Shown here: positions 1 to 64,000 of the stretch, one piece after another
How positions within the stretch are numbered: the stretch's first letter is position 1
Layout: every line of letters begins with the position of its first letter
Assembly (NCBI GenBank): GCA_019359435.1
Contig: JAHHHI010000070.1
Span: forward strand, 1 to 64,000
Direction: 5' to 3'
Length of the DNA stretch: 64,000 bases
Source of the DNA: Kaiparowitsia implicata GSE-PSE-MK54-09C
GTDB lineage: Bacteria; Cyanobacteriota; Cyanobacteriia; Elainellales; Elainellaceae
The notes under the pieces: generated by a model
Told to the model about the DNA's origin: nothing
Databases searched by the model: none
The model's input: the letters and a program-made list of their open reading frames with translations, nothing else
Made by a program: the position numbers and the translations under genes

Positions 1-2
1 CT

Positions 3-197
3 ATCACCATCCTGCGTCGGGCACCAGAACTTCAGCCCTGGCGCGAACGCCTCGCTGAAGCGGGTAAAGCCAAAATGGCCATCATCGGCGCTGCCATGCA
101 CAAGCTCATTCGCATTGTCTACGGCGTTTTGGTCTCCGCTCAGCCCTATGACCCATCCAAGCTCTTGCCACCTAAATCCAAGGCCGCGACCGCTTGA
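3..197 (+). mobile_element. IS110-type transposase, C-terminal end (cut by window edge)
   Basis: An open frame runs in from the left edge and stops at 195-197. Its 64 residues carry the tail typical of IS110/IS116-type transposases: an Arg/Ala/Gly/Lys-rich helix with GKAKMAIIGAAMHKLIR, a region around VYGVL, and a short basic end. In that family this segment follows the transposase_20 domain. Only the C-terminus is visible, so I cannot say whether the element is intact. The 196 bases up to ribD hold no gene that I recognise. A short hairpin (GCGCTCTCA against TGAGGGCGC, 351-372) sits just beyond the convergent ribD stop. Confidence 0.6.
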
Positions 198-393
198 CGG
201 ACTCGGGCCAACACAGTATCTAGCCCCAGAACTCGATGTTCTCCTCAAAGCCGAGTGCGAGGAACTGTTACAGCAGATCAAAACCTGTGGGGGGAGCAAC
301 CGAAATTTGAAATCCTTTAGAACATTGTGGATTCCTCAAGCGGCTAGCTAGCGCTCTCATTTATGAGGGCGCCGCTGGAGGTGAATCACTGGT

Positions 394-1500
394 TTATGGC
401 GCTGCGAAGTAGCCTTCTACCAGTAAATCAGCGCCGACCGATCGCCACGAGACTCGCTCTAGCGGTAGTGCTTGGGTCATCTGCGTGAGCCCTAGGTCGC
501 CGACGGGGGATGGGGCGATCGCCCCACCGATAATTTTGGGGGCAATGAACGCCATGACCTTTTGCACGGTGCCGTCGGCGATCGCCCGTGCGGACAGAGC
601 GCCGCCGCATTCCCACAAGACCGACAGACAGCCCTGGTGATAGAGATGGGCGATCGCCCCCGCTGGCGTTAGTTCTGGCAGGGACACCACCGTCACACCC
701 CGCTGGCTCAGCGCCGTTTGCATCGCCAGGTTTGCGTCGGCCTGCGTGAATACCAGCGTGGGCACCTGAGCCGTGTCCCAGAGCTGCGCCTCTAAGGGCA
801 ACTCTAGATGGCGGCTTAGCACCACCCGCAGGGGATTGTGCCCTGCACCGTGACTCGTTAGCAGCGGATTGTCGCGACGTACCGTGTTGCCGCCCACGAT
901 TACCGCATCCACCCCCGCCCGCACGTGATGCACCACCTGCCGCGCCGCAGGCGTCGTCACCCAAGCGCTATGCCCTGACGTTGCCGCAATCTTGCCATCC
1001 AGCGTCATGGCATATTTGAGAATGCCCAAGGGCTGGCGATGCAGAATGCGATAGACAAAGGCCTCATTCAACTGCTGGCAGGCTGTAGCTTCGATCCCGA
1101 CCTCTACGGCAATGCCCGCCGCCCGCAGCCGCGCAATGCCGCCGCCCGCTACCTTGGGGTTGGGGTCTACCATGCCCACCACCACCCGCGCCACGCCTGC
1201 CGCCACCAGCGCCTCAGAGCACGGCGGCGTGCGCCCGTAGTGGTTGCAGGGTTCCAAATTGACATACACCGTTGCCCCCATGGCGCGATCGCCCGCAGCC
1301 CGCAGGGCAAACACCTCCGCATGGGGCTCCCCTGCTTTGGGATGAAAGCCCTCGCCCACCACCTCGCCCTGCTGCACCACCACCGCACCGACCATGGGGT
1401 TTGGGGCAGTGTGCCCCCGCGCTTGCTGGGCCAGCTCTAGGCAGCGGCGCATCATCGCTTGGTCAAAGGCAGGTGCAGCCAAATCAGGGGCAGCAGACAT
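394..1500 (-). CDS. ribD: Bifunctional riboflavin biosynthesis deaminase/reductase RibD
   Basis: RibD carries out two successive riboflavin steps: deamination of the pyrimidine ring of diaminohydroxyphosphoribosylaminopyrimidine, then NADPH-dependent reduction of the ribosyl side chain. The N-terminal cytidine-deaminase-like domain shows its zinc site as HAE (His60, Glu62) and PCNHYGRTPPC (Cys85, Cys94). The C-terminal reductase domain begins near residue 150 with LKYAMTLDGKIA. At 368 residues the length is normal for the fused enzyme. The ATG lies 7 bases after the metF-like stop codon on the same strand, so the two genes are probably cotranscribed. Both work on pterin or flavin-related chemistry, but the pairing may simply be chance. 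Confidence 0.93.
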   Translation of the reverse strand: MSAAPDLAAPAFDQAMMRRCLELAQQARGHTAPNPMVGAVVVQQGEVVGEGFHPKAGEPHAEVFALRAAGDRAMGATVYVNLEPCNHYGRTPPCSEALVAAGVARVVVGMVDPNPKVAGGGIARLRAAGIAVEVGIEATACQQLNEAFVYRILHRQPLGILKYAMTLDGKIAATSGHSAWVTTPAARQVVHHVRAGVDAVIVGGNTVRRDNPLLTSHGAGHNPLRVVLSRHLELPLEAQLWDTAQVPTLVFTQADANLAMQTALSQRGVTVVSLPELTPAGAIAHLYHQGCLSVLWECGGALSARAIADGTVQKVMAFIAPKIIGGAIAPSPVGDLGLTQMTQALPLERVSWRSVGADLLVEGYFAAP

Positions 1501-1507
1501 AGCACCC

Positions 1508-2485
1508 TCAGACCGATGGTGAATGCGACAGATCGGGACAGTGGATCACTGGCTTTAGCCCAGCCTGGTGCAGAATGGTGGGAATCAAATCCTCGCGGCG
1601 CACGGCCATCATGTGAACACCCTGGCAGAGTTGACGGGCGGCTTGCACTTGCTCAGCGGCGATCGCCATCCCTTCTTCGAGGGGGTTTGCGGCGGCTGCC
1701 AGCCGATCGATCAAGTGCTGGGGAATTTGAGCACCGGGCACATTGCGATTGATAAACTGCGCGTTCTTGGCTGACTTCAGCAGAAAAATCCCTGCCAGCA
1801 CGGGTCGATGGCACCCGGCGGCGATCTGATCCATAAACTTCTCTAGCCGATCAAAATCGGTAATTAACTGGCTCTGGAAGAATTGCGCCCCGGCTTCCAG
1901 CTTGCGCTCAAACCGTCGCTGCAACCCTGACCAGCTTTGACATTGTGGATCGACTGCGGCACCGGGGAACAGTGTGGTGGCTCCATTGGTCAGCGGCTTC
2001 TCGTTGCAGTCTAGGCCCTGATTCAACTGGTGGATCAGCCGCAACAACCGCACCGATTCTAGGTCAAACACCGGTTTTGCCGCCGGATGGTCGCCTGCGG
2101 TGACGGGGTCGCCTGTGAGCGCCAGCACATTGCGAATGCCGAGTGCCTGCGCCCCCATCAAGTCTGCTTGCAAGCCAATGCGGTTGCGATCGCGGCAAGC
2201 GACTTGATAAATTGGCTCAATTCCCTGCATTTGCAAGATCGCAGAGGCCGCCAGCGACGACATCCGCAGCACAGCGCGGCTGCCATCGGTCACGTTCACC
2301 CCATGCACCCACTCTCGCAAGAGCTGCCCCATTTGCACCATGTGGCTAGCGTCGCCGCCCTTAGGAGGCATCACCTCTGCCGTCACCAAAAAATCGCCCG
2401 CCTGAGCGGCAGACTGAAGCCGAGAAACCGGGTCGGCATCCTGAGAAACCAGTTGTGTCATGCGAGCTGCGAGGAGTTCGTTCAA
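1508..2485 (-). CDS. Methylenetetrahydrofolate reductase family protein
   Basis: This 325-residue protein has the TIM-barrel pattern of the MTHFR family: a TAEVMPPKGG strand near residue 35, VNVTDGSRAVLRMS, and GIRNVLALTGDP near residue 120. The family reduces 5,10-methylene-THF to 5-methyl-THF with a flavin. Canonical MetF proteins carry EFFPP at the first strand. The EVMPPKG form seen here is closer to the MTHFR-like domains found with methyltransferases or in acetogens, so its exact role may differ from housekeeping MetF. It lacks a C-terminal regulatory domain, as is usual in bacteria. It is probably the first gene of a two-gene unit with ribD, 7 bases downstream. Confidence 0.8.
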   Translation of the reverse strand: MNELLAARMTQLVSQDADPVSRLQSAAQAGDFLVTAEVMPPKGGDASHMVQMGQLLREWVHGVNVTDGSRAVLRMSSLAASAILQMQGIEPIYQVACRDRNRIGLQADLMGAQALGIRNVLALTGDPVTAGDHPAAKPVFDLESVRLLRLIHQLNQGLDCNEKPLTNGATTLFPGAAVDPQCQSWSGLQRRFERKLEAGAQFFQSQLITDFDRLEKFMDQIAAGCHRPVLAGIFLLKSAKNAQFINRNVPGAQIPQHLIDRLAAAANPLEEGMAIAAEQVQAARQLCQGVHMMAVRREDLIPTILHQAGLKPVIHCPDLSHSPSV

Positions 2486-2684
2486 CGGTCAGACCTTCTA
2501 GAATAACAGCCCCCGCACCGGGACGGGGCAGGCGGCGGCTATGAATGCGGCTATGAATACGCAGGGCTGAGGCATGAGCGATTTAGAATCGTCTGCTCAA
2601 CTAAGATGATAGAGTGAGGCAGTCAATCGCCCCAGCGTAAAGGCTACAAGGCCTTGTGCCTGGTTCTGCTAGCCTGTCCGCCTC

Positions 2685-3695
2685 TTAGCCTGCCACCCGA
2701 TAGCCGAGGGCAGCTTTGACCTTTTCTAGCGTAGGACGGGCGATCGCCTCGGCCTTTTCTTTGCCCTGCTTTAGCACGCCGTCAAGATATCCCGGTTCAT
2801 CTATGATGGCGTGATATTTCTCTTGAATCGGTGCGAGAACGCTGATGAGCGTATCCGTCAGCAGTGGCTTAAACTGCCCCCACCCCATGTCTTTGCATTC
2901 TGCGGCCACGGTTGCCTTGGGTTGCCCCGAGAGAATCATGTAAAGCGTCAGCAGATTGTGGCATTCGGGGCGATCGCCATCGTCAAACCATAGCCCTCGC
3001 GGTGAGTCAGTTTTGCAGCGTTTTACCTTGTGAGCGATTTGCTCCGGCGAATCCAACAAGTTGATTCGGCTCAGTTCTGATGGGTCAGACTTCGACATTT
3101 TTTTAGTGCCGTCGGTCAGGCTCATCACCCGTGCCCCCTCCGCCCGAATCATCGGTTCTGGTAGCCGCAGCACAGGCTGATCGTCCTGTCCAAACTGGTA
3201 GTTTAACCGGGCGGCAATATCGCGAGTCAGCTCTAAGTGCTGCTTCTGGTCTTCACCCACCGGCACCTTGTCCGGCTCATAGAGCAAAATATCGGCGGCT
3301 TGCAGCACGGGATAGCACAGCAGCCCTGCCCCCACATTCTCGCCCTGTTTGATCGCCTTTTCCTTGAACTGAATCATGTCTTCGAGCCAGTTCAGCGGCG
3401 TAATGCACATCAACAGCCAGGCCAACTCACTATGGGCTGGCACATGAGATTGCACAAAAATGGTGGCGTACTCTTGCTCAATGCCGCACGCCAAGTAAGT
3501 CGCCGCGACCCGGCGAGTGCTTTCTGCCAGCGCCGCAGGGTCGTGGGGTACCGTAATGGCGTGTAAATCCGCCATGAAGAGGTAGCTGTCGTAGTGGTGC
3601 TGCATCTCTACCCAGTTGCGGATGGCACCGAGATAGTTGCCCAGGTGTAAGTCACCCGTTGGCTGAATTCCCGAGAGAACGCGCTGCTTGCCCAT
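2685..3695 (-). CDS. trpS: Tryptophanyl-tRNA synthetase
   Basis: TrpS charges tRNA-Trp. The class I signature motifs are visible: HLGN (residues 17-20, the HIGH-type motif) and KMSKS (199-203, preceded by TDGTK). The 336-residue length is normal for a bacterial TrpS, and the frame is intact from the ATG at 3695. It stands alone on the minus strand, with 408 bases between its start and the next gene. Confidence 0.96.
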   Translation of the reverse strand: MGKQRVLSGIQPTGDLHLGNYLGAIRNWVEMQHHYDSYLFMADLHAITVPHDPAALAESTRRVAATYLACGIEQEYATIFVQSHVPAHSELAWLLMCITPLNWLEDMIQFKEKAIKQGENVGAGLLCYPVLQAADILLYEPDKVPVGEDQKQHLELTRDIAARLNYQFGQDDQPVLRLPEPMIRAEGARVMSLTDGTKKMSKSDPSELSRINLLDSPEQIAHKVKRCKTDSPRGLWFDDGDRPECHNLLTLYMILSGQPKATVAAECKDMGWGQFKPLLTDTLISVLAPIQEKYHAIIDEPGYLDGVLKQGKEKAEAIARPTLEKVKAALGYRVAG

Positions 3696-4103
3696 GCTGC
3701 TTGTGATGTGTCAGATATCGTGAACGGTTGCCCCGGCTGCGTGCCGTTGGGCAAAGACCAGAGCGCTGGAGACAGGCATGATCGATTGCCTTAGGAAATT
3801 TCTAGAAAAGAAGATACCCGCTTCAACCCAGCGACTACAGCCGCTGTAGGTGGGCAATGCCCACCATTTGGGAAACTACTTTCCAGAAGTTGCCTTAGCC
3901 GCCTAACAGTTCCAGTTCTGTTTCTGCCAATCTATCCTGATTCTTGACAGAGTGGATCGGGAAAACTCCCTGATTTCCTAGCACGGCGGGCTGATCTTTC
4001 AAGCGGGTCTTGCGGCAATAGCCCCATCGCTTCCATAATATGAAAGACATGTTAAGAACTGTTACCCATCCTCACCCATTCATTGCACGACGGGAGGCGC
4101 AAG
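3696..4103. other. Intergenic region between divergent trpS and a small conserved gene
   Basis: I see no gene in these 408 bases, which must hold divergent promoters. Two small hairpins lie at 3834-3869: CTACAG/CTGTAG, followed by GTGGGC-AAT-GCCCAC. They sit in the likely trpS leader, where cyanobacteria are not known to use a T-box, and I see no T-box specifier loop. I assign no function to them. Confidence 0.4.
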
Positions 4104-4421
4104 ATGCCTAATGCTGGTGATGCCGAGCTCAACTCCACTGACCTAAAAGCTGCGCTAGACAGTTGCTTGGCGCTGGCCCGCGACCCCAGAACTCAGGCAG
4201 ATGCCCGCGAGCGATTTGCGGATTTGCTGAACCAGTTGCCGTGGGGCGATCGCCCCAGTCGTCAGATTATTGATGCGCTCTGGCAAGAGGTGATTACGGC
4301 ACGGCGCTCGGCGGCATTTTGGGAACAGATCAGCGATGTCGAACGCAACATGACAGAGCAACTCGCCGAAAACCATGTGCAGCTTCAGCAAAACTATCTG
4401 CGGCTCGTGCAAGAACAGTAG
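4104..4421 (+). CDS. Conserved-looking small hypothetical protein
   Basis: This is a 105-residue soluble, helical and rather acidic protein that I do not recognise. I chose the ATG at 4104 over an upstream TTG because GGGAGG lies 7 bases before it. The C-terminal half (FWEQISDVERNMTEQL) looks like one long amphipathic helix or short coiled coil. There is no signal peptide or membrane segment. HIP1 sites within the frame suggest it is a long-term resident of this genome. Confidence 0.65.
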   Translation: MPNAGDAELNSTDLKAALDSCLALARDPRTQADARERFADLLNQLPWGDRPSRQIIDALWQEVITARRSAAFWEQISDVERNMTEQLAENHVQLQQNYLRLVQEQ

Positions 4422-4485
4422 CACTGCTGGCAGTGTCCCGAAGCTCTTGGTGTGCTGCACATCAGGGGCGCGTCCCGAACTTGCG

Positions 4486-4722
4486 TTATTGCAATAGACG
4501 CGGGTCAAGTTGATTCGATTGGGGAACTGGAGCAGGCGGTGATGGCTCTGGCATAGTGAGATAGGCCAGCAGCAGCGCCGCAATACAGAGAAAAACTAAG
4601 GAAAGCTGGCAAAAAGTTGGCCTCAATTGCTTGCTTTTGTGAGGAGCAGTCCCGCATAAAGGCGCAAGCGTGGAAACAATAGTCTTTTTGCCGCACTTGG
4701 GGCATTCAACAATTTCTGCCAT
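4486..4722 (-). CDS. Small zinc-ribbon-like protein with one membrane helix
   Basis: This 78-residue protein begins MAEIVECPKCGKKTIVS, a CPKC knuckle of the zinc-ribbon type. It has one further Cys (PLCG) about 20 residues on, so a full four-Cys site is not evident. A hydrophobic segment (LSLVFLCIAALLLAYL, about 45-60) follows, then a Pro-rich tail. I chose the start at 4722 because the CPKC knuckle immediately follows it; the frame is open further upstream. It converges with the preceding gene. It is probably a small membrane protein with a cytosolic metal-binding tip; its function is unknown. Confidence 0.5.
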   Translation of the reverse strand: MAEIVECPKCGKKTIVSTLAPLCGTAPHKSKQLRPTFCQLSLVFLCIAALLLAYLTMPEPSPPAPVPQSNQLDPRLLQ

Positions 4723-4769
4723 CGCGATGCAACCTAATGGGGGCGTTGTAACACGCGCTGCTGTTCTAT

Positions 4770-4803
4770 CCAAACGCTATGTTTGCCCAAACGCTATGTT
4801 TGC
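4770..4803. repeat. Perfect 17-bp tandem duplication
   Basis: CCAAACGCTATGTTTGC occurs twice head to tail (4770-4786 and 4787-4803). The unit also contains CAAAC...GTTTG, so each copy can form a small hairpin. It lies in a 480-base gene-poor stretch (4723-5206) upstream of the Ser/Pro-rich protein gene. Apart from a HIP1 site, nothing else in that stretch is recognisable. Confidence 0.7.
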
Positions 4804-5206
4804 GTTGTGCAATAGGATTGTGAGTCGTTGTTGCCTAGATGACGCCTAATTGCTTCGTCGGGGCGATCGCTCCCATAACGAAAGCGCTGAAAAGTGATCT
4901 GGAGAATCCGCCCTGGTGATGAGCACTCAGCTCGGCTCTAACAACGCTCAACACATCAACCTGCGCGTCCACCGCTATAGCCTTTGGCATATTTTGCCAA
5001 TGCATCAATACATAAACTTGGCATTTTGGCTTAAATCAGCCAGTATGTTTTTATATTCTGCCTTTCCTTTATACGAGGGTGGATGTATGGCTCAATGCCG
5101 TAAGCCCCAAGCCTCCATTTGGCCCAAATAGTTTTCTGGGGCACATTGCCTTGCTGATGTGCCTGTTACCGTAGCAAGTAGCCCCCAAGCTTCCTGGTTT
5201 ATCGTC

Positions 5207-6124
5207 ATGCCCTATGCAAACCGCGTTCGCTCTGTTGCCAGGTCTCGAAGCGCTCAGCGAAAGTTAGCCAATCGTCGTCGCACTACTTTAGCTGCTAGCG
5301 CAGCGTTGGGTGTGTTTAGCTTTTGTCTGGCCTATACGCTGCTTAATCGACCACAGACTCGGTTAGAACGGGTGGGCGATCGCTCCACATCCAGCGAGAA
5401 TCCGGCTGTGCTTACCCCCAATGACCTGAATACGCGCAATGTAGACATTGACAGCTTGCCGTTTCTGGGTGCATTGGACAATGTAGACTTTGACTATGAT
5501 GAGCTAGATGTGCCGTCTAGCGCGGCGGGGCGAACCCCGACGCCTGCTGCTGGGTCTGAGGTTGACCGTAATGCATCCCTGGGCGGGGTTGAGGGGCCGC
5601 AAAACCCGTTCTCGCCGACTCAGTCGCCAACCGTTGATTATTTTGGCCGGGGTGCGTTTCCATCATCGGGGCGATCGCTCTTCACTGGAGCCAACGCGGC
5701 CAGAGGCGGACAGTCCTCAGCCTTCCCCACAACCGGCTCGAACGGTGCCTCCCAATCGGGTTCTACGTCAAGGTCTGCCCCTGTGCAATCGGCGGTGCAG
5801 CCAGGGAGTTCCGCCCCAGCCCCATCCACCAATTTAGACAATCGTTCTATCACAGTGCCCAGTTCGGCTCCGCCCTCTAGCGCCGTGGTTCCCAGCGTGA
5901 CGTCTGGTTCTGGTGCGCTGCCCGCTAGCGGCAGTAGCCAGCCCGGTTCTGGCAGCGCGCCGCTTTCGCCTGCCCCCGCTACACCCATCCCCAGCACATA
6001 TACGCCTGGCGATGGGTCAACTGCGCCAAGCAGTGCCCCGCAGCGGCAGTCAACCGGGGCATCGCTTGAGGCCCCTGTAGGAACTGCGCCCGGCCAGTCT
6101 GATACGACCCCAAGCATCCCTTAA
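5207..6124 (+). CDS. Membrane-anchored Ser/Pro-rich low-complexity protein
   Basis: A 305-residue protein of unknown function. The N-terminus is strongly basic (RSVARSRSAQRKLANRRRTT), followed by one hydrophobic helix of about 20 residues (TLAASAALGVFSFCLAYTLL). It then runs for about 240 residues as Ser, Pro, Ala, Gly and Thr-rich sequence with no aromatic core. The positive-inside rule predicts an N-in, C-out single-pass topology with a disordered extracytoplasmic tail, as in cell-wall or sheath-associated proteins. I prefer the ATG at 5207; a GTG at 5159 in frame would add 16 residues. The opposite strand also has a long open frame, which is a composition artefact. Confidence 0.65.
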   Translation: MPYANRVRSVARSRSAQRKLANRRRTTLAASAALGVFSFCLAYTLLNRPQTRLERVGDRSTSSENPAVLTPNDLNTRNVDIDSLPFLGALDNVDFDYDELDVPSSAAGRTPTPAAGSEVDRNASLGGVEGPQNPFSPTQSPTVDYFGRGAFPSSGRSLFTGANAARGGQSSAFPTTGSNGASQSGSTSRSAPVQSAVQPGSSAPAPSTNLDNRSITVPSSAPPSSAVVPSVTSGSGALPASGSSQPGSGSAPLSPAPATPIPSTYTPGDGSTAPSSAPQRQSTGASLEAPVGTAPGQSDTTPSIP

Positions 6125-6482
6125 GTGAACGTCAAGTGAACGTCGGTTGGCGTTTTCCGCGAGCACTCCGATAGTCGGGAACGGTCTATAAGGCTTCAAT
6201 GAGATTCATCGCGACGCCAGAGATTGATGGGTGTCTCTACAGCCTAATTTCTATTTCATCACATTGAATCAGTCCTAATATTGACTCTAGGTGACCCCAG
6301 GTTCGGTCATAGAGCGTTGGACAGCAGAGCGTTGGGAATTGCGTTGGGGATTGTTTATCTTTGTTCATGCGCGTCGATACGCGCGAAGATAAGGGAAGGC
6401 GCAAACAAACCGCGCGAAGCCGTGCACGGCATGAAGCGGTCTTGGCTTTAGAAATCACACGTTAACGATTGGTGCAATTGAT
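6125..6482. other. Gene-free stretch upstream of raf1
   Basis: These 358 bases lie between two plus-strand genes. I see no convincing gene, terminator or repeat. A near-duplicate at 6123-6146 (AAGTGAACGTC twice) follows the upstream stop codon. The raf1 promoter must lie here. Confidence 0.35.
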
Positions 6483-7574
6483 ATGGCTGATGTATCCCCC
6501 AATGCAAATGGAACGGGCGATCGCCCGCTGGATGAAGCCGCAGTGACGGAGCTAGTGGGGCAACTGCGCCGCAAAGAAGGCACCTGGAAAAACTGGGGGA
6601 AACGGTGCCAGCAGTTGCAGACTGTCGGAATGTCGCCGCAGCAGATTTTTGAAGCCACTGGGTTTGAGCCCGTGCATCAAAACCAGCTTGTGATTGCGCA
6701 CCAGGTTTATAGCTCAATGCTGACGGATGAGTTTCCAGAATCAGTGCAAGCGCGATTTGAGAAAACTGGTAGCGACACCCTCTATGAGTTTCGGATTTTG
6801 AGCCAGCGCGATCGCCTCGCTGCGGCCACAGTCGTGGTTGAAAAAGGACTCGATTCTGAAGCGGCACGCGAAGTCACCAAAGCCCTGAAGGAATTCTCGC
6901 GACTGGCGTCGGTGCCCGAGATGTTTCCTGACTATCCTATGGATGCGGTGGCCTACTATTATTGGAAGTTGGCGCGGCAGCAGCGCGATCTTCAGGCGCG
7001 ATCGCGCCTCATTGCTCAGGGGTTGCGGTTTGCCGCCAGCGCCAGCGCCCGCAAGCAGATTGAAACGCTGCTCACCGATTTTTCCATTGCACGGGTAGAA
7101 AAAGCCCCCCTGCTTCCGGTGTATCGACTAGAAACCGAGAGCGAAGTGCCCCGCGTGCTGCCCGTGGTGGGGCAGTTGCCCCTCACCGCTGAAGATTTGA
7201 AAGCGGTGCCGATGGTAGACCCCGAGGGTGCCTTCAGCATCGTCAAGTTTTCTGGCGTGGGGGCATGGGTGCCCATGCCGGGATGGCAGATTGTAAACGC
7301 AGCGGTCGATCCCGTTGCGATTTTGTCTAGCAGCGATCGCCTCCCCAACTTTCCTGATCAGACAGACGAAGAGGTCATGCTCATAGTCGATCGCGCCGCC
7401 CGCGAGTGGGATGCCTTCGGCTATTTCTTGGTTGAGCAAGACACACAGCTTGAGGTGGTCTGGTCTGCAGAGCCCCTGACGGCCCGCATTTTAGGACGGG
7501 TGGTGCTGGTGCTGCGTCCCAAAAAGGTGCTGGATGAGAGCTACAACAAGGAGCTATGGCAGATTGACGAATAG
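6483..7574 (+). CDS. raf1: RuBisCO accumulation factor 1
   Basis: Raf1 is a dimeric assembly chaperone that holds folded RbcL antiparallel dimers and helps build the RbcL8 core in the cytosol. The 363-residue protein has the usual two-part layout. An N-terminal helical domain (about 10-190) contains the RRKEGTWKNWGKRCQQLQ segment and a helix-turn region SPQQIFEATGFEP. A C-terminal beta-rich dimerisation domain (about 215-350) ends at VVLVLRPKKVLDE. Length and start agree with the cyanobacterial family. No rbc or carboxysome gene is nearby, which is common for raf1. Confidence 0.9.
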   Translation: MADVSPNANGTGDRPLDEAAVTELVGQLRRKEGTWKNWGKRCQQLQTVGMSPQQIFEATGFEPVHQNQLVIAHQVYSSMLTDEFPESVQARFEKTGSDTLYEFRILSQRDRLAAATVVVEKGLDSEAAREVTKALKEFSRLASVPEMFPDYPMDAVAYYYWKLARQQRDLQARSRLIAQGLRFAASASARKQIETLLTDFSIARVEKAPLLPVYRLETESEVPRVLPVVGQLPLTAEDLKAVPMVDPEGAFSIVKFSGVGAWVPMPGWQIVNAAVDPVAILSSSDRLPNFPDQTDEEVMLIVDRAAREWDAFGYFLVEQDTQLEVVWSAEPLTARILGRVVLVLRPKKVLDESYNKELWQIDE

Positions 7575-7599
7575 GTGCCCTACCCAGCCGCTGACCCTG

Positions 7600-8154
7600 C
7601 TACTGCTCGGTCGCCAATGGGGTCGGTAGCCCATCAATGCTGGTAAGGTTTTTTGCCTGCTGATAGGTGTGCAGGCCCGCCGCTCCCTTGCCTGCCGCCC
7701 AGTCAAGGAGCGATCGCCGCTGCTCTTCAGACTGCAAAATAGGCACCCCCATCCCGCAGGATGTTTGAACCCGCTCTACATCTACGGTGATGATTTGCCG
7801 AGCACCCGGCAAGGGCGAAAACAGGGGAAGGAGCGATCGCCATTCCTTTGACTCAGGCAGCACAACCGCACCGTTACCGTAGAGTCGCAGAATACAGGGC
7901 GGCTCTTGAAACGCACAGAACATCACAGTAATGCGTCCATTTTCTAGCAAGTGGGCCGACGTTTCATTGCCGCTGCCCGTCAGGTCAAGGTAGGCTACCT
8001 GATGGGGCGATAAAACCCGAAAGCTATCTAATCCTTTAGGCGAAATGTTAATATGCCCCGTCGGAGACAGCGGTGCCGACGCCACAAAAAACAGCGACTG
8101 TGCAGCGATAAACGCCTCAAGTTCTGGCGTAATGCGGTTAAATACTTTTGCCAT
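7600..8154 (-). CDS. Pyridoxamine 5'-phosphate oxidase-like (FMN-binding split barrel) protein
   Basis: A protein of about 184 residues with the split-barrel pattern of the PNPOx-like superfamily. FVASAPLSPTGHINISPKG is the first beta hairpin with its polar phosphate-binding turn. It continues with YLDLTGSGNETSAHL and a strand ending MFCAFQEPPCILRLYG. Such proteins bind FMN or F420 and reduce varied substrates; the substrate here is unknown. I chose the ATG at 8154 (MAKVFNRITPE), the usual start for this subfamily. The frame remains open to 8235, but that part is next to a transposon-like repeat. It converges with raf1, 25 bases away. Confidence 0.75.
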   Translation of the reverse strand: MAKVFNRITPELEAFIAAQSLFFVASAPLSPTGHINISPKGLDSFRVLSPHQVAYLDLTGSGNETSAHLLENGRITVMFCAFQEPPCILRLYGNGAVVLPESKEWRSLLPLFSPLPGARQIITVDVERVQTSCGMGVPILQSEEQRRSLLDWAAGKGAAGLHTYQQAKNLTSIDGLPTPLATEQ

Positions 8155-8218
8155 CGGTTGCTCATTTCCCCACTTCATCCGACTTGGCAATTTTATAGTG
8201 AAAGCCGTGTTAATAGAA

Positions 8219-8349
8219 CTAGGGGCTGCTATCAATTAGCTGCTAACAGCCCAGAAATCAACGGTCACAGCCCCTAGCCTCTTTTTTGGCTCGGGCGTGG
8301 TAACGCTTATAGCATAAGGCGTTCGGTCGGAATTGATGTCACACCCTAG
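8219..8349. repeat. 131-bp MITE-like element, family A copy 1
   Basis: The element starts CTAGGGGCTGCTATCAATT and ends AATTGATGTCACACCCTAG, which are imperfect inverted repeats. A copy of exactly the same length, about 80% identical by eye, lies at 35334-35464. The ends resemble those of IS5-type elements: the same TAGGGCGTGTCATCAA string borders the transposase remnant at 46419. No coding potential is seen inside. It is most likely a non-autonomous derivative moved by an IS5-type transposase. Confidence 0.8.
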
Positions 8350-8388
8350 CAGGAGCACGCTTTGAAGACAGAAGATTTAAAGACAGAG

Positions 8389-8419
8389 GAGGCTTGCCCA
8401 ATGTCCTTGAGCAAGCCTC
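8389..8419 (-). terminator. Possible terminator hairpin after the 62-residue gene
   Basis: GAGGCTTGC and GCAAGCCTC form a perfect 9-bp stem around a 13-base loop, about 50 bases past the stop of the minus-strand gene at 8471. The run of T after the stem is weak, so it may be an mRNA-stabilising hairpin rather than a true intrinsic terminator. Confidence 0.45.
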
Positions 8420-8470
8420 AAATCTGATGATTAAACACGACGATTACACGTCCTTTTTCTGAAGTATGGG

Positions 8471-8659
8471 CTAAGCTTCGACCTGTGTTGCCACTTCCAG
8501 ACTATCAGGATCGACATAATGGCAGGTGGCATCATCTACACAAATCAACGCCCAACCAGACTGGTCAATGCCCATAAACGTATACTGACCTTCTTGAACA
8601 AAGAAGCCGCGATGATTGCGAGTATCGGACTTCACTTCAACATTATGCTCAGGCAACAT
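8471..8659 (-). CDS. Small conserved-looking hypothetical protein
   Basis: A 62-residue soluble protein with alternating beta-type segments (VEVKSDTRNHRGFFV, YTFMGID, WALICVDD, CHYVDPDSL). I do not recognise the family. AAGGAG lies 8 bases before the ATG, which supports real translation. It contains two Cys about 8 residues apart, which are not spaced as a zinc knuckle. A hairpin follows downstream. It is probably a small single-domain beta-barrel-like protein. Confidence 0.7.
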   Translation of the reverse strand: MLPEHNVEVKSDTRNHRGFFVQEGQYTFMGIDQSGWALICVDDATCHYVDPDSLEVATQVEA

Positions 8660-8910
8660 GGTTGAGATCTCCTTGTAAGACAGGGGGCAATTTAGGCATT
8701 AGTAATGCTAATTACCCATTTGAAGAAATCCTATCATTGGAATCACTGAACCTACGTTAACTATCTTGATCATTCATGTCGATAACTAAATAAGTCGATT
8801 GATTTGTGAATTGGCAGATAATTTGGTGAATGCGTTGGTATTGGGGGGATTGACGCAGTAAAAGTCAGCGCCAGACCTGGTTTTATAAACTTCTTTGAAG
8901 TTAAGAGATA

Positions 8911-9339
8911 TTACTCGCCTTCAAAAAGCCACGTCTGAATGCGGGTTAGACTCTTCCAGTCGGGGCGACGGCTTAATCCTTCTTCAAGATTCTGCTTCAC
9001 TTCCTCATTTAACTCGGGCACCGCCATCATCATTTGCCCTGCGAGTTCCACATGCTCGCGCACGCCACTTTTAGCAGTTTCGAGCATGGCGATCGCCAAA
9101 TTCACGCGAGCTTGAGGGTCTTGTGGGTTTAGCTTGACGGCCTTTTGGGCTGCTTTGTAGGCAGAGGTTGGCTTTTTATCTAATAAATAGAGCCAGGCTA
9201 GGCAAGTCCAGGCGGGGCTGCTTTTGGGCGCGCGATCGCACACATCCTTAAACGTGGGAATCAGGCTGGCGGGATCTTCGCCATTCTTATAGCGCTCAAT
9301 GCCCTCATCAAACAATGCGTCAACTGTTAGCTCCGACAT
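8911..9339 (-). CDS. Tetratricopeptide-repeat protein
   Basis: A 142-residue protein. It has at least two TPR units in the middle: PAWTCLAWLYLLDKKPTSAYKAAQKAV (about 42-70) and the adjoining PQDPQARVNLAIAMLE (about 72-88), with A/Y/A spacing typical of TPR helices. It probably acts as a small protein-interaction module in the cytosol. The partner is unknown and the neighbours give no hint. No signal peptide is present. Confidence 0.75.
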   Translation of the reverse strand: MSELTVDALFDEGIERYKNGEDPASLIPTFKDVCDRAPKSSPAWTCLAWLYLLDKKPTSAYKAAQKAVKLNPQDPQARVNLAIAMLETAKSGVREHVELAGQMMMAVPELNEEVKQNLEEGLSRRPDWKSLTRIQTWLFEGE

Positions 9340-9828
9340 AATTAACCTGCGATATTAACCTGCGTTGTGCTGTCTTAGTGTTGGATTCTTGGGGTTGGGT
9401 GTTATGGGGCGATCGCCCTTCTCTCTCATCTCGCCATCCTAGGAGATAGACTGAGGGTCACGCTAGAACAACGGCCATGTAGAACGTCGCTATATCCCCA
9501 TCGCGTTTATTGCGGCAGCTTGAGGGATAGCAGCAGTGGCGAAGCGTTCTATCATGCTACTTGCACTCGCCAAAGCCTATTGAAGAACAACTAACAAGCA
9601 TCCCAATAGGGTGACGGCTGTAGACTTTGCGCTCTTCGCACCTGCGCCTGCATTAGCCCGCCCCTCAGTCTATTTTGAACGCGGCGCATCGTCTATCCGC
9701 CGCCCGCCTGCAAAAGAGCGGGGCATGGTTCTAGCGTTCATCTCCAAGCATTCCCAAAGAATTGTACCAATTCTGAGGAGTCACTTCACCTGAATCTCTC
9801 CCTAAGAGCGCGAAATGCCCCAACGCAA
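9340..9828. other. Gene-poor stretch between the TPR and Fe-S genes
   Basis: Roughly 490 bases with no gene that I can support. A plus-strand open frame at 9611-9793 has no ribosome binding site and no recognisable protein pattern. The promoter of the TPR gene must lie near 9350-9450. Confidence 0.35.
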
Positions 9829-9868
9829 CTAAAAACCCATGTCAAGATTTTAGTGCTTGACACGGGCT
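9829..9868 (-). terminator. Intrinsic terminator of the Fe-S carrier gene
   Basis: Read on the minus strand, CCCGTGTCAAG pairs with CTTGACATGGG (one G-U pair) around a 9-base loop, and the stem is followed directly by TTTTT. It lies about 70 bases past the stop of the sufA/erpA-like gene at 9940. This is a good rho-independent terminator. Confidence 0.8.
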
Positions 9869-9939
9869 TAACAAGTGCTGGGTGGCGCTGGCATACAAAG
9901 CTCAGCTAGCGTCCCAAAAGAGATTTAGGAAATCAGACC

Positions 9940-10305
9940 CTAAGATGAGAAGGATTTGCCGCAGCCGCAGGTTTGTGCAGCATTGGGATTGGTGAACTGA
10001 AAGCCGCCGCCGATCATTGAGTCACTGTAATCGAGCACAAGGCCATACAGGTAAAGCATGCTTTTTGGATCGCACACAACCTGAAACCCATCGTAGTCAT
10101 ACACCTCATCATTGGGGCGAATGTTGGAGGGGTTTTCGAAATCCATCGTGTAGGACATGCCAGAACACCCACCCTGGCGCACGCCTACCCGCAGGCAGAT
10201 GGCACTTCCGCCTTGCTTCTCTTTTAAGAATAAAACTTGCTTAACTGCGTTATCTGTAATGAGAATACCGCTTTGTTGAGCGGGTGCTGCTTGTGTCTGT
10301 GTCAT
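9940..10305 (-). CDS. A-type iron-sulfur cluster carrier (SufA/ErpA/IscA family)
   Basis: A-type carriers take an Fe-S cluster from the Suf scaffold and pass it to apoproteins in the cytosol. The three ligand cysteines are present: one in GGCSGMSY (about residue 47) and the C-terminal CGCG pair (about 113-115). The core [19 protein letters not shown] is the family signature. At 121 residues, with a short Gln/Ala-rich N-terminus, the length is usual for cyanobacterial SufA. It is a stand-alone gene with a clear downstream terminator. The suf operon itself is not in the window. Confidence 0.92.
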
Positions 10306-10991
10306 GGGTTTGCTGCTCCTTAACCTGTACTCAGTCTAAACGCTCTGTCCCTTTAGTTGTGTCAAGGGTGCCAGTTTTCTCAACTCAATTGCTGCAACGC
10401 TAAAGTAAAATCGCTCTAGTTTATCGAATAGTGCCCTGCTTTAATTCAACCCAAATTCAGAGAGCACCTGTTTAACGGGGTGGACGTGTGGCCTTGATTT
10501 AGCGGTATCCCAAGGTATTTGGATAAGACTGGATTCCTTGTATCGTTTGCCGTTGAGGCTGCGCTAGAACGTGCAAATGTTGGAAGTTTAGGAAGTTTAG
10601 TCGGACACTTTAATATTGGGGACTTTCAAGAAGTTTAGTAAACCTCGATCTTCATACAATGCCGTTGCTGCAACAATTCTCATTGTGAATGATCACCATT
10701 GAGAAAAGCCCACCATAATAGAGGGGTCGCATCAGAGCCAGTCCACCGGGAACTACCCACTGAGGCCAACGTTCAACCTGTAGCCTCTAAGCCAAAGCTA
10801 CTGACCCGATTACGTTTGGGCGCTCAAAGTTCAAGTGCAGGGTTCTAAAACAGCGTCCCTAGAATGGGGTTCTAAACTGTAGGTACTACTCTAGGTGCTG
10901 TAGTTTAGGTACTGTAGTTTTGGAAGCTTTGGAATCGCGACTCTGACTCCGGTGTACCGACAGGCTTGCTCACGATTCTCTTGTTTTGCTT
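10306..10991. other. 686-base gene-free stretch with short direct repeats
   Basis: This is the longest unbroken non-coding stretch of the first 13 kb. I see no protein gene. GGAAGTTTA-type direct repeats occur near 10590-10605. A GAGGC...GCCTC stem with a 16-base loop lies near 10762-10788. A run of TAGGT(A/G)CT-(G/A)TAGTTT units lies near 10879-10921. It could hold a small RNA and the promoter of the long gene that follows, but I recognise no known RNA family. Confidence 0.35.
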
Positions 10992-12644
10992 ATGTCTAGC
11001 CTTACTCCCTCCACGCGCCGTCGCCTTCAGCAATTGCCTCAATTGCCCAACGTATGGGAGGGCGATCGCCGGATGCTGGCCGATCGCTCGCTTGTGGTGT
11101 CAATTCAAGCAGACGCGGCGGCCCATCATGAAGACTGCATTTTGTGGATTGATGGCGTCGATGAAACCATCCGAGCGATGGATGTGGTGCCGAGTGATGT
11201 GGGTCAAGAAGCGGTTGTTCGCACGCTGCTGCGGGCGATGGAGTCCCCCAGTGCGCCCCAAACGATTCCGGCGCGGCCTCAAAAAATTGTGGTGAGCGAT
11301 CGCGAGCTGCAATTCTTCTTGCGCGGGGTGTTGCAAGATCTGGATATCACGATTGCCTATGCAGCAGACCTGCCCCTGCTCAACGAGGTTTATCATAGCC
11401 TGCAGGAGTTTGTAGGGCGACAGCCTCCTAGCCTGCCTGCTGATCAAGCCGATGCGCTCCGGGCGATCGCCTTTGACCTCTGGCACGATGCGCCGTGGGA
11501 CGTGCTAGACGAAGAAAAAATTATTCAGATTGATCTGACCCGTGCCGATGACGCTGAAAACCTCGGCAGTGAAACCTTCTATGTCTCAGTTATGGGCATG
11601 CTGGGCATGGAGTTTGGCTTTTTGCTGTATCGGTCGATGGAGTCGCTGAAGGCATTTCGGCTCGAACTATTGGCCGCAGAGCAGTCACCAGAGCAGATTG
11701 AGCAAACGTTCTTGCAGCAGGATTGTTTCTTCCTCACCTTTGATCAAGAGTTGGTGCAGTCAAACGGGGAAGCAAGCCCCGAGCATGACCCGCTGGGCGT
11801 CACCCTGGGCTCTTTGAACCCACTTGAGGGAATGCGAGCCAACCTTGATGAAGCGGAAGCCGCCACTGTGGCAGCGGCGCTGATGGCGCTGCATCAGTTT
11901 TTTGAGCAGCATCTCGAGTCATTAGACAGCCACCATTTTCCCGTGATGCGCGATCGCTACACCATTCCTCATCTCACCAATTCTGACGAGGGGCTCTCAG
12001 TTGTAGTAGCGACTCGCCCCGACCTCGCAGCCGAACTTGCTGCCATCGTTGACGAGACTCCCGACGACCTGCTCGAAGCTCTAGAGCCAAACCTCATTCC
12101 AGTTTTGCGGGATGACTTGATTCCCAAAAAATCCTTTTACAGCTTGGGCGCAATTCCGATGGATTTGCTAGATTCTCTGCGGGCCGAAGTGGCGGTGCAT
12201 CAGCCCACTGACCAAGCCTTACCCAAAAAGCTGGAGTGGTTCCCTGTGGTGATGATTCAAACCTCACGCCCTAAGGCCAAAGCGCTAATCGACAGCCTGC
12301 GCTCAGCCGGAGGGGTAGACGCCATTCTGTTTAACCCAGGAGAAGATACCTTCGCGGGAATGTGCTACGACCTCGGCATTTTTAGAACTGGGGATGGTGA
12401 CTTGCACCTATTTGGCGAGTTCATTGAAGATGACCCCGTGCATGTTGAAGCGCGCAAAAAGTGGGATCAGCGCTGCAAAAAGACGAAGGGCATTTGCGGA
12501 TTGGTGATTGCCAAGGGTGTCACGGGCAAAGCGCAGGGCAACCCAAAGCTGGATGACTTTTTGGCGCTGTATGAGGTGCGATCGCTCTCTGCCCACGAGA
12601 TCGGGCTAGGAGCGCTAGAGCTGGTCAAGTTCAACGATACCTAA
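10992..12644 (+). CDS. Large cyanobacterial protein of unknown function (DUF6930-like)
   Basis: A 550-residue soluble, acidic protein without signal peptide or membrane segments. It opens with RRRLQQLPQLPNVWEGDRR, followed by an ILWIDGVDETIRAMDVVPS strand-helix pattern, ARPQKIVVSDRELQFFLRG, and a middle domain with MGMLGMEFGFLLYRS. The C-terminal 120 residues contain GICGLVIAKGVTGKAQGNPKLDDFL. This arrangement resembles a family found almost only in cyanobacteria and labelled DUF6930, as I remember it. No catalytic motif is obvious. I chose the ATG at 10992, two codons inside a possible TTG. psaD follows 177 bases downstream. Confidence 0.7.
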   Translation: MSSLTPSTRRRLQQLPQLPNVWEGDRRMLADRSLVVSIQADAAAHHEDCILWIDGVDETIRAMDVVPSDVGQEAVVRTLLRAMESPSAPQTIPARPQKIVVSDRELQFFLRGVLQDLDITIAYAADLPLLNEVYHSLQEFVGRQPPSLPADQADALRAIAFDLWHDAPWDVLDEEKIIQIDLTRADDAENLGSETFYVSVMGMLGMEFGFLLYRSMESLKAFRLELLAAEQSPEQIEQTFLQQDCFFLTFDQELVQSNGEASPEHDPLGVTLGSLNPLEGMRANLDEAEAATVAAALMALHQFFEQHLESLDSHHFPVMRDRYTIPHLTNSDEGLSVVVATRPDLAAELAAIVDETPDDLLEALEPNLIPVLRDDLIPKKSFYSLGAIPMDLLDSLRAEVAVHQPTDQALPKKLEWFPVVMIQTSRPKAKALIDSLRSAGGVDAILFNPGEDTFAGMCYDLGIFRTGDGDLHLFGEFIEDDPVHVEARKKWDQRCKKTKGICGLVIAKGVTGKAQGNPKLDDFLALYEVRSLSAHEIGLGALELVKFNDT

Positions 12645-12751
12645 AATTTCAACAACACCTAAACCACAGCCCAGTCCAATGAACGCGTCCAATGGGCGCA
12701 TTCATTGGGTTAAGCCATAGCACAAAACCGAACCTCTGAAGAACTGTAACA

Positions 12752-12815
12752 GTTCCTGAACATTCCGCTATATCAACATTTCAGAGTGATACGATTCCAA
12801 AAAATGTTCAGGAAC
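12752..12815 (+). promoter_or_regulatory. Inverted repeat in the psaD leader that covers the ribosome binding site
   Basis: GTTCCTGAACATT (12752-12764) and AATGTTCAGGAAC (12803-12815) are a perfect 13-bp inverted repeat separated by 38 bases. The right arm contains AGGA, the likely Shine-Dalgarno sequence 8 bases before the psaD ATG. If both arms are transcribed, the hairpin would hide the ribosome binding site. If the promoter lies between them, the repeat could instead be a protein-binding site. Confidence 0.6.
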
Positions 12816-12821
12816 ATATCC

Positions 12822-13250
12822 ATGACAGAGACACTTACTGGACAAACTCCTAAATTCGGCGGCAGCACTGGCGGGCTGCTCACCAAAGCCGAAACCGAAG
12901 AAAAATATGCCATCACCTGGACCAGCTCTAAAGAGCAGGTTTTTGAAATGCCAACCGGTGGGGCTGCCGTGATGAACGAGGGCGAAAACCTTCTGTATCT
13001 GGCGCGCAAAGAGCAGTGTCTTGCCCTCGGAGCACAGTTTCGCACCAAGTTTAAGCCCAGAATTGAAGACTATAAGATCTACCGAATTCTGCCCAGCGGC
13101 GAGACGACCTATCTGCATCCTGCAGATGGGGTCTTCCCTGAGAAGGTAAATCAGGGTCGCGAAAAGGTGGGAGCCGTGCCACGCAATATTGGCAGCAATC
13201 CCAATCCCATCGACGTCAAGTTCAGCGGCAAACAAACCTACGATCCCTAG
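12822..13250 (+). CDS. psaD: Photosystem I subunit II (PsaD)
   Basis: PsaD is the stromal (cytosolic) photosystem I subunit that docks ferredoxin and stabilises PsaC. The 142-residue protein shows the family pattern throughout: [24 protein letters not shown], the FEMPTGGAA strand, [11 protein letters not shown], and the basic [17 protein letters not shown] region that contacts PsaC. The tail is [16 protein letters not shown] chose the ATG at 12822 because [14 protein letters not shown] is the normal N-terminus; the upstream in-frame codons are leader. The leader holds a perfect inverted repeat and a good terminator lies at 13418. Confidence 0.98.
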
Positions 13251-13303
13251 ATTACAGCGGGTGTCCGTGGGCGCATGTTGGCTCAGCCTTCGCGCCTGCG
13301 GCA

Positions 13304-13378
13304 GCTGTTGTGACAATGGCTGTTGTGATGATGGCTGTTGTGACGATAGTTGTTGTGGCGATGGCTGTTGTGACGATG
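13304..13378. repeat. Tandem repeat, five 15-bp units, in the psaD 3' region
   Basis: The units follow the consensus GCTGTTGTGACGATG, with one to three changes each, starting at 13304, 13319, 13334, 13349 and 13364. The tract lies between the psaD stop codon and its terminator and is therefore probably in the psaD 3' untranslated region. Because 15 is divisible by three, it reads as a Cys/Asp repeat in one frame, but there is no gene context for translation. Confidence 0.85.
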
Positions 13379-13417
13379 ACGCAAACAGTCATTTCTCCTT
13401 GCTGTATGGTTTACAAC

Positions 13418-13445
13418 CGGGGTAGGCTAACGCCTGCCCCGTTTT
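13418..13445 (+). terminator. psaD terminator
   Basis: CGGGGTAGGC and GCCTGCCCCG form a 10-bp stem (one G-U pair) around a TAAC loop, followed by TTTT. It is a strong intrinsic terminator 168 bases after psaD and ahead of trpE, so trpE needs its own promoter in 13446-13692. Confidence 0.85.
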
Positions 13446-13692
13446 GTTGGGTCAGCAAAGATTGAGTGTTAATCCTAGGATGACGTTAATTCTGATGACA
13501 TTAAGACATTAATTTTATGGTGGGATAGCACGCTCCGAGAGCACGCGTCATCCCAACATCTGTAACCCTAATTTTGAAAAATGGGACTTCAGCCCAGCCG
13601 TTGAGACAGCAGGTTAAACGCGCCGCGCCGCTGTGCTCGATTCTATTTCACCTAATTGTCTTAAGCTAGATGGCAAGCGCTATAACTGGTCT

Positions 13693-15297
13693 ATGGCATT
13701 TCCCGAATTCGAGCAATTTTGTCAGTTGGCGACCCAGGGCAACTTCGTCCCGGTGTATCAGGAGTGGGTGGCTGACTTAGATACGCCGGTTTCGGCGTGG
13801 TACAAGGTGTGTGCCGGGCAGCCCTATAGCTTTTTGTTGGAGTCGGTAGAAGGGGGCGATCGCCTAGGACGGTATAGCTTTGTGGGCTGCGATCCGGTGT
13901 GGGTGCTAGAGGCGCGGGGCGATGGCACTACTCAAACCCACCGCGATGGCTCGCATCAGGTGTTTGAGGGCGATCCGTTTATCACCCTAAGCGACTGCCT
14001 GAGCCCCTACCGCCCGGTGACGCTGCCGCAGTTGCCGCCGGGGATTGGCGGCCTGTTTGGGTTTTGGGGCTATGAGCTCATCCATTGGATTGAGCCACGG
14101 GTGCCCGTGTTTGCGGCAGGCGAAGCTGACACCCCCGACGGGCTGTGGATGCAGATTGACCACATGCTGGTGTTTGACCAGGTGCAGCGCAAAATCTGGG
14201 CGATCGCCTATGCGGATTTGCGCGACCCAGCGGTGGCCCTGCAAGCGGCCTATGACCAAGCGTGCGATCGCGTGCGTCAGATGGTCGCCAAGCTGCGGCT
14301 GCCGCTATCGGGTCGCGACACCATTTTGGAATGGGTGTCACCCGGAGCACAGGGGGCCGTAGCAGAACCCCTGCCCTACACCAGCAGCGTCACGCCAGAG
14401 CAGTTTTGCGCCAACGTGGTGAAAGCAAAAGATTACATCCGCGCAGGCGATATTTTTCAAGTGGTGATTTCGCAGCGGCTGTCTACGCCCTATCGGGGCG
14501 ATCCGTTCTCGCTCTACCGCTCGCTGCGGCTAATCAATCCCTCTCCTTACATGGCATATTTCCACTTTGGCGATTGGCAGATCATTGGGTCTAGTCCTGA
14601 AGTGATGGTGAAGGCCGACAACGACCCGAGCTACGACCCCAACCAGGCTCCCGACAGCGACGCTGCGCCCAGCCCCAAAATTGCCACGCTGCGCCCCATC
14701 GCGGGCACGCGCCCCCGAGGCAAAACGGTGGCCGAAGACAATGCCCTGGCTGAAGACCTGATGCAAGACCCCAAAGAGGTGGCCGAGCATGTGATGCTGG
14801 TGGATCTGGGGCGCAATGATTTGGGGCGCGTCTGCCAGAGCGGCACCGTTTCAGTGGATGAGCTGATGGTGATTGAGCGCTACTCCCATGTGATGCACAT
14901 TGTCAGTAATGTAGTGGGCAAGCTGGCGCCGGGAAAAACCGCCTGGGAACTGCTGAAGGCGACTTTTCCGGCGGGCACCGTCAGCGGCGCTCCCAAAATC
15001 CGCGCGATGGAAATTATTCACGAGCTAGAAGGTCACCGTCGGGGTGTGTATTCGGGTGCCTATGGCTATTACGATTTTGAAGGCCAGCTGAATACGGCGA
15101 TCGCCATTCGGACAATGATTGTGCAGGCCAACCCCAGCGGGGGGGCTACCGTTAGCGTTCAGGCTGGCGCTGGCTTAGTGGCCGACTCCATTCCTGAAGC
15201 AGAGTATCAGGAAACGCTCAACAAAGCCAAAGGTATGCTCGAAGCCATTCGCTGTCTCAAGGCCGATGCGCCCTCGCCCTCGCCCTCCACTCCTTAA
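13693..15297 (+). CDS. trpE: Anthranilate synthase component I
   Basis: TrpE converts chorismate to anthranilate with ammonia from the TrpG glutaminase, the first step of tryptophan synthesis. The 534-residue protein has the N-terminal regulatory domain with LLESVEGGDRLGRYSF, the feedback-site LLES motif (about residues 46-49), then the chorismate-binding domain. The latter shows IRAGDIFQVVISQR, PIAGTRPRG, LVDLGRNDLGRV and FPAGTVSGAPKIRAMEII. I chose the ATG at 13693; a GTG at 13633 would add 20 residues without homologous character. The psaD-trpE neighbourhood also occurs in Synechocystis. The 3' end overlaps the next gene by 32 bases. Confidence 0.94.
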   Translation: MAFPEFEQFCQLATQGNFVPVYQEWVADLDTPVSAWYKVCAGQPYSFLLESVEGGDRLGRYSFVGCDPVWVLEARGDGTTQTHRDGSHQVFEGDPFITLSDCLSPYRPVTLPQLPPGIGGLFGFWGYELIHWIEPRVPVFAAGEADTPDGLWMQIDHMLVFDQVQRKIWAIAYADLRDPAVALQAAYDQACDRVRQMVAKLRLPLSGRDTILEWVSPGAQGAVAEPLPYTSSVTPEQFCANVVKAKDYIRAGDIFQVVISQRLSTPYRGDPFSLYRSLRLINPSPYMAYFHFGDWQIIGSSPEVMVKADNDPSYDPNQAPDSDAAPSPKIATLRPIAGTRPRGKTVAEDNALAEDLMQDPKEVAEHVMLVDLGRNDLGRVCQSGTVSVDELMVIERYSHVMHIVSNVVGKLAPGKTAWELLKATFPAGTVSGAPKIRAMEIIHELEGHRRGVYSGAYGYYDFEGQLNTAIAIRTMIVQANPSGGATVSVQAGAGLVADSIPEAEYQETLNKAKGMLEAIRCLKADAPSPSPSTP

Positions 15298-17089
15298 CTC
15301 CCCCCTAAACACTCCCCTTAAACATCCCTTGGATCGCTATAAATTTCATCATGAATCAGTGCCTCTTTCCCACTATGGGCTGCTGGCAGCGGTGCTGCTG
15401 GTAGGGGCGGTGCTGCGCTTTTGGCAGATCGACCTAAAACCGCTGTGGCGAGACGAAGTCATCACCGCCATCTTTGGGCTAGGTCGCCGCTATAGCGAGG
15501 TGGCCACGGCACAGTTTATAGATGTGGCGGCGGTGCAGAGCTGGTTTGCGCTGCAGCCCGGCGTCAGCTGTGCCGAGATTAGCCAGCAGGTTGCGACTGA
15601 TTCGGTACATCCACCGCTGTTTTTTTGTGTGCTCTACCGTTGGCTGAGCTGGCTGCCGATCTCCGCTGATGGCTTGGCTGGGGCGTTGCGATCGCTCCCG
15701 GCCTGGTGTGGGGTCGGGGCGATCGCCGCGCTGTATACCATCAACCGACTGGCCTTTTCGGCACGGGCAGGGCTCATGGCCGCCGCGCTCATGGCCCTGT
15801 CGCCCTTTGCAGTCTATCTCTCGCAAGAGGCGCGCCACTACACCCTGCCCATGTTGCTCATTACCCTGGGGCTGGTGGCGCTGCTGTTAATGCAGCAGGA
15901 TGTGATGCGGCAGCAGTTTCGGGCTTGGGTCTGGTTTGGCTGGATTGGGGTCAACCTGCTCGGACTCTACGTCCACTATTTTGTGGCGCTGGCGGTGGTG
16001 GCGCAGGTAGCGGCGCTGGTGGGCTGGATGCTCTGGCACCGCATGGGCACACGGGTGGGCTGGGGGGCGATCGCCCTTTCCACCCTCGCCATTATTCTGG
16101 GCTATCTGCCGTGGATTCCCACCCTGCTAAACCATCAGAGCCGTTCTGAAACCGACTGGCTGGCACTGGCCCCCGGCCTTGGCGGGGTCGTTAACCCCCT
16201 GGCTCAGGGGCTGGTGAGCTGGGTGGTGATGATCATCATGCTCCCGGTAGAAGAACAGCCGCTGGCGATCGCCATTCCGTTGGCAATCGTGATGCTGGGC
16301 GTAGCGGGCTGGGTCTTTTGGCAAGCCTTGCGGGGGCTGCGCTACCTGTGGCACCTCTCCCCGGAGCATCCACCCTTGCTGCTGCTGCTGGGCTTTACCG
16401 GCATGGTGCTGCTGCAATACCTGATCGTGATTTATGGACTGGGGCGGGATATTACGCTGGCACCCCGCTATACCTTTGTGTACTATCCTGGCTTGTGTGC
16501 CCTGTTAGCCGTGGCCCTGACCCATGTGCCGCCGCGCAAACGCCGCCGCACTCGCTTTTCTACTAAGCTGCGCCTGGCGTCACCGTTGGATCTGACCGTG
16601 ACCTTTGGGCAGGTGGTGCAAGCCGTGGTGCTACTGGTGAGCTTATTTAGCACGGTGCTGGTGATTCACGGCTACGGTTTTCACAAAAGTTTCAATCCCC
16701 GGCTGCTGGCCCAAGCAATGGCTGAAGGAACTGACCAGCCCGTGGCGATCGCCGTCAGCACTCGGTCGCCTCAAGATACGGCTTTGGGGCTGAGCGTGGG
16801 CCTAGAGCTTGCTCAGCTAGAGCCTGGGGTGCAGGGGGCGATCGCCTTTCTCCCCCGCACTGAGGGATACGATCAGCTGTGGCAAGACCTCCAGGCGGTT
16901 CCACTGCCTTATGCTCCGCCCTTTGACCTATGGCTAATGGCTAATCCTGACGTGACCGAATCGGCCACGCCCGCCACAGTACAGGTGCAGACTGCAAACT
17001 CACCGACGCCCGTCACCTGCATCCAGTCCGCGACCCTACCACTCCCCACCTTCAACGTCGCCTATCCCCGCTATAGCTGCGGTCGATAG
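15266..17089 (+). CDS. GT39/ArnT-like membrane glycosyltransferase
   Basis: A 607-residue polytopic membrane protein with about 10-12 hydrophobic segments. The first extracytoplasmic loop carries WRDEVITA (Asp63-Glu64) after helix 1, the acidic catalytic pair of GT-C enzymes of the protein-mannosyltransferase/ArnT type. DSVHPPLFF (112-120) and LSQEARHYTLPM (about 185-196) are further family motifs. These enzymes move a sugar from a polyprenyl-phosphate donor to a lipid or protein on the outer face of the cytoplasmic membrane. The ATG at 15266 lies inside the end of trpE in another frame. A GTG at 15359 would start just before the first helix and avoid the overlap, so the start is uncertain. 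Confidence 0.8.
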   Translation: MRPRPRPPLLNSPLNTPLKHPLDRYKFHHESVPLSHYGLLAAVLLVGAVLRFWQIDLKPLWRDEVITAIFGLGRRYSEVATAQFIDVAAVQSWFALQPGVSCAEISQQVATDSVHPPLFFCVLYRWLSWLPISADGLAGALRSLPAWCGVGAIAALYTINRLAFSARAGLMAAALMALSPFAVYLSQEARHYTLPMLLITLGLVALLLMQQDVMRQQFRAWVWFGWIGVNLLGLYVHYFVALAVVAQVAALVGWMLWHRMGTRVGWGAIALSTLAIILGYLPWIPTLLNHQSRSETDWLALAPGLGGVVNPLAQGLVSWVVMIIMLPVEEQPLAIAIPLAIVMLGVAGWVFWQALRGLRYLWHLSPEHPPLLLLLGFTGMVLLQYLIVIYGLGRDITLAPRYTFVYYPGLCALLAVALTHVPPRKRRRTRFSTKLRLASPLDLTVTFGQVVQAVVLLVSLFSTVLVIHGYGFHKSFNPRLLAQAMAEGTDQPVAIAVSTRSPQDTALGLSVGLELAQLEPGVQGAIAFLPRTEGYDQLWQDLQAVPLPYAPPFDLWLMANPDVTESATPATVQVQTANSPTPVTCIQSATLPLPTFNVAYPRYSCGR

Positions 17090-17209
17090 AGGCCATGGCG
17101 GCGTTGGCATGACCGCTAGGGAGTTAGATACGATGGCAATGCTGACTCTAGGTGCCGTCTCCTCGTGCTAAAGCGACTCGCCTCCCTGCGTTATTTATTT
17201 CGATATCCC

Positions 17210-18109
17210 ATGCCGATGACGCGTCGGTCTTGGTTTCGGTTTGCGCTGCAAACGCGAGGCTCGGTGATTCCCGCCATCTGGCCTCGGACTCTGGTGTGTG
17301 GGGTGTTGGCAGAACTAATCGCCGTGATGTTTGCGCTGGGGCTACCCGTCCACATGCCGGGGTTGGTGACAATTATTCCCAATGTGGTGCTCGGGCTGAT
17401 TTTGGTATTTCGCACCAACACCGCCTATGAGCGCTATTGGGAAGGGCGCAAACTGTGGGGCCATTTAGTGAACACAGCGCGCAGTTTGGCGCGGCAGATT
17501 TGGGTGACGGTGCAGGAACAGGAACCGGGCGATCGCCCCACTAAAATTGCGCTGCTGCACTTGATTGTGGCCTTTGCCATCGCCACTAAAGTGGGGCTGC
17601 GGCAAGAGCCCATCAACCCCGACGAACTAACGCCGCTGCTGTTGGCTGAGCAACTAGACGAGTTGACCCAAACCAACCACCCCGCCCTCAAAATCGCCGT
17701 TTGGCTTGGGGATGGATTGCAGCGGGGGCTGCAACGCCACCAAATTCATCCCTACCAAGCTCAGGCCATGCAAACCCTCATCAACGACTTAACGGATGCT
17801 CTCGGGGGCTGCGAGCGCATTCTCAAAACGCCGATTCCGATGGCCTATGCGATTCACCTTAAGCAACTGCTGCTGATCTATTGCCTAACGCTGCCGTTTC
17901 AGGTAGTGCAAGACTTGGGGTTTTGGACTGGGCCTGTGGTGACGCTGGTGAGCTTTACGCTGTTTGGCATTGAAGAAATTGGCATTGAAATTGAAAACCC
18001 CTTTGGGCGCGACCCCAACGACCTGCCCCTCGACGCCATTTGCCAAACCATGCTGGTCAATATCGAAGATTTGATCGCCATGACTCCCACCTGCGATCGC
18101 ACCGCATAG
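17210..18109 (+). CDS. Bestrophin-family anion channel
   Basis: Bestrophins form pentameric chloride/bicarbonate channels; in cyanobacteria and chloroplasts some sit in thylakoids. The 299-residue protein has the signature segment FRTNTAYERYWEGRKLWG after two N-terminal membrane helices, and WFRFALQTRGSVIPAIWPR at the start. Two more helices lie near 215-255, and the conserved acidic tail GIEEIGIEIENPFG lies near 255-270. I prefer the ATG at 17210 because homologues begin a few residues before the WFR motif. A GTG at 17165 would add 15 residues. The gene follows the glycosyltransferase by about 120 bases on the same strand. Confidence 0.88.
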   Translation: MPMTRRSWFRFALQTRGSVIPAIWPRTLVCGVLAELIAVMFALGLPVHMPGLVTIIPNVVLGLILVFRTNTAYERYWEGRKLWGHLVNTARSLARQIWVTVQEQEPGDRPTKIALLHLIVAFAIATKVGLRQEPINPDELTPLLLAEQLDELTQTNHPALKIAVWLGDGLQRGLQRHQIHPYQAQAMQTLINDLTDALGGCERILKTPIPMAYAIHLKQLLLIYCLTLPFQVVQDLGFWTGPVVTLVSFTLFGIEEIGIEIENPFGRDPNDLPLDAICQTMLVNIEDLIAMTPTCDRTA

Positions 18110-18127
18110 CACTATTCCGCCTGCGTG

Positions 18128-18197
18128 AACGCCAGTTCGGGTTAAGACGGGCTTTGGGGCACTCCAAAACCCTTGAGGTAAACCCAAACTCAGGTTG
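18128..18197. repeat. Short member of repeat family B (reverse orientation)
   Basis: Read on the minus strand this begins AACCTGAGTTTGGGTTTACC and ends GTCTTAACCCGAACTGGCGTT. Both ends match the terminal regions of the 126-bp elements at 27297 and 46644, but the two central palindromes are replaced by one short GGGTTTTGGAGTGCCCC segment. It lies between the bestrophin and ABC permease genes, which converge here. Confidence 0.6.
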
Positions 18198-18206
18198 CGT
18201 GATTGT

Positions 18207-18977
18207 TCAGTAGCCCGCGAGTTTGCCCCGGCGTTTGGTGACGCCCTCAGCCACACGAAACAGCAGCAGCCCCAGGGACAGGTAAACCGCTCCATTCGCC
18301 AGCGCTATCAGCAGCGGCACCAGACCCAGCGACGCGCCCCGCGCCATCACCTCGCGCAATAATCCGGCACCGGGCGTCATCGGCAGCAGCCCTGCCAAAA
18401 TCCGAATGGGCGTGGGCAAAGTCTCTGTGGGAACGGACAGCAAAAACAGCAGGCCAAACTGCAAAATGCCCAGCAATTGCTGCACTTGCTTGAGCAGCAG
18501 CGACATCGCCGCGACGGCAAAGGCTAGCCCATAGGCCCCCAGTAGCACCGTGGCAAAGGGCAGCAGAAAGACAGGCTGAAACGAGAGGCGAGTGCCCGTC
18601 AAATTCACAATAATCACCAGAATGGTGCCCAACAGGGTGAGCTGAATGCTGAGGCTGGCGATCGCCCGCGTCAAAAACACCTGCGTCGAGGGATAGGGCG
18701 ACAGAAACAGTTGCTCTAGCGTTCCGGTTTGCGCTTCGCGCTGAATGCCCCCGGCGATGTCGCTCATGATAAACAGCGACAGCGTCCACAGCAAATAGCC
18801 GACGATGATGGTTTCAAGGCGATCGCCCTCGGGGTTACCCGTGCCCGCAATGTAGTTGGCGCTCAAAAACAAACCGTAGAACACCACCGTAGTGATGAGA
18901 ATGCCGGCGATCGCCTCAGATGCATAGCGCAAAAGCTGAATCCAACTTCGGCGCAATTCGGCAAAAAATAATTCCAT
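18207..18977 (-). CDS. ABC-2 type transporter permease
   Basis: A 256-residue membrane protein with six hydrophobic segments. The ABC-2 hallmark comes between helices 2 and 3: GGIQREAQTGTLEQLFLSP, the amphipathic coupling helix region (about 95-113). The C-terminal part, LLPMTPGAGLLREVMARG, is also typical. The partner ATPase is not adjacent. Substrates of this family range from drugs to polysaccharides and lipids. I chose the ATG at 18977 (MELFFAELRRSW); an upstream start at 19034 would add 19 low-complexity residues. Confidence 0.8.
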   Translation of the reverse strand: MELFFAELRRSWIQLLRYASEAIAGILITTVVFYGLFLSANYIAGTGNPEGDRLETIIVGYLLWTLSLFIMSDIAGGIQREAQTGTLEQLFLSPYPSTQVFLTRAIASLSIQLTLLGTILVIIVNLTGTRLSFQPVFLLPFATVLLGAYGLAFAVAAMSLLLKQVQQLLGILQFGLLFLLSVPTETLPTPIRILAGLLPMTPGAGLLREVMARGASLGLVPLLIALANGAVYLSLGLLLFRVAEGVTKRRGKLAGY

Positions 18978-19147
18978 GCTGGGCCAGGGTGAGGATTGAG
19001 ACGGTGAAAATTGAGACAATGCAGCCGAAGCCAACTCCCTAAATCATCACACATAGAAACCTGACGCCGCAGGAACTGCCCATCCGGTGACTGCTAACCG
19101 AGCCGCATAGACAGGCCTGACGCACTTCGTGCAGCGTCCTAGGAATC

Positions 19148-19190
19148 TTGGACGATTTTAGAAAGGCTTAGCCTCCCTAAAATCGTCCAA
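19148..19190 (-). terminator. Long perfect hairpin downstream of the AEC transporter gene
   Basis: TTGGACGATTTTAG and CTAAAATCGTCCAA make a perfect 14-bp stem with a 15-base loop that itself contains GGCT/AGCC. Weaker outer pairing extends it (GACGCA/TGCGTC). It follows the stop of the minus-strand AEC gene by about 60 bases. There is no T-run, so it may be a processing or stabilising hairpin or a palindromic repeat. Direct repeats of AATAGCTATACCGGG sit between it and the stop codon. Confidence 0.5.
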
Positions 19191-19246
19191 TTGCGTCAGT
19201 CCTAATAGATTGATCACTACACCAGGAATAGCTATACCGGGAATAG

Positions 19247-20227
19247 CTATACCGGGAACAGCCACACCCACACCGGCAGCATCGCCAGCAACACCACCGA
19301 GCCGATCGCCAGCGCTGTGACGGTGAGATCGCGATCTAAGTTATAGGCTTCACCAATCACCAGCGTGGCAAAGGCAGGCGGCATCGCCATTTGCAGCACC
19401 AGCGCCAACCGGGGTGCCCCCGACAGACCCGCCGCCGTGAGCAACAGCCCTAGCACCAGCGGCACCAGCACCATCTTAAAACTGAGGCTAATGCAGGCCA
19501 GTCGGGTATGTTGCCATGAGCGCAGCTGGCTGAGCCGCATCCCAATCAGCACCAGCGACAGCGCCACACTGCCCCATGCCCCCGCCTGGAGCGCCGTTTC
19601 CACACTCGCTGAAAAGCTGATCGGGCGCAGCACCAGCCCCACCCCAAAACTCCACAGTGCTGGGTTGATCAAAATTGCCAACAGCGGCTGACGCAACTGC
19701 GGTGACGCCTGCCCCATCCGGCTCGCCAGCAGCACCCCGACGCCATACGCGCCAATCATCGTGCCGCCCATATCGTAAAACAGCGCCCAGCCAAAGTGCT
19801 GCACCCCCACCAGCGCTAGCGTCACGGGATACCCCAAGTAGCCGGTGTTCCCCACCATTGACGCCAGCAAAAAGCTGCCCTGGGTGGCGGACTGGTGCAG
19901 CCGGGTGGCAGATGGCGGAGCGACAGAACCCGATGAGTGACGGGGACGACGCATTCCGGTGGTTTCCCAACTGATCCATAACCCTGCCAGCAGCGCCCCC
20001 ACAGCGATCGCACCCCAGGCGATCGCCGGAGCGGCCCATACTGGCCCCGACAAATCCACACCGCGCAAAAACCCAATCACGCTGATGGGCACCCCAATCC
20101 AAAACAAAAACTTGCCGAGCCCGTTGCACCAGCGCTGAGGCAGCCGATGCCCCAGCACCAAGCCCAAAAGCACCCACCCCACCAAGGGAATGTAAAGCAG
20201 CACCAGTCGAGAGGCGAGTTGGGTCAT
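19247..20227 (-). CDS. AEC (auxin efflux carrier) family transporter
   Basis: A 326-residue polytopic protein with about ten membrane helices in two five-helix halves. The family motif in helix 4-5, ASMVGNTGYLGYPVTLALVG (about 125-144), and the matching second-half segment MPPAFATLVIGEAYNLD are clear. AEC permeases move small organic acids and related anions across the cytoplasmic membrane; the substrate here is unknown. The start ATG overlaps the stop of the upstream gene as ATGA, so the two are translationally coupled. Confidence 0.85.
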   Translation of the reverse strand: MTQLASRLVLLYIPLVGWVLLGLVLGHRLPQRWCNGLGKFLFWIGVPISVIGFLRGVDLSGPVWAAPAIAWGAIAVGALLAGLWISWETTGMRRPRHSSGSVAPPSATRLHQSATQGSFLLASMVGNTGYLGYPVTLALVGVQHFGWALFYDMGGTMIGAYGVGVLLASRMGQASPQLRQPLLAILINPALWSFGVGLVLRPISFSASVETALQAGAWGSVALSLVLIGMRLSQLRSWQHTRLACISLSFKMVLVPLVLGLLLTAAGLSGAPRLALVLQMAMPPAFATLVIGEAYNLDRDLTVTALAIGSVVLLAMLPVWVWLFPV

Positions 20228-22647
20228 TGCACGGCCTCTGGAGCACTGGAATCGCTGGAGCTGGACTTGACCGTGTTGGACTCAAGAGAACGGGCATCAA
20301 TCGGCATGGGATTGACTGCATTCACCAAGGACAACAGCGGGCCGTTCTGCTCTTGTCCCGTAATGGCGAGGTCGCTGTGGCACAGCACAATTCGTCGGGG
20401 TACAGGAGAACCCTGATCCGGGGCCATGGCTCCGGTTTCATGCAGCCCATCAACCCGATAGAGCAAATCCCCCAGTTGCCGCCCTAGGCGCTGCTGGTCA
20501 AACTGCATAGCATCTGCCGCCGCCCAGCGCTGACCCCTATGCGATCGCCAAAAGAGCGGTGCCCCAAACAGGGTGCTGCCGCCCGTGAGCCACAGGGCTG
20601 AGCCTGCATCCAGCCAAAACTGCCAGGGATGGACGCAGCGATTGGCGCGATATTGATAGAGCGTGGCCAGCGTCACTGCCGGACGAGGACGGAGCGATCG
20701 CACGGGGTAGGGATCAGCCGTAATTGTGCCGCTGCGCAAGAGCTGGATAAAATTACCCACGCTCGTCGACTTTTCGGGGACGGTGCCTTCCACTGGTTTA
20801 TCGGCCAGTTTGTCAGCCGATTTATCAGCATGAGAGCCAAGAGTGGCGTCAGCTTGGCGTAGGCGACTGTCGACCTCCCAGTAGTGCTGGGCGGTTTCCA
20901 TCAGCTCGCGGAGGGCTGTGAGCTGGTCGTAGGGCAAATGGCTACCGCCTGAGAAAAAGGACTGAATGGCTCGGTCAAGCAAATTGACCGGGCTGGGGAT
21001 GAGACGCTGCCGCTGCTGCTCCACTTGGGCATCAATCCACAGACGGATGCGGTCATAGGCCTGGGCAGGCTGGTAGCCTAGCCGATCCCACCGAGGAAAG
21101 GCGCTGGTTTCGAGCAGCTTGGGATGGGTGGGATCGGGCACAAAGCAGTGATCGACCAGCAGCCCTGCCCGAACCGGATCGAGCACAGGGTCGGGTGCAG
21201 CATCGAGCGAGGCACCAGCCTTTGGCACGGTAGGGGTCTGGCTGAGCACCACCAGCATCTCGGCGATCGCCTCGGGTGACAGCAGTCGCCCCAGGCCGGG
21301 ATAGACCAGCGCCAGCAGGGTCAGGAGCGATCGCACCTTGGGATACCCATTGAGCGGCTGCTGATCGTTGAGGGCATCAACGGCGATCCCCTTGCCCGTG
21401 AGGATGGCGCGTAGGGTGTAGCGGGCGATCGCATCCACCCCTGGCCCAATAATGGCAATATCCTGCGGAGACACCTCGTGCCGCTCGACCGCCACCGCAA
21501 TCACATCTGCGGTGTAGCGCAGCAAATCTGCCCGAGAGACGGTTTCAATCGCCTGCATCTCTGGTGGCAGCGCAGGCATCAGCATGGGCTCGCGCACCCA
21601 ATGCACCAGAGGCTCTGCCCATGTTGCCCCTAGAGATGCTGTGGGGGGATCAAGGCGCAGGTGTTGACAGCGATCGCCCACCTGCTGCAACGCGTAGGGA
21701 TCAGCCCCTAGGCCCCAGCGAATGGCCCCCTCAGGGTTATAGGTAAAAGCGCTGGGAAGTCCCCGATCTAACAGCAGCGAAAACAGATCCTGGGCGATCG
21801 CCGGATACTCATCCACATCGTCAGCAAATAGGGCTTGGTAGCGATCGCCCAGGATCTGTTGATACGCGGGGTGCGGCAGCAGATAGCGCCAATACAGCTC
21901 CGTCACCAGCCCATAGGTGAGCAACCCTCGATCCAAACACCAGCGCCGCCAGCGCTGCAACGCATCCCCCATGTGCTGCCACAAATCCGGCACATCGTCC
22001 GGGCTGCCAAACCCCTCTTGCAGCATCGTGGGGATATCTTCGATAGGCGTGCCGCTGGCTCCGGCTAGCTGCATCATGTCCAGCATGCGCCGCACCAAAA
22101 AATAGTCCGATACACCCGCTAGCGCCAGCGTGCCGTCCTCAATCGCCGGTTGCCACAGACGCGTCGCCAGTTCTTGCTCTGTTTCAGGTCGCAGCCGCAG
22201 GGGAAACTGGGCCTGCAGACCCAGTTCCTGCACGAGCAACGGAAAAAACAGCACCACCTCATCTTGAAAAAAGCCCAGCGGCGTGGCCGATACCACAGGA
22301 TAGCCACCATAGTCCGACGCGGCCAGCCGCTCCATCAGAGCAATGCGGTTGTCACCATTGGCGGCCATCAGCAAACTGGGCTGCATAGCGGCTGTAGGGC
22401 ACGCCATCTGCCCCAACTGCTGCATTAGGCGCATCGTTTTGCCGCTGCGCGCGGCCCCCACAATCCACCAGGCATCGGGCTGGGTGTGGGGCCTAGAATC
22501 GGCATGAATAGAATCGGTTGAATGGCTGCGTGCCAAAGGGTCTCCGGTTGAATTTGGTAGGATACAACGTACTCCTAAAATAACGGGTTGCGCTTGTCTT
22601 TGCTGTAAGGCTAAATGCCAAGGCACCCGCCGCCTAACGAAATCCAC
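20224..22647 (-). CDS. P-loop helicase-like protein (cyanobacterial 'recombinase family')
   Basis: An 807-residue cytosolic protein. A Walker A motif GAARSGKT (64-71) and an acidic Walker B-like LFADDVDEYP (about 273-282) recall the UvrD/Rep or AddB-type SF1 fold. The later helicase motifs are hard to find, and the C-terminal half is divergent. Proteins of this size and pattern are common in cyanobacteria, where they tend to be labelled recombinase-like. DNA binding or repair is an inference. The GTG at 22647 may be too early, since the first 55 residues look non-homologous; the core begins near DAWWIVGAARSGKT. It is coupled to the AEC gene through ATGA. Confidence 0.65.
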   Translation of the reverse strand: MDFVRRRVPWHLALQQRQAQPVILGVRCILPNSTGDPLARSHSTDSIHADSRPHTQPDAWWIVGAARSGKTMRLMQQLGQMACPTAAMQPSLLMAANGDNRIALMERLAASDYGGYPVVSATPLGFFQDEVVLFFPLLVQELGLQAQFPLRLRPETEQELATRLWQPAIEDGTLALAGVSDYFLVRRMLDMMQLAGASGTPIEDIPTMLQEGFGSPDDVPDLWQHMGDALQRWRRWCLDRGLLTYGLVTELYWRYLLPHPAYQQILGDRYQALFADDVDEYPAIAQDLFSLLLDRGLPSAFTYNPEGAIRWGLGADPYALQQVGDRCQHLRLDPPTASLGATWAEPLVHWVREPMLMPALPPEMQAIETVSRADLLRYTADVIAVAVERHEVSPQDIAIIGPGVDAIARYTLRAILTGKGIAVDALNDQQPLNGYPKVRSLLTLLALVYPGLGRLLSPEAIAEMLVVLSQTPTVPKAGASLDAAPDPVLDPVRAGLLVDHCFVPDPTHPKLLETSAFPRWDRLGYQPAQAYDRIRLWIDAQVEQQRQRLIPSPVNLLDRAIQSFFSGGSHLPYDQLTALRELMETAQHYWEVDSRLRQADATLGSHADKSADKLADKPVEGTVPEKSTSVGNFIQLLRSGTITADPYPVRSLRPRPAVTLATLYQYRANRCVHPWQFWLDAGSALWLTGGSTLFGAPLFWRSHRGQRWAAADAMQFDQQRLGRQLGDLLYRVDGLHETGAMAPDQGSPVPRRIVLCHSDLAITGQEQNGPLLSLVNAVNPMPIDARSLESNTVKSSSSDSSAPEAVQ

Positions 22648-22824
22648 CGTTTGGGGCCATTTCTCAAAACGAATATCCCTGCATTGGCAAATAGCTGTTT
22701 ATCCCTACGGTATGACTGCTGGGAAACCTGGGATTTTCTTTAGCAGCCATTACTAGCGCCTTGGTTTAACGTCTTGGTTTAACGCCTGTTTTAACACTCT
22801 GTTGGCGATCGCCCTCCTCAACCT

Positions 22825-24213
22825 ATGACCAACCCCATTTTTTCAACCCTCAGGGGCGCATTTCGCAGCGCTAGCCAATGGTTTCAGGGCACCCCAGAAC
22901 GCGCCCTCGACGACGCCTATGAAGCCGCCATGCGAATCAAAGTCATCGAAGACAACTACTTTGGTGGCGGGCGCATCACGGCTGATTATGGCACCTATGG
23001 CAGCAGCACCCACGCTTACTTTCAGGCAGAGTTGCGGAAACACCTGAACACAGCCCGCACGCGACTAGCGGTGTTTCAAACCAGTAACACGGTGCTGCGG
23101 GCCACCCCCCGATCGGTGACAGAAGTGGCGCTAGAGTCCTCCACAGACGAAACCTACGATGTCAACATCATCGACAAGCCCGCGCTAATTTTTCGCAAGT
23201 TGACTGCCATCGACGAGGTGCTTGCCCGCTACGGCGCATCGTCCCGATCGCCCTCCTCTGGCGTGGTGGTGGTGCCTGGGGCAACCAAACCAGACGCCAA
23301 CGCCACTCGCAAGCCGGGCAATGCTCTTCGAGGTGGCAAAGCCGAACGCCCCACTACCCCGCAGTCCATCAGCAAATTCCGTCCCGATGACGCCATGGAC
23401 GGCATCGAATCCTTTGCCGATCGCACGGGCGTTTTGCCTCGCTCCATCCTACGCACCGCAGAACGCATCAAGCGGGATCTTGATCCCAGCTCTGAGCAAG
23501 AGGTGATGGATAACTACCGCATGTCGCGGGCGAGAACCTCTATCGCCCTGCGGTTAGTGCTGCTGCTCATTATTCTGCCGCTGCTGACCCAGCAAGTCGC
23601 CAAAAGCTTTGTCGTTGGCCCGGTGGTTGATCGCATTCGCACTCAGGAACGGGTGGGCGCGTTTTTGAACATGGATATGGAGCAGGAAGCCTTTCAAGAG
23701 CTGCGGCGGTTTGAGGAAATTTCGCGATTTGAACAGCTGATTGGCAAAACCCCCCGCCTCTCAGAACCCGAGATGCAGGAGCAGTTTCAAGAAAAGGTGC
23801 TAGAAATTCGTGAGGTGTATCACCAGCGCAGCAATGACGCGGTGAAGAACGTCTTTGCCGATCTGATGGCGATGGGGATGTTTGGGATCGTGCTAGCCGC
23901 CAGCCGACGCGAAGTAGAGGTGCTGAAATCCTTTATTGACGAGGTGGTCTATGGCCTCAGCGACAGCGCCAAAGCGTTTGTGATCATTCTATTCACCGAC
24001 ATTTTTGTGGGATTCCACTCGCCGCACGGCTGGGAGGTGCTGCTAGAGGGCATTTCTCAGCATTTTGGGCTTGCCGCAGACCGGGAATTTATCTTTCTGT
24101 TTATTGCGACCTTTCCGGTGATTCTGGATACGATTTTTAAGTATTGGATTTTCCGCTATCTCAATCGCATTTCGCCGTCGGCGGTTGCCACCTATCGCAA
24201 TATGAACGAGTGA
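22825..24213 (+). CDS. pcxA: Proton extrusion protein PcxA (CemA family)
   Basis: PcxA/PxcA is a cytoplasmic-membrane protein needed for light-induced proton extrusion, homologous to chloroplast CemA. The 462-residue protein has a long soluble N-terminus starting with the short helix ALDDAYEAAMRIKVIEDNYFGG. The CemA domain occupies the C-terminal 230 residues. Its four membrane segments include SIALRLVLLLIILPLLTQQV, FVIILFTDIFVGFHSPHGWE and FLFIATFPVILDTIFKYWIF, and it ends YLNRISPSAVATYRNMNE. The GFHSPHGWE and KYWIFRYLNR stretches are the family hallmarks. Confidence 0.93.
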   Translation: MTNPIFSTLRGAFRSASQWFQGTPERALDDAYEAAMRIKVIEDNYFGGGRITADYGTYGSSTHAYFQAELRKHLNTARTRLAVFQTSNTVLRATPRSVTEVALESSTDETYDVNIIDKPALIFRKLTAIDEVLARYGASSRSPSSGVVVVPGATKPDANATRKPGNALRGGKAERPTTPQSISKFRPDDAMDGIESFADRTGVLPRSILRTAERIKRDLDPSSEQEVMDNYRMSRARTSIALRLVLLLIILPLLTQQVAKSFVVGPVVDRIRTQERVGAFLNMDMEQEAFQELRRFEEISRFEQLIGKTPRLSEPEMQEQFQEKVLEIREVYHQRSNDAVKNVFADLMAMGMFGIVLAASRREVEVLKSFIDEVVYGLSDSAKAFVIILFTDIFVGFHSPHGWEVLLEGISQHFGLAADREFIFLFIATFPVILDTIFKYWIFRYLNRISPSAVATYRNMNE

Positions 24214-24223
24214 TCCCCACTGT

Positions 24224-24330
24224 TCAGGTGAATATTTAGGCGGGCGAGCATTTAAGCAGGCGAATATTTAAGCGGGCGAATGGTTCAGTGGGCTGATGGT
24301 TCAGCGGATGAAAGGTTCAGCGGGCTAGAC
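24224..24330. repeat. Degenerate tandem repeat of 16-bp units after pcxA
   Basis: Six full units and a partial one follow the pcxA stop codon: consensus GCGGGCGAATATTTAA drifting to GCGGGCTGATGGTTCA, with unit starts at 24224, 24240, 24256, 24272, 24288, 24304 and 24320. The gradual change from ATTTAA to GGTTCA along the array suggests old expansion followed by drift. It separates the convergent pcxA and Nudix genes and has no coding sense. Confidence 0.8.
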
Positions 24331-24347
24331 CGCGAGGTCACTCCGCG

Positions 24348-24785
24348 CTATTGCCCAGCCAAACAGTCGCGGACGCGCCCCAGCAGCAAGCGCGCCTGAT
24401 CAAAGGTGATGCGCTCTAAAGCAGCCTCGTAGGGTAGCCAAGCGTGATCCCGAATTTCTGCCGCTTGGGGAATCACATCGGGCGATCGCACCTCTGCCAC
24501 AAAATACGTCACCGATTTCTCCACTCGCTTGCCGCCGTTCCGAAACCCATAGCGTTCTGTAAACGAGGGCGTCTCGGGAATCAGCTGATACTCGCGAATA
24601 CCCGTTTCTTCTTCAAACTCGCGGCATGCAGTGGCGATCGCCGTCTCTCCTGGGTCGGCATGGCCCTTAGGAAAGCCCCAGTGCCCCGCATGATGCTGAA
24701 TCAACAAAATGCGATCGCCCTCAAGATGCCGCCAAATCGGCACAATGCCAAACGCCTCATCTTTGACTACCTCTGCCATATCCAT
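24348..24785 (-). CDS. Nudix hydrolase (Ap4A-type)
   Basis: A 145-residue Nudix protein. The Nudix box reads GHADPGETAIATAC followed by REFEEETGI, a full match to GX5EX7REUXEEXGU. The FPKGHADPGE context with an upstream LLIQHHAGHWGFP strand is typical of bis(5'-nucleosyl)-tetraphosphatases. These remove Ap4A or other nucleoside diphosphate-linked compounds. The ATG at 24785 has GGAAGG 4 bases upstream; another ATG at 24779 would lie at better spacing, so the start is within two codons. The longer frame to 24818 is unlikely. Confidence 0.85.
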   Translation of the reverse strand: MDMAEVVKDEAFGIVPIWRHLEGDRILLIQHHAGHWGFPKGHADPGETAIATACREFEEETGIREYQLIPETPSFTERYGFRNGGKRVEKSVTYFVAEVRSPDVIPQAAEIRDHAWLPYEAALERITFDQARLLLGRVRDCLAGQ

Positions 24786-24967
24786 CGATCCTTCCACCAC
24801 GAACGCGGTGCCCAACAAGATGTAGGCACAATTCTAACCAACTAGACCCTGGCTCACCCATCCAGAACTGATGCTGTCGAGGATGAGTTGCACGAGCGAT
24901 GGTTTGCGGGCTGCGCCAGGAACCCTCAAAAATCCCCATACAACTCAAAAATCCCCGTACAGCTACA

Positions 24968-25017
24968 TAACCTGAGTTCGGGATAAGCTCAAACCCTTTT
25001 AACTCGAACTAATGTTA
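24968..25017. repeat. Deleted copy of repeat family B
   Basis: TAACCTGAGTTCGGGATAAG and the following CTCAAACCC are identical to the left end of the 126-bp elements at 27297 and 46644. The sequence then jumps to TTTTAACTCGAACTAATGTTA, the right end. The two central palindromes are missing, so this is an internal-deletion derivative of 50 bases. The rest of the 24786-25166 gap holds near-duplicate CAACTCAAAAATCCCC-type repeats (24930-24962) and no gene. Confidence 0.7.
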
Positions 25018-25166
25018 CATACAACTCATGCAGACAGATAACAGGGTGGACTACCAACCTGCGATCGCCGTTGGAGCGAAACGCGCCAGCGCATCCCCTT
25101 CGAAAACAGCCAAATCATATACGCTATTGAATAGACACTCTCAAATTTCGTGTCTTCCCGTTTACA

Positions 25167-25580
25167 ATGACCACAACCCAATCCAACCCACCGCCGCCGG
25201 GCTTTTATCCTGCTGCCACGCTAGAGCGGGCCGAACGCGCTGCCCGATGCGCACCGTTTTGCCAACCGCTCTACGAAACCATGCGCTGGGAAGGCGTGGC
25301 GCTGATGGCAGTGGTGGGCAGTGCAGGCACTCAAAACCAATACACCCGGCGCACCCTGAGCGAATTTGCGGTTGAGCGCGAGCTCCTCTGGCTGATTCAG
25401 GTGGGAATGCTGCGGCGCGAGGTGGATGGTCAGGGGTTAACCGACAGCTTTCGGCTCACGCCCCTCGGTCGGCAACTGCTCGATCGCTGGCAGCGTCGCC
25501 CTGTTCTAGCGGCAACCTGGGGCGATCGCCTGCTCAACTGGCTAGCCCAGTGGAGACATCGCCTAAGCTGGCTAAAATAG
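25167..25580 (+). CDS. Npun_F0494-like small protein
   Basis: A 137-residue soluble protein with a winged-helix feel. The end of the conserved core reads ELLWLIQVGMLRREVDGQGLTDSFRLTPLGRQLLDRW, a helix followed by a beta wing. I recall this pattern from the cyanobacterial Npun_F0494 family, which has no known function. The N-terminus has the short motif ERAARCAPFCQPLYETMRWEGVAL. A role in nucleic-acid binding is only suggested by the fold. cobQ follows about 100 bases downstream on the same strand. Confidence 0.65.
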   Translation: MTTTQSNPPPPGFYPAATLERAERAARCAPFCQPLYETMRWEGVALMAVVGSAGTQNQYTRRTLSEFAVERELLWLIQVGMLRREVDGQGLTDSFRLTPLGRQLLDRWQRRPVLAATWGDRLLNWLAQWRHRLSWLK

Positions 25581-25682
25581 GTACATTCCAAGTCTTGTCT
25601 TTCCTGCATCATTGCCTCACGCAACCGTTCTCCTGTTGATCCACTCACGCCCGCTTGCTCACCGCCCCCTCGGAGGAAATGG

Positions 25683-27182
25683 ATGAAAGCCATCATGGTT
25701 GTCGGGACGACCTCCCACGCCGGAAAATCGCTTCTGACCGCAGCAATTTGTCGGATTTTGAACCGCCAAGGATGGAAGGTTTCGCCGTTTAAGGGACAAA
25801 ACATGGCCAACAATGCCTATGTCACCGCCAACGGGGGCGAGATCGGTCACGCCCAAGCTGTTCAGGCGTGGGCTGCAGGCATTGCCCCCCGCATCGAGAT
25901 GAACCCCATCCTCCTCAAGCCCCAAGGCGACATGACCTCGCAAGTGGTGCTCAAAGGGCGACCCATCGGCAAAATTAGCGCAGTAGACTACTACGAGCAA
26001 TTTTTTGAGACCGGCTGGCAAGCCATCGAAGAATCTCTGAGCCGCCTAGGCGATGAATTTGACATCATCGTCTGCGAGGGTGCAGGCAGTCCGGTAGAAG
26101 TCAACATCAAACATCGCGATCTAACCAATATGCGGGTGGCGAAACACCTCAATGCTCCTACGCTGTTGGTGGTGGATATAGATCGGGGCGGTGCCTTTGC
26201 TCAGATTATTGGCACCTTAGAGTTGCTAGAGCCCGATGAGCGCGCGCTGATCAAGGGCATTATCATCAATAAATTTCGAGGCCAGCGATCGCTTCTGCAA
26301 CCCGGCGTCGAGTGGTTAGAAAAGCGAACCGGCATCCCGGTCATTGGCGTCATCCCATGGATTGATTCACCCTTCCCTGCAGAGGATTCTTTGTCTCTCC
26401 TCGAGCGCCCTACTGTCAACACCCACACCGACCTTACCATTGCCGTTATTCGCCTGCCGCGCATTTCAAACTTCACCGATTTTGACCCGCTCGAAGCAGA
26501 ACCCAGCGTCAACCTACGCTATGTGGGCCTAAAAGACACCTTGGGCTACCCCGACGCGGTGATTTTGCCCGGCTCCAAAACCACCATTGCCGACTTGGTC
26601 ATGCTGCAAAAAACCGGCATGGCTGAAGCCATTCAGAACTACGCCATGGCAGGCGGCACCGTCATGGGCATCTGCGGGGGCTATCAAATGATGGGTAAAA
26701 TGCTCGCGGATCCCGAAGGATTAGAGGGACACGAAGGACGCTACAAAGGGCTGGGGCTGATTCCCCTGAAGTCCGTGATTACCGGGCAAAAAATCACGCG
26801 CCAACGGCAGGCCTCCTCCAACTTTCCCCAGTCAGGGCTTCCCATCAGCGGCTACGAAATTCACCAGGGACGCAGCCACCTAGCCGAAGATGAAGCCGCA
26901 GAAGGGGTGACCTTCCACCCGATGTATGATGATCGCAACTTAGGCGTGGTGGATTCGACCCAAGCCCTTTGGGGTACCTATCTGCACGGCGTATTTGACA
27001 ATGGCGCGTGGCGACGCTCTTGGCTAAACCGATTGCGCCAACAGCGGGGTCTAAAATCACTGCCCACCGGGGTTGCTAACTACCGAGAGCAGCGCGAGGT
27101 AATGCTCAACAACTTGGCAGACATTGTGGAAGCCTACCTAGACCTATCAACCGTGATGCAGCACCTTGATGCGGCCTCTTGA
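25683..27182 (+). CDS. cobQ: Cobyric acid synthase
   Basis: CobQ amidates four side chains of adenosylcobyrinic acid a,c-diamide, using glutamine and ATP, in (pseudo)cobalamin synthesis. The 499-residue protein has the N-terminal dethiobiotin-synthetase-like ATPase domain: VGTTSHAGKSLLTAAICRIL, the deviant P-loop, then FKGQNMANNAYV. The class I glutaminase domain carries GICGGYQMMG with nucleophile Cys331, and GTYLHGVFDN holds the His of the triad. GGAGG lies just before the ATG. No cobalamin riboswitch is evident upstream. A strong terminator follows. Confidence 0.95.
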   Translation: MKAIMVVGTTSHAGKSLLTAAICRILNRQGWKVSPFKGQNMANNAYVTANGGEIGHAQAVQAWAAGIAPRIEMNPILLKPQGDMTSQVVLKGRPIGKISAVDYYEQFFETGWQAIEESLSRLGDEFDIIVCEGAGSPVEVNIKHRDLTNMRVAKHLNAPTLLVVDIDRGGAFAQIIGTLELLEPDERALIKGIIINKFRGQRSLLQPGVEWLEKRTGIPVIGVIPWIDSPFPAEDSLSLLERPTVNTHTDLTIAVIRLPRISNFTDFDPLEAEPSVNLRYVGLKDTLGYPDAVILPGSKTTIADLVMLQKTGMAEAIQNYAMAGGTVMGICGGYQMMGKMLADPEGLEGHEGRYKGLGLIPLKSVITGQKITRQRQASSNFPQSGLPISGYEIHQGRSHLAEDEAAEGVTFHPMYDDRNLGVVDSTQALWGTYLHGVFDNGAWRRSWLNRLRQQRGLKSLPTGVANYREQREVMLNNLADIVEAYLDLSTVMQHLDAAS

Positions 27183-27259
27183 GCTAGCCGTCGCGCTATG
27201 GCAACGATCAGTCTGATCCGACGGCTTAACCCAGTTGAGGGTACCCAGTCTGAATCTCC

Positions 27260-27298
27260 AATACCGTTCTGCCCGCACCTTGGGCAGAACGGTATTTA
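27260..27298 (+). terminator. cobQ terminator
   Basis: AATACCGTTCTGCCC and GGGCAGAACGGTATT form a perfect 15-bp stem with a 7-base loop, followed by a short T-run shared with the start of the family B repeat. It lies 78 bases past the cobQ stop codon. Confidence 0.8.
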
Positions 27299-27422
27299 AC
27301 CTGAGTTCGGGATAAGCTCAAACCCTTAATGTGCTGTGCGCGACGCGCACAGCACATTAAGGGTTTTGGGGCATCGCGCGTCGCGCGATGCCCCAAAACC
27401 CTCTTAACCTGAACTGACGTTA
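27297..27422. repeat. 126-bp element with two large palindromes, family B copy 1
   Basis: The ends TAACCTGAGTTC and GAACTGACGTTA form imperfect inverted repeats. Inside are two long perfect palindromes: one with arms AACCCTTAATGTGCTGTGCG (27327-27371 region), the other with arms TTTTGGGGCATCGCGCG. A copy of exactly 126 bp lies at 46644-46769. The two differ by paired changes (GCTGTGC/GCACAGC against GCCGTGC/GCACGGC) that keep the stem perfect. It is a MITE- or REP-like mobile palindromic element in an intergenic position. Confidence 0.85.
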
Positions 27423-27447
27423 TTTAGCGTTTGCCAGACTGATTCAG

Positions 27448-28014
27448 TTAGGGCAGAGACGGGTTTGGCACCGAGGCGGTTGGCACATAGCCTGCAGCTT
27501 CGAGGTGGCGCAGCACCGTGGCGACGCTTTCCTCTAGAGTTTCTTGATCGGTATGGCACTCAACATCGGGATTAGTCGGCACTTCGTAGGGGTCATCAAT
27601 CCCCGTGAAGTGCTTGATTTCTCCTGCGCGCGCCTTTTTGTAAAGTCCTTTTACATCCCGCTGCTCGCACACGGAAAGCGGTGCATTGACAAATACTTCA
27701 ACAAAATCGCCAATGGTTTGCCGCACTTCGGCACGGGCCTGCTCATAGGGAGAAATGGCAGACACCAGCACCACAACCCCATTGCGTGTGAGCAGGTGGG
27801 CCACAAAGCCAATGCGGCGGATGTTTTCGTCGCGATCTTCTTTGCTAAAGCCGAGGCCTTTGGTGAGGTATTGCCGTACGATATCGCCATCCAGCACTTC
27901 GACCTTGAGCCCTCGATGGCGCAACTGCTGCTCTACGGCCATTCGAATGGTGGTTTTGCCGGCTCCACTCAGCCCAGTAAACCACACCGTCACGCCCCGC
28001 TGCTCACTTGTCAT
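27448..28014 (-). CDS. cysC: Adenylylsulfate (APS) kinase
   Basis: CysC phosphorylates adenylyl sulfate to PAPS in sulfate assimilation. The 188-residue protein starts [22 protein letters not shown], with the Walker A motif at about 14-21. It continues with [29 protein letters not shown], the APS-binding FSKEDRD region, and [13 protein letters not shown] and [23 protein letters not shown]. All are strongly conserved in the family. I chose the ATG at 28014; the upstream frame would need a TTG. The gene is monocistronic here; no other sulfate genes are adjacent. Confidence 0.95.
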
Positions 28015-28263
28015 TGTGTCCGTAACCCCGTACAAGACTCACCGTAATTTGCCATTCCAGAGGACGGCGGCAACCCCTCGCTGCATGATGGGCAGTAGCC
28101 CCCATACCGCCAGGACGTCATGCCCAGCCTATGGATTTTTTGCTATGGACGTGCCATAGCCGCTGCATGGTTAGAGATCCGTAACGCCGTGGAATTGGAG
28201 TTGAACTCATTCCATGCGCTTGTTCTGGCCTTTGATCAATGCAGCAGTTTTTAATTCTATAGC

Positions 28264-28375
28264 AACGTGAGTTCAAGAGCATGTTTTTAGCCCTGCGCGG
28301 CGGGGCTGAAACCACATACACTGTGCTATCCAAGCCTTTGGCAGCACGGTTTTAGGAATTTATTGAACTGACGTT
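28264..28375. repeat. 112-bp repeat, family C copy 1
   Basis: It starts AACGTGAGTTCAAGAGCATG and ends TTGAACTGACGTT, so the terminal 11 bases are inverted repeats with one mismatch. The inner segment AGCCCTGCGCGGCGGGGCTG is a G+C-rich hairpin. A second copy of nearly equal length lies at 41244-41356, with matching ends and a variant hairpin. The termini resemble those of family B, so the same transposase may have moved both. The remaining sequence between cysC and the next gene (to 28486) shows nothing else. Confidence 0.75.
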
Positions 28376-28486
28376 CTGTAGCATTGTATGACAAGGCTGG
28401 GTGGATGACGCTCGCATCAGGTCGGTGGCGATCGCCCAGATCTATAGCAGAGCGGCATATTTTTTGACTGTCACAAAGAAAAAGAC

Positions 28487-28509
28487 AAAAAAAGAGAGCC
28501 GCGGCTCTC
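28487..28509 (-). terminator. Intrinsic terminator of the 72-residue Cys-rich protein gene
   Basis: On the minus strand GAGAGCC and GGCTCTC pair around CG, and the stem is followed by TTTTTTT. It lies about 20 bases past the stop codon of the gene at 28529. Confidence 0.85.
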
Positions 28510-28528
28510 TCATCAGTTCAATCCGTCA

Positions 28529-28747
28529 TTAATCTTCTGGCTGAATGCCCCCTTCTGGAATCACCCACTTGGGGGGTTCCGTCATTTTTCGGCGGCGGGC
28601 GATTTCGGCAATTTCATGCATTTGGTCAAGTGGCGTATTGCGAATGAAGTTAGAGGCTTGGTCGCGAAACTCCAGGTTGGGACACTTGTCACCCAAAATG
28701 CATCCGTTTTTGCAGGCTTCTGCACAGTTAATCTGTGTCGCTTCCAC
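28529..28747 (-). CDS. Small Cys-rich conserved-looking protein
   Basis: A 72-residue soluble protein with four cysteines packed near the N-terminus in CAEACKNGCILGDKC, which could bind a metal or Fe-S cluster. The C-terminal half is helical (LDQMHEIAEIARRRKM) with a short PPKWVIPEGG tail. I do not recognise the family, but the compact Cys motif, the intact frame and its own terminator argue for a real gene. GGGA lies 10 bases before the ATG. Confidence 0.7.
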   Translation of the reverse strand: MEATQINCAEACKNGCILGDKCPNLEFRDQASNFIRNTPLDQMHEIAEIARRRKMTEPPKWVIPEGGIQPED

Positions 28748-28833
28748 AGCAGTTCCCTCTCAACGATCGATCTATTTGAAATGGTATCGCACGGGTGAGG
28801 TGGGTGTTGGAGATCGGAAGGCTGGGGTGGGGA

Positions 28834-29553
28834 TCAGGTGGCGGCGATCGCCGCTTTGCCTAAATATTCAACCCCTGTCGGCGTGTTGCAGAAGCGACAG
28901 GGCAGCACTTCGACCCCTTGGGCGATCGCCGCGCGAAACAGGGTGCCATAGGTGGGGTCTGCCGCATCGCCTGGGGCAAAGTGGGTGCAGTCGCCCCGGT
29001 TGATGTAGTAGAGCATCACCGCGCGGGTGTGGGGCCGCAGGGCCGTCAGCTCTTGCAGGTGCTTTTGGCCGCGTGTCGTTACCGTATCTGGAAACATCGC
29101 CAGCGTGCCCGACGCCCAGGTGGTGTTCTTCACTTCTACATAGATCGGCAGGTCGCCGCCCGTCAACAAAAAATCGATGCGGCTTTTTTGATCCGTTCCA
29201 TAGCGCACTTCGCCGCGGACGGTCGTGTAGTCACCCAATTCGGGAAACAAATGCGCCTCTAGCGCGGCCTTAATGACTCGGTTGGGTAAGCCTGTGTTCG
29301 CCCCTACGAGCGTGGGCTGGGTGTCGTTGATCTCGATCAGCTCCCAAGTGTAGGCGAGCGATCGCTTGGGGTTGGTACTTTGCGACACCCAGACGCGGTT
29401 GCCAGGTCGATTCACCCCCGTCATCGGCCCAGTGTTGGGGCAGTGCGCCGTCACAATCGCACCATCGTCGAGCTGCACATCGGCAAAAAACCGCTTGTAT
29501 CGCTTAACCAGCGTGCCAGACAGCAACGGGGGAAAGGGGTAGGTAAACGGCAT
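28834..29553 (-). CDS. sfsA: SfsA family protein (DNA/RNA nuclease fold)
   Basis: SfsA proteins have an N-terminal OB-like part and a C-terminal PD-(D/E)XK-like nuclease domain; in E. coli the name comes from sugar-fermentation stimulation. The 239-residue protein shows the family landmarks: LVKRYKRFFADVQLDDGAIVTAHCPNTG (about 14-41), RIDFLLTGGDLPIYVEVKNTT (the catalytic D...EVK, about 121-141) and FPDTVTTRGQKHLQEL. I chose the ATG at 29553; a GTG at 29565 would add 4 residues. The in vivo role in cyanobacteria is unknown. Confidence 0.9.
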   Translation of the reverse strand: MPFTYPFPPLLSGTLVKRYKRFFADVQLDDGAIVTAHCPNTGPMTGVNRPGNRVWVSQSTNPKRSLAYTWELIEINDTQPTLVGANTGLPNRVIKAALEAHLFPELGDYTTVRGEVRYGTDQKSRIDFLLTGGDLPIYVEVKNTTWASGTLAMFPDTVTTRGQKHLQELTALRPHTRAVMLYYINRGDCTHFAPGDAADPTYGTLFRAAIAQGVEVLPCRFCNTPTGVEYLGKAAIAAT

Positions 29554-29591
29554 GGGAAACGACACGACCTATCACACTAATCAAACTAATC

Positions 29592-29661
29592 CATCACCAG
29601 CCAGCCGTCACCAGCCAGCCATCACCAGCCAGCCGTCACCAGCCAGCCGTCACCAGCCAGC
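29592..29661. repeat. Tandem repeat, five 14-bp units, between sfsA and panC-cmk
   Basis: Five adjoining units of C(A/G)TCACCAGCCAGC start at 29592, 29606, 29620, 29634 and 29648. They differ only at the second base, alternating A, G, A, G, G. The near-perfect identity points to recent expansion. The tract lies upstream of sfsA and just downstream of the panC-cmk stop codon. Confidence 0.85.
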
Positions 29662-29685
29662 AACCCCGAATCCAGGCGACCACCC

Positions 29686-31254
29686 CTACCGAACGGCTTC
29701 CTGATAGAGGCTCACAATCGTGTCTACTACTTGATCTACCGTGAGGCGATCGGTGTTGATTTCAACGGCGTCGCTGGCTTTGCGCAGGGGGGCGATCGCC
29801 CGGCTGCTATCCTTTAGGTCGCGCTCATAGATGCTCTGCTCCAGTGATTCTAGGCTGATCTCGGGTTGCCCCTGCTCTTTGAGATCGAGATGGCGACGGC
29901 GGGCACGCTCTTGCACTGAGGCGGTGAGAAAGATTTTGAGTTCTGCATCAGGAAAGACATGGGTGCCAATGTCGCGCCCATCCATCACCACACCGCCCCG
30001 CTTGCCGTAGGCTTGTTGCTGCTGCACCAAGGCTTCGCGCACGGCCTGCTGAGCGGCCACCCCTGACACCTGGGATGTCACCTCAGCGCTGCGAATCTCG
30101 CGCGTCACCTCTTGCCCGTTAATCCAAACTTTTTGCGTGGGGGCGCGCATTTCGGCTTGGTCTTCATTTTCCAACCGAATGTCGCACTGGCTAACGAGTT
30201 CGGCGATCGCCGCCTCATCCGTCAGAGCGATTCCAGAATGTAACACCAGCCAAGTCACGGCTCGATACATGGCCCCGGTATCGAGATACAGCAGCCCCAG
30301 GTCAGCCGCAACCCGGCGAACAACGGTGGATTTGCCAGCCCCGGCGGGGCCATCAATGGCGATGATGGGCTTTCGGGTCGTGAGCAGCACGTTGTCTATC
30401 AGTCGGGCTGGGCCCACGTGAGCGGCGATCGCCAGCAGGCCTTGATCGTTTACTTTTTCTAACGGCTTCATAGTGTGAGGGTGAACCAGATCAACATAGT
30501 GAGGACGCACAGACGGAGTAGTCGCCAGCGTGCTAGCAACTGCATTAATTAATGCCCAACGATCGATAATACCCCGTTTAAATTGCTGCTGAGCGTGACT
30601 TAAGGCGCGATACAGAATTGGGGCCTGCGATCGCTCCTCCGGCGATAGATAGCGATTGCGCGAACTCATCGCCAGTCCATCGGCTTCGCGCACCGTCGGG
30701 CACGATACGACCGTCACGGGCAGGTTCAGATCCTGCACTAGCCGCCGCAAGATCGCCAGCTGTTGGGCGTCTTTTTGGCCAAAATAGGCGCGATCGGGCT
30801 GCACAATGGTAAATAGCTTGGTGACGACGGTGGCCACGCCTTCAAAATGCCCCGGGCGATGGGGGCCACACAGCACCGCCATCATCGCAGGCGGCGGCAA
30901 TACTTGGGTCAACCCGGTGTGGTCTGATCCCGCTGCGAGATCCGCTGAGCCGTAGAGTTCCTCAACGGTGGGCGCAAACACCGCATCGACTCCAGCCGCT
31001 TCGCACAGTTGGCGATCGCCCTCTAGCGTTTGGGGATAGCGATGAAAGTCTTCTTGAGGGCCAAACTGCAGCGGGTTAACAAAAATACTCACTACCACCG
31101 CCCCGCATTCCTGCCGCGCCCGTTTCATCAGGCTCACATGCCCGGCATGGAGTGCACCCATGGTAGGCACTAAGCCTAACCTCTCGGTTCCCATACTCTG
31201 CCGCTGTTGTTGCACATGGCGGCACAATCCGGCAATGGTGGTAAACAGGCGCAT
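29686..31254 (-). CDS. panC/cmk: Bifunctional pantothenate synthetase / cytidylate kinase
   Basis: This fused protein is characteristic of cyanobacteria. The N-terminal PanC part joins pantoate and beta-alanine with ATP: LVPTMGALHAGHVSLMKRAR contains the HIGH-type motif, and KDAQQLAILRRLVQDL and MSSRNRYLSPEER are family motifs. The C-terminal Cmk part (from about residue 293) phosphorylates CMP and dCMP: IAIDGPAGAGKSTVVRR is the P-loop, and MDGRDIGTHVFPDAELKIFLTAS is the signature. The 522-residue length fits the fusion. The gene stands alone on the minus strand. Confidence 0.96.
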   Translation of the reverse strand: MRLFTTIAGLCRHVQQQRQSMGTERLGLVPTMGALHAGHVSLMKRARQECGAVVVSIFVNPLQFGPQEDFHRYPQTLEGDRQLCEAAGVDAVFAPTVEELYGSADLAAGSDHTGLTQVLPPPAMMAVLCGPHRPGHFEGVATVVTKLFTIVQPDRAYFGQKDAQQLAILRRLVQDLNLPVTVVSCPTVREADGLAMSSRNRYLSPEERSQAPILYRALSHAQQQFKRGIIDRWALINAVASTLATTPSVRPHYVDLVHPHTMKPLEKVNDQGLLAIAAHVGPARLIDNVLLTTRKPIIAIDGPAGAGKSTVVRRVAADLGLLYLDTGAMYRAVTWLVLHSGIALTDEAAIAELVSQCDIRLENEDQAEMRAPTQKVWINGQEVTREIRSAEVTSQVSGVAAQQAVREALVQQQQAYGKRGGVVMDGRDIGTHVFPDAELKIFLTASVQERARRRHLDLKEQGQPEISLESLEQSIYERDLKDSSRAIAPLRKASDAVEINTDRLTVDQVVDTIVSLYQEAVR

Positions 31255-31334
31255 GTTTTCCTCCAGGAACGTAATTGCCGCATTCCAACCTACCCTATCG
31301 CACTCCGCAGGCCGGATGCTTGCCTAGCGCAGCG

Positions 31335-32117
31335 CTATCGCAATCGGGCGATCGCCCCAATATAGGGCGGTTCGGCCTCACTGCCGACCTGGCAAGCAGT
31401 GCGATCCACCGCGATCAAATCCTCTCCCCAAATTACTTTACCGAGGGCAACCGCCGTGCCCCGGTCAGGTTTCCAATCCAGGCTGATAAATTTTTGATCG
31501 CCATCAACGACCGCACCGTGGAACAGATGCCCAATGCAAAAATACACATCTTGCAGCACCAACGGCACAGAGGGGCGATGCAGTTGCCCGCGAGAGTTGG
31601 CGCTGCGAGCTTTATAGTGCGATCGCGGAAACAACCCATACAGATTTTTGAGAGACGCCGAAATCAGCGGTTCGCCTTTGAGCTGAGTGCGCTTCAGCGC
31701 CCCAACCGAGATGCAGCAATCCACCTCTGCTAACAGCGCTGGCGCCACCATCGACTTAAACCGGACGGGCTCCGGCGATTGGTTGAGATACTCCTGCAGC
31801 GGTAACGTATCGGCATCCACCAGCTGCATCCCCTCATCCAGCAGAGCATACAGCCCGTTGCGGCTGGCAATATCCGCCAGCGCCACCGGAGAGCAGACCC
31901 CTTCTACAATCACAATGTCTGCCGCCGGACTAGCCGCCCGCAGTCCCCGCAGCACGGCCCCTAATACCCCCATGCTGACGGTAGCTGGTGGCCCCACGGG
32001 ATAGCCCAGATTGGGTTTCACCAAAATTTTGCGAGCGGCGATCGCCCGCTTCGGCGGCGCATACTCAAACGCATGAGCATCGGCCACCTGCACCGTCTGA
32101 TCCAGCGAACTTACCAT
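31335..32117 (-). CDS. DUF362-type protein
   Basis: A 260-residue protein with the DUF362 pattern. ILVKPNLGYP (about 31-40) is followed by VSMGVLGAVLRGLRAASPAADIVIVEGV, and VDCCISVGALKRTQLKGEPLISASLKNLYGLFPRSHY contains the conserved K...T...SLKN segment. DUF362 domains often occur with Fe-S ferredoxin domains, but no ferredoxin motif is present here. The function is unknown. It ends 16 bases after the mntC-like gene begins its 3' neighbourhood on the same strand, so readthrough from mntC is possible. Confidence 0.8.
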   Translation of the reverse strand: MVSSLDQTVQVADAHAFEYAPPKRAIAARKILVKPNLGYPVGPPATVSMGVLGAVLRGLRAASPAADIVIVEGVCSPVALADIASRNGLYALLDEGMQLVDADTLPLQEYLNQSPEPVRFKSMVAPALLAEVDCCISVGALKRTQLKGEPLISASLKNLYGLFPRSHYKARSANSRGQLHRPSVPLVLQDVYFCIGHLFHGAVVDGDQKFISLDWKPDRGTAVALGKVIWGEDLIAVDRTACQVGSEAEPPYIGAIARLR

Positions 32118-32133
32118 TGATATCGAATCCTAA

Positions 32134-33135
32134 TCACTCTTCGGCCCCTGCAAAGGGCACACAGCGTCCCCCTAACCCCTCTGCAATCACACAGGTGTTG
32201 TATTCCACCATTCCTTGATAGCTGCCGGAGGGCGTCCCCTGCTGCCCAATACCATCTGCAATCAAGACTCGATCCGAAATCTCTACATTGGCCTCATTCG
32301 CCACCGTCGCCAGCACGCGATCATTCGATGTGAGCTCAGCAAACACAGTCGGGATGTTTGCCGCCTGAATTGACTCAGACAAGCGTCTGACCTGCGCCGC
32401 TGTGGGCTCTTGCTCTGTGGTCAGCCCCAGCAGAGTGCCTTCCACGGTAAACCCATAGGCTCGGGCGTAATAGTTCATGGCGTCATGGGTGGTCACAAGG
32501 CGGCGCTGATTTTCGGGAATTGTGGCAATTTGTTCAGGAATCCAGGCATGGAGCTGCTCTAGCTCAGCCGTGAGGTCAGCCGCGCGGGCGGCATACTGCG
32601 CCGCATTATCCGGATCAATCTCTGTCAGGGTTTCGGTAATCAGCGCCACCATGCGTATTCCGTTCGCCACATCATGCCAGATGTGAGGGTCGGGTTCCAA
32701 TGCCCCAGTGTCTTGCACTTCAATGGTGTCTTCTACGGCCACCTCATGCACCGCTACCTTGGGGGCGTTGGTGCGGGTGGCTTCTACCATTTGAATCACC
32801 GACGGCTCAAAGTTCATCCCAGCATAGAATGTGGCATCAGCCTGCTCAATAGCGCGGCGATCGGCAGGCGTCGCCTCATAGGTGTGGGGATCTCGATCGT
32901 AGTCAATTAGGCAAGCCAGATCTACCGCATCGTCTGCCACCTGCTCCACCATGCTGCACAGCACGCTGTAGGATGCGACTACGCTGAGGCGCGAGTTGGC
33001 TGCAGTCTCGCCAGTCTGCGGCGTTGATGAGAACCCGCAGCCAGCCACAAGCGCCAAAGACAGTGTCGCAAGAGGGATACGAAACCGAAAGCGACCTCGG
33101 CGTAACAGTGCAATCCAGATTTGCCGTAAATTCAT
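32134..33135 (-). CDS. mntC: Manganese ABC transporter substrate-binding lipoprotein
   Basis: A cluster A-I binding protein for Mn or Zn. The 333-residue precursor has a basic start, a hydrophobic segment and the lipobox LVAGC near residue 32. Likely metal ligands are His in DRDPHTYEATP, His in PDPHIWHD, Glu in FAELTSND and Asp in LIADGIG. This His-His-Glu-Asp set matches manganese and zinc binders, and the lack of a long His-rich loop favours manganese. Paired Cys in YNTC...GGRC may form the disulfide described for cyanobacterial MntC. I chose the ATG at 33135 over a GTG two codons earlier. Unlike the usual mntCAB order, it is transcribed away from mntAB. Confidence 0.88.
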   Translation of the reverse strand: MNLRQIWIALLRRGRFRFRIPLATLSLALVAGCGFSSTPQTGETAANSRLSVVASYSVLCSMVEQVADDAVDLACLIDYDRDPHTYEATPADRRAIEQADATFYAGMNFEPSVIQMVEATRTNAPKVAVHEVAVEDTIEVQDTGALEPDPHIWHDVANGIRMVALITETLTEIDPDNAAQYAARAADLTAELEQLHAWIPEQIATIPENQRRLVTTHDAMNYYARAYGFTVEGTLLGLTTEQEPTAAQVRRLSESIQAANIPTVFAELTSNDRVLATVANEANVEISDRVLIADGIGQQGTPSGSYQGMVEYNTCVIAEGLGGRCVPFAGAEE

Positions 33136-33709
33136 CAGCACAGTCTCTTCATTTAGATACTTATAGTAGATGCTTACTCAGAATTTCTCTCATTAAGTAA
33201 TGACGCTAAGGCGCCTTCGTTTTGGGTGATTCCAGCGATGCAGCCTTTGAAACATGGGGGCAGCAGACTTCAAAATCCCCCCATCATGCTCTCACCTCCA
33301 GTTCGTTAGGAGGATGAACCTGAGAAGGAATCAATGCTTTATAGAGGGATGACCATTGGAAACGCTCTCTCAAACATCGCTCCAACGGTTTACTCCATCT
33401 CTTAAACATATAGCCGAGCTGCGCTCCGTTGCATCCGCCGTTGATACCGCGTTTCGCCCTGCAAGGATGGGGCTGCCCAGATACAGTCGGCGTCGAGGAC
33501 ACAGGTTTACACTCTTGCGGACGACCTTGCCATACCGGAATTGCTCTGAGTGGTTTATCCCTTGCGCCTCTTGGCTCTATCGCTAGGAATAGCGAACCAA
33601 AGGAGAGTTGATCTACCTAGTGCATTGATTTAGGCGAAATGTTAGAGTCGTATTGTTATTTCATTTTTATCTCATTTTCTCTTCATTGTCTATTCACAAT
33701 TGCTAAATC
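33136..33709. other. Divergent mntC / mntAB control region
   Basis: These 574 bases contain both promoters. Next to mntC, GCTTACT and AGTAA flank an A+T-rich 20-base core (about 33170-33200). Next to mntA, three CAT-ending pyrimidine strings (TTTCATTTTTATCTCATTTT and so on, 33658-33690) resemble direct repeats. Either could bind a Mn regulator such as ManR, but I cannot identify a known site. The middle part (33284-33600) has open frames on both strands without recognisable protein character; it may be an old insertion. Confidence 0.4.
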
Positions 33710-34429
33710 ATGCTGCAAGTACAAGGGTTATCTGTTTCCTATCGCGACGTATTGGCGCTCCAAAATATCAATTGTGAAGTGGCGCCAGGGGAACTGGTGG
33801 GCATTGTGGGGCCAAACGGGGCTGGCAAAAGCACGATGGTGAAAGCAATGCTGGGGCTTGTCAATTCTGCGGCTGGCAGCATCCAGTTTTGTGGTCTTCC
33901 CCTCAGTCGTCAGCTCTTGCAGGTGGCCTATGTGCCCCAGCGATCGCAAATTGATTGGGATTACCCCATCACGGTGTGGCATGTGGCGATGATGGCGCGT
34001 ACAGTTCATGCAGGGCTATTCCGTCGTCCCTCTCGGCAGTCGCGAGAGCTGGTGCAAGCAGCGTTGGAGCGGGTGGGAATGTATGAGTTGCGCGATCGCC
34101 GCATTGGTGAATTATCAGGCGGTCAGCAGCAGCGCGTCTTCATTGCGCGAGCGCTGGCGAAGCAGGCCAACCTGCTCATTTTCGACGAACCCTTTACGGG
34201 GGTCGATCGCAAGACCGAAGACATTATTTTTGACGTGTTTCACGAACTCAAAGCCCAAGCTAAAACGCTGCTCGTGATCAACCACGACCTAGGCGAAACC
34301 CTCAACCACTACGACCGCATTATGCTGCTTAATAAACAAGTGATTGCGGTAGGCCCTAAAGAAGTCGTGATGACGGCGCAAAACCTGCAGGCTGCCTACG
34401 GCGATGCGCTCAAATTTGCAGCGGCCTAA
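33710..34429 (+). CDS. mntA: Manganese ABC transporter ATP-binding protein
   Basis: The 239-residue ATPase shows all motifs: Walker A GPNGAGKST (about 37-45), Q-loop in AYVPQRSQIDWDYP, signature LSGGQQQRVFIARAL, Walker B LLIFDEPF and a switch His in INHDLG. The AYVPQRSxIDWDYPITV string is diagnostic of the Mn/Zn/Fe (MntA/SitB/TroB) branch. mntB follows 17 bases downstream, so they form an operon. Confidence 0.93.
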   Translation: MLQVQGLSVSYRDVLALQNINCEVAPGELVGIVGPNGAGKSTMVKAMLGLVNSAAGSIQFCGLPLSRQLLQVAYVPQRSQIDWDYPITVWHVAMMARTVHAGLFRRPSRQSRELVQAALERVGMYELRDRRIGELSGGQQQRVFIARALAKQANLLIFDEPFTGVDRKTEDIIFDVFHELKAQAKTLLVINHDLGETLNHYDRIMLLNKQVIAVGPKEVVMTAQNLQAAYGDALKFAAA

Positions 34430-34446
34430 TTCAGCCTTAACTCCCC

Positions 34447-35325
34447 ATGATTGACCTGCTTTTAGAGCCGCTTGGGTTTGAATTTATGCGCAATGCCCTA
34501 ACGATGGGGGTGCTGCTGGGTGTGCTGTGTGCCGTTGTAGGCAGTTACATGATCGTGCAGCAAATGGGCATGATGGGCGACATGATCTCCCACTCGGTGA
34601 TGGCGGGTTTGCCCATTTCTGTATATCTAGGTCTGCCGCTGTCTGTAGGGGCGCTGGCGGCTGGGGTGCTGAGTGCGATCGCCCTTTCAGGGATCGAATC
34701 TCAGTCACGCCTTAAAATGGATTCCGTGATGGCGCTAATTCTGGCCTCGTTTCTGGCCATTGGCACCATGCTTGTTACGATTCTGCCTGGTGCCAACCGC
34801 ATTGACCTGATTCATGTCTTGTTTGGTAATATTCTGGGTGTCAACATAGCGGATCTACGTCTGACATTTAGCATCACCGTATTGATTCTGGTTGCCGTCT
34901 TTTCATTTTATAAAGAGCTATTGTTCTACACCTTCGATCCAGTCGGTGCCCAGGCAGGCGGAATGCCAGTGCGTTGGTATTACCTAGGCATGGTTACGGC
35001 CATCAGCTTAACTGTGGTTGCTAACCTCCAAACTGTCGGTGTGCTACTAGTCATCGCTATGTTAGTTGCCCCAGGCATGACTGCGTATCTATTGGTTAAT
35101 GAGTTGCATCACATGATGCTGCTAGGAACGTTGTTTGGTGCGCTGTCAGGCATTATGGGCATGTATCTTAGTTATTATCTGAATGTGCCATCGGGCGCCG
35201 CGATCGTCTTAGTCTCATTCAGTCTGTTTTTAGTCACGTTTTTGCTCAGCCCTACTCAGGGCTTGCTGACACAATCTGGAATGACGCAACAGCTCACCCA
35301 GCAGTTGCGGCGAATTTGGCGCTGA
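34447..35325 (+). CDS. mntB: Manganese ABC transporter permease
   Basis: A 292-residue polytopic permease of the ZnuB/MntB/SitC family with eight or nine hydrophobic helices. Family motifs include FEFMRNALTMGVLLGVLCAVVGSYMIVQQM, MGDMISHSVMAGLP (metal path, with the conserved His), and LLVIAMLVAPGMTAYLL in the second half. It pairs with the ATPase 17 bases upstream and the divergent mntC to form a complete manganese uptake system. A 131-bp MITE lies immediately after the stop codon. Confidence 0.93.
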   Translation: MIDLLLEPLGFEFMRNALTMGVLLGVLCAVVGSYMIVQQMGMMGDMISHSVMAGLPISVYLGLPLSVGALAAGVLSAIALSGIESQSRLKMDSVMALILASFLAIGTMLVTILPGANRIDLIHVLFGNILGVNIADLRLTFSITVLILVAVFSFYKELLFYTFDPVGAQAGGMPVRWYYLGMVTAISLTVVANLQTVGVLLVIAMLVAPGMTAYLLVNELHHMMLLGTLFGALSGIMGMYLSYYLNVPSGAAIVLVSFSLFLVTFLLSPTQGLLTQSGMTQQLTQQLRRIWR

Positions 35326-35333
35326 AGCTAGAT

Positions 35334-35464
35334 CTAGGGAGCTGTCATCAATTAGCCGCTAATGGCCCAGAAATCAACGGTCACAGCTTCTAGCCTGTTT
35401 TTGGATCGGGCGTGGCAACGCTCATAGCATAAGACTTTTGATCCGAATTGATGACACGCCCTAG
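35334..35464. repeat. 131-bp MITE-like element, family A copy 2
   Basis: This is the same length as the copy at 8219-8349 and about 80% identical. The ends, CTAGGGAGCTGTCATCAATT and GAATTGATGACACGCCCTAG, are inverted repeats. The right end read on the minus strand, TAGGGCGTGTCATCAA, is identical to the edge of the IS5-type remnant at 46419-46434. The element starts 8 bases after the mntB stop codon. Confidence 0.85.
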
Positions 35465-35592
35465 GAAAGATAAAAACTTGGTGCCCTTCATCCAGTCGGG
35501 ATGCAGAGCGATTGGCCCAACCTGCCACCACCGCCCTGCAAACCCACCTCACCGCCCAAACCCTCATCGCCTGTCTTCCTGCCACTCTCTAA

Positions 35593-35648
35593 CACCCATC
35601 CACCCATCCACCCATCCACCCATCTACTCATCCACCCATCCACTCAAC
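35593..35648. repeat. Tandem repeat, seven 8-bp units, in the leader of the next gene
   Basis: The unit CACCCATC occurs five times perfectly and twice with changes (TACTCATC, CACTCAAC) in the 56 bases right before the ATG at 35651. It therefore replaces a normal ribosome binding site region. Copy-number change by slippage would alter the leader length of this gene. Confidence 0.8.
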
Positions 35649-35650
35649 CC

Positions 35651-36316
35651 ATGACCCACTCTCCCACCTCCCGTACCCAAGTCAAGCGCGTCCCCCAGCG
35701 GGCCAGCTACGATCCCCATCAGGTCTACAACATCCTCGATGAAGGGCTGGTCTGCCACCTGGGCTTTGTCGTAGAAGGGCAGCCCTTTGTGATTCCCACC
35801 GCCTATGGCCGTTTGGAGGATAAACTCTACATCCACGGTTCCCCCGCTAGCCGCATGCTGCGCACCCTTGATCAGGGGGTGGAGGTCTGCCTGACGGTGA
35901 CGCTGCTGGATGGGCTGGTGCTGGCGCGTTCGGCCTTTCACCACTCGATGAACTACCGCTCGGTGGTGCTGTTTGGCACCGCCACTCGGGTGGATGACCC
36001 GACGGAAAAGCTGACGGCGCTAAAAGCGTTTACCGACCATGTGGTGCCCGATCGCTGGGGCGAGGTGCGCCCTCCCAATCCTCAGGAACTGGCCGGAACT
36101 CTGGTGCTGGCCTTGGCGATCGCCGAAGCCTCGGCCAAGGTACGCACTGGCCCACCGATTGATGCGCCGGAAGATTATGCGCTGCCGGTTTGGGCAGGGG
36201 AGATTCCGCTGCGGCTGACGGCGGCGGCTCCGGTGGCGGATGATCGGTGTTTGCCGCAGCTTGAGGTACCAAGCTATGCGGTGGCCTATAAACGGGTAGG
36301 CCAATGCCATGTATAG
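35651..36316 (+). CDS. Pyridoxamine 5'-phosphate oxidase family protein
   Basis: A 221-residue split-barrel protein. QRASYDPHQVYNILDEGLVCHLGFVVEGQPFVIPTAYGRLEDKLYIHGSPASRML (about 16-70) and the central SAFHHSMNYRSVVLFGTA are typical of the FMN-binding PNPOx-like group, whose members often sit in general detoxification or stress loci. The C-terminal part ends with PIDAPEDYALPVWAGEIPL. I start at 35651 because the family motif begins soon after it; the frame upstream encodes only the 8-bp repeat. A fragment of a paralogous gene lies at 38769. Confidence 0.85.
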   Translation: MTHSPTSRTQVKRVPQRASYDPHQVYNILDEGLVCHLGFVVEGQPFVIPTAYGRLEDKLYIHGSPASRMLRTLDQGVEVCLTVTLLDGLVLARSAFHHSMNYRSVVLFGTATRVDDPTEKLTALKAFTDHVVPDRWGEVRPPNPQELAGTLVLALAIAEASAKVRTGPPIDAPEDYALPVWAGEIPLRLTAAAPVADDRCLPQLEVPSYAVAYKRVGQCHV

Positions 36317-36340
36317 GCTCGGCCAACTAGCTGCTAAGCG

Positions 36341-36778
36341 TTACACCTTATTCTCGTACCGAAACAATTGACTTCCAACTTTACCGATGGGAATCCATCC
36401 CTGATTGCGATAAAACTGATGTGCTCTTGTACTCATATCATCCGAGGTGTCTAACCAAATCTGCTGAAATCCTCTTGCATATAATGCCTCTTCGGCAGTT
36501 TTCAAAAGTGCTTTGCCTGCACCTCTCCCTTCATAGCCTGGATGAACAAAAAGACCTAAAAGACTACCCATTCTGGGATCAATGATGGCAAAACCTACAT
36601 CTTTACCATCTATCGATGCAAGCCAAGCTGCATTGGGAAGCTTGATGATTTCTTCCACCGAATTAGGGGTGATTCCTAATTCGGCGAGTCGTTCTATCGA
36701 AGCCTGATTTTCATGAACACTCATCCGAATACGAAACAGTGTATCAACATCCTCTGGCTTGGCGGGTCGAATCAGCAT
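36341..36778 (-). CDS. GNAT family N-acetyltransferase
   Basis: A 145-residue acetyltransferase. The acetyl-CoA-binding motif A is clear: LGLFVHPGYEGRGAGKALLKTAEE (about 76-99) with the Q/R-x-x-G-x-G/A loop. The N-terminal strand IRPAKPEDVDTLFRIRMSVHENQ and the C-terminal FYRNQGWIPIGK complete the fold. The substrate is unknown. Compared with its neighbours the DNA is A+T-richer and lacks HIP1 sites, as do the next two genes, which suggests that this block was acquired more recently. Confidence 0.88.
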   Translation of the reverse strand: MLIRPAKPEDVDTLFRIRMSVHENQASIERLAELGITPNSVEEIIKLPNAAWLASIDGKDVGFAIIDPRMGSLLGLFVHPGYEGRGAGKALLKTAEEALYARGFQQIWLDTSDDMSTRAHQFYRNQGWIPIGKVGSQLFRYENKV

Positions 36779-36954
36779 GTAGACAACCTGAAGTGACTTA
36801 ACTTTGAATGCTAAAAGACAACTTTAGCGGACCGTCCTACCAATAAGCAACGCGGTATAAAGGCAAAGCTCACCGGATGTAGATAACCTTTGCATCTAAC
36901 CAATAACTTTCATCCATTTTGGTGCAGCGACGTGTTGGGCTGCTGACGCTTAGG
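36779..36954. other. Short intergenic with a possible recombination-site-like structure
   Basis: On the minus strand this starts with GCCCAACACGTCGC and ends near CGCGTTGCTTATTGG, with CCGGTGAGCTTTGCC inside. A GCCCAAC box facing a GTT-beginning box loosely recalls integron attC sites, but the second box does not fit the GTTRRRY rule. I give it only as a structure worth folding. Confidence 0.25.
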
Positions 36955-37800
36955 CTAAGTCGATAGAAACTCAATCACTGCTCGGTTAAACTTATCAGCG
37001 TACTCCAAGTATGGTAAATGCCCGCACTGATCGAACAACTGCAACTTAGCATTAGAAATACTGTTTGCTGCCACTTCAGCATGACTTACCGGAAATGCTC
37101 GATCCTGTTTCCCCCACATAATCAACGTAGGTGACTGTATCTTAGATAGCTGATCGCGAATAGGTTGCCAAATCTCTGATTTAATCCCAAAAAAGTTTCC
37201 CATTGTCCGAAATGTTCGAGTCTGAAACTGTAAGATTTCCGAGGACATGTTTCGCAGCACTAAATCCATGAACTCGCTGTCATTCAAGTAAGGAACTGGA
37301 TCATAAACACATTGCTGCATCATAAATTTTGCTGCTCCAGGGCTGGGATGATTCAGCAGTTCTCCCACACCCGGCAGTGAGGTTAGCCTTGTCGGAAATG
37401 CAACTTCTTTTCCCAAGCCACCAATGCCAATCAGCACTAGCTTATCTACCTTTTCAGGAAATTGCAGGGCAATCTTCAAGGCAAGGATGCCACCTACAGA
37501 GCCTGCTATCAGAGAGGCATGGGATAAACCAATTGCATCCATGAAGCGAACAATAAATTGGCTCAGATCGTCAAGGTTGTAAGTCTTTTGGGGCTTGTCA
37601 GTCTTGCCTGAGCCAACCCAATCTAGCGCATAAACCTGATGATGCTGCGCGATCGCAAATACATTTCTATACCAGTAATCGATTGCTCCTCCCTGTCCAT
37701 GAATGAATAAAACAGGCGGCCCTTGCTCGCCCAGTGCCCAATAGCGTGTCTTGATCCCATCAACTTGAATGTATTGGTCTGCTGGCAACTTAATGGTCAC
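36955..37800 (-). CDS. Alpha/beta-fold hydrolase
   Basis: A 281-residue hydrolase. VLFIHGQGGAIDYW holds the oxyanion-hole HG (about 33). The nucleophile elbow is AGSVGG, an A-x-S-x-G variant (Ser about 98). KQDRAFPV supplies the likely acid, and CGHLPYLEY the catalytic His near the C-terminus. There is no signal peptide. It resembles C-C bond hydrolases and lipases of the abhydrolase_1 group; the substrate cannot be told. The TetR gene upstream ends 11 bases before it, so it is probably the regulator's target and operon partner. Confidence 0.85.
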   Translation of the reverse strand: MTIKLPADQYIQVDGIKTRYWALGEQGPPVLFIHGQGGAIDYWYRNVFAIAQHHQVYALDWVGSGKTDKPQKTYNLDDLSQFIVRFMDAIGLSHASLIAGSVGGILALKIALQFPEKVDKLVLIGIGGLGKEVAFPTRLTSLPGVGELLNHPSPGAAKFMMQQCVYDPVPYLNDSEFMDLVLRNMSSEILQFQTRTFRTMGNFFGIKSEIWQPIRDQLSKIQSPTLIMWGKQDRAFPVSHAEVAANSISNAKLQLFDQCGHLPYLEYADKFNRAVIEFLST

Positions 37801-37811
37801 TATTTACCTCC

Positions 37812-38396
37812 CTATTGCCGAATGTATTGAATAGCCTGAATCAAAGCGTTAATTATCACCTCGTAGCTCTCTTCGGTGGACGGCTCCAAGGTGAGTAATC
37901 CAGCTTGCTCAGTTGCGACAAAACCATAGAAGGCGGCGTTTAACATTCGCATTGCATGAATGGTTTCTGATTCAGTGAAATTGTAGGGTTGAAGCACTCG
38001 CTGATAGAACGTCACGATGCGTTTAACAATGGGCGCACAATCTGGCTCAGTTGGCTTTAGGGGCATTGCCGTCATGACACGATAAAGAGCAGGCTGCGAT
38101 CGCGCAAAATTCCGCGCAGTATGCGCGACCGTTTTCAACAGTGCAGAAGCATCACTGATACCCTCAATGGACTGACAGCACAATGTTAAAAATCGTCGCC
38201 AAATTTCAAGCGCAACTAATCGCCGCAAGGCTGCACCGCTTTCTACATGCTTGTAGATTGACGGCGGTGTAATTCCTAGCTCACGCGCTACGCGATTTAC
38301 ACCTAAAGCTGTCTCGCCTTCTGTTTCTACACAGACGATCGCGGCTTCAATGATGTCGCGTTGAGTCAGCGATTTCTCTTTGATGGGACGACCCAT
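37812..38396 (-). CDS. TetR family transcriptional regulator
   Basis: A 194-residue repressor-type regulator. The N-terminal helix-turn-helix reads LTQRDIIEAAIVCVETEGETALGVNRVARELGITPPSIYKHV (about 8-50), with the usual SIYKHV recognition-helix end. The C-terminal ligand domain is helical and has the TetR_C-like WRRF...YRVMTAMPL pattern. I chose the ATG at 38396 (MGRPIKEKSL). It forms a likely two-gene unit with the hydrolase, which it probably controls. Confidence 0.88.
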   Translation of the reverse strand: MGRPIKEKSLTQRDIIEAAIVCVETEGETALGVNRVARELGITPPSIYKHVESGAALRRLVALEIWRRFLTLCCQSIEGISDASALLKTVAHTARNFARSQPALYRVMTAMPLKPTEPDCAPIVKRIVTFYQRVLQPYNFTESETIHAMRMLNAAFYGFVATEQAGLLTLEPSTEESYEVIINALIQAIQYIRQ

Positions 38397-38768
38397 GGCA
38401 AACCCAGTCAATTAGCTAGCACTATTTACTAAAAGCGAATGGTGTTAGCTTTGTCAAGTATTTCCTTGGCTACTTCCCTGAAGAAGTCTCACTGCCAATC
38501 TTCAAATACTGCCCTCACCGACAAGACTAAGTAGCCCAACTCGTAATTAGAGCGAAATTTTCCGCCCAATGCCCGGATAGGGCAGATTAGGTAGAAATCT
38601 GGCAGCCTAGTACTCCTCTGGGGGGTGATTAGGCAGAAAACTGTCCGCTTAACGCGCTTCGGTGGGTAATTCAGGTGGATTTTTTTTGTATGGTCAGGCG
38701 TCTATCTCTCGTTGCTATGGTCAGAGACAAGCCCAAAAGGGCGATCGCACAGATCATCACCCTTAGCT

Positions 38769-38885
38769 CCAGTTCATCACCGTGTGAGGATCAAGCAACT
38801 TGCTGGGATGCTAGCGCTACCCTTCATCGAAGCCTTGGCAAGGACTCGTTCACCCGTCAATGTGCCGGAGGATTATGCGCTGTAG
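38769..38885 (+). pseudogene. Remnant of a PNPOx-family paralogue
   Basis: In one frame this reads RIKQLAGMLALPFIEALARTR followed by SPVNVPEDYAL and a stop. It aligns with QELAGTLVLALAIAEASAKVR...PIDAPEDYAL of the intact protein at 35651-36316 (about residues 151-180). Only this C-terminal piece remains. There is no start or upstream barrel in the surrounding 350 bases, so it is a decayed paralogue. The rest of the 38397-39008 gap has no supported gene. Confidence 0.6.
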
Positions 38886-39008
38886 TTGTGAACGCTGATG
38901 TTGCCGCAATCGGTTTGCTGCGCTCAGAGGTTTTTGGGCTGCGATCGCGCGAAAGTGAAGGTTTGTGCGGTATTGTGCTGAGAGAATTGGCGTTTTCGGA
39001 GTAGATGC

Positions 39009-39887
39009 ATGGTCAATACGCCCTTGATCCTAGGGTTGCTCGTAGTGGGCTCGATAACCGGTGTGTTGTCGGGACTGCTGGGCATTGGGGGCGGGTTGGT
39101 GATGGTGCCCGTGTTAACCATGCTGGGCATTCCGCTAGTGCAGGCCACGGCGACCAGCTTGGTTGCTGTATTTCTGAGTGCTGTATCGGGCAGCATTCGC
39201 AACTTGCAAGCTGGAGAGTTGAACTGGCGGGTGTCGCTGACACTGGCGCTGTTTGGCATTGTGACGGCGCAACTAGGTGCATGGCTAGGCGATCGCGCCC
39301 CTGATGGTCTATTGTCGCTAGCCTTTGCTGGGCTACTGCTGATCACCATTTACCTGATGGCACTCAAAAAATCTTTGGTGCAAAAGCAAGCACGAGCGCA
39401 GTTGGTGGATGCGGCTAACATCGAGGCTGAGATAGCATCCAAGGTTGCGTTTGAAAACACCCCCACTGCGGCGGCAGAAACGCTGCCCCCATCCCCCCCG
39501 CTCAGTCAGCCTGTTTTTGCGCTGCTGCCTGTGGCGCAGATTGGGCTATTGGCTGGGCTGTTGTCGGGTTTGTTTGGGGTGGGGGGCGGTGTGGTGATGG
39601 TGCCCCTGCAAATGCTGATGCTGGGGGAACGGATTAAATCAGCGGTGCGCACCAGTTTGGGGGCGATTGTGGCGATCGCCATCTCAGCATTGGCCCAACA
39701 TGCATGGAACGGCAATGTGCTCTGGATTCCTGGCATTGCGCTAGGGCTAGGGGGCGTGGTGGGGGCGCAACTGGGCACGCGAATTCTGCCCAAACTGCCC
39801 GACAGCTCGGTCAATACCCTATTCCGAGGCTTCTTGATCGTGTTGTCGATCTATATGGTGCTGCGGGGCATTCGGCTGTTGGGGTAA
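39009..39887 (+). CDS. TauE/SafE family anion exporter
   Basis: A 292-residue membrane protein with eight or nine helices. The two internally repeated family motifs are easy to see: GLLGIGGGLVMVPVL (about 22-36) and GLFGVGGGVVMVPLQ (about 188-202). The family exports sulfite, sulfoacetate and other organosulfur anions, but many members are unassigned. A long hydrophilic loop (about 118-165) separates the halves. The gene starts 8 bases after a weak plus-strand frame and has no clear operon partner. Confidence 0.87.
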   Translation: MVNTPLILGLLVVGSITGVLSGLLGIGGGLVMVPVLTMLGIPLVQATATSLVAVFLSAVSGSIRNLQAGELNWRVSLTLALFGIVTAQLGAWLGDRAPDGLLSLAFAGLLLITIYLMALKKSLVQKQARAQLVDAANIEAEIASKVAFENTPTAAAETLPPSPPLSQPVFALLPVAQIGLLAGLLSGLFGVGGGVVMVPLQMLMLGERIKSAVRTSLGAIVAIAISALAQHAWNGNVLWIPGIALGLGGVVGAQLGTRILPKLPDSSVNTLFRGFLIVLSIYMVLRGIRLLG

Positions 39888-39950
39888 GGCGATCGCCCCA
39901 TCCCATTCCGTTCCAGGTCTCTACGAAATTAGCGATTGGGTGCAGATGCC

Positions 39951-40772
39951 ATGCTCCATCTCAGCGCGTTACTTCAGCTTTTGCCGGGAATGCAGACCCT
40001 GGCACCTCTCCACCAGCAGGCGGGGCAACAGCCGGATAATCTCTGCGGGCCCTATTGGGTTTCGCTGTGGCTGCGATCGCACCAGTACCACATTACGCCG
40101 GAGCAGGTGGCCCAGCAGGCAGGGACGGTGCTCCCCACGGGGCAACCCCAGACGGCATGGGTGCCTCCAGGGGCCACTCCCCGTTGCGACTATAGTCTGC
40201 CGCTGCCCACCACCCCGGATGTCACCACAGGCGGCACGTCTGCCCAGGGGCTGGTGCGAGCCGTGCGGCAACTCACGAGCGGCTCCTATGACTTGGTGCC
40301 CTTGCAATCTCACTGGACGGGCGATCGCCTGCTGTCTCTGCTTCAGCTCTGCGTCGATCATCCTGAGTGGAACACTGCGCCCCTATGCAATGTATCCACG
40401 GCGTATCTCTGGGGCAGCAACCTCTCGCCTGCAGCGGCGATCGCCCACCTCAGCGGCAGCACTATCTCGCCGCCACCTGCCGACTGGGCAGTGGGGCATT
40501 TTCTTACCTTGGCGGGCTGGGTGCAGGGCAGCGCAGCAATGCTGATGTGGGTCTGCGATACCTATCCCCAGTTTGGCTGGCAGGGCTACACGATGCAGCC
40601 TCCCAGTGCGATCGCCGCTGCCCTCAACCGAGAGGCGGGAGCCAGCGGTGGGGTGCTGCTGTTTGTCCATCACCAGCATCGGCAAGCGGTGGCGCAAGCA
40701 GCAGCCCAGTTAGGTTGTGAGGTAGAAGTGTGGGACAACGGCAGCCCCATACCCGCTGATTGGGAAGGGTAG
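39951..40772 (+). CDS. Hypothetical protein with a papain-like NLCGPYW motif
   Basis: A 273-residue soluble protein that I cannot name. Near residue 33 it has QPDNLCGPYWVSLWLRSHQ, which looks like a cysteine-peptidase or peptidase-C39-like catalytic Cys at the start of a helix. The later WAVGHFLTLAGWV has a His in the place expected for a second catalytic residue, followed by AAMLMWVCDTYPQFGW. Similar NLCGP motifs occur in a family I recall as DUF6885. Catalysis is an inference. I chose the ATG at 39951; a TTG lies 15 bases upstream. Confidence 0.55.
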   Translation: MLHLSALLQLLPGMQTLAPLHQQAGQQPDNLCGPYWVSLWLRSHQYHITPEQVAQQAGTVLPTGQPQTAWVPPGATPRCDYSLPLPTTPDVTTGGTSAQGLVRAVRQLTSGSYDLVPLQSHWTGDRLLSLLQLCVDHPEWNTAPLCNVSTAYLWGSNLSPAAAIAHLSGSTISPPPADWAVGHFLTLAGWVQGSAAMLMWVCDTYPQFGWQGYTMQPPSAIAAALNREAGASGGVLLFVHHQHRQAVAQAAAQLGCEVEVWDNGSPIPADWEG

Positions 40773-40878
40773 CCTTCGGTCTGCTAAAGCCTGAGGCGAA
40801 TTTAACGGGCGTTGAGGGGCAGCGCAGTTGCGTAGGCGCTTGCAGCGCAGTGCTGAGAGGGGTGAGAAAGGGCGATCG

Positions 40879-41061
40879 CTATTTCTTGGCGTTATCTCTC
40901 ACGTCTAACGCTTCTAGCACCAAGATTTCAATCAGCACACTAACCGATCGCTTATCTTTCTCTGCGATCACAGCTAAACGCTGTTTGAGTTCTTGAGGCA
41001 GGTATACGGTAACTCTGGCCTTATCTGTAGCCACAAATTTAGAGGCGCTAATAGAAATCAC
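40879..41061 (-). CDS. Ribbon-helix-helix (CopG-like) protein
   Basis: A 60-residue protein with an RHH core: ARVTVYLPQELKQRLAVIAEKDKRSVSVLIEILVLEAL, a beta strand followed by two helices. RHH dimers bind DNA and often act as antitoxins or autoregulators. A perfect 16-bp palindrome lies 29 bases upstream of its start and could be its operator. A small divergent frame follows on the plus strand. No typical toxin gene is next to it. Confidence 0.7.
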   Translation of the reverse strand: MISISASKFVATDKARVTVYLPQELKQRLAVIAEKDKRSVSVLIEILVLEALDVRDNAKK

Positions 41062-41089
41062 GAAAATTCTAGAGCCTCACCGTGTTTTC

Positions 41090-41105
41090 ATGGTAACGTT
41101 ACCAT
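41090..41105. promoter_or_regulatory. Perfect 16-bp palindrome, candidate RHH operator
   Basis: ATGGTAACGTTACCAT lies between the RHH gene (start at 41061) and the divergent small frame at 41139. A perfect even palindrome of this length, in a divergent promoter next to an RHH gene, fits an autoregulatory operator. The second module (41543-41649) lacks this exact sequence but has an ATAGCCGCA/TGCGGCTAT inverted repeat in the same place. Confidence 0.55.
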
Positions 41106-41138
41106 AGCGTCAAAAATTACTACTATGAGGCTTCACAG

Positions 41139-41300
41139 ATGGTCATACTCTCTGATGATGAGGGTGCGTTGTGGCGATCGCCCCTAGCCACGCTGCGCGA
41201 TATCAAAATCCGGCTAGACTCGCGGCTTACCCAACTTCAATCCAATGTGAGTTCAGTCATGTTATTTCTGCCCTGCGTTGCAAGGCTGAAACAACCCTAA
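41139..41300 (+). pseudogene. Small gene cut by a family C repeat (paralogue of 41649-41780)
   Basis: The frame begins MVILSDDEGALWRSPLATL, nearly the same as MVILSDDEVALLRSLLVTL at 41649. The DNA from 41126 is identical to that from 41636 for 38 bases and stays similar for about 88. After about 35 codons the frame runs into the family C repeat at 41244, which supplies the last 18 codons. The original C-terminus, with RLDSRLTQLQ, has therefore been lost. Confidence 0.55.
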
Positions 41301-41356
41301 ACCGCACGGATCGGGACGCAGGCCGTACGGGTTTAGGCCTTTGCCAACGTGACGTT
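41244..41356. repeat. 113-bp repeat, family C copy 2
   Basis: The start AATGTGAGTTCAGTCATG and end AACGTGACGTT match the ends of the 112-bp copy at 28264-28375, as does the inner TGCCCTGCG...GGCTGAAAC segment. The insertion lies between the truncated MVILSDDE frame and the second RHH gene. Its last bases, plus the adjoining A, provide the TAA stop of that RHH gene on the opposite strand. Confidence 0.75.
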
Positions 41357-41543
41357 AATCCAATTCGTCTAATCGGTGTTTTTCGATAATTTCTTGCTGG
41401 CGGGGTTGGAGTAGCCACAGCTCTAAGGCTTCTGCTGCGACTGCACTGATTGACTCCTCCCGAATGGTGGCAATGGTTTTCACCAGCCTATCCAGGTCGG
41501 AATCTAAATAGATTCTGAGTTCTGGTCTTTTTTTAGGACTCAC
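41355..41543 (-). CDS. Second ribbon-helix-helix-like protein
   Basis: A 62-residue protein: PELRIYLDSDLDRLVKTIATIREESISAVAAEALELWLLQ has the strand-helix-helix pattern of RHH DNA-binding proteins. Its sequence differs from the RHH protein at 40879. It ends at the border of the family C repeat, so its natural C-terminus may have been altered. It is divergent to the small gene at 41649, repeating the layout of the first module. Confidence 0.6.
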   Translation of the reverse strand: MSPKKRPELRIYLDSDLDRLVKTIATIREESISAVAAEALELWLLQPRQQEIIEKHRLDELD

Positions 41544-41648
41544 TCGCGATATATAGCCGCAAAAGGACTAATCAGATTTTCTCATTCCTCCTTGCGTATA
41601 TGCGGCTATGCGGATAAACTTGATTTAATCCTAGTTGAGGCTTCACAG

Positions 41649-41780
41649 ATGGTCATACTCTCTGATGATGAGGTTGCGTTGTTGCGATCGCTCCTAGTCA
41701 CGCTGCGCGGCATCAAAGTCCGCGACATTGATAAAGCGTTGGTCATTCTGGCGAAGACTGATAAACGAGCTAGGCCATAA
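41649..41780 (+). CDS. Very small protein (MVILSDDE type)
   Basis: A 43-residue frame: MVILSDDEVALLRSLLVTL, then KVRDIDKALVILAKTDKRA. It looks like two short helices. An upstream TTG at 41592 would add 19 residues with no homologous counterpart in the other copy. The 38-base identity with the copy at 41126, spanning leader and start, supports this ATG. It could be the partner of the divergent RHH protein; the function is unknown. Confidence 0.45.
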   Translation: MVILSDDEVALLRSLLVTLRGIKVRDIDKALVILAKTDKRARP

Positions 41781-42017
41781 CGGTGCTCACTAGCCTGCTC
41801 ACCTAGTCCTAGTAATGGCGGTACATTGCCGACTCTCTGTTGCACGACTGTTACATAACGTTTAATCAACAGAGGGGTCTAACGCTGGAATATCAACGGC
41901 TCTACCCATTCAGATAGGGCTTTCCCATAGCGCGATTCTGCCCTGTGGAAGACGAGAGTGACCCAGGTTTCCGCATACACTACCGGTCTGTCCAATTCCT
42001 TTTTTAAAGAGGTAGCT

Positions 42018-42374
42018 ATGAGAAATCATGTGTTTTATGCGGTTAACGCGCTCAGGGCGATCGCCAAGCGGCTTACCGTGCTGATGGTGAGCGTTGTAAT
42101 GCTGCTAAACCTTACCCAAACCGCAGCGATGGCGGCACCTAGCTCCGACACAGAATCGCAGCTTGAGGTCTCAGACGTCACCCAGCCAATGGATGAGGCG
42201 AGTTATAGCGCCGCCAAAGAAGACCGCCGACAATGGCAACGCAAAGTCTCTGCAATCAAAGAAGAGCAGGACAATGCACCCACCACCTTGGGCGAAAAGC
42301 TCAACGTAGATGAACTCTCAAAGGGATATGACCCTGAGCGAGAAGCAGAGAAGCGTGCTGTTCCCACTCCGTAG
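42018..42374 (+). CDS. Secreted small hydrophilic protein
   Basis: A 118-residue precursor. The N-terminus is basic (RNHVFYAVNALRAIAKR), followed by a hydrophobic core (LTVLMVSVVMLLNL) and the likely signal-peptidase site TAAMAA|PSS near residue 41. The mature part is acidic and helical (EDRRQWQRKVSAIKEEQDN). GAGG lies 6 bases before the ATG at 42018; an upstream start at 41958 is unlikely. A lumenal or periplasmic location is predicted. I do not recognise the family. Confidence 0.65.
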   Translation: MRNHVFYAVNALRAIAKRLTVLMVSVVMLLNLTQTAAMAAPSSDTESQLEVSDVTQPMDEASYSAAKEDRRQWQRKVSAIKEEQDNAPTTLGEKLNVDELSKGYDPEREAEKRAVPTP

Positions 42375-42507
42375 AGGTGGTGTTCAACAATTGCTACCAA
42401 AGAACATCTCTGATCCGCCGTAGGGGTAACGGAGGAAAGCCACAGGGGAAGCACAGGGGCGATCGCTCATTCGCCCCATTTAGAAAGGGTTGTGTCGAGA
42501 CATAGCC

Positions 42508-43740
42508 TTAGTCCGCAGCCTCGGGATTAACCTCTACCGTCATCCCTGCATGGCGTAACCGCTCAGCTAGCACAGACCCCAGCCCAGTGGCTGGGGTTAA
42601 AATGCCTCCTCGCGCTTGACCCCCCGGCAGCGCATCGCCCTGCAAGGCCAAGCCCAAGGCCGACTCACACAAAAACTTGACCGTCGCCCGATTGCCCGGA
42701 TCGCCCTTATCCCGAATCACCCCTCTCACCTTGCGGCCATCGGCAGCGGTGCCCACCAGCTCACAACAGAACCAGCCGTTGTTCATGGTTTGCTCTGAGG
42801 GGCCGTTGCCGGGTTGGGGCAGAAACGATTGCAGGAGCGATCGCACCTGAGGCTGCTGCGCCGCGCCCACAAATAGCCCTAGCCCTGCAGTCACTCCCGT
42901 GGCTTTGGCCCAAGAGAACGGGTCATCAAATTTTAGATATTCCTGATAGGTAAAGTCAGAACCGTAAGGCTCTTGCCATTGGTCATAAAGCGCGGCACTG
43001 CGCCGCACAACGCGGGTGTTGACGGGGCCCATAAAGAACGGCGCGACCCAAGTTTTTAGCTCCGAGTCAAAGGAGGGTGCCTTGGGGTCGCGATTGCGCT
43101 CAGCCTCAGCAGACGAATGCGAAGGGCTGGGGTTGAGCAGAAATGGATCTTGAAACTGCTGGCTTGCCTCAGAATCGTAGAGGTTGAAGGCAGAAGCCAG
43201 CGTTCCCCCATTAAACCCACCCTCTGCTTGAAAATAGGCTGTGACGCGGTTACATGCGACGCCTAGCTCCCGCTGCACATGCTGCACCACCAAATAGGTG
43301 CCGAGATCAGACGGCACCGAATCAAAGCCACAGCTTGGAATAATGCGCGTGCCGTCAGCCGCCGCTTGGGTATGGTAGCGATCGATCAGAGATCTAACCC
43401 AGGGCGTTTCGCCAGTGATGTCAACATAGTGGGTTTTGTGGCGCACACAGGCATCGACGAGGGCATCGCCATAGAGCGCAAAGGGGCCAGCCGTGGTGAG
43501 CAACACGCGCGTTTGAGCGGCGATCGCATCCACTGCCGGTTGATCTTGGCTATCGGCAACCAGCACATCCACCGATACGCCCACCTCATAGCAAACGGCC
43601 TCTAGTTTTTCTCGGTTGCGCCCGGCGATCGCCCACCGCACCTGCTCAGGCCCAACATGGCGGGCAAAGTATTGCACCGTTTGCTTGCCCACAAACCCGC
43701 TGGCACCGTAGAGAACAACATCATAGGCACGCTCAGACAT
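42508..43740 (-). CDS. Saccharopine dehydrogenase-like / trans-acting enoyl reductase family protein
   Basis: A 410-residue protein with a Rossmann start, VVLYGASGFVGKQTVQYFARHV (G-x-S-G-x-x-G, about 7-28). Next come RWAIAGRNREKLEAV, VLLTTAGPFALYGDALVDAC, THYVDITGETPWVR and CGFDSVPSDLGTYLVV. These are shared with saccharopine-dehydrogenase-like proteins and the mycobacterial trans-acting enoyl reductases of complex-lipid synthesis. A lipid or polyketide reductase role is possible but not shown. I chose the ATG at 43740 (MSERAYDVV). Confidence 0.8.
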   Translation of the reverse strand: MSERAYDVVLYGASGFVGKQTVQYFARHVGPEQVRWAIAGRNREKLEAVCYEVGVSVDVLVADSQDQPAVDAIAAQTRVLLTTAGPFALYGDALVDACVRHKTHYVDITGETPWVRSLIDRYHTQAAADGTRIIPSCGFDSVPSDLGTYLVVQHVQRELGVACNRVTAYFQAEGGFNGGTLASAFNLYDSEASQQFQDPFLLNPSPSHSSAEAERNRDPKAPSFDSELKTWVAPFFMGPVNTRVVRRSAALYDQWQEPYGSDFTYQEYLKFDDPFSWAKATGVTAGLGLFVGAAQQPQVRSLLQSFLPQPGNGPSEQTMNNGWFCCELVGTAADGRKVRGVIRDKGDPGNRATVKFLCESALGLALQGDALPGGQARGGILTPATGLGSVLAERLRHAGMTVEVNPEAAD

Positions 43741-44308
43741 GGCAGCGACACTCCTCACAATAGAGCTCCAGAATAACAACGATGATTACAAGACAGCAAA
43801 CGCCATAGTAATGACCGTAATGAAGTTATTGGCAAGTTGTCGTTTGACGAATCAAGCTTATTACATATAGCTCATGCCGTACTTAAATTCCAAAAAAGAC
43901 GATCGTAAACAAACGAGAATAACAGCAATACCCATTCTCTTGCTTAAGTTAATCGACTAGAAAAAATACCAAGGATTTATTTCAATTAATACTTAAATAG
44001 TATAAAAACATCACTTCTTTCAGCGATGAACAGCAAAATTAGCACTAATCTCTTAGCTCATTTAATGTAAAAAGCTGAACTAGATAGGTTCTACACTATC
44101 TTCAGCCAATCTATTATTTAACAGCAATGAAATAGGAGTATTTAGATCATATTTTTGTGGAATCGGGTAAAGCCCCGATTCCACAAAAATATGATTCATC
44201 AGAAGTTATCCATCACTCTACAGGTTCTACTGGGTCGTGTTGTAGACATGTGGATGATAATTCTGAATGCCCTAAGCCTTAAGCAGTTTAGCAACCCTGA
44301 CCACAGGT
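43741..44308. other. A+T-rich gap with a 50-base perfect hairpin at 44146-44195
   Basis: The 568 bases after the reductase are visibly A+T-richer than the rest of the window and hold no supported gene. At 44146-44167 and 44174-44195 lie perfectly complementary 22-base arms (ATCATATTTTTGTGGAATCG... and its complement) around the 6-base loop TAAAGC. The arms end in runs of A and T, so the structure could terminate transcription from either side. It could also be a palindromic transposon remnant. Confidence 0.6.
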
Positions 44309-44530
44309 CTAGAACCGTTCTACTGGAGTCTGGCAGTCGGCAGGATTAACGCCAAACAGACCCGCAATGAATGGGCTAAACGTAATCGGCAAAAAGCCAA
44401 GTCCTGGCAGCACCTGATCGCTGGTACAAACAACCTGGCGATCATTAGCAGCAGTTACTGGGAACGTGACACTGAACACACAAACAGTCGATGCAATCAG
44501 CGAAATAGACACTCTTTGTAAAAGATGCAT
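44309..44530 (-). CDS. Small secreted protein with two Cys
   Basis: A 73-residue precursor starting MHLLQRVSISLIASTVCVFS, with a likely signal-peptidase site at PVTA|AND near residue 27. The mature part of about 46 residues contains two Cys (VVCTSD and ADCQTP) that could pair, and a hydrophobic middle (FLPITFSPFIAGLFG). AAAGAGG lies 6 bases before the ATG, which supports translation. The family is not recognised. Confidence 0.6.
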   Translation of the reverse strand: MHLLQRVSISLIASTVCVFSVTFPVTAANDRQVVCTSDQVLPGLGFLPITFSPFIAGLFGVNPADCQTPVERF

Positions 44531-44865
44531 AGTTGCCTCTTTGTAATGTACACGAACGATACGGCAAAACGCACAACTTGGATGCATCCTATCCGCAGTA
44601 AATTGATGCTGGCTAGTATATGGGTTCAGACTATTGAATTCTTAAATGGGTTAACAGCATTAATCTTTAGCGTTGCTGATTCGCGGGATAAATTATCTTC
44701 ATCCCAAACCCCTGGTTGCCTGACACAAGTCCCGAAAGCCTTGAAAATACGTTGGCGCAGAGCCGCAGGTCATAGCTTACAGATTGGAGCCGAAAGGCTT
44801 AATCCAATAGGCTTTAAGGCAACGCGACTGACGAGAGATCAGGGGTTTCCAGAGATGTGTCAGGC

Positions 44866-45100
44866 ACCCAGCCCAAACCCTTCTCCCCAAGGCGAAGAGC
44901 TTAAAAGGCTGGTTCTCTCGAGTGCATCCCAGTTTTGCAAGTTTGCCCTCATCCCCCAGCCCCTTCTCCCAAAACGGGAGAACGTGGGCCGGATTCAAAG
45001 TCCCGCTCTGAGAGAGGGAGAGGGATTTAGGGTGAGGGCGACAAAAGTGGGAGGCACCTGTTCTCTATCTTCTCGGGAGAGGGCTAGGGCGAGGAATTTG
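44866..45100. repeat. G+C-rich dispersed repeat, family D copy 1
   Basis: Strings such as CCCAAACCCTTCTCCCC, CTCATCCCCCAGCCCCTTCT and TCTGAGAGAGGGAGAGGG form a loose family that recurs at 48638, 53290 and 55424. An open frame runs through it (44525-45160), but its sequence is that of the repeat and is not a gene. The rest of the 44531-45441 gap shows no gene. Confidence 0.6.
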
Positions 45101-45441
45101 AGCGTGTTCATACCCAGATTCCGCAACGCCAACCTTAATCTTTTAGTAAAGACTGCTTAATTCTGAACCCAGATGGCCAATGCTCAGGCTTCTACGTTTA
45201 CGTTGCGCATTGTGGCTAGCAGGCTGAGAGGATGCAGACTATGCAATAAGCAGCTTTCATTATCTCAATCGGTCTTAAATTAAGGGATTGGCGCTATGGA
45301 CTATGTAGTTGGGTAGGTGTTCATAGATGCCGTCTGTGCAACACTGTCTGTAGCTATTAGGATGCTGCATTGCGTAAGGTAGGCGGCAAGCGATTATAGT
45401 CGGCAGCTATGGCAGGCAGGTACAGTTTACGAAGAGGATTT

Positions 45442-46107
45442 ATGGCGACCTATCTGGTCACAGGGGCAAATCGGGGCATTGGCTGCGAGTATTGCCGACA
45501 ACTGCACGCACGGGGTGACCGGGCGATCGCCGTCTGCCGCACCTCCTCTGACGAATTGCAGCAGCTTGGGGTACAGATCGAAGACGGCATCGACATCACC
45601 TCCGAGGCATCAGTAGCAGACTTGCGAAAGCGGCTAGGGGATACAGCCCTCGACGTGCTGATTAACAATGCTGGCATTTTAGAGCGCGTAACGCTGGATG
45701 ACCTAGACTTTGACAGCATTCGGCAACAGTTTGAGGTGAATGCACTGGGGCCGTTGCGCGTGACGCAAGCGCTGATGCCGTTGCTCAAACCCGGTGCAAA
45801 GGTGGTGATGATGACGAGCCGCATGGGGTCGATTGAAGACAATACATCTGGCGGCTCCTACGGCTACCGCATGTCAAAGGTGGCGCTGTCCATGGCAGGC
45901 AAGTCCCTAGCGCATGACCTCAAAACCCGCGAAATCGCTGTCGCCATTCTGCACCCGGGCCTGGTGCAAACCCGCATGACGAATTTTGCGTCAGGTGGCA
46001 TTACACCAGAGGATTCTGTAAAGGGATTGCTGGCGCGAATTGACGCGCTAACGCTGGAGAACACCGGCACATTTTGGCATGCCAAAGGCGACGTCTTACC
46101 TTGGTAG
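45442..46107 (+). CDS. Short-chain dehydrogenase/reductase
   Basis: A 221-residue classical-type SDR. The cofactor motif is TGANRGIG (about 7-14), the structural NNAG motif lies near residue 76, and the active site is Ser in MMTSRMGS with YRMSK (Tyr about 142, Lys about 146). It ends HPGLVQTRMTNF...NTGTFWHAKGDVLPW, like C-factor-type SDRs. The substrate is unknown. AAGAGG lies before the ATG at 45442. A small membrane-protein gene follows 53 bases downstream. Confidence 0.88.
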   Translation: MATYLVTGANRGIGCEYCRQLHARGDRAIAVCRTSSDELQQLGVQIEDGIDITSEASVADLRKRLGDTALDVLINNAGILERVTLDDLDFDSIRQQFEVNALGPLRVTQALMPLLKPGAKVVMMTSRMGSIEDNTSGGSYGYRMSKVALSMAGKSLAHDLKTREIAVAILHPGLVQTRMTNFASGGITPEDSVKGLLARIDALTLENTGTFWHAKGDVLPW

Positions 46108-46160
46108 AACAAGGCCTCGCGTATGCTAATCTCAGCGTTAGTTTTTTAGTGCGATCGCCC

Positions 46161-46421
46161 ATGGGTAGTCAATCAACCGCTAAAACCATTTTTCTGCTTG
46201 CCTCCATGGTGGGCTGGCTCATCGTGGGGGCCGCGCTGATGTACCTCTTTCCTCTCGTTGCTGATTGGCTCGTCTCGTCTGACCTGACCCATGTGTGGAT
46301 GGAGACCTTGGGGCGCAGCGGCTATAACCCTTCGCTGGCGTGGGTTGGCGGTGGCACAGCTCTTGCTCTCACTGTCTTGGGCAATGTCATTTGGTATCAG
46401 CAGTTTGACGGGCGGATTTAG
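46161..46421 (+). CDS. Small two-helix membrane protein
   Basis: An 86-residue protein with two hydrophobic segments: TIFLLASMVGWLIVGAALMYLF (about 8-29) and the C-terminal WVGGGTALALTVLGNVIWYQQF. Between them is a 30-residue loop. I recognise no family. The stop codon TAG lies at the very edge of the IS5-type remnant, whose terminal TAGGGCG provides it. The natural C-terminus may therefore have been changed by that insertion. Confidence 0.6.
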   Translation: MGSQSTAKTIFLLASMVGWLIVGAALMYLFPLVADWLVSSDLTHVWMETLGRSGYNPSLAWVGGGTALALTVLGNVIWYQQFDGRI

Positions 46422-46573
46422 GGCGTGTCATCAAATAAGCCAAATAATGGCAGCCGCTATGTAAATTGCACAGAGAAACGTCTTGGCCAGCTTGTCGTAG
46501 CGTGTTGTAATCGCTCGATACTGCTTGAGCTGAGCCAATAAATTCTCAATCGGATACCCGTTTTTGCAGACCT
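46419..46573 (-). mobile_element. IS5-type transposase C-terminal remnant with its terminal repeat
   Basis: Read on the minus strand, the frame GYPIENLLAQLKQYRAITTR followed by YDKLAKTFLCAIYIAAAIIWLI is the classic end of IS5-family (DDE) transposases. It stops at 46431-46433, and TAGGGCGTGTCATCAA (46419-46434) follows as the insertion-sequence end. The rest of the element is missing beyond 46573. The same terminal string ends the 131-bp MITEs at 8219 and 35334, so this element type is their likely source of transposase. Confidence 0.85.
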
Positions 46574-46643
46574 AGTTTAGCCCCTGACAAGCGGATGCTT
46601 CCTCTAGATCAGGGGCTGAAGCTTTGGGTCGCCAATTAGTAAC

Positions 46644-46769
46644 TAACCTGAGTTCGGGATAAGCTCAAACCCTTAATGTGCCGTGCGCGACGCGCACGGC
46701 ACATTAAGGGTTTTGGGGCATCGCGCGTCGCGCGATGCCCCAAAACCCTCTTAACCCGAACTGACGTTA
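46644..46769. repeat. 126-bp element with two large palindromes, family B copy 2
   Basis: The length is identical to the copy at 27297 and the ends are nearly identical, TAACCTGAGTTCGGG and CCCGAACTGACGTTA. The first palindrome here has GCCGTGC...GCACGGC where the other has GCTGTGC...GCACAGC, a two-sided change that preserves pairing. It sits between the IS5 remnant and the end of the rhodanese gene. Confidence 0.88.
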
Positions 46770-46809
46770 ACTAAATTGACTCAGAGTCTTCCATCGCGAA
46801 CAGCTGGGG

Positions 46810-48168
46810 TTACTCGATCCCCAGAGTATCGGCCAGCATCCGATGGAAGGCGGGTCGCGCGGTTTGGACGGCTCTTTCTAAATTCGGGTCGGGGTAGAGT
46901 TCGGTCATGAACCCCAGATCCAGCATGGAAAGCGTGGGTACGCCATCCTCTTCGTAGAAGGCCAGGTGGCCGCAGGGCATCATCGCCATGGTGTGCAGTC
47001 CGGCGGCAACAATATCGCTGCCGATGGCAGGATAGCAGATCTTGAGGGCCGTCACATCGCCACCGAGGAGGCCAATCTCAGCTAAAAACAGCCAGTCGTC
47101 TTGGCTCTCGGTATACTCGCGCACAAGTTGCGCCGCCGTCGCCGCCGGTTGGTTGAGCTGATAGATCAGAAAGTTATCTGGGTTGGTGGCGGCCGTAGCC
47201 TCTGGCGGCATATCTGGGTCATACCCTGTTGCCACCGGCAAATCGGCTTGGGCCGAATACTCCGTCCAGGAGCCTTCGTAGACCCGGACGTTGGGATAGT
47301 CCAGCAGGTGCTTCAGCACCACGTAGGGCAGGGTGGCTTCCTTGCCAGTACTACAGGTGACAATGATGGTGTCTTCCGGCGTAATTCCCCGTTCCACCAT
47401 CAGGGCTTGCAGCTGATCGCGGGGCTTCAGCTGGTGGAGGTTATCGTCCCCAACGGTCAACATCGGCCAGGGAATATTTTGGGCTCCGGGAATGTGGCCG
47501 TTGCGAATAAATAGCTCTTCTTCCCCAGCAAACAGAGCCGCCGGACGGGGGTCAATAAACACCACATCCGCATCTTCGGTCACGTACTGCCGCACCTGGT
47601 CTAAGGAGACTCGAATCGAGTCATTCTCCTGCATAGTAAACGAGCCAGGTTCGTACTGGGGAAAGGCTTGGCTCACGGGCAACCCAGCCTCCTGATAGCC
47701 CTTGAATCCCCCGTTTAGAATGGCTGCCTCATGACCACTGCGCTCTAACAAATAGGCCACCATCGTAGCGCCCAGGATGTTAGGGCCATCCGCGTAGATC
47801 ACCACTTGGCTATCATCGTTGACGCCCGCCTGTGAAAACAAACTGGCAATCTTTTGTGTCTGCCAGTACTGTACCGGTAAACGGCCATTCGGCCCTCGAA
47901 ACGTATTGTCAGCGAGGTGTACGGCCCCAGGTACATGACCGGACATATACTCCAGGGGGTTAATGCGCACATCCAAAATCTTCAGGTTAGGATCCTCACC
48001 GTGATCGGCTAACCACTGGGGACTGACAAGGTTAATATCGGGACTATCGGGACGGCTGTGGCTGGCTGACCAACTTGGCGAGGCCAGTAAGGGCACTACT
48101 GCAACCGTGACTAGGGCCAGCACAAAGGCAAACAACCGTCCTTTCCATCGGGTTATTCGAGAAAACAT
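46810..48168 (-). CDS. Exported tandem rhodanese protein with DUF302-like C-terminal domain
   Basis: A 452-residue precursor with a signal peptide (basic start, FAFVLALVTVAVVPLLAS, cleavage near SWSA at about residue 35). The first rhodanese domain (about 45-165) has YADGPN where the active-site Cys loop should be, so it is catalytically dead, as is usual in tandem rhodaneses. The second (about 186-310) carries TCSTGKEAT with active Cys272. The C-terminal 120 residues, with VTALKICYPAIGSDI, MMPCGHLAFYEEDG and LSMLDLGFMTELYPDP, look like a DUF302 domain. The protein probably moves sulfane sulfur (for example thiosulfate to cyanide or thiols) in the periplasm or lumen. A motif shared with the mddA-like gene lies 308 bases upstream. 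Confidence 0.85.
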   Translation of the reverse strand: MFSRITRWKGRLFAFVLALVTVAVVPLLASPSWSASHSRPDSPDINLVSPQWLADHGEDPNLKILDVRINPLEYMSGHVPGAVHLADNTFRGPNGRLPVQYWQTQKIASLFSQAGVNDDSQVVIYADGPNILGATMVAYLLERSGHEAAILNGGFKGYQEAGLPVSQAFPQYEPGSFTMQENDSIRVSLDQVRQYVTEDADVVFIDPRPAALFAGEEELFIRNGHIPGAQNIPWPMLTVGDDNLHQLKPRDQLQALMVERGITPEDTIIVTCSTGKEATLPYVVLKHLLDYPNVRVYEGSWTEYSAQADLPVATGYDPDMPPEATAATNPDNFLIYQLNQPAATAAQLVREYTESQDDWLFLAEIGLLGGDVTALKICYPAIGSDIVAAGLHTMAMMPCGHLAFYEEDGVPTLSMLDLGFMTELYPDPNLERAVQTARPAFHRMLADTLGIE

Positions 48169-48475
48169 CGATCAACTCCAACAAAATGCATACAACTATC
48201 CTTGAATCCATCTAGCCGGGAAGAACCTAGTCGGGAAGAACGATTTTGGCGGTTTAGGACAGGTGAGAAGGCTGCCGAGAAGTCTGTAGACCCTGAATCG
48301 AGAGTCATCTATGCCAAGTCCAGAGACCATACCAAGTCCATCTCAAGCAGTGTTCAGTTCGAGGAGTGTCGTTTTCCCACGGGCAGAACTCCAGTGCTGG
48401 ATTTGAACCGGGGTTATAGGTTGCCCAACAGCGTAGAATCAAGACCGTTTAATACTATTACTAAAGAGGGAACCG

Positions 48476-48496
48476 AGTCTTGAAAAAAAATGACCT
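48476..48496. promoter_or_regulatory. 21-bp motif shared with the mddA-like locus (copy 1)
   Basis: The string starts AGTCTTGAAAA and ends TGACCT. The copy at 51830-51850 differs at only one position, T for A in the A-run. Both lie in a divergent spacer between a sulfur-related minus-strand gene and a plus-strand AraC-type gene. Inside the motif, A-rich centre and flanks TCTTG/TGACC give no palindrome, as expected for an AraC-type monomer site. The rest of the 48169-49020 spacer has a G+C-rich family D repeat and no gene. Confidence 0.55.
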
Positions 48497-48637
48497 CAGG
48501 AGTTAACAGCCTGTCCAGTCAGGTCCGAAGCATTGTTGAAATGGATACATTGTCGATAGGCTTTGGGAGAATCGCCTGAAAAATGTTTGTTTAATTTAAT
48601 TTTTGGTGTTCTGAATTGAGATATTAAAGGCAAAAAC

Positions 48638-48752
48638 TGCCCTCACCCTAACCCTCTCTCGTTGGAAGAGAGAACCAGACTTCTAGCTCCCTTCTCTTTA
48701 GGGAGAAGGGTTGGGGATGATAGAAATCATATCTACATTCAGCAATGCCTAA
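48638..48752. repeat. Dispersed repeat, family D copy 2
   Basis: It contains CTGCCCTCACCCTAACCCTC, GACTTCTAGCTCCCTTCTC and the end ATCTACATTCAGCAATGCC. The last two strings recur almost unchanged at 55440-55540, and the first is related to 44950 and 53300. The element is intergenic, upstream of the AraC-type gene. Confidence 0.65.
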
Positions 48753-49020
48753 TTTTTTTATTTATTTACCAAACGAGACCCCACGCTTTCAGACCCCACG
48801 CTTTCAGAGGGACTGCTGGAGTGTTTGCCTGGTCTCGGTTTCAAATTGACAATATGATGGTTTCGAGTGCCATTGTAAAATGGTGTGAGGTGGGAAATTT
48901 CAGGGCTGCAACGCATTTCACTATTCTCGTTTCCACACAGATTGTGGGAATGCTCCCCAAGGGCTCTGCCTCTTCTACGCTCTCTCTGGACAGCAGAGCC
49001 GCATTAACTCGGTGGTTGCT

Positions 49021-49857
49021 ATGTTTCAATGGCAATATGCAATCAGACAACCTCACCCTATGCTGAAAGGCTTAGTGTGCCCTTACATTAGTCATTTCCA
49101 AAATTTAGAGCAACCAGTTCGGCTCTTGCAGGCTCCCAATCCCAACATTTACATTGTCATCGGATTTGGGGAGGCCTGTTCTCTGAAAAGCCAGGTTATA
49201 TCAGAGAAGTTGACATCCTTTCTGGTAGACGTAAAAACCTTTCCCATGATTACAGAACACAGTGGGAGGCAGTGTTTCATTTTAATTCCTCTGCCTCCTT
49301 GGTCGGGCTATCAGGTTTTGGGGGGGCGCTTGCTCGATTTCACTGAAAAGGTTATTCCCCTAACCGACATCTGGGGAAGAAAAGTCGATTTTCTGATGGA
49401 GCAGCTGAGCGAACAATCCTCCTGGCCAGACCGATTTTCTATCCTCGACCATTTTCTGATGGAGAAATTTGCTCAGTCTCAGTATGAGGTTCGTCCAGAA
49501 ATATACTGGGCCTGGCAGCAATTGGAGTCTAAAGGTGGTCGTCTTTCTATTCGAAAAATAGCTAAAAAAATCGGTTGGAGCGATCGCCATTTCTCAAAAT
49601 GCTTTCAGCAACACATTGGAGTCACGCCCAAATTGGCAGCCCGCCATATTCGCTTTTATGCAACTCTGAAACTGCTGAGAATGGCCCATGAGGATTCACT
49701 CAGCGCGATCGCACTATCTAGTGGCTATTCTGACCAAAGTCACTTTACTCGAGAATTTCATTCCTTTTCAGGATGGTCTCCAAAAACGTATCGAAATGCC
49801 CATGGGGCTGGTTTGGCAGGTATTTCAGGGTGCATTTTAACTGCATCCCAGCGGTAG
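49021..49857 (+). CDS. AraC family transcriptional regulator
   Basis: A 278-residue regulator. The C-terminal two-part helix-turn-helix is complete: SIRKIAKKIGWSDRHFSKCFQQHIGVTPKLAARHIRF (about 177-213), then SLSAIALSSGYSDQSHFTREFHSFSGWSPKTYR (about 225-257). The N-terminal domain has QPVRLLQAPNPNIYIVIGFG and MITEHSGRQCFILIPLPPW, which are also seen in the decayed gene at 51952. It is transcribed away from the rhodanese gene with 850 bases between them. I chose the ATG at 49021; a GTG lies 9 bases before. It is a likely regulator of its divergent neighbour. Confidence 0.88.
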   Translation: MFQWQYAIRQPHPMLKGLVCPYISHFQNLEQPVRLLQAPNPNIYIVIGFGEACSLKSQVISEKLTSFLVDVKTFPMITEHSGRQCFILIPLPPWSGYQVLGGRLLDFTEKVIPLTDIWGRKVDFLMEQLSEQSSWPDRFSILDHFLMEKFAQSQYEVRPEIYWAWQQLESKGGRLSIRKIAKKIGWSDRHFSKCFQQHIGVTPKLAARHIRFYATLKLLRMAHEDSLSAIALSSGYSDQSHFTREFHSFSGWSPKTYRNAHGAGLAGISGCILTASQR

Positions 49858-49919
49858 CTGTGGGTCTAAGTAATTGCAATTGCTCAACTAACGCGATGTG
49901 CAACTAATCCATCATAAGA

Positions 49920-50380
49920 TCACTGAGTAATAATACTGCTGAACTGGAGCCAAAGCCGCCCCTGCTGGTGGTTCAACCAAATCATCACGGTATGGGCGAG
50001 GATTTTACGGGCTAAGCGACTCGTCAGATGCCACAGGTCACGGCTGGAGACCCGCTCAATATCAAACGGCACAGATGGCCAATGACGGCTTCAACGCCCT
50101 GGCGGTGATGACTCAACAACCGATTAAAGTCAGCGTCGTAGGTGTGCATCGTTTTCCGCTGAGGCGTTAACAACTGAAGCCCTTGGTGCGCCAACTGAGT
50201 CGTTAGGCTTTGGCGGATATAGCCTTTATCGCCGAGCAGCAAGCCTTCAAGGCCCAAGACCAGTTCAGGGACGATATCGCGCTCATCCCCGTTGGCCGGG
50301 GTCACCGCTAGACCCAAGACAGCCCCTTGAGCGGTGATGAGCAGATGCCCTCGAAACCCATTTCTTTGGAATTAGTTGGA
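49920..50380 (-). mobile_element. IS982-type transposase remnant (truncated, frameshifted)
   Basis: The minus strand encodes GFRGHLLITAQGAVLGLAV, then LLLGDKGYIRQSLTTQLAHQ and GLQLLTPQRKTM, the second half of an IS982-family DDE transposase. In another frame it continues FDIERVSSRDLWHLTSRLAR and KILAHTVMIWLNHQQGR to a stop at 49920-49922. The frame changes near 50060 and the first half is missing beyond about 50380. It is dead. Confidence 0.8.
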
Positions 50381-50411
50381 CATCACGTCAATAGGACAGT
50401 TTGTCAGATTC

Positions 50412-50516
50412 TTATGGTGTTACTGCAAGCTTGATAAAGCTTCCCATTACGTTGCTCTGAATACCCACGACGTTCTTACCAATCTGGTTTACAACAGCAT
50501 CAAGTTCAGTAGCGTG
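50412..50516 (-). pseudogene. SDR fragment (N-terminal half piece)
   Basis: In one minus-strand frame this reads ATELDAVVNQIGKNVVGIQSNV, then diverges to a stop. It matches the segment that follows the first helix in classical SDRs (typically ELDAAV..IG..V.GVQ.DV). The glycine-rich start and the rest are missing. On the same strand, the C-terminal half of an SDR lies upstream of it, in the reverse of natural order. Confidence 0.55.
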
Positions 50517-50561
50517 CTTTCCTGGTCGAGTTCAGGAATTGCAAAGTTGATTACGTCTCGT

Positions 50562-50882
50562 TCAAACGGTAAAGCCGCCATCAATTTTGAGGCTCGCGCC
50601 CGTGACAAAAGCAGCTTCAGGGCTGGCGAGATAAGAGACCATGCCAGCCACCTCATTGCCCTGTCCGTAGCGACCGAGGGCAGTCACCTGGGTCATAACT
50701 GCGGCAAGGTCTCCATCTGCGGGATTCATATCGGTGTCAATCGGGCCAGGTTGGATGTTGTTGACCGTGATGCCGCGAGTCCCAAGATCGCGGGCAAGAC
50801 CACGGGTAAAACTGGCGATCGCTCCTAGCACTTCAACACTCGCATAGAAGGTATCTAAAGACTGAGCACACCTGTCACACAA
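50562..50882 (-). pseudogene. SDR fragment (C-terminal half)
   Basis: From GAIASFTRGLARDLGTRGIT through VNNIQPGPIDTDMNP to FVTGASLKIDGGFTV this is the last third of a classical SDR. The Rossmann half and the YxxxK active site are missing. The residues before GAIASF (CDRCAQSLDTFYASVEVL) do not belong to an SDR and run directly out of the DUF1326 remnant upstream. The fusion point lies next to a GCGATCGC site. Confidence 0.75.
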
Positions 50883-50964
50883 CGATGGCGATTCCCACCC
50901 AGCAGGGACAGATGGCTTTACAGGTGCAAACCTCGAGTAAGTTGCCTTCGAGTTTGTAAGTCAT
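50875..50964 (-). pseudogene. DUF1326 protein, N-terminal remnant
   Basis: The frame starts MTYKLEGNLLEVCTCKAICP followed by CWVG, the hallmark CxC...CPC start of DUF1326 proteins, then IAIVV and a stop. Family members are usually around 200 residues, so only the first tenth remains. AAGGAGG lies 8 bases before the ATG, and the start follows the mddA-like stop codon by 25 bases. It was thus originally cotranscribed with that gene. Confidence 0.7.
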
Positions 50965-50989
50965 ATCTATAACTCCTCCTTGATGATAT

Positions 50990-51745
50990 TTACTCTCCAT
51001 TACTGACCTGACGGCTTGGCCAGGGAATGAGCATATTGACCTGCTCCCGGTAGCGTCGGTAGCGATCGCCAAATCGGGCAATCAAATCTCGCTCTTCAAA
51101 CCAGATGCCGATAAAGATGTAAGCGGTTGTACCAATGGCAAACAGCAGATGGCCAACGGTCATCCTGAGGGTGGCCCAGAAGGCCATCGCAAACCCTAAA
51201 TAGATGGGATGCCGCACATACTTGTAAAGTAGTGGGGTTTGGAAATCCAGCGGTTCTGGCGGTTGCCCTTGCAGCTTCGCCCAAACCTGGCGCAGACCAA
51301 ACAAGTCAAAATGACTGATTAAGAAAGTACTGATCAGCACGATGGCCCAACCCAGCCAGAAAACCGCCTGGATGGCGGCTACCGCCACGGGCTGATCAAC
51401 GATCCAGACTGGTTGAGGGATGGGTCGCCACTGCCAGAGCAGCAGCACCAGCACCAGCGTTGCCGCCAGCACATAGGTCGAGCGCTCGACAGACTTTGGC
51501 ACAATGCGCGTCCACCAGCGCTTAAACCCCTGCCTTGCCATGCCACTATGCTGCACCGCAAACAGGCTCAACAGCGCAATATTGATCGCCAGGGCCACAG
51601 GCAATGGGGTAGCCTGGCCTGAATCAATCGTTTTCGGTACTGGCAGATTGCCGACAAAGGCAATGGTGTACAAAAAGGTGATAAAAAACAGCCCATACAC
51701 GATGACACCATAGGCCGCTGCTAAGATTCCTCCGAGAGTAAACAT
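50990..51745 (-). CDS. mddA: Methanethiol S-methyltransferase-like membrane protein (MddA/NnrU type)
   Basis: A 251-residue membrane protein with five or six hydrophobic helices. [22 protein letters not shown] (about 20-41), [53 protein letters not shown] and [13 protein letters not shown]...[18 protein letters not shown] match the pattern I know for MddA. MddA methylates methanethiol to dimethyl sulfide with S-adenosylmethionine. The RHPIYLG and EERDL motifs are shared with isoprenylcysteine methyltransferases and NnrU, so a different thiol or lipid substrate is possible. A strong AGGAGG precedes the ATG at 51745. A DUF1326 remnant follows 25 bases downstream, and a decayed AraC gene is divergent. 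Confidence 0.75.
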
Positions 51746-51829
51746 GGGGGGTTCCTCCTGCTGATAAAGCGGCTGTCGCATGGACAGTACCGCAACGTTG
51801 CAACGATCCTAGAGTTAAGCAATCCCTCC

Positions 51830-51850
51830 AGTCTTGAAAAAAATTGACCT
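51830..51850. promoter_or_regulatory. 21-bp motif shared with the rhodanese locus (copy 2)
   Basis: It begins AGTCTTGAAAA and ends TGACCT, with one base different from the copy at 48476-48496. It lies 85 bases upstream of the mddA-like start and 102 bases upstream of the decayed AraC-type frame. This position suits an activator or repressor site that controls both directions. Confidence 0.55.
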
Positions 51851-51951
51851 ATCCAGATGATGATCCTTGTTTCATGTCTCTCAGCTTGTTAAACTGACAG
51901 CAAATACCACCAAGGTGACGATGACTCACTTCTTGGGCTGACCGAGCAGGA

Positions 51952-52407
51952 GTGCAGGAGGTCAGGATATCTGGTATAGACACGACCGACCGGGAATATT
52001 TGGCGTGGCAGCCCGGCTCTGGCTTGACGCGCTGGCTGCATCACTATAGTGGCTTTTACGAAGCCTTGCCCCAGCCCGTACGCCGCCTGCAGGTGCCGAG
52101 GGCACAGGTTTCTTTGGTGCTGGGATGCGGCGATTAGCTGAAAATGCGCTCGGTTAGGTCTGAGTCGGCTCCGAAAACTTATCAGTCGTTTGTGGTTGGG
52201 ATAGAAGCCGATCCGTTGATTTCTGAACACAGTGGAACGCGCCACTGCATTGAAGTTTCACTGTCGCCCTGGGTGGCCCATCGACTATTTCAGGGGGCTG
52301 ACACTGACGTGGGTAAAGAGGCGATCGCCCATCACATCATGCATCAGTTTTTGCAGGTGCGGTCGGTCGAATTAGCAGCGGCCGAAACGTCTGCTAGCAA
52401 GCTCTAG
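51952..52407 (+). pseudogene. AraC-type regulator, decayed (internal stop, no DNA-binding domain)
   Basis: One frame carries YEALPQPVRRLQVPRAQVSL, VLGCGD, a TAG stop (52135-52137), then SFVVGIEADPLISEHSGTRH and CIEVSLSPWVAHRLFQG to a stop at 52407. These align well with QPVRLLQAPNPNIYIVIGFG and MITEHSGRQCFILIPLPPW of the intact regulator at 49021. The helix-turn-helix domain is absent. It was a paralogue that flanked the mddA-like gene just as the intact one flanks the rhodanese gene. Confidence 0.75.
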
Positions 52408-52413
52408 AAGGTT

Positions 52414-53211
52414 CTAGGCGGATAAATGGGCCGTATGTCGCGCGTGAATGTCATCCAACGTGGCATCGGGGATAGCCTGAATCAGCTTGCGGGTGTAGTC
52501 GCGGGTGGGATGGTTGTAGACCGCTTCGGCGGGGCCAATTTCCTCGATTTTGCCCAGGTTCATCACCATGATGCGATCGCTCACAAACTTCACCCCGCTC
52601 AGGTCATGGGAAATAAAGATGTAGGTGAGGCTAAAGTCCTCTTGAAGATCCTTCAGCAGGTTGAGCACCTGCGCCTGCACTGATACATCCAGCGCAGATA
52701 CCGATTCATCGCAAATGATAAAGCGCGGGTCGCAGGTAAGGGTGCGAGCAATGCAGATGCGCTGCTGCTGCCCACCCGAAAACTCGTGGGGCATGCGGCT
52801 CATGGCGCTGCCATCTAGCCCAACGCGCTCAAGCAGGGCGATCGCCCGCTGGCGGCGCTGATCAGCCGTACCGCCAATGCCGTGAATCACCATCGGTTCG
52901 ACCATCATAGAGCCAACGGTTTGGCGCGGATCCATTGAGCCATACGGGTTTTGGAACACAATCTGCATCTCGCGACGCAGGGTGCGGAGGTCTGCCTCAT
53001 TCAGCGCAAATACCGATCGCCCGTCAAACATCACCTCGCCCGCCGTGGGTTCAATCAGCCGCAGCAGCACCCGGCTCAGCGTCGATTTGCCACAGCCCGA
53101 CTCGCCCACCAGCCCCAGCGTTTCACCCGGATACACCTCAAAGCTCACATCATCCACTGCATTGAGCGATCGCCGTGCGCCAAACAGTCCCGTGCGGATG
53201 GGATAACTCTT
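52414..53211 (-). pseudogene. Oligopeptide ABC transporter ATPase (DppF/OppF type), 5'-truncated
   Basis: The open frame from a GTG at 53157 encodes 247 residues. Walker A GESGCGKST, the signature FSGGQQQRICIARTL, Walker B FIICDESVSALDVSVQAQVLNLL and switch HDLSG are intact. The family pattern continues upstream of the GTG (YPIRTGLFGARRSLNAVDD) to about 53211 and then stops abruptly. The normal N-terminal 10-20 residues, or the entire first half of the fused D-F proteins common in cyanobacteria, are missing. A family D repeat lies just beyond. It may still be translated from the GTG, but its partners are broken too. Confidence 0.7.
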
Positions 53212-53289
53212 GGGAGCAAGCGCGAAAACGCGATGCCTTTAATCCATGACAAATTGTCTTAGAGCATTCCATGAAAACACTCATCCATC

Positions 53290-53403
53290 TGGCCCTCATC
53301 CCCCAACCCCTTCTCCCAGAGCGGGAGAAGGGGAGCCGGAGCGCTTTGTCTGGCTTGCTCCTCGCCCATTTTTGGGAGAGAGGGACTGAGGGGGTGAGGG
53401 CAT
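53290..53403. repeat. Dispersed repeat, family D copy 3
   Basis: CATCTGGCCCTCATCCCCCA, ACCCCTTCTCCCAGAGCGGG and GGGAGAGAGGGACTGAGGGG make an imperfect inverted structure. The first string also appears near 44947. The copy sits at the break of the truncated ATPase gene. The 53212-53798 gap otherwise holds no supported gene. Confidence 0.65.
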
Positions 53404-53798
53404 ACGCCAAACGCTTAATTAATTTGGACTACTCTTAGAACATCTTAGACCGCCTTTATCTGACAGAATCCTGACAGACGGGTCGATGCTGTGGTTCGCC
53501 ATGTGTCTATATGGTGATGGGTTTGATCCCTACATGCGGTGTCCTTCAGTACGGTTTGCGCGAGCGCGGTCTACAGCGGCTTTAGGCGTGTTTGGAGCCT
53601 ATGCAAATGTCCCAGGTAAATGCCGGAGGCTAGCCCAACGGATTTCTCAAACTGTTGGGGAGCGAAGCCCAGCGACCTGGCAGTCTCTTGATCCTTCCTT
53701 GCAGTGGTGATCGCCCTACGCTACCCTACAGCCACAGGCGTCAGCCCTGCGTTCGCGCGTCAGCCTGTTGGGTTCACCTATTTCGGTTAATACTCCCT

Positions 53799-54663
53799 AT
53801 GACTTGGCGATGGAACCGATGGCACGCCGCCCTGTGGGCGATCGCCACCCTGATCACAATCGGACTCACCAACTGCACGCCCTCCCAGACTTTGGGGCGC
53901 GATCCGGCTGCATCCCCTGGTGCCGCAGAACAGATTGTGGTGTTTGGCTCAGTCTCTGATCCCACGAATTTAGAGCCAGGGAATTACGAAGACCTATACA
54001 CGGGCTATGTGACTCGGCAACTCTATGATCAGCTGTTGGATGCCGAACCGGGGACCACGAATCTGGTGCCCTTGATCGCAACGGAATGGGCCGTGTCGCA
54101 GGATGGGTTGACCTGGACATTTACCCTGCGAGAGGGCGTCACCTTTCACGATGGCACGCCTTTTAACGCGGAGGCCGTGCGGGTCAATGTAGAGCGCTGG
54201 TGGAATCCGGCCAGTCCCTTGGGCTTTCGGGATGCGGGCAAAAATTATGTGATCTGGAAGGCGTTGTTCAACGGCTTCAAAGGCGAAGACGAATCGCTGC
54301 TGCAAGCCCTCACCGTTGTGGATGACCGCACCATTCAGTTTGTGCTGAAGGAGCCGGCTGGCTTGGGGCGGTGACTATGGCGACCCCGACAACTTCTACT
54401 ATCCTCACTTTAGCCCCGGCTCTACGGATGATATTGGCGGCTGGCGGAGCGATCGCCTTATCGAAGTGCTCAACCAAGCTCGGCAAGAAAGCAACAAAGC
54501 GGTGCGGGCCACGCTCTACGCTGAAGTAGCTCGCATCGTGTTTGACGAAGCTCTGCGCATTCCGCTCGTGCATACCCAAACGCTGATGGCCCAACGGAGT
54601 GATTTGGAAGGCTGGGTGCCCAGTCCCTTGGGTGCCGAATCGTTCGAAACAGTGACGAAATAG
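53799..54663 (+). pseudogene. Peptide/nickel ABC transporter substrate-binding protein, internally deleted
   Basis: The first part (53799-54374) has a lipoprotein signal (LITIGLTNC) and the SBP_bac_5 pattern: EPGNYEDLYTGYVTRQLYDQ, WTFTLREGVTFHDGTPFNA, and VVDDRTIQFVLKEPAG. There the frame breaks. In another frame WGGDYGDPDNFYYPHFSPGS, IGGWRSDRLIEVLNQAR and EALRIPLVHTQTLM follow to a stop at 54663. About half of a normal 500-plus-residue protein is missing at the junction near 54355-54370. It is divergent to the truncated ATPase, so the whole transporter locus is decayed. Confidence 0.8.
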
Positions 54664-54707
54664 TCAGCCCTCAAGCTGCCCTATTCAGGACGCGCAACAC
54701 TGATTGA

Positions 54708-54749
54708 ACGATGGTTGGGATGCTAGGCTATGCACCTCCCAACCATCGT
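54708..54749 (+). terminator. Hairpin after the broken substrate-binding protein gene
   Basis: ACGATGGTTGGGA and TCCCAACCATCGT form a perfect 13-bp stem with a 16-base loop, 45 bases after the stop codon. TAAATTTT follows with a few T residues. It is a plausible terminator that survived decay of its gene. Confidence 0.55.
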
Positions 54750-54934
54750 CTAAATTTTCCGGCGGACACCGCCCGTCGTGCGTAAGCCCTGACACCCTCT
54801 GCCGAACTATATCGGTTCTACTCCAAACGATTGACGGGGGATTGATGCACAGCAGTTTCTAGTAGGGTTCTAGATAGGGGCGATCGCCCTTCTCGGCCCC
54901 ACCCAACTCACACATTCTTGAGGATTCTGATACG

Positions 54935-55363
54935 ATGCCTAATCTTTCTGCTCTACCGATTCAAGCGACGCTGCTGACTTGCCTGGTGATGGCAGCAATC
55001 GCCGTCTATGTTCCGTTTTTGCTGGTGGCCTATGGGCGGCTGCAGATTGGGATGGAGGCGATCGCCCAGCCCAGAGCGATGTTCGTCAAGCTGCCGCCCT
55101 ATGCCCAGCGTGCCACCTGGGCTCACCAAAACGCCTTTGAAGCATTTGTGCTGTTCACTGCAGCGGTGCTGATGGCCTACGTCACGCAGATCACCAGCCC
55201 CATTGTGGCGGGGGCGGCGATCGCCCATGTCTCGGCGCGGCTTCTGTACCCGCTGTTCTATGTGCTCAACATTCCCCTAGGGCGATCGCTCATGTTTGCC
55301 GTAGGGTCACTTTCTACGGCCACGCTGATGGGCTTAAGCCTGATGCGAGTCTATGGGGGATGA
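54935..55363 (+). CDS. MAPEG family membrane protein
   Basis: A 142-residue, four-helix membrane protein. Family features are the polar RAMFVKLPPYAQRATWAHQNAFEAFVLFTAAVL segment (about 47-80), which contains the glutathione-site-type AHQNAFE, and SARLLYPLFYVLN after helix 3. Eukaryotic MAPEG proteins handle glutathione and eicosanoids; bacterial ones are mostly unassigned. The gene stands alone on the plus strand. Confidence 0.85.
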   Translation: MPNLSALPIQATLLTCLVMAAIAVYVPFLLVAYGRLQIGMEAIAQPRAMFVKLPPYAQRATWAHQNAFEAFVLFTAAVLMAYVTQITSPIVAGAAIAHVSARLLYPLFYVLNIPLGRSLMFAVGSLSTATLMGLSLMRVYGG

Positions 55364-55423
55364 GTAGTAGGAATGCAGCAATTTTGAGGTCTATTCCAAG
55401 ATGTGTGTACTTGGTAGCCCAAC

Positions 55424-55540
55424 GGGAAGGGGAACAAGACTTCTAGCTCCCTTCTCCTTAAGCAGAAGCGATATCCTGAGCTTATCGAAGGAGGTTGGGG
55501 ATGGGGGTAAGTCATCTCTACATTCAGCAATGCCCAGAAT
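55424..55540. repeat. Dispersed repeat, family D copy 4
   Basis: GACTTCTAGCTCCCTTCTCC, GGTTGGGGATG and CATCTCTACATTCAGCAATGC match the copy at 48638-48752 in order and spacing, with a small insertion in the middle (about 55470-55490). The rest of the 55364-56056 gap shows a CTTGAGGG-GTTAT-CCCTCAGG hairpin near 55647 but no gene. Confidence 0.65.
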
Positions 55541-56056
55541 TCCTTGTACAAATAGGGATGTTGATAGCCTCGCCCTGAGTGCGCCTGTTGTCAGCCCGTT
55601 GCTCTATTATGGTCACGGTTAAACCGCAGAACGCTGAGGCCGCTTGAGGGGTTATCCCTCAGGTCTAGGGCGATCGCCATCACTGTGACTGGAATGCAGG
55701 CTGACGCACCAGGCAGAACATGCTGTCGGGGGTGGGCTATTCGCTAGTCTGGAGAGAGTCTGCCCTCTAATGACAGGAACCAGGCTAACTCTCAGCGACG
55801 ACCCGCACAGATCCATGAAGCTGGGATCTCATAGGGCTAAGCCTCACAGGCGAACGCGGCTTGGCATGACCAGAGACCCTTGGCTTTTGCAGATGCGGAC
55901 AATTGTGGATGGTCGAGGAATTGGTTCAGAGATTGGAGCCCATCCCTGAATTCAGCACCGCGATTCAAGCAACAGGATTCGTTTAGACCAACCCGATCCA
56001 CATCAAAACCACAATCATCGAAACCACAACCATATAGTGTTCAACTGGGTAAAGCT

Positions 56057-56545
56057 ATGGCTAGTTTTTCATTTGACATCGTCAGCGACTTTGACCGTCA
56101 GGAGTTGGTTAATGCGCTTGACCAAACGACCCGAGAACTTCAGAGTCGCTACGACTTGAAAGATACGAACACCTCCCTTGAACTGGGAGATGATCAGATC
56201 ATCATTCACTCGGCCAGCAATTTCACGCTGCAAGCGGTGCATACGCTGTTGCAAACCAAGGCCGCAAAACGCAACCTATCTCTCAAAATCTTTGAGTTTG
56301 GCAAAGTAGAATCTGCCAGCGGCAACCGAGTGCGACAAGAAGTTACCCTAAAACGCGGCCTTAATGCTGAACAGGCGAAGCAGATCTCTAAGCTGATTCG
56401 CGACGAGTTCAAAAAAGTGCAACCCTCAATTCAGGGCGATGCGGTGCGGGTATCTGCAAAGTCTAAAGACGATCTGCAAGTCGTGATTCAGCGCCTAAAG
56501 CAGGAAGAGTTTCCTGTGGCGCTGCAGTTTACGAACTATCGCTAG
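56057..56545 (+). CDS. YajQ family nucleotide-binding protein
   Basis: A 162-residue YajQ/UPF0234 protein, normal in length. It starts [20 protein letters not shown] and contains [52 protein letters not shown] and the C-terminal [17 protein letters not shown], all standard. YajQ proteins form two ferredoxin-like folds; some bind cyclic di-GMP, and others bind nucleotides or RNA. I chose the ATG at 56057 (MASFSFD) over the longer frame from 55880. It converges with the next gene. Confidence 0.93.
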
Positions 56546-56564
56546 CCCTATCGCTACCCTGTTG

Positions 56565-56981
56565 CTAAGACGCCATTGCGGACATCTGATCCTGATAAGC
56601 GCGTTCTACGTCAATCTTAGACAGGATGGTGGTGCCGTTGACTTCTACTCCGTTGGCGCCGTCAGCCTGAAGGGCGATCGCCACCACTTGATGCAGCACA
56701 GTCTGGGCGGGAAACCGACCCTGAATGGTGACGATCGCGCCGCGCTGCGCCACTTTCAAGGCAGACACCTCGCGGGCGATCGCACTGCAGCGCAGCAGCA
56801 TCGCCACTCGTTTGGCTAGGCCCTGGTGGTCGTGGTCGCCATTGAGGCCAATGCGCTCTGGCGGAATGCTGAGGAGAGCGTTTATGGGCGATCGCTGTGA
56901 CCAGCGAACCTGATGCCTGGCGGCGGTTGCAGCGGCATGACTAAAGGGATACGAAACAAAAGACGAAGAGGGTGGATGCAT
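56565..56981 (-). CDS. BON-like small protein
   Basis: A 138-residue protein. The second half (about 50-120) fits a BON-type alpha-beta pattern: DHQGLAKRVAMLLRCSAIAR, VSALKVAQRGAIVTIQGRFP, LHQVVAIALQADGANGVEVNG. BON domains bind phospholipids or bind to membranes and often occur in envelope-stress proteins. There is no clear signal peptide. I use the ATG at 56981; an upstream start at 57017 is possible. It converges with yajQ, 19 bases away. Confidence 0.6.
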   Translation of the reverse strand: MHPPSSSFVSYPFSHAAATAARHQVRWSQRSPINALLSIPPERIGLNGDHDHQGLAKRVAMLLRCSAIAREVSALKVAQRGAIVTIQGRFPAQTVLHQVVAIALQADGANGVEVNGTTILSKIDVERAYQDQMSAMAS

Positions 56982-57276
56982 AGTCCTGGATCTCAACAAG
57001 CTGCACGACGGAATCATTAACCGTTGACGCTGACCTAACTCTCTGCACGAATGCAGCGGCTAGAACCAGCGCAACAATCACTCTGAGCTGTGAGTCGATC
57101 AATCAGGGAAGGGAACCGACCCAACACGAGGATCAGGGTCTGAAACTGAGTGTTGGCTGCTTTTGAAGCCCAAGGGCGATCGCCCAATGAAGCAGGGCAT
57201 CTCTGGCGAGTGGAGGCCCGCGCGAGAGCAATTCAAAGAGCAATGACCAGAGGCCACATTTGGACGAGACGGGAAT

Positions 57277-57444
57277 TTACTGAGGAAGTTCCGGCTCTTG
57301 CACCGGCTTCTCCGTGAAATCCACGATGGGTGGGTTGAGTGAAACCGTGAGGGGCGTAGAGGCGTTGAACCCATTTCCCAGCCATGTTTGACTCAAAGCC
57401 CTCCCGGTGGTAGCGACCGCCTCAGCTAACTGGGCGAGTCCGTA
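57277..57444 (-). pseudogene. Unidentified gene remnant (C-terminal piece)
   Basis: A stop-to-stop minus-strand frame of 56 codons reads GLAQLAEAVATTGRALSQTW, LGNGFNASTPLTVSLNPPIV and DFTEKPVQEPELPQ, then stops. It has natural protein character (an amphipathic helix followed by a beta/Pro-rich tail) but no start codon, unless TTG. It is likely the end of a gene whose front was lost. I do not recognise the family. The remaining 56982-57619 sequence holds nothing else that I can support. Confidence 0.3.
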
Positions 57445-57619
57445 TCAGGAGAAGCGCGGAATGCACTGTTAGCATTATTGCGTAAATACCGAGATGAATC
57501 AAGTATTGAATGTATGTTTTTTTACAAATGTCTCTTTTGGTGTAGGACGCTGGATCTGACTGAGTACAACTCCATCAGAACGGCAGGGCTGTGAGCTATA
57601 CCTACAGTTCCTACAGAGA

Positions 57620-58597
57620 TTATTTCGGATAACTGGCAAGGGTTTGGGCGATCGCCCCCATGCGTCGCTGTTGATCGGCTACGATGCCCTGCGTGGTGTT
57701 GCCGAGGCCGGGCGCATTCCACTGCTGCGTGCTGGGGTCTAGGTATGCGTAGGTGCGAGCCCAGAGAATGGCATCAGCCCCCTCAAGGCGCTGCTGGTGA
57801 GCATCAACTAGGCGGTCGATATAGCCGCCAGCACTCAGTGCAGCCTCCGGAGACTGGTTGGCTAAGTCAATGCCGTTGAGCAATTCTTCTGGGGTCAAGG
57901 TAAGGCCGTGGGTCGCGGCGATCGCCCGTAGTTCTTGGGCTTGGTGGTGCAAGCGAGCGAGCTGTGCTTGATCTGCCGCTTCCGGCGAGTCGGCTCCATG
58001 CTGATAGGAAAACGTGCCCAGATTCCACCGACCGTTGCCCGGGTCCCAATGCCCAGCAAATGCCCAGGTTTTTGCCCCATCGGGCGTGCGGGTGCCTTCT
58101 GCGCTGCCCACGGCGATCGCCACGAGCGACTCACTGCCCCCCGCAAACAGACGGTGCAGCTCTGCATCAGGAGGTGGCCCAGGCGAGCCCTCAGCATCAA
58201 CCTGGGGCTGACGAACCGCCACAGGCGCTAGGTCAAACCCGAGAATGCCGCTCAGCGTATGCACGAACTGCGATAAAACGGGTTGGGGTAAATGAGAGGG
58301 CTCACCAAGTGGCGATGCAAGGGGTGCGGGGGCAGTGACGAGTGGTGGGGGCGGCGGCAGGGGATCTACCACATCCACATGACCCAAGGGAGCTGCTGCG
58401 GCCTCCGGCGGCAAGGCCGAGGGCGCTGGGTCACTGGCAACAGAGGCAGCGGCGGGTGCGGCGGGCAACTCTAGGCTGAGGGCGATCGCCTCTGCCGCTA
58501 GGCCGCTGCTACTGTGCCCCAGCCAACTCACGAGCATCAGCGCACAGAGGGTTTGGGTTCTCAGCCACTGTCGTAGCGGGACAAGGGAAACTGACAT
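57620..58597 (-). CDS. Exported Pro/Ala-rich protein with a C-terminal conserved domain
   Basis: A 325-residue precursor. It has a signal peptide (LRTQTLCALMLVSWLG, cleavage near GLAA at about residue 34), then about 100 residues of low-complexity Ala/Pro sequence. The C-terminal globular domain of about 180 residues begins LFAGGSESLVAIAVGSAEGT and continues TPDGAKTWAFAGHWDPGNGRW and GTFSYQHGADSPEAADQAQL. I have seen the GHxDPGNG and FSYQHG strings in cyanobacterial exported proteins, but I cannot assign an activity. I chose the ATG at 58597. Confidence 0.7.
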   Translation of the reverse strand: MSVSLVPLRQWLRTQTLCALMLVSWLGHSSSGLAAEAIALSLELPAAPAAASVASDPAPSALPPEAAAAPLGHVDVVDPLPPPPPLVTAPAPLASPLGEPSHLPQPVLSQFVHTLSGILGFDLAPVAVRQPQVDAEGSPGPPPDAELHRLFAGGSESLVAIAVGSAEGTRTPDGAKTWAFAGHWDPGNGRWNLGTFSYQHGADSPEAADQAQLARLHHQAQELRAIAATHGLTLTPEELLNGIDLANQSPEAALSAGGYIDRLVDAHQQRLEGADAILWARTYAYLDPSTQQWNAPGLGNTTQGIVADQQRRMGAIAQTLASYPK

Positions 58598-58833
58598 GGC
58601 AATGGCATTGCTGCGTTGCAGCGGTAGTGATGGAACCGCAAAGGAATTCAGCGGCAAGGTGATATCAATTCCGAAAATTTGGGCAACACAAAGGGGGCAA
58701 GGGGCTTCTCCCCCTTGTGGGGAACGCAGTTCCCCAACCCTCTCCTCAAACGATTCGTTGTTCTGATTCAGAAAATTGACATGAGAACGGGAAGAAGGGA
58801 TAAAGCGGTAGAGCTGTGGAGCGAAGCCAAAGC

Positions 58834-59352
58834 CTAGGGATGGCTAAGCGTTTGGTCGAGCAGGCTGAGGGAGGGCTCCACCAGCGCCCAGGTGCCATCG
58901 GGCTGCTTACGCATGGCCGCAAAATGGAGCGATCGCCCGGTACCAATCACCTCCCCCCGACGCACAGCACCGATCCGAGGCGGCTGCAAGCCACAGAGAC
59001 GCAGCAGATAGGCGGGCAGCTCTCGGCTAGAAAACAGCACACAATTGCTGGGTTGCCCCTGCTGCACTTCCCCGTCAAACGGGGCCATCACCGCGCCACC
59101 ACGCAAATTCAGCGACACATCCCCAATGCCACCCGTCACCACATAGCCTGCAACGTCGCGCCCGGGCTGAAGCGGCCAAGATTGGTGAATGTGGATGTGG
59201 CGCGGCAACGCCGAGGGTGAGGCACTACATCCGGCTAAGAGCAGGGCGATCGCCCCCAGCCAACCAGCAGAGCCGCAGAGAGAAGAGTGCCGAAGGGCAG
59301 AGCGGCGTGTGACCAACCGTCTAATGCTGAAACACAAACGAGTAGCCGGCAT
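58834..59352 (-). CDS. Lipoprotein of unknown function, M23-like
   Basis: A 172-residue precursor with a lipobox, LLLAGCSAS (Cys about 43). The mature part contains GDVSLNLRGGAVMAPFDGEVQ and GEVIGTGRSLHFAAMRKQPDGTW. These recall the APxDGxV and LHFA-type strands of M23 (LytM) peptidases, but the catalytic HxH and HxxxD set is not complete. It may be an inactive LytM-type factor. AAGGAG lies 6 bases before the ATG at 59352, which decides the start. The frame overlaps the stop region of the upstream gene by 32 bases. It is part of a three-gene minus-strand cluster. Confidence 0.65.
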   Translation of the reverse strand: MPATRLCFSIRRLVTRRSALRHSSLCGSAGWLGAIALLLAGCSASPSALPRHIHIHQSWPLQPGRDVAGYVVTGGIGDVSLNLRGGAVMAPFDGEVQQGQPSNCVLFSSRELPAYLLRLCGLQPPRIGAVRRGEVIGTGRSLHFAAMRKQPDGTWALVEPSLSLLDQTLSHP

Positions 59353-59746
59353 ATTCATCTCCTTCATACAGCACCACAAACCAGGTTTGGGGGTCAAAGG
59401 CCAGGGGATACGCTTCTCGCTCTGCCATGACCCCCTGCCGCACTTCTACACTGGGCAACCGACAATAGGGCTCGCGGATAACCAGACGCACGGCTTCCTT
59501 GCGATCGCGCTCAGGGATGGTCAACAGTTGCGATAGCGCCTCCCGAGACAGCACGGCATCCGCCTGCACTACCTCGCGGCATATGTTACTCACCACGCTG
59601 CCAGAGGGCAGGCTATTGCGCGAATCGGCCAGCAGCGCCAGCAGGGTTAACATAAAGCCGCCCGCCAGCAGATAGCGAACGGGGTCAACAGCAGTGCCCT
59701 GGGGTGGCCGAGACGCGGGTCGATGGGATGATCTACGGGGCTTCAT
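59321..59746 (-). CDS. Membrane-anchored hypothetical protein
   Basis: A 141-residue protein with a basic start (KPRRSSHRPASRPP) and one hydrophobic helix (YLLAGGFMLTLLALLA, about 25-40). A helical exported domain follows, with two Cys (NICREVV and PYCRLPS) that may pair. The C-terminus (PQTWFVVLYEGDEYAGYSFVFQH) is beta-rich. I recognise no family. It overlaps the lipoprotein gene by 32 bases, so the pair is very likely cotranscribed. Confidence 0.65.
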   Translation of the reverse strand: MKPRRSSHRPASRPPQGTAVDPVRYLLAGGFMLTLLALLADSRNSLPSGSVVSNICREVVQADAVLSREALSQLLTIPERDRKEAVRLVIREPYCRLPSVEVRQGVMAEREAYPLAFDPQTWFVVLYEGDEYAGYSFVFQH

Positions 59747-59818
59747 CTCGGCTTCCTCCAGACGATAGAATCAAGCACGACAGCACAATCAATAACCAGG
59801 CTGCTCCTAAAATGACGC

Positions 59819-60163
59819 TCATAGTCGCCCTCCAAGTAATAGACCCATTGCCGCTAAAATCAACCGATATCCCAACAGCACGCTGAGCTGCGGAGCCAGT
59901 GCCGCCAGACTTAGGGCTAGCGCGGCTGGCAACAGCAACAGCACCGCAACAAGACCCCACAGGCCCGGAGCCACCACAAGCACGAGATTGGCGGCCAGTC
60001 GCATTGCGGCAAACCCGGCCAACCAGGCGATCGCCTCTGCCAGCGCAGCGACCACGCCCTGCGGCGGCTGCAACCCCCGCTGCAGCAGTCGCCACATCGA
60101 GCGGCGAGATGCGGAATGGCGCTTTGAAGACGCAGATCGACCGACAAAACTTTGATACTGCAT
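59819..60163 (-). CDS. Small polytopic membrane protein
   Basis: A 114-residue protein. A basic Ser/Arg-rich N-terminus (SFVGRSASSKRHSASRRS) is followed by three or four hydrophobic segments: GVVAALAEAIAWLAGFAAMRLAANLVLVV, LWGLVAVLLLLPAALALSLAALAP and YRLILAAMGLLLG. It resembles small membrane factors found beside secreted lipoproteins, but I cannot name it. It is the first gene of the three-gene cluster. The leader has two unusual palindromes between a GGAG and the ATG. Confidence 0.55.
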   Translation of the reverse strand: MQYQSFVGRSASSKRHSASRRSMWRLLQRGLQPPQGVVAALAEAIAWLAGFAAMRLAANLVLVVAPGLWGLVAVLLLLPAALALSLAALAPQLSVLLGYRLILAAMGLLLGGRL

Positions 60164-60166
60164 ATT

Positions 60167-60204
60167 AGTACGTACGTACTTCTCCTGACTGCGTACAATT
60201 GTAC
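60167..60204. promoter_or_regulatory. Two palindromes in front of the three-gene envelope cluster
   Basis: AGTACGTACGTACT (60167-60180) and GTACAATTGTAC (60193-60204) are perfect palindromes that share GTAC. They lie 4 to 41 bases upstream of the ATG of the small membrane gene (minus strand). A TATAGT hexamer occurs just outside the second one. They could be operator sites for a regulator that binds GTAC-type half-sites. Confidence 0.45.
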
Positions 60205-60365
60205 TATAAAACCTCATCCTTGAGGGGTAGGGGCAGGCAAATGAGACGCCAATAATTGCGGTAAACGCGGTCAGACTTGATCAAACTGCGTCAGGCTGTA
60301 CCTCTTTCTCATAAGATCAACCTCATAAGATCAACAGCAGTCAATGTGTGGGGGCCTGTGTTGCG

Positions 60366-61256
60366 ATGAAATCTTTAGCCCAGCGGGTGGCGCCCCTAAC
60401 GCCCTACCTCTTTCTGGCTCCAGCGCTGCTGGTGTTGGGGTTGACGGTGCTTTATCCTACGGTGCAAGCCATTGGGCTCAGCCTGACCGAATATGGCTAT
60501 GACCTTACCCAACCGCCTCAGTGGGTCGGGCTCGCAAATTTTCAGAGGCTGGCGGGCGATCGCACCTTTTGGCAAACCCTGCGCAACACGCTGCTCTATC
60601 TCATTGGCGTGGTGCCACTGCTGGTGCTGCTGCCGCTGCTGCTGGCGATCTTAGTCAATCGTTGGTTGCCGGGGGTGCGCTGGTTCCGTGCGGCATACTA
60701 CACGCCGGTGGTGGTGTCGATGGTGGTGGCGGGCATTGCCTGGCGCTGGCTCTATGCCGAAAACGGTCTGCTCAATCAGATCATCATTGGCTTGGGCATC
60801 GCCACCGAAGGCGTCCCCTGGCTCACCAGCCCACGGCTAGCGCTGCTGAGCGTCATGGTGGTCACCATTTGGAAAGGCTTGGGTTACTACATGGTGATTT
60901 ATCTGGCCGGGTTGCAGGCTATTCCTGCAGATTTATATGAGGCTGCGGCCATTGACGGCTCGGATGGTTGGCAGAAGCACTGGGACATTACAATTCCCAT
61001 GATGCGGCCCTATGTGCTGCTGGTGGCAGTGATCTCTGCAATTTCTGCAACCAAGGTGTTTGAAGAAGTGTTTGTAATGACACAGGGTGGCCCCCGAAAT
61101 AGTTCTAAAACCATTGTGTATTATGTGTATGAGCAGGCGTTTCAAAATCTAGAAATCAGCTATGCCTGCACGATTGGCTTGGTCTTGTTTTTGATTATTT
61201 TGGCGCTTTCTGCATTGCGGCTTTCCCTTAGTCAAGCACCCGATGCGCTGAGTTAG
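60366..61256 (+). CDS. Sugar ABC transporter permease (MalF/UgpA type)
   Basis: A 296-residue permease with six membrane helices. The ABC-coupling EAA loop is EAAAIDGSDGWQKHWDITIP (about 196-215), and the N-terminal YLFLAPALLVLGLTVLYPTVQAIGLSLTEY is typical of the MalF-like subunit of carbohydrate importers. There is no binding protein, second permease or ATPase near it, and no partner gene follows. It therefore works with subunits encoded elsewhere or is a relic. I chose the ATG at 60366. Confidence 0.88.
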   Translation: MKSLAQRVAPLTPYLFLAPALLVLGLTVLYPTVQAIGLSLTEYGYDLTQPPQWVGLANFQRLAGDRTFWQTLRNTLLYLIGVVPLLVLLPLLLAILVNRWLPGVRWFRAAYYTPVVVSMVVAGIAWRWLYAENGLLNQIIIGLGIATEGVPWLTSPRLALLSVMVVTIWKGLGYYMVIYLAGLQAIPADLYEAAAIDGSDGWQKHWDITIPMMRPYVLLVAVISAISATKVFEEVFVMTQGGPRNSSKTIVYYVYEQAFQNLEISYACTIGLVLFLIILALSALRLSLSQAPDALS

Positions 61257-61740
61257 AGTCTTAGTGCAACATGTGATGCACGTTCGGTGAAACCCCAATA
61301 ATTTTAAGTAATGTAACTCTCTAAATTGAGAGCGATCGCCCTCTAAATTTGCCAGACTGCTGCACCCGATAGCAGTGGGGTAAAGCCCTGAAATTAAGCA
61401 CCAGACCAGTTAGATAACAGGCTTGCAATCTCCTCCTAAATCCCTCGTCAAGGCTGGTTAGAGTTCTCTAGATTTCAGCAAGGGGATCAGCAAGATTTCC
61501 CTCATTCCGAGCAAGAATCTGTAGAAGCCGGAAATCGCTGAACGCCTTGCATACAGGCTGCTTCAGTTTTTTCTATGTCCAAATGTATATAGAACGTTGG
61601 ACACATCTCTCCCCCTTGATGGATGCTCCTGCTCTAGCGCTTTTGTAAGATTCACACAGTCTAAATCATCGACCGCTAATGAATGTGCGATCGCTGAGAT
61701 GCACTAACTTAACGTGTTTTAGATATTTGCGTTCGGAGTA
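61257..61740. other. Gene-free stretch before the Psb35-like gene
   Basis: About 480 bases without a gene. A+T-rich pieces alternate with a HIP1 site, and TTTCCCTCATTCCGAGCAAG-type sequence lacks symmetry. The promoter of the small photosystem-related gene must lie near 61650-61740. Confidence 0.35.
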
Positions 61741-61746
61741 ATTGCG

Positions 61747-61947
61747 ATGATTCGTTATTCAGTCTTAATGGTTGAACCTGCTGTGGATGCAGTTCAAGGG
61801 GGAGCATCGAGCGTCTTAATGCTCGTTATTGGAGTTGGTTTTGTTGCTGCAGTGGTGTTAGGTTCTATTGCTTGGTATAACTCGAAGCGACCTGCAGGTT
61901 GGGAGGGCAAAGAGCGCCCGGATATCGTTCCCAAAGTCGATAAGTAA
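61747..61947 (+). CDS. Psb35-like small membrane protein
   Basis: A 66-residue protein with one membrane helix (SVLMLVIGVGFVAAVVLGSIAWY, about 22-44) and the tail NSKRPAGWEGKERPDIVPKV. I recall this tail from Psb35 (Ssl2148 in Synechocystis), a small photosystem II factor that stabilises the CP47 assembly module together with high-light-inducible proteins. The identification rests on memory of the tail and needs checking. GGAG lies 8 bases before the ATG. A hairpin follows the stop codon. Confidence 0.55.
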   Translation: MIRYSVLMVEPAVDAVQGGASSVLMLVIGVGFVAAVVLGSIAWYNSKRPAGWEGKERPDIVPKVDK

Positions 61948-61985
61948 GCACAGTGTTATCTAAAGTTGAGACGAGCTTCTGAAAC

Positions 61986-62020
61986 GTTGATGCAGCGCTC
62001 CATTGCATCAACACTTTAAG
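61986..62020 (+). terminator. Possible terminator of the Psb35-like gene
   Basis: GTTGATGCA and TGCATCAAC make a perfect 9-bp stem with a 9-base loop, about 40 bases after the stop. ACTTTAAGCTT follows, with only a short T-run. Confidence 0.45.
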
Positions 62021-62053
62021 CTTATGTTGTATCAGTTTACGAGGATAAAATTC

Positions 62054-62398
62054 ATGAGTAACGACCGTAGCATTGACCGCGATACCTATGATCGCGGCAT
62101 TGTCCCTGCTGAAACCGCTGCGCGCAAAGAGCGCGAAGGCGAAAACTATAAGAAAGAGCCTGATGGCGATGCCAGCATGGATACGACAGCGGGCTCAACC
62201 GTAGACGGCGAAGGGTTGGCTAACAACTACGCCATTGAGCCTGAGATGTATTATGAGACGCCTGGCGACTTGCGACAGAAAGAGGCTGCAGAAGCCGCTG
62301 AGCGCAAGGCTGAACAGGCAGAAGTGAATGACACTGACGAGGATGGAAAGCTAACGAACCAGGAAGATGATCGCTCCAAGGGCCCAGGAATCATCTAG
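62054..62398 (+). CDS. Acidic hydrophilic hypothetical protein
   Basis: A 114-residue, very hydrophilic protein rich in Glu, Asp and Lys, with no hydrophobic core; it is likely disordered or a stress-type protein. Recognisable stretches are DRDTYDRGIVPAETAARKER, STVDGEGLANNYAIEPEMYY and ETPGDLRQKEA, followed by a coiled-coil-like AAEAAERKAEQAE. GAGG lies 9 bases before the ATG at 62054. I do not know the family. Confidence 0.65.
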   Translation: MSNDRSIDRDTYDRGIVPAETAARKEREGENYKKEPDGDASMDTTAGSTVDGEGLANNYAIEPEMYYETPGDLRQKEAAEAAERKAEQAEVNDTDEDGKLTNQEDDRSKGPGII

Positions 62399-62539
62399 CT
62401 GGTCGCTTACAGCCTATACCTTAACTCAAGGGCGATCGCCCTTTGACTCCGCTTCTATTTCGGTCACATTTGTGACACATTGGGCTTTGTACAAGGCGTA
62501 CAAAGCCTAATTTTTTTAGCTAACTGGCTGGCTAGATTA

Positions 62540-63244
62540 ATGATCATCACGCGAATGGCCCATCACTTTCCCGATGCGGTATTTTTTGCCGAAACGGTGC
62601 ATCGACAGGTCGCGCTCACCATTGATGATGCGCCGACTCAGACCGTAGATGGGGCCTCTACCTGCGATATTTTGGGGGCGATCGCCCACCATAACCAAAC
62701 GGTGCCAGATGGCGATCGGGTCCAAGCCACCTTTTTTGTCTTAGGGCAGCACCTAGAGGCACAGCCCCATCTGCTCGCAGAACTGCTGGCCCAGGGGCAT
62801 GAAATCGGCAACCACGGCTGGTCAGATCTCAAGGATGTGCGGCTGTCTGCCCCGCGCTTTGCCCAACGATTGCAGCAGACACACCAGCGCATTCTGCAGC
62901 ACGTCTCTACGCCGCTGCGCTGGTATCGCCCTAGCTATGGTGTCTACAGGCCATCCATGGTGAGGGCGCTTTGGCAAATGCCGGGATACCATCCCCAGTT
63001 TGTGCTGGCGTCGATGCTGCCGCTAGATGTGCGGCGAATGACTCAACATCCCCGCTTTACGGCAGCCTATCTGGCGCGGTGTGCCTTTCCTGGTGCCATC
63101 TTGCTGCTGCACGATGGCACGAGCGATCGCGCCCGCCACACCGCGCAAACCTTGCGTCTGCTGTTGCCCGCCTTGCACCAACAGGGCTATCGCATCACTA
63201 CTCTGTCAGCACTGATGTTCCCCGTGCGTCACAACCCTGGCTAG
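62540..63244 (+). CDS. Polysaccharide deacetylase family protein
   Basis: A 234-residue NodB-type deacetylase. Motif 1 is VALTIDDAP (the catalytic and metal Asp pair), motif 2 is HEIGNHGWSDL (the HxxxxH-type metal site is altered to HEIGNHG), motif 3 is RWYRPSYGVYRP, and LLLHDGTSDR lies near the end. The family removes acetyl groups from chitin, peptidoglycan or polysaccharides. There is no certain signal peptide. The frame is open to a TTG at 62480, which would add a hydrophobic stretch; I prefer the ATG at 62540. Confidence 0.85.
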   Translation: MIITRMAHHFPDAVFFAETVHRQVALTIDDAPTQTVDGASTCDILGAIAHHNQTVPDGDRVQATFFVLGQHLEAQPHLLAELLAQGHEIGNHGWSDLKDVRLSAPRFAQRLQQTHQRILQHVSTPLRWYRPSYGVYRPSMVRALWQMPGYHPQFVLASMLPLDVRRMTQHPRFTAAYLARCAFPGAILLLHDGTSDRARHTAQTLRLLLPALHQQGYRITTLSALMFPVRHNPG

Positions 63245-63328
63245 TCTCAATCCGGGTTAGGACGGATTTGGGGCACTGCGCGAGGCGCACGACACGTTAA
63301 GGGTTTGAGCTTACCCTAAACTCAGGTT
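63245..63328. repeat. Member of repeat family B (reverse orientation)
   Basis: Read on the minus strand this begins AACCTGAGTTTAGGGTAAGC and CTCAAACCCTTAACGTGTCG, then TGCCCCAAATCCGTCCTAAC, ending near CCCGGATTGAGAC. It keeps the outer ends and one central hairpin of the 126-bp family B elements but lacks the second palindrome. It directly follows the deacetylase stop codon. Confidence 0.6.
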
Positions 63329-63516
63329 GGCCCCTGTGGCGAGCCGTCAACGACGAGGGCGTAACCCTTATGGCAAAGCGGTTGCAGGGGGGTGGTGATC
63401 GCAATAAAAGCTTAAAAAACCTGCCTGTAGCCCACAGATCCTGTATGGTGCGAATAGCTTGGATAGGCTGACCTGCTTGCCAGTTCGGCGCTGTCCTTCT
63501 CTGCTGGAGCATGTCT

Positions 63517-64000
63517 ATGACGCCAATCCGCATTTCCCCTGGCCCCGGTCAAGAGTCTGTTTGGGATTATCCCCGTCCGCCTCGCTTAGAAGACACGCCC
63601 CGACGGATTCAAATTATCTTTAACGGCGAAACCATTGCCGACACAACCCGCGCCAAGCGCGTTCTCGAAACTAGCCATCCCCCGACTTATTACTTGCCGC
63701 CAGACGATGTTTGCATGACGTTTCTCAGCCGCACAAGCCGAAGCAGCTTTTGCGAGTGGAAGGGAATAGCCGCTTACTACACGCTAACGGTGGGCGATCG
63801 CACACTGCCCGATATCGCCTGGGGCTACCCTGACCCCACTCCCAGCTTTTCCGCACTCAAAGATCATCTCGCATTTTATGCTGCCCCTATGGATCGGTGC
63901 TCGGTCGATGGTGAGTTGGTTACGCCCCAACCCGGTGGTTTCTATGGCGGCTGGGTTACGCCAGATATTGTAGGCCCGTTCAAGGGTGAGCCTGGCACCT
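63517..64000 (+). CDS. DUF427 domain protein (cut by window edge)
   Basis: The open frame runs from an ATG at 63517, with GGAG 8 bases upstream, to the window end. It has 161 visible residues. The DUF427 pattern is clear: RRIQIIFNGETIADTTRAKRVLETSHPPTYYLP (about 30-62), SFCEWKGIAAYYTLTVGD, AFYAAPMDRCSVDGELV and a PGGFYGGWVTPDIVGPFKG end. The family has a small beta-tent fold and unknown function. The 3' end may lie only a few residues outside. Confidence 0.88.
   Translation, partial: MTPIRISPGPGQESVWDYPRPPRLEDTPRRIQIIFNGETIADTTRAKRVLETSHPPTYYLPPDDVCMTFLSRTSRSSFCEWKGIAAYYTLTVGDRTLPDIAWGYPDPTPSFSALKDHLAFYAAPMDRCSVDGELVTPQPGGFYGGWVTPDIVGPFKGEPGT

Follow-up and report, generated by a model that had tools for sequence, protein, structure and literature searches.

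The window, a stretch of 64,000 nucleotides in all, covers the beginning of contig C77; the source genome measures 6.72 Mb and is assembled in 109 contigs. It carries two ribbon-helix-helix (RHH) genes on the minus strand, each divergent to a plus-strand frame that begins with MVILSDDE, and both units fit within 900 bp (Table 1). They lie where the original prediction had placed them, with microprotein starts at 41139 and 41649. The frames adjoining the units look ordinary by eye.

Table 1 Features of the two RHH/microprotein units in the window
Feature	Position	Strand	Basis or remark
RHH-A gene (unit 1), cluster 0, CopG/RHH_5 type	40879-41061	-	Pfam RHH_5 E 4.5e-9
Putative RHH-A operator, perfect 16-bp palindrome ATGGTAACGTTACCAT	41090-41105	.	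Sequence pattern
87-nt repeat, copy 1 (ribosome site and ATG, reaching codon 25)	41126-41212	+	
Fossil microprotein frame, unit 1	41139-41300	+	Family homology in codons 1-25 only
RHH-B gene (unit 2), cluster 3, GTG start	41355-41543	-	RHH fold and C-terminal tail IIEKHRLDELD
Putative RHH-B operator, three 8-bp direct repeats TTGCGTAT-ATGCGGCT-ATGCGGAT	41592-41615	+	
87-nt repeat, copy 2	41636-41722	+	
Intact 43-aa microprotein MVILSDDEVALLRSLLVTLRGIKVRDIDKALVILAKTDKRARP, predicted two-helix hairpin, unit 2	41649-41780	+	

The two copies of the direct repeat are 92% identical over 87 nt and the first 38 nt are identical, close to the 38 identical and about 88 similar bases that had been claimed for the leaders. 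The repeat sets in 13 bases 5' of the ATG and ends within codon 25. Past this codon, the unit 1 frame loses similarity and runs on into unrelated sequence. Unit 2 looks live, whereas unit 1 looks like a fossil. The proposed duplication therefore stands as far as two RHH/MVILSDDE units are concerned, but not as two working modules. The microprotein start conserved among relatives is the ATG at 41649, accompanied by GAGG at 41637-41640. The listed unit 2 frame, which opens with a TTG at 41592, was rejected as too long. An alignment of relatives indicates that RHH-A probably starts with the GTG at 41034, which gives a protein of 51 aa.

A third microprotein copy was not found in the source genome at E values up to 10. 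An Rfam scan of positions 38000-45000 returned no match, promoter and terminator scans performed at about chance level, and the RNA folds of both window leaders were not clearly better than shuffles. Between the units lies an imperfect inverted repeat (CCTAAACCGCACGG...CCGTACGGGTTTAGG, 41296-41337) whose fold is likewise no better than shuffles (41290-41345, z -0.72). Octamers of the sequence GCGATCGC, which we take to be HIP1, are frequent at 39500-43500, and one occurs within each microprotein copy.

The microprotein genes carry a clear coding signature. Entropy at codon positions 1, 2 and 3 averages 0.675, 0.385 and 1.441 bits (81 genes), and pN/pS is 0.28 in 3240 gene pairs. An ATG start is present in 82 of 89 aligned hits. 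GGAG, GAGG or AGGA occurs at most 20 bases upstream in 73 of these hits, as compared with 17 of 266 control stretches. Judged by these features, the frame behaves as translated and is under strong coding constraint. The 87-nt identity is thus a conserved gene start, and not part of an untranslated, longer noncoding repeat, the outcome that the original prediction had named as speaking against it. A noncoding or mobile repeat with a chance frame beside RHH genes would suit the patchy, multi-copy occurrence, the 87 nt shared by the window copies and the lineage-specific location, seen from the cassette lying within 1.5 kb of metH in just one of 30 loci checked. We consider this explanation extremely improbable given the third-position variation and the low pN/pS. 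Furthermore, the bases upstream hold little signal besides the ribosome site and the downstream bases are near random.

As the original prediction had proposed, cyanobacterial genomes were searched for the microprotein and its neighbors were recorded. With tblastn at E values up to 1, 40 of 146 genomes gave a match, the weakest of these being chance matches. With a profile at E values up to 1e-4, the microprotein was detected in 36 of 388 genomes from the class; by row count, these are 26 of the 36 genomes listed for the family that includes the source genome, plus 10 others. Both counts include the source genome. The highest copy numbers are 11-12 matches in two genomes, with fragments counted. 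A scan of the GTDB collection yielded 76 loci titled as cyanobacteria, including Oculatella, Drouetiella, Pegethrix, Elainella and Phormidium tenue. Plasmid records, phage records and viral contigs contained no match to the microprotein. We conclude that the microprotein is a real family that is multi-copy in some filamentous cyanobacteria.

The AlphaFold model of the microprotein is a two-helix hairpin (helices 6-20 and 24-41, pLDDT 87.9, pTM 0.46). No convincing relative was found in Pfam, NCBIfam, PHROGs, PADLOC or the PDB, and Foldseek returned no fold neighbor of the hairpin at E values up to 10. Weak matches to Nuc_rec_co-act (best E 0.0013, 13 of 26 members), bS21m (E 0.026) and others (all above 0.05) were taken as chance. 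In a literature search, no title or opening abstract among the matches listed was recognized as describing the family. A diverged subfamily with a longer loop (MIMLTEAEANEIKALLIQLSREILLQGTYQRKIASCLVILSK) likewise faces RHH genes (L254, L255, L263, L264, L265 and L233). It has four matches in genome G011, one weak match in G033 and one with an internal stop in G002.

Both window regulators belong to the RHH superfamily; as had been claimed, they differ in sequence, and they represent different families. RHH-A also matches Pfam RHH_1 (E 1.1e-6), whereas no Pfam model scores above cut-off for RHH-B. The RHH-B profile matches the CopG-family structure 9kkd in the PDB (E 1.8e-6). Its single-chain AF2 model (pLDDT 91.8) has helices at 15-27, 32-44 and 47-55 and no strand. 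Foldseek places StnY on top and also finds SvtR, Arc, CopG and AtaR, at a probability of 1.00 but a best E of just 0.025. RHH-B also has a weak match to the NCBIfam slr0373 family (E 4.6e-5, 23.4 bits against a cut-off of 100). By eye, 15 of 16 RHH-B cluster representatives end in a tail of the form I-[ED]-[RK]-[HFY]-N-L-[DE] or close to it. RHH-A lacks this tail, so one common contact between RHH and microprotein is not obvious. Across the dataset, RHH proteins are mostly about 50-90 aa long. Clustering at 55% identity divided the nearest RHHs from 82 loci into 19 clusters.

Divergent RHH genes accompany nearly every intact microprotein. Scoring of 129 loci, fetched via hits to the microprotein or an RHH, covered 114 microprotein-like stretches. 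A divergent RHH match accompanies 90 of the 94 that are intact; of the other four, two lie at a contig edge and two have none, under a rule that accepted any divergent RHH match, broken ones included, and a scan that sought divergent RHHs only. The 90 include L063, whose RHH is cut by the contig end, and L080, which retains mere RHH pieces, so that its intact microprotein faces what looks like a broken RHH. Seven other low RHH coverages are the effect of one over-long profile. Both intact microproteins that lack an RHH match (L136 and copy two of L064) have core substitutions and look mutated. A divergent RHH is near-obligate for the microprotein and the pairing is well beyond chance, which bears out the idea of a cassette that joins variable DNA-binding proteins to a conserved partner. 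A toxin-like partner predicts that intact microproteins rarely lack an RHH, but so does a partner that is useless alone.

The 20 partial microprotein stretches comprise 12 with and eight without an RHH. The one in L077 is probably a chance match and that in L254 looks like an intact member of the diverged subfamily. Another 22 loci, some of them partial, have an RHH without the 43-aa microprotein; they provide no rate because they were fetched through their match to an RHH query, and the relevant side has under 180 bases left in L252 and L249. Several of these RHHs face other small frames. One such family of about 65 aa, of the RPYIIVAxFPGQLPRAIARLYNQSDADDHV type, is divergent to RHHs in L250, L251 and L259.

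The region between the divergent genes changes with the RHH. In a test that included syntenic pairs, the mean local score of control regions was 25.5, 27.5 and 38.0 at RHH identities of 70-80%, 80-90% and above 90%, as compared with a shuffle mean of 7.5. It was 8.0-8.7 at RHH identities below 50%, and for such pairs it stayed at 8.0-9.1 at every microprotein identity. Going by these alignment scores, the control region is tied to the RHH and not to the microprotein. Scores above the 99% null level occur in 6.8% of different-RHH pairs, and nine of the 15 best-scoring of these have the leader hairpin CCCAGAA...TCTGGG in both loci. A pattern search found this hairpin between control region and ATG in 15 of 89 loci (e.g., L098, L113, L122 and L124). 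It is common to units of different RHH clusters and absent from the window.

The candidate operators recur to different degrees. The array of three 8-bp repeats is seen in seven of eight cluster-3 control regions, or four of eight under a strict pattern, and a degenerate pattern of the array occurs once in the source genome (reversed control, 0). In cluster 0, the half-site GGTAACG is present in six of 12 control regions and the full GGTAACGTTACC in one of 12. The palindrome 12-mer occurs at one place in the source genome, which says little, since the reversed control was also found once.

The regulator can differ at one and the same genomic site. We picked ten orthologous site groups by hand, based on common flanking genes, which lie on both sides in some groups and on a single side in the rest. 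In five groups, different RHHs stand next to a retained microprotein and flank (L094/L103/L134, L078/L083/L085, L095/L102, L104/L114/L118 and L082/L126, where L126 has a decayed RHH and a decayed start codon). In the other five the RHH is the same (L076/L116, L079/L109, L091/L112, L123/L130 and L127/L131). The first three different-RHH groups were aligned, and similarity picks up again at the microprotein ATG. Microprotein DNA identity is about 0.85-0.89 in eight site-sharing different-RHH pairs (hand mean), as compared with 0.65-0.68 in non-syntenic different-RHH pairs. It is 0.69-0.71 in non-syntenic pairs with the same RHH.

The same numbers bear on whether the microprotein could bind the RHH itself, as an anti-repressor or co-repressor in a closed feedback switch with the RHH-B tail as docking site. 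The recurrent tail and the near-obligate pairing would fit such a switch. We nevertheless regard it as unlikely: tail-less RHH-A proteins are paired with the same microprotein family, tailed RHHs also face other small frames, and away from shared sites the microprotein hardly follows its RHH.

Homologous exchange within the microprotein was rejected as the general route of replacement, as codon-block identities show no clear 5'-to-3' gradient. The averages are 0.85, 0.81 and 0.80 for 13 different-RHH pairs, five of which (among L111, L115, L123 and L130) were counted as site-sharing on the basis of a single small downstream gene and probably lack true synteny. They are about 0.88, 0.89 and 0.85 for the eight pairs kept (by hand). 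The sole mosaic-looking pair is L095/L102, with a converted-looking stretch inside the microprotein. This stretch, and the several paralogues per genome, would be in keeping with an ordinary, often duplicated RHH-regulated small gene whose whole cassette is replaced by paralogues, with no exchange of the regulator as such. At the orthologous L095/L102 site, however, the variable C-terminal end KRDRRQSSSGSDRTEKT of the microprotein is common to both loci although their RHHs differ, and we rate whole-cassette replacement as very unlikely.

RHH genes are also stacked. Two or three RHH matches occur in a row in 20 of the 94 intact units. Two of these units have RHH spacings of 323 bp (the window) and 508 bp; another, L080, is the one with the broken RHH, and in L227 the outer match is very short. 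At two sites, an outer RHH of one genome resembles the inner one of another: L103 (outer) and L134 (inner) share 93% identity over 71 aa, and L082 (outer) and L126 (inner) share 69% over 39 aa. Within genomes, only one of 145 RHH pairs (L073/L081) reaches at least 70% identity, as compared with 5.8 expected (P 0.015), a count on which short-read assemblies bear by possibly merging near-identical copies. This non-redundancy depends on the threshold, with P values of 0.18 at 55%, 0.09 at 60%, 0.03 at 65%, about 0.02 at 75-85% and 0.10 at 90%.

Many units contain a further small gene. A protein of about 67 aa (MIVLTDEQ...CPFDSLWSKNLAQEIVRELR) is encoded directly 3' of the 43-aa gene in 38 of the 94 intact units (e.g., L065, L097 and L123), all between L063 and L231 and with a few members truncated or starting further off. 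The RHH/microprotein pair of the predicted two-gene module is thus real but incomplete as a description. In 16 of the 38 units, the start of the longer gene overlaps the stop of the shorter one by 4 bases. A profile comparison of its N-terminal part with the microprotein gave a probability of 66.7 (E 5.3e-5), as compared with 0.8 for a control with RHH-B. The two proteins likely share descent and are probable paralogues. The 67-aa protein also directly follows an RHH without the 43-aa gene in L241, L244 and L246. It has no match in the source genome and none above chance in the window. Another small gene with the sequence FPDVExPxFLYGDRLxWxSDGEV, or its beginning, is found near RHH/microprotein cassettes in L111, L115 and L243.

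We propose that the cassette is a two-part, toxin-antitoxin (TA)-like chromosomal element, in which an RHH repressor with its private operator controls a constant two-helix microprotein of 43 aa and the regulator is replaced in place. We put the probability of this reading at roughly 0.55. The RHH dimer would bind its private operator (the three 8-bp repeats in unit 2, the palindrome in unit 1) and hold down both its own gene and the microprotein, which is divergently transcribed from the same control region. Once the RHH level falls, the microprotein would be made and act on some target in the cell, with slower growth as the most likely effect. A microprotein that harms or restrains the cell when unchecked would be retained only where an RHH controls it. 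The RHH-plus-operator half would be replaced repeatedly, with new RHHs entering beside the microprotein and old ones being pushed outward to decay. In the window, RHH-A, the palindrome and the truncated microprotein may represent the older, displaced unit, and the current unit would consist of RHH-B and the intact microprotein. Several observations speak against the TA-like reading: the genes diverge, no toxin family was matched, 43 aa leave little room for an enzyme, RHH-A lacks the RHH-B tail, RHHs that occur without the microprotein are common, the plasmid, phage and viral sequences searched gave no match, and the intact microprotein of L080 faces a seemingly broken RHH. The threshold dependence of the non-redundancy, the scarcity of the full palindrome in cluster 0, the 6.8% of different-RHH pairs with high control-region scores and the lack of a general mosaic gradient also weigh against it.

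The microprotein could instead be a physiological inhibitor or adaptor like Sda, which is a helical hairpin, and the many RHHs could be independent inputs to one output. The predicted hairpin, the several copies per genome under different RHHs and the purifying selection are all compatible with such a role. The RHH proteins are mostly so small that they offer little room for a sensor domain. Moreover, loss of the RHH need not entail loss of a useful output, but intact copies that lack an RHH match are rare (2/94). We find this alternative doubtful, if far from negligible.

Returning to the TA-like cassette, we speculate that it is of a new class, in which repressor-operator specificity, not the effector, is the diversifying part. 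Each genome could hold mutually insulated copies of one effector, regulators could be replaced in place as new RHH-operator blocks stack beside it, and the effector family, comprising the 43-aa and 67-aa proteins, could be new and have a new mode of action. This extension is tentative, and we would sooner bet against it than on it. Irrespective of that, the analysis adds a microprotein family that lies outside all profile libraries searched, shows clear signs of being translated and has a near-obligate regulator. Examples of regulator replacement in place around a constant gene make it directly testable how small RHH modules acquire distinct DNA specificities and maintain them.

The findings suggest that the cassette is so far uncharacterized, and it may work like a TA pair, a possibility that the original prediction had raised in the form of an antitoxin/partner or addiction module. 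Type II TA genes are bicistronic, with antitoxin and toxin co-transcribed. Those with RHH antitoxins (ParD, CopASO, AtaR, VapB and RelB types) resemble the cassette in three respects. First, a small RHH regulator is tied to a small partner gene. Second, operator-like repeats, here putative, lie in a shared control region. Third, the distribution is patchy and multi-copy, with exchange of partners between families. In contrast, the cassette genes are divergent, both in the window and in all 90 intact units that have an RHH match, the partner of 43 aa matched no toxin family in Pfam, NCBIfam, PHROGs or PADLOC, and searches of plasmid and phage collections gave no match. By the features tested, the cassette does not qualify as a type II TA system, since its genes do not form one operon and no toxin family was matched.

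The omega-epsilon-zeta system has a separate small RHH regulator and two further genes, similar to the cassette units that carry the second microprotein of about 67 aa. Here, however, the two small proteins look like mutual paralogues and no zeta-like protein was matched. In phage immunity regions, repressor and operator are swapped as one block. The cassette is similar in that both would be exchanged jointly while the controlled gene stays, but it consists of two or three small chromosomal genes.

Exchange of partners between families is also a feature of TA networks, as described in the part of Makarova 2009 (PMC2701414) available to us. In the combinatorial NetFlax/Panacea network, a promiscuous antitoxin domain meets many toxins (PMC10440598, in the portion available to us), and the modular combination of a regulator or antitoxin with a partner is comparable to the cassette. 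The arrangement here is the reverse, with one constant microprotein family, many diverged RHHs and exchange at fixed genomic sites. As far as those portions of the two papers go, the cassette is distinct from the promiscuity that they describe in combining a constant microprotein with in-place exchange of its regulator.
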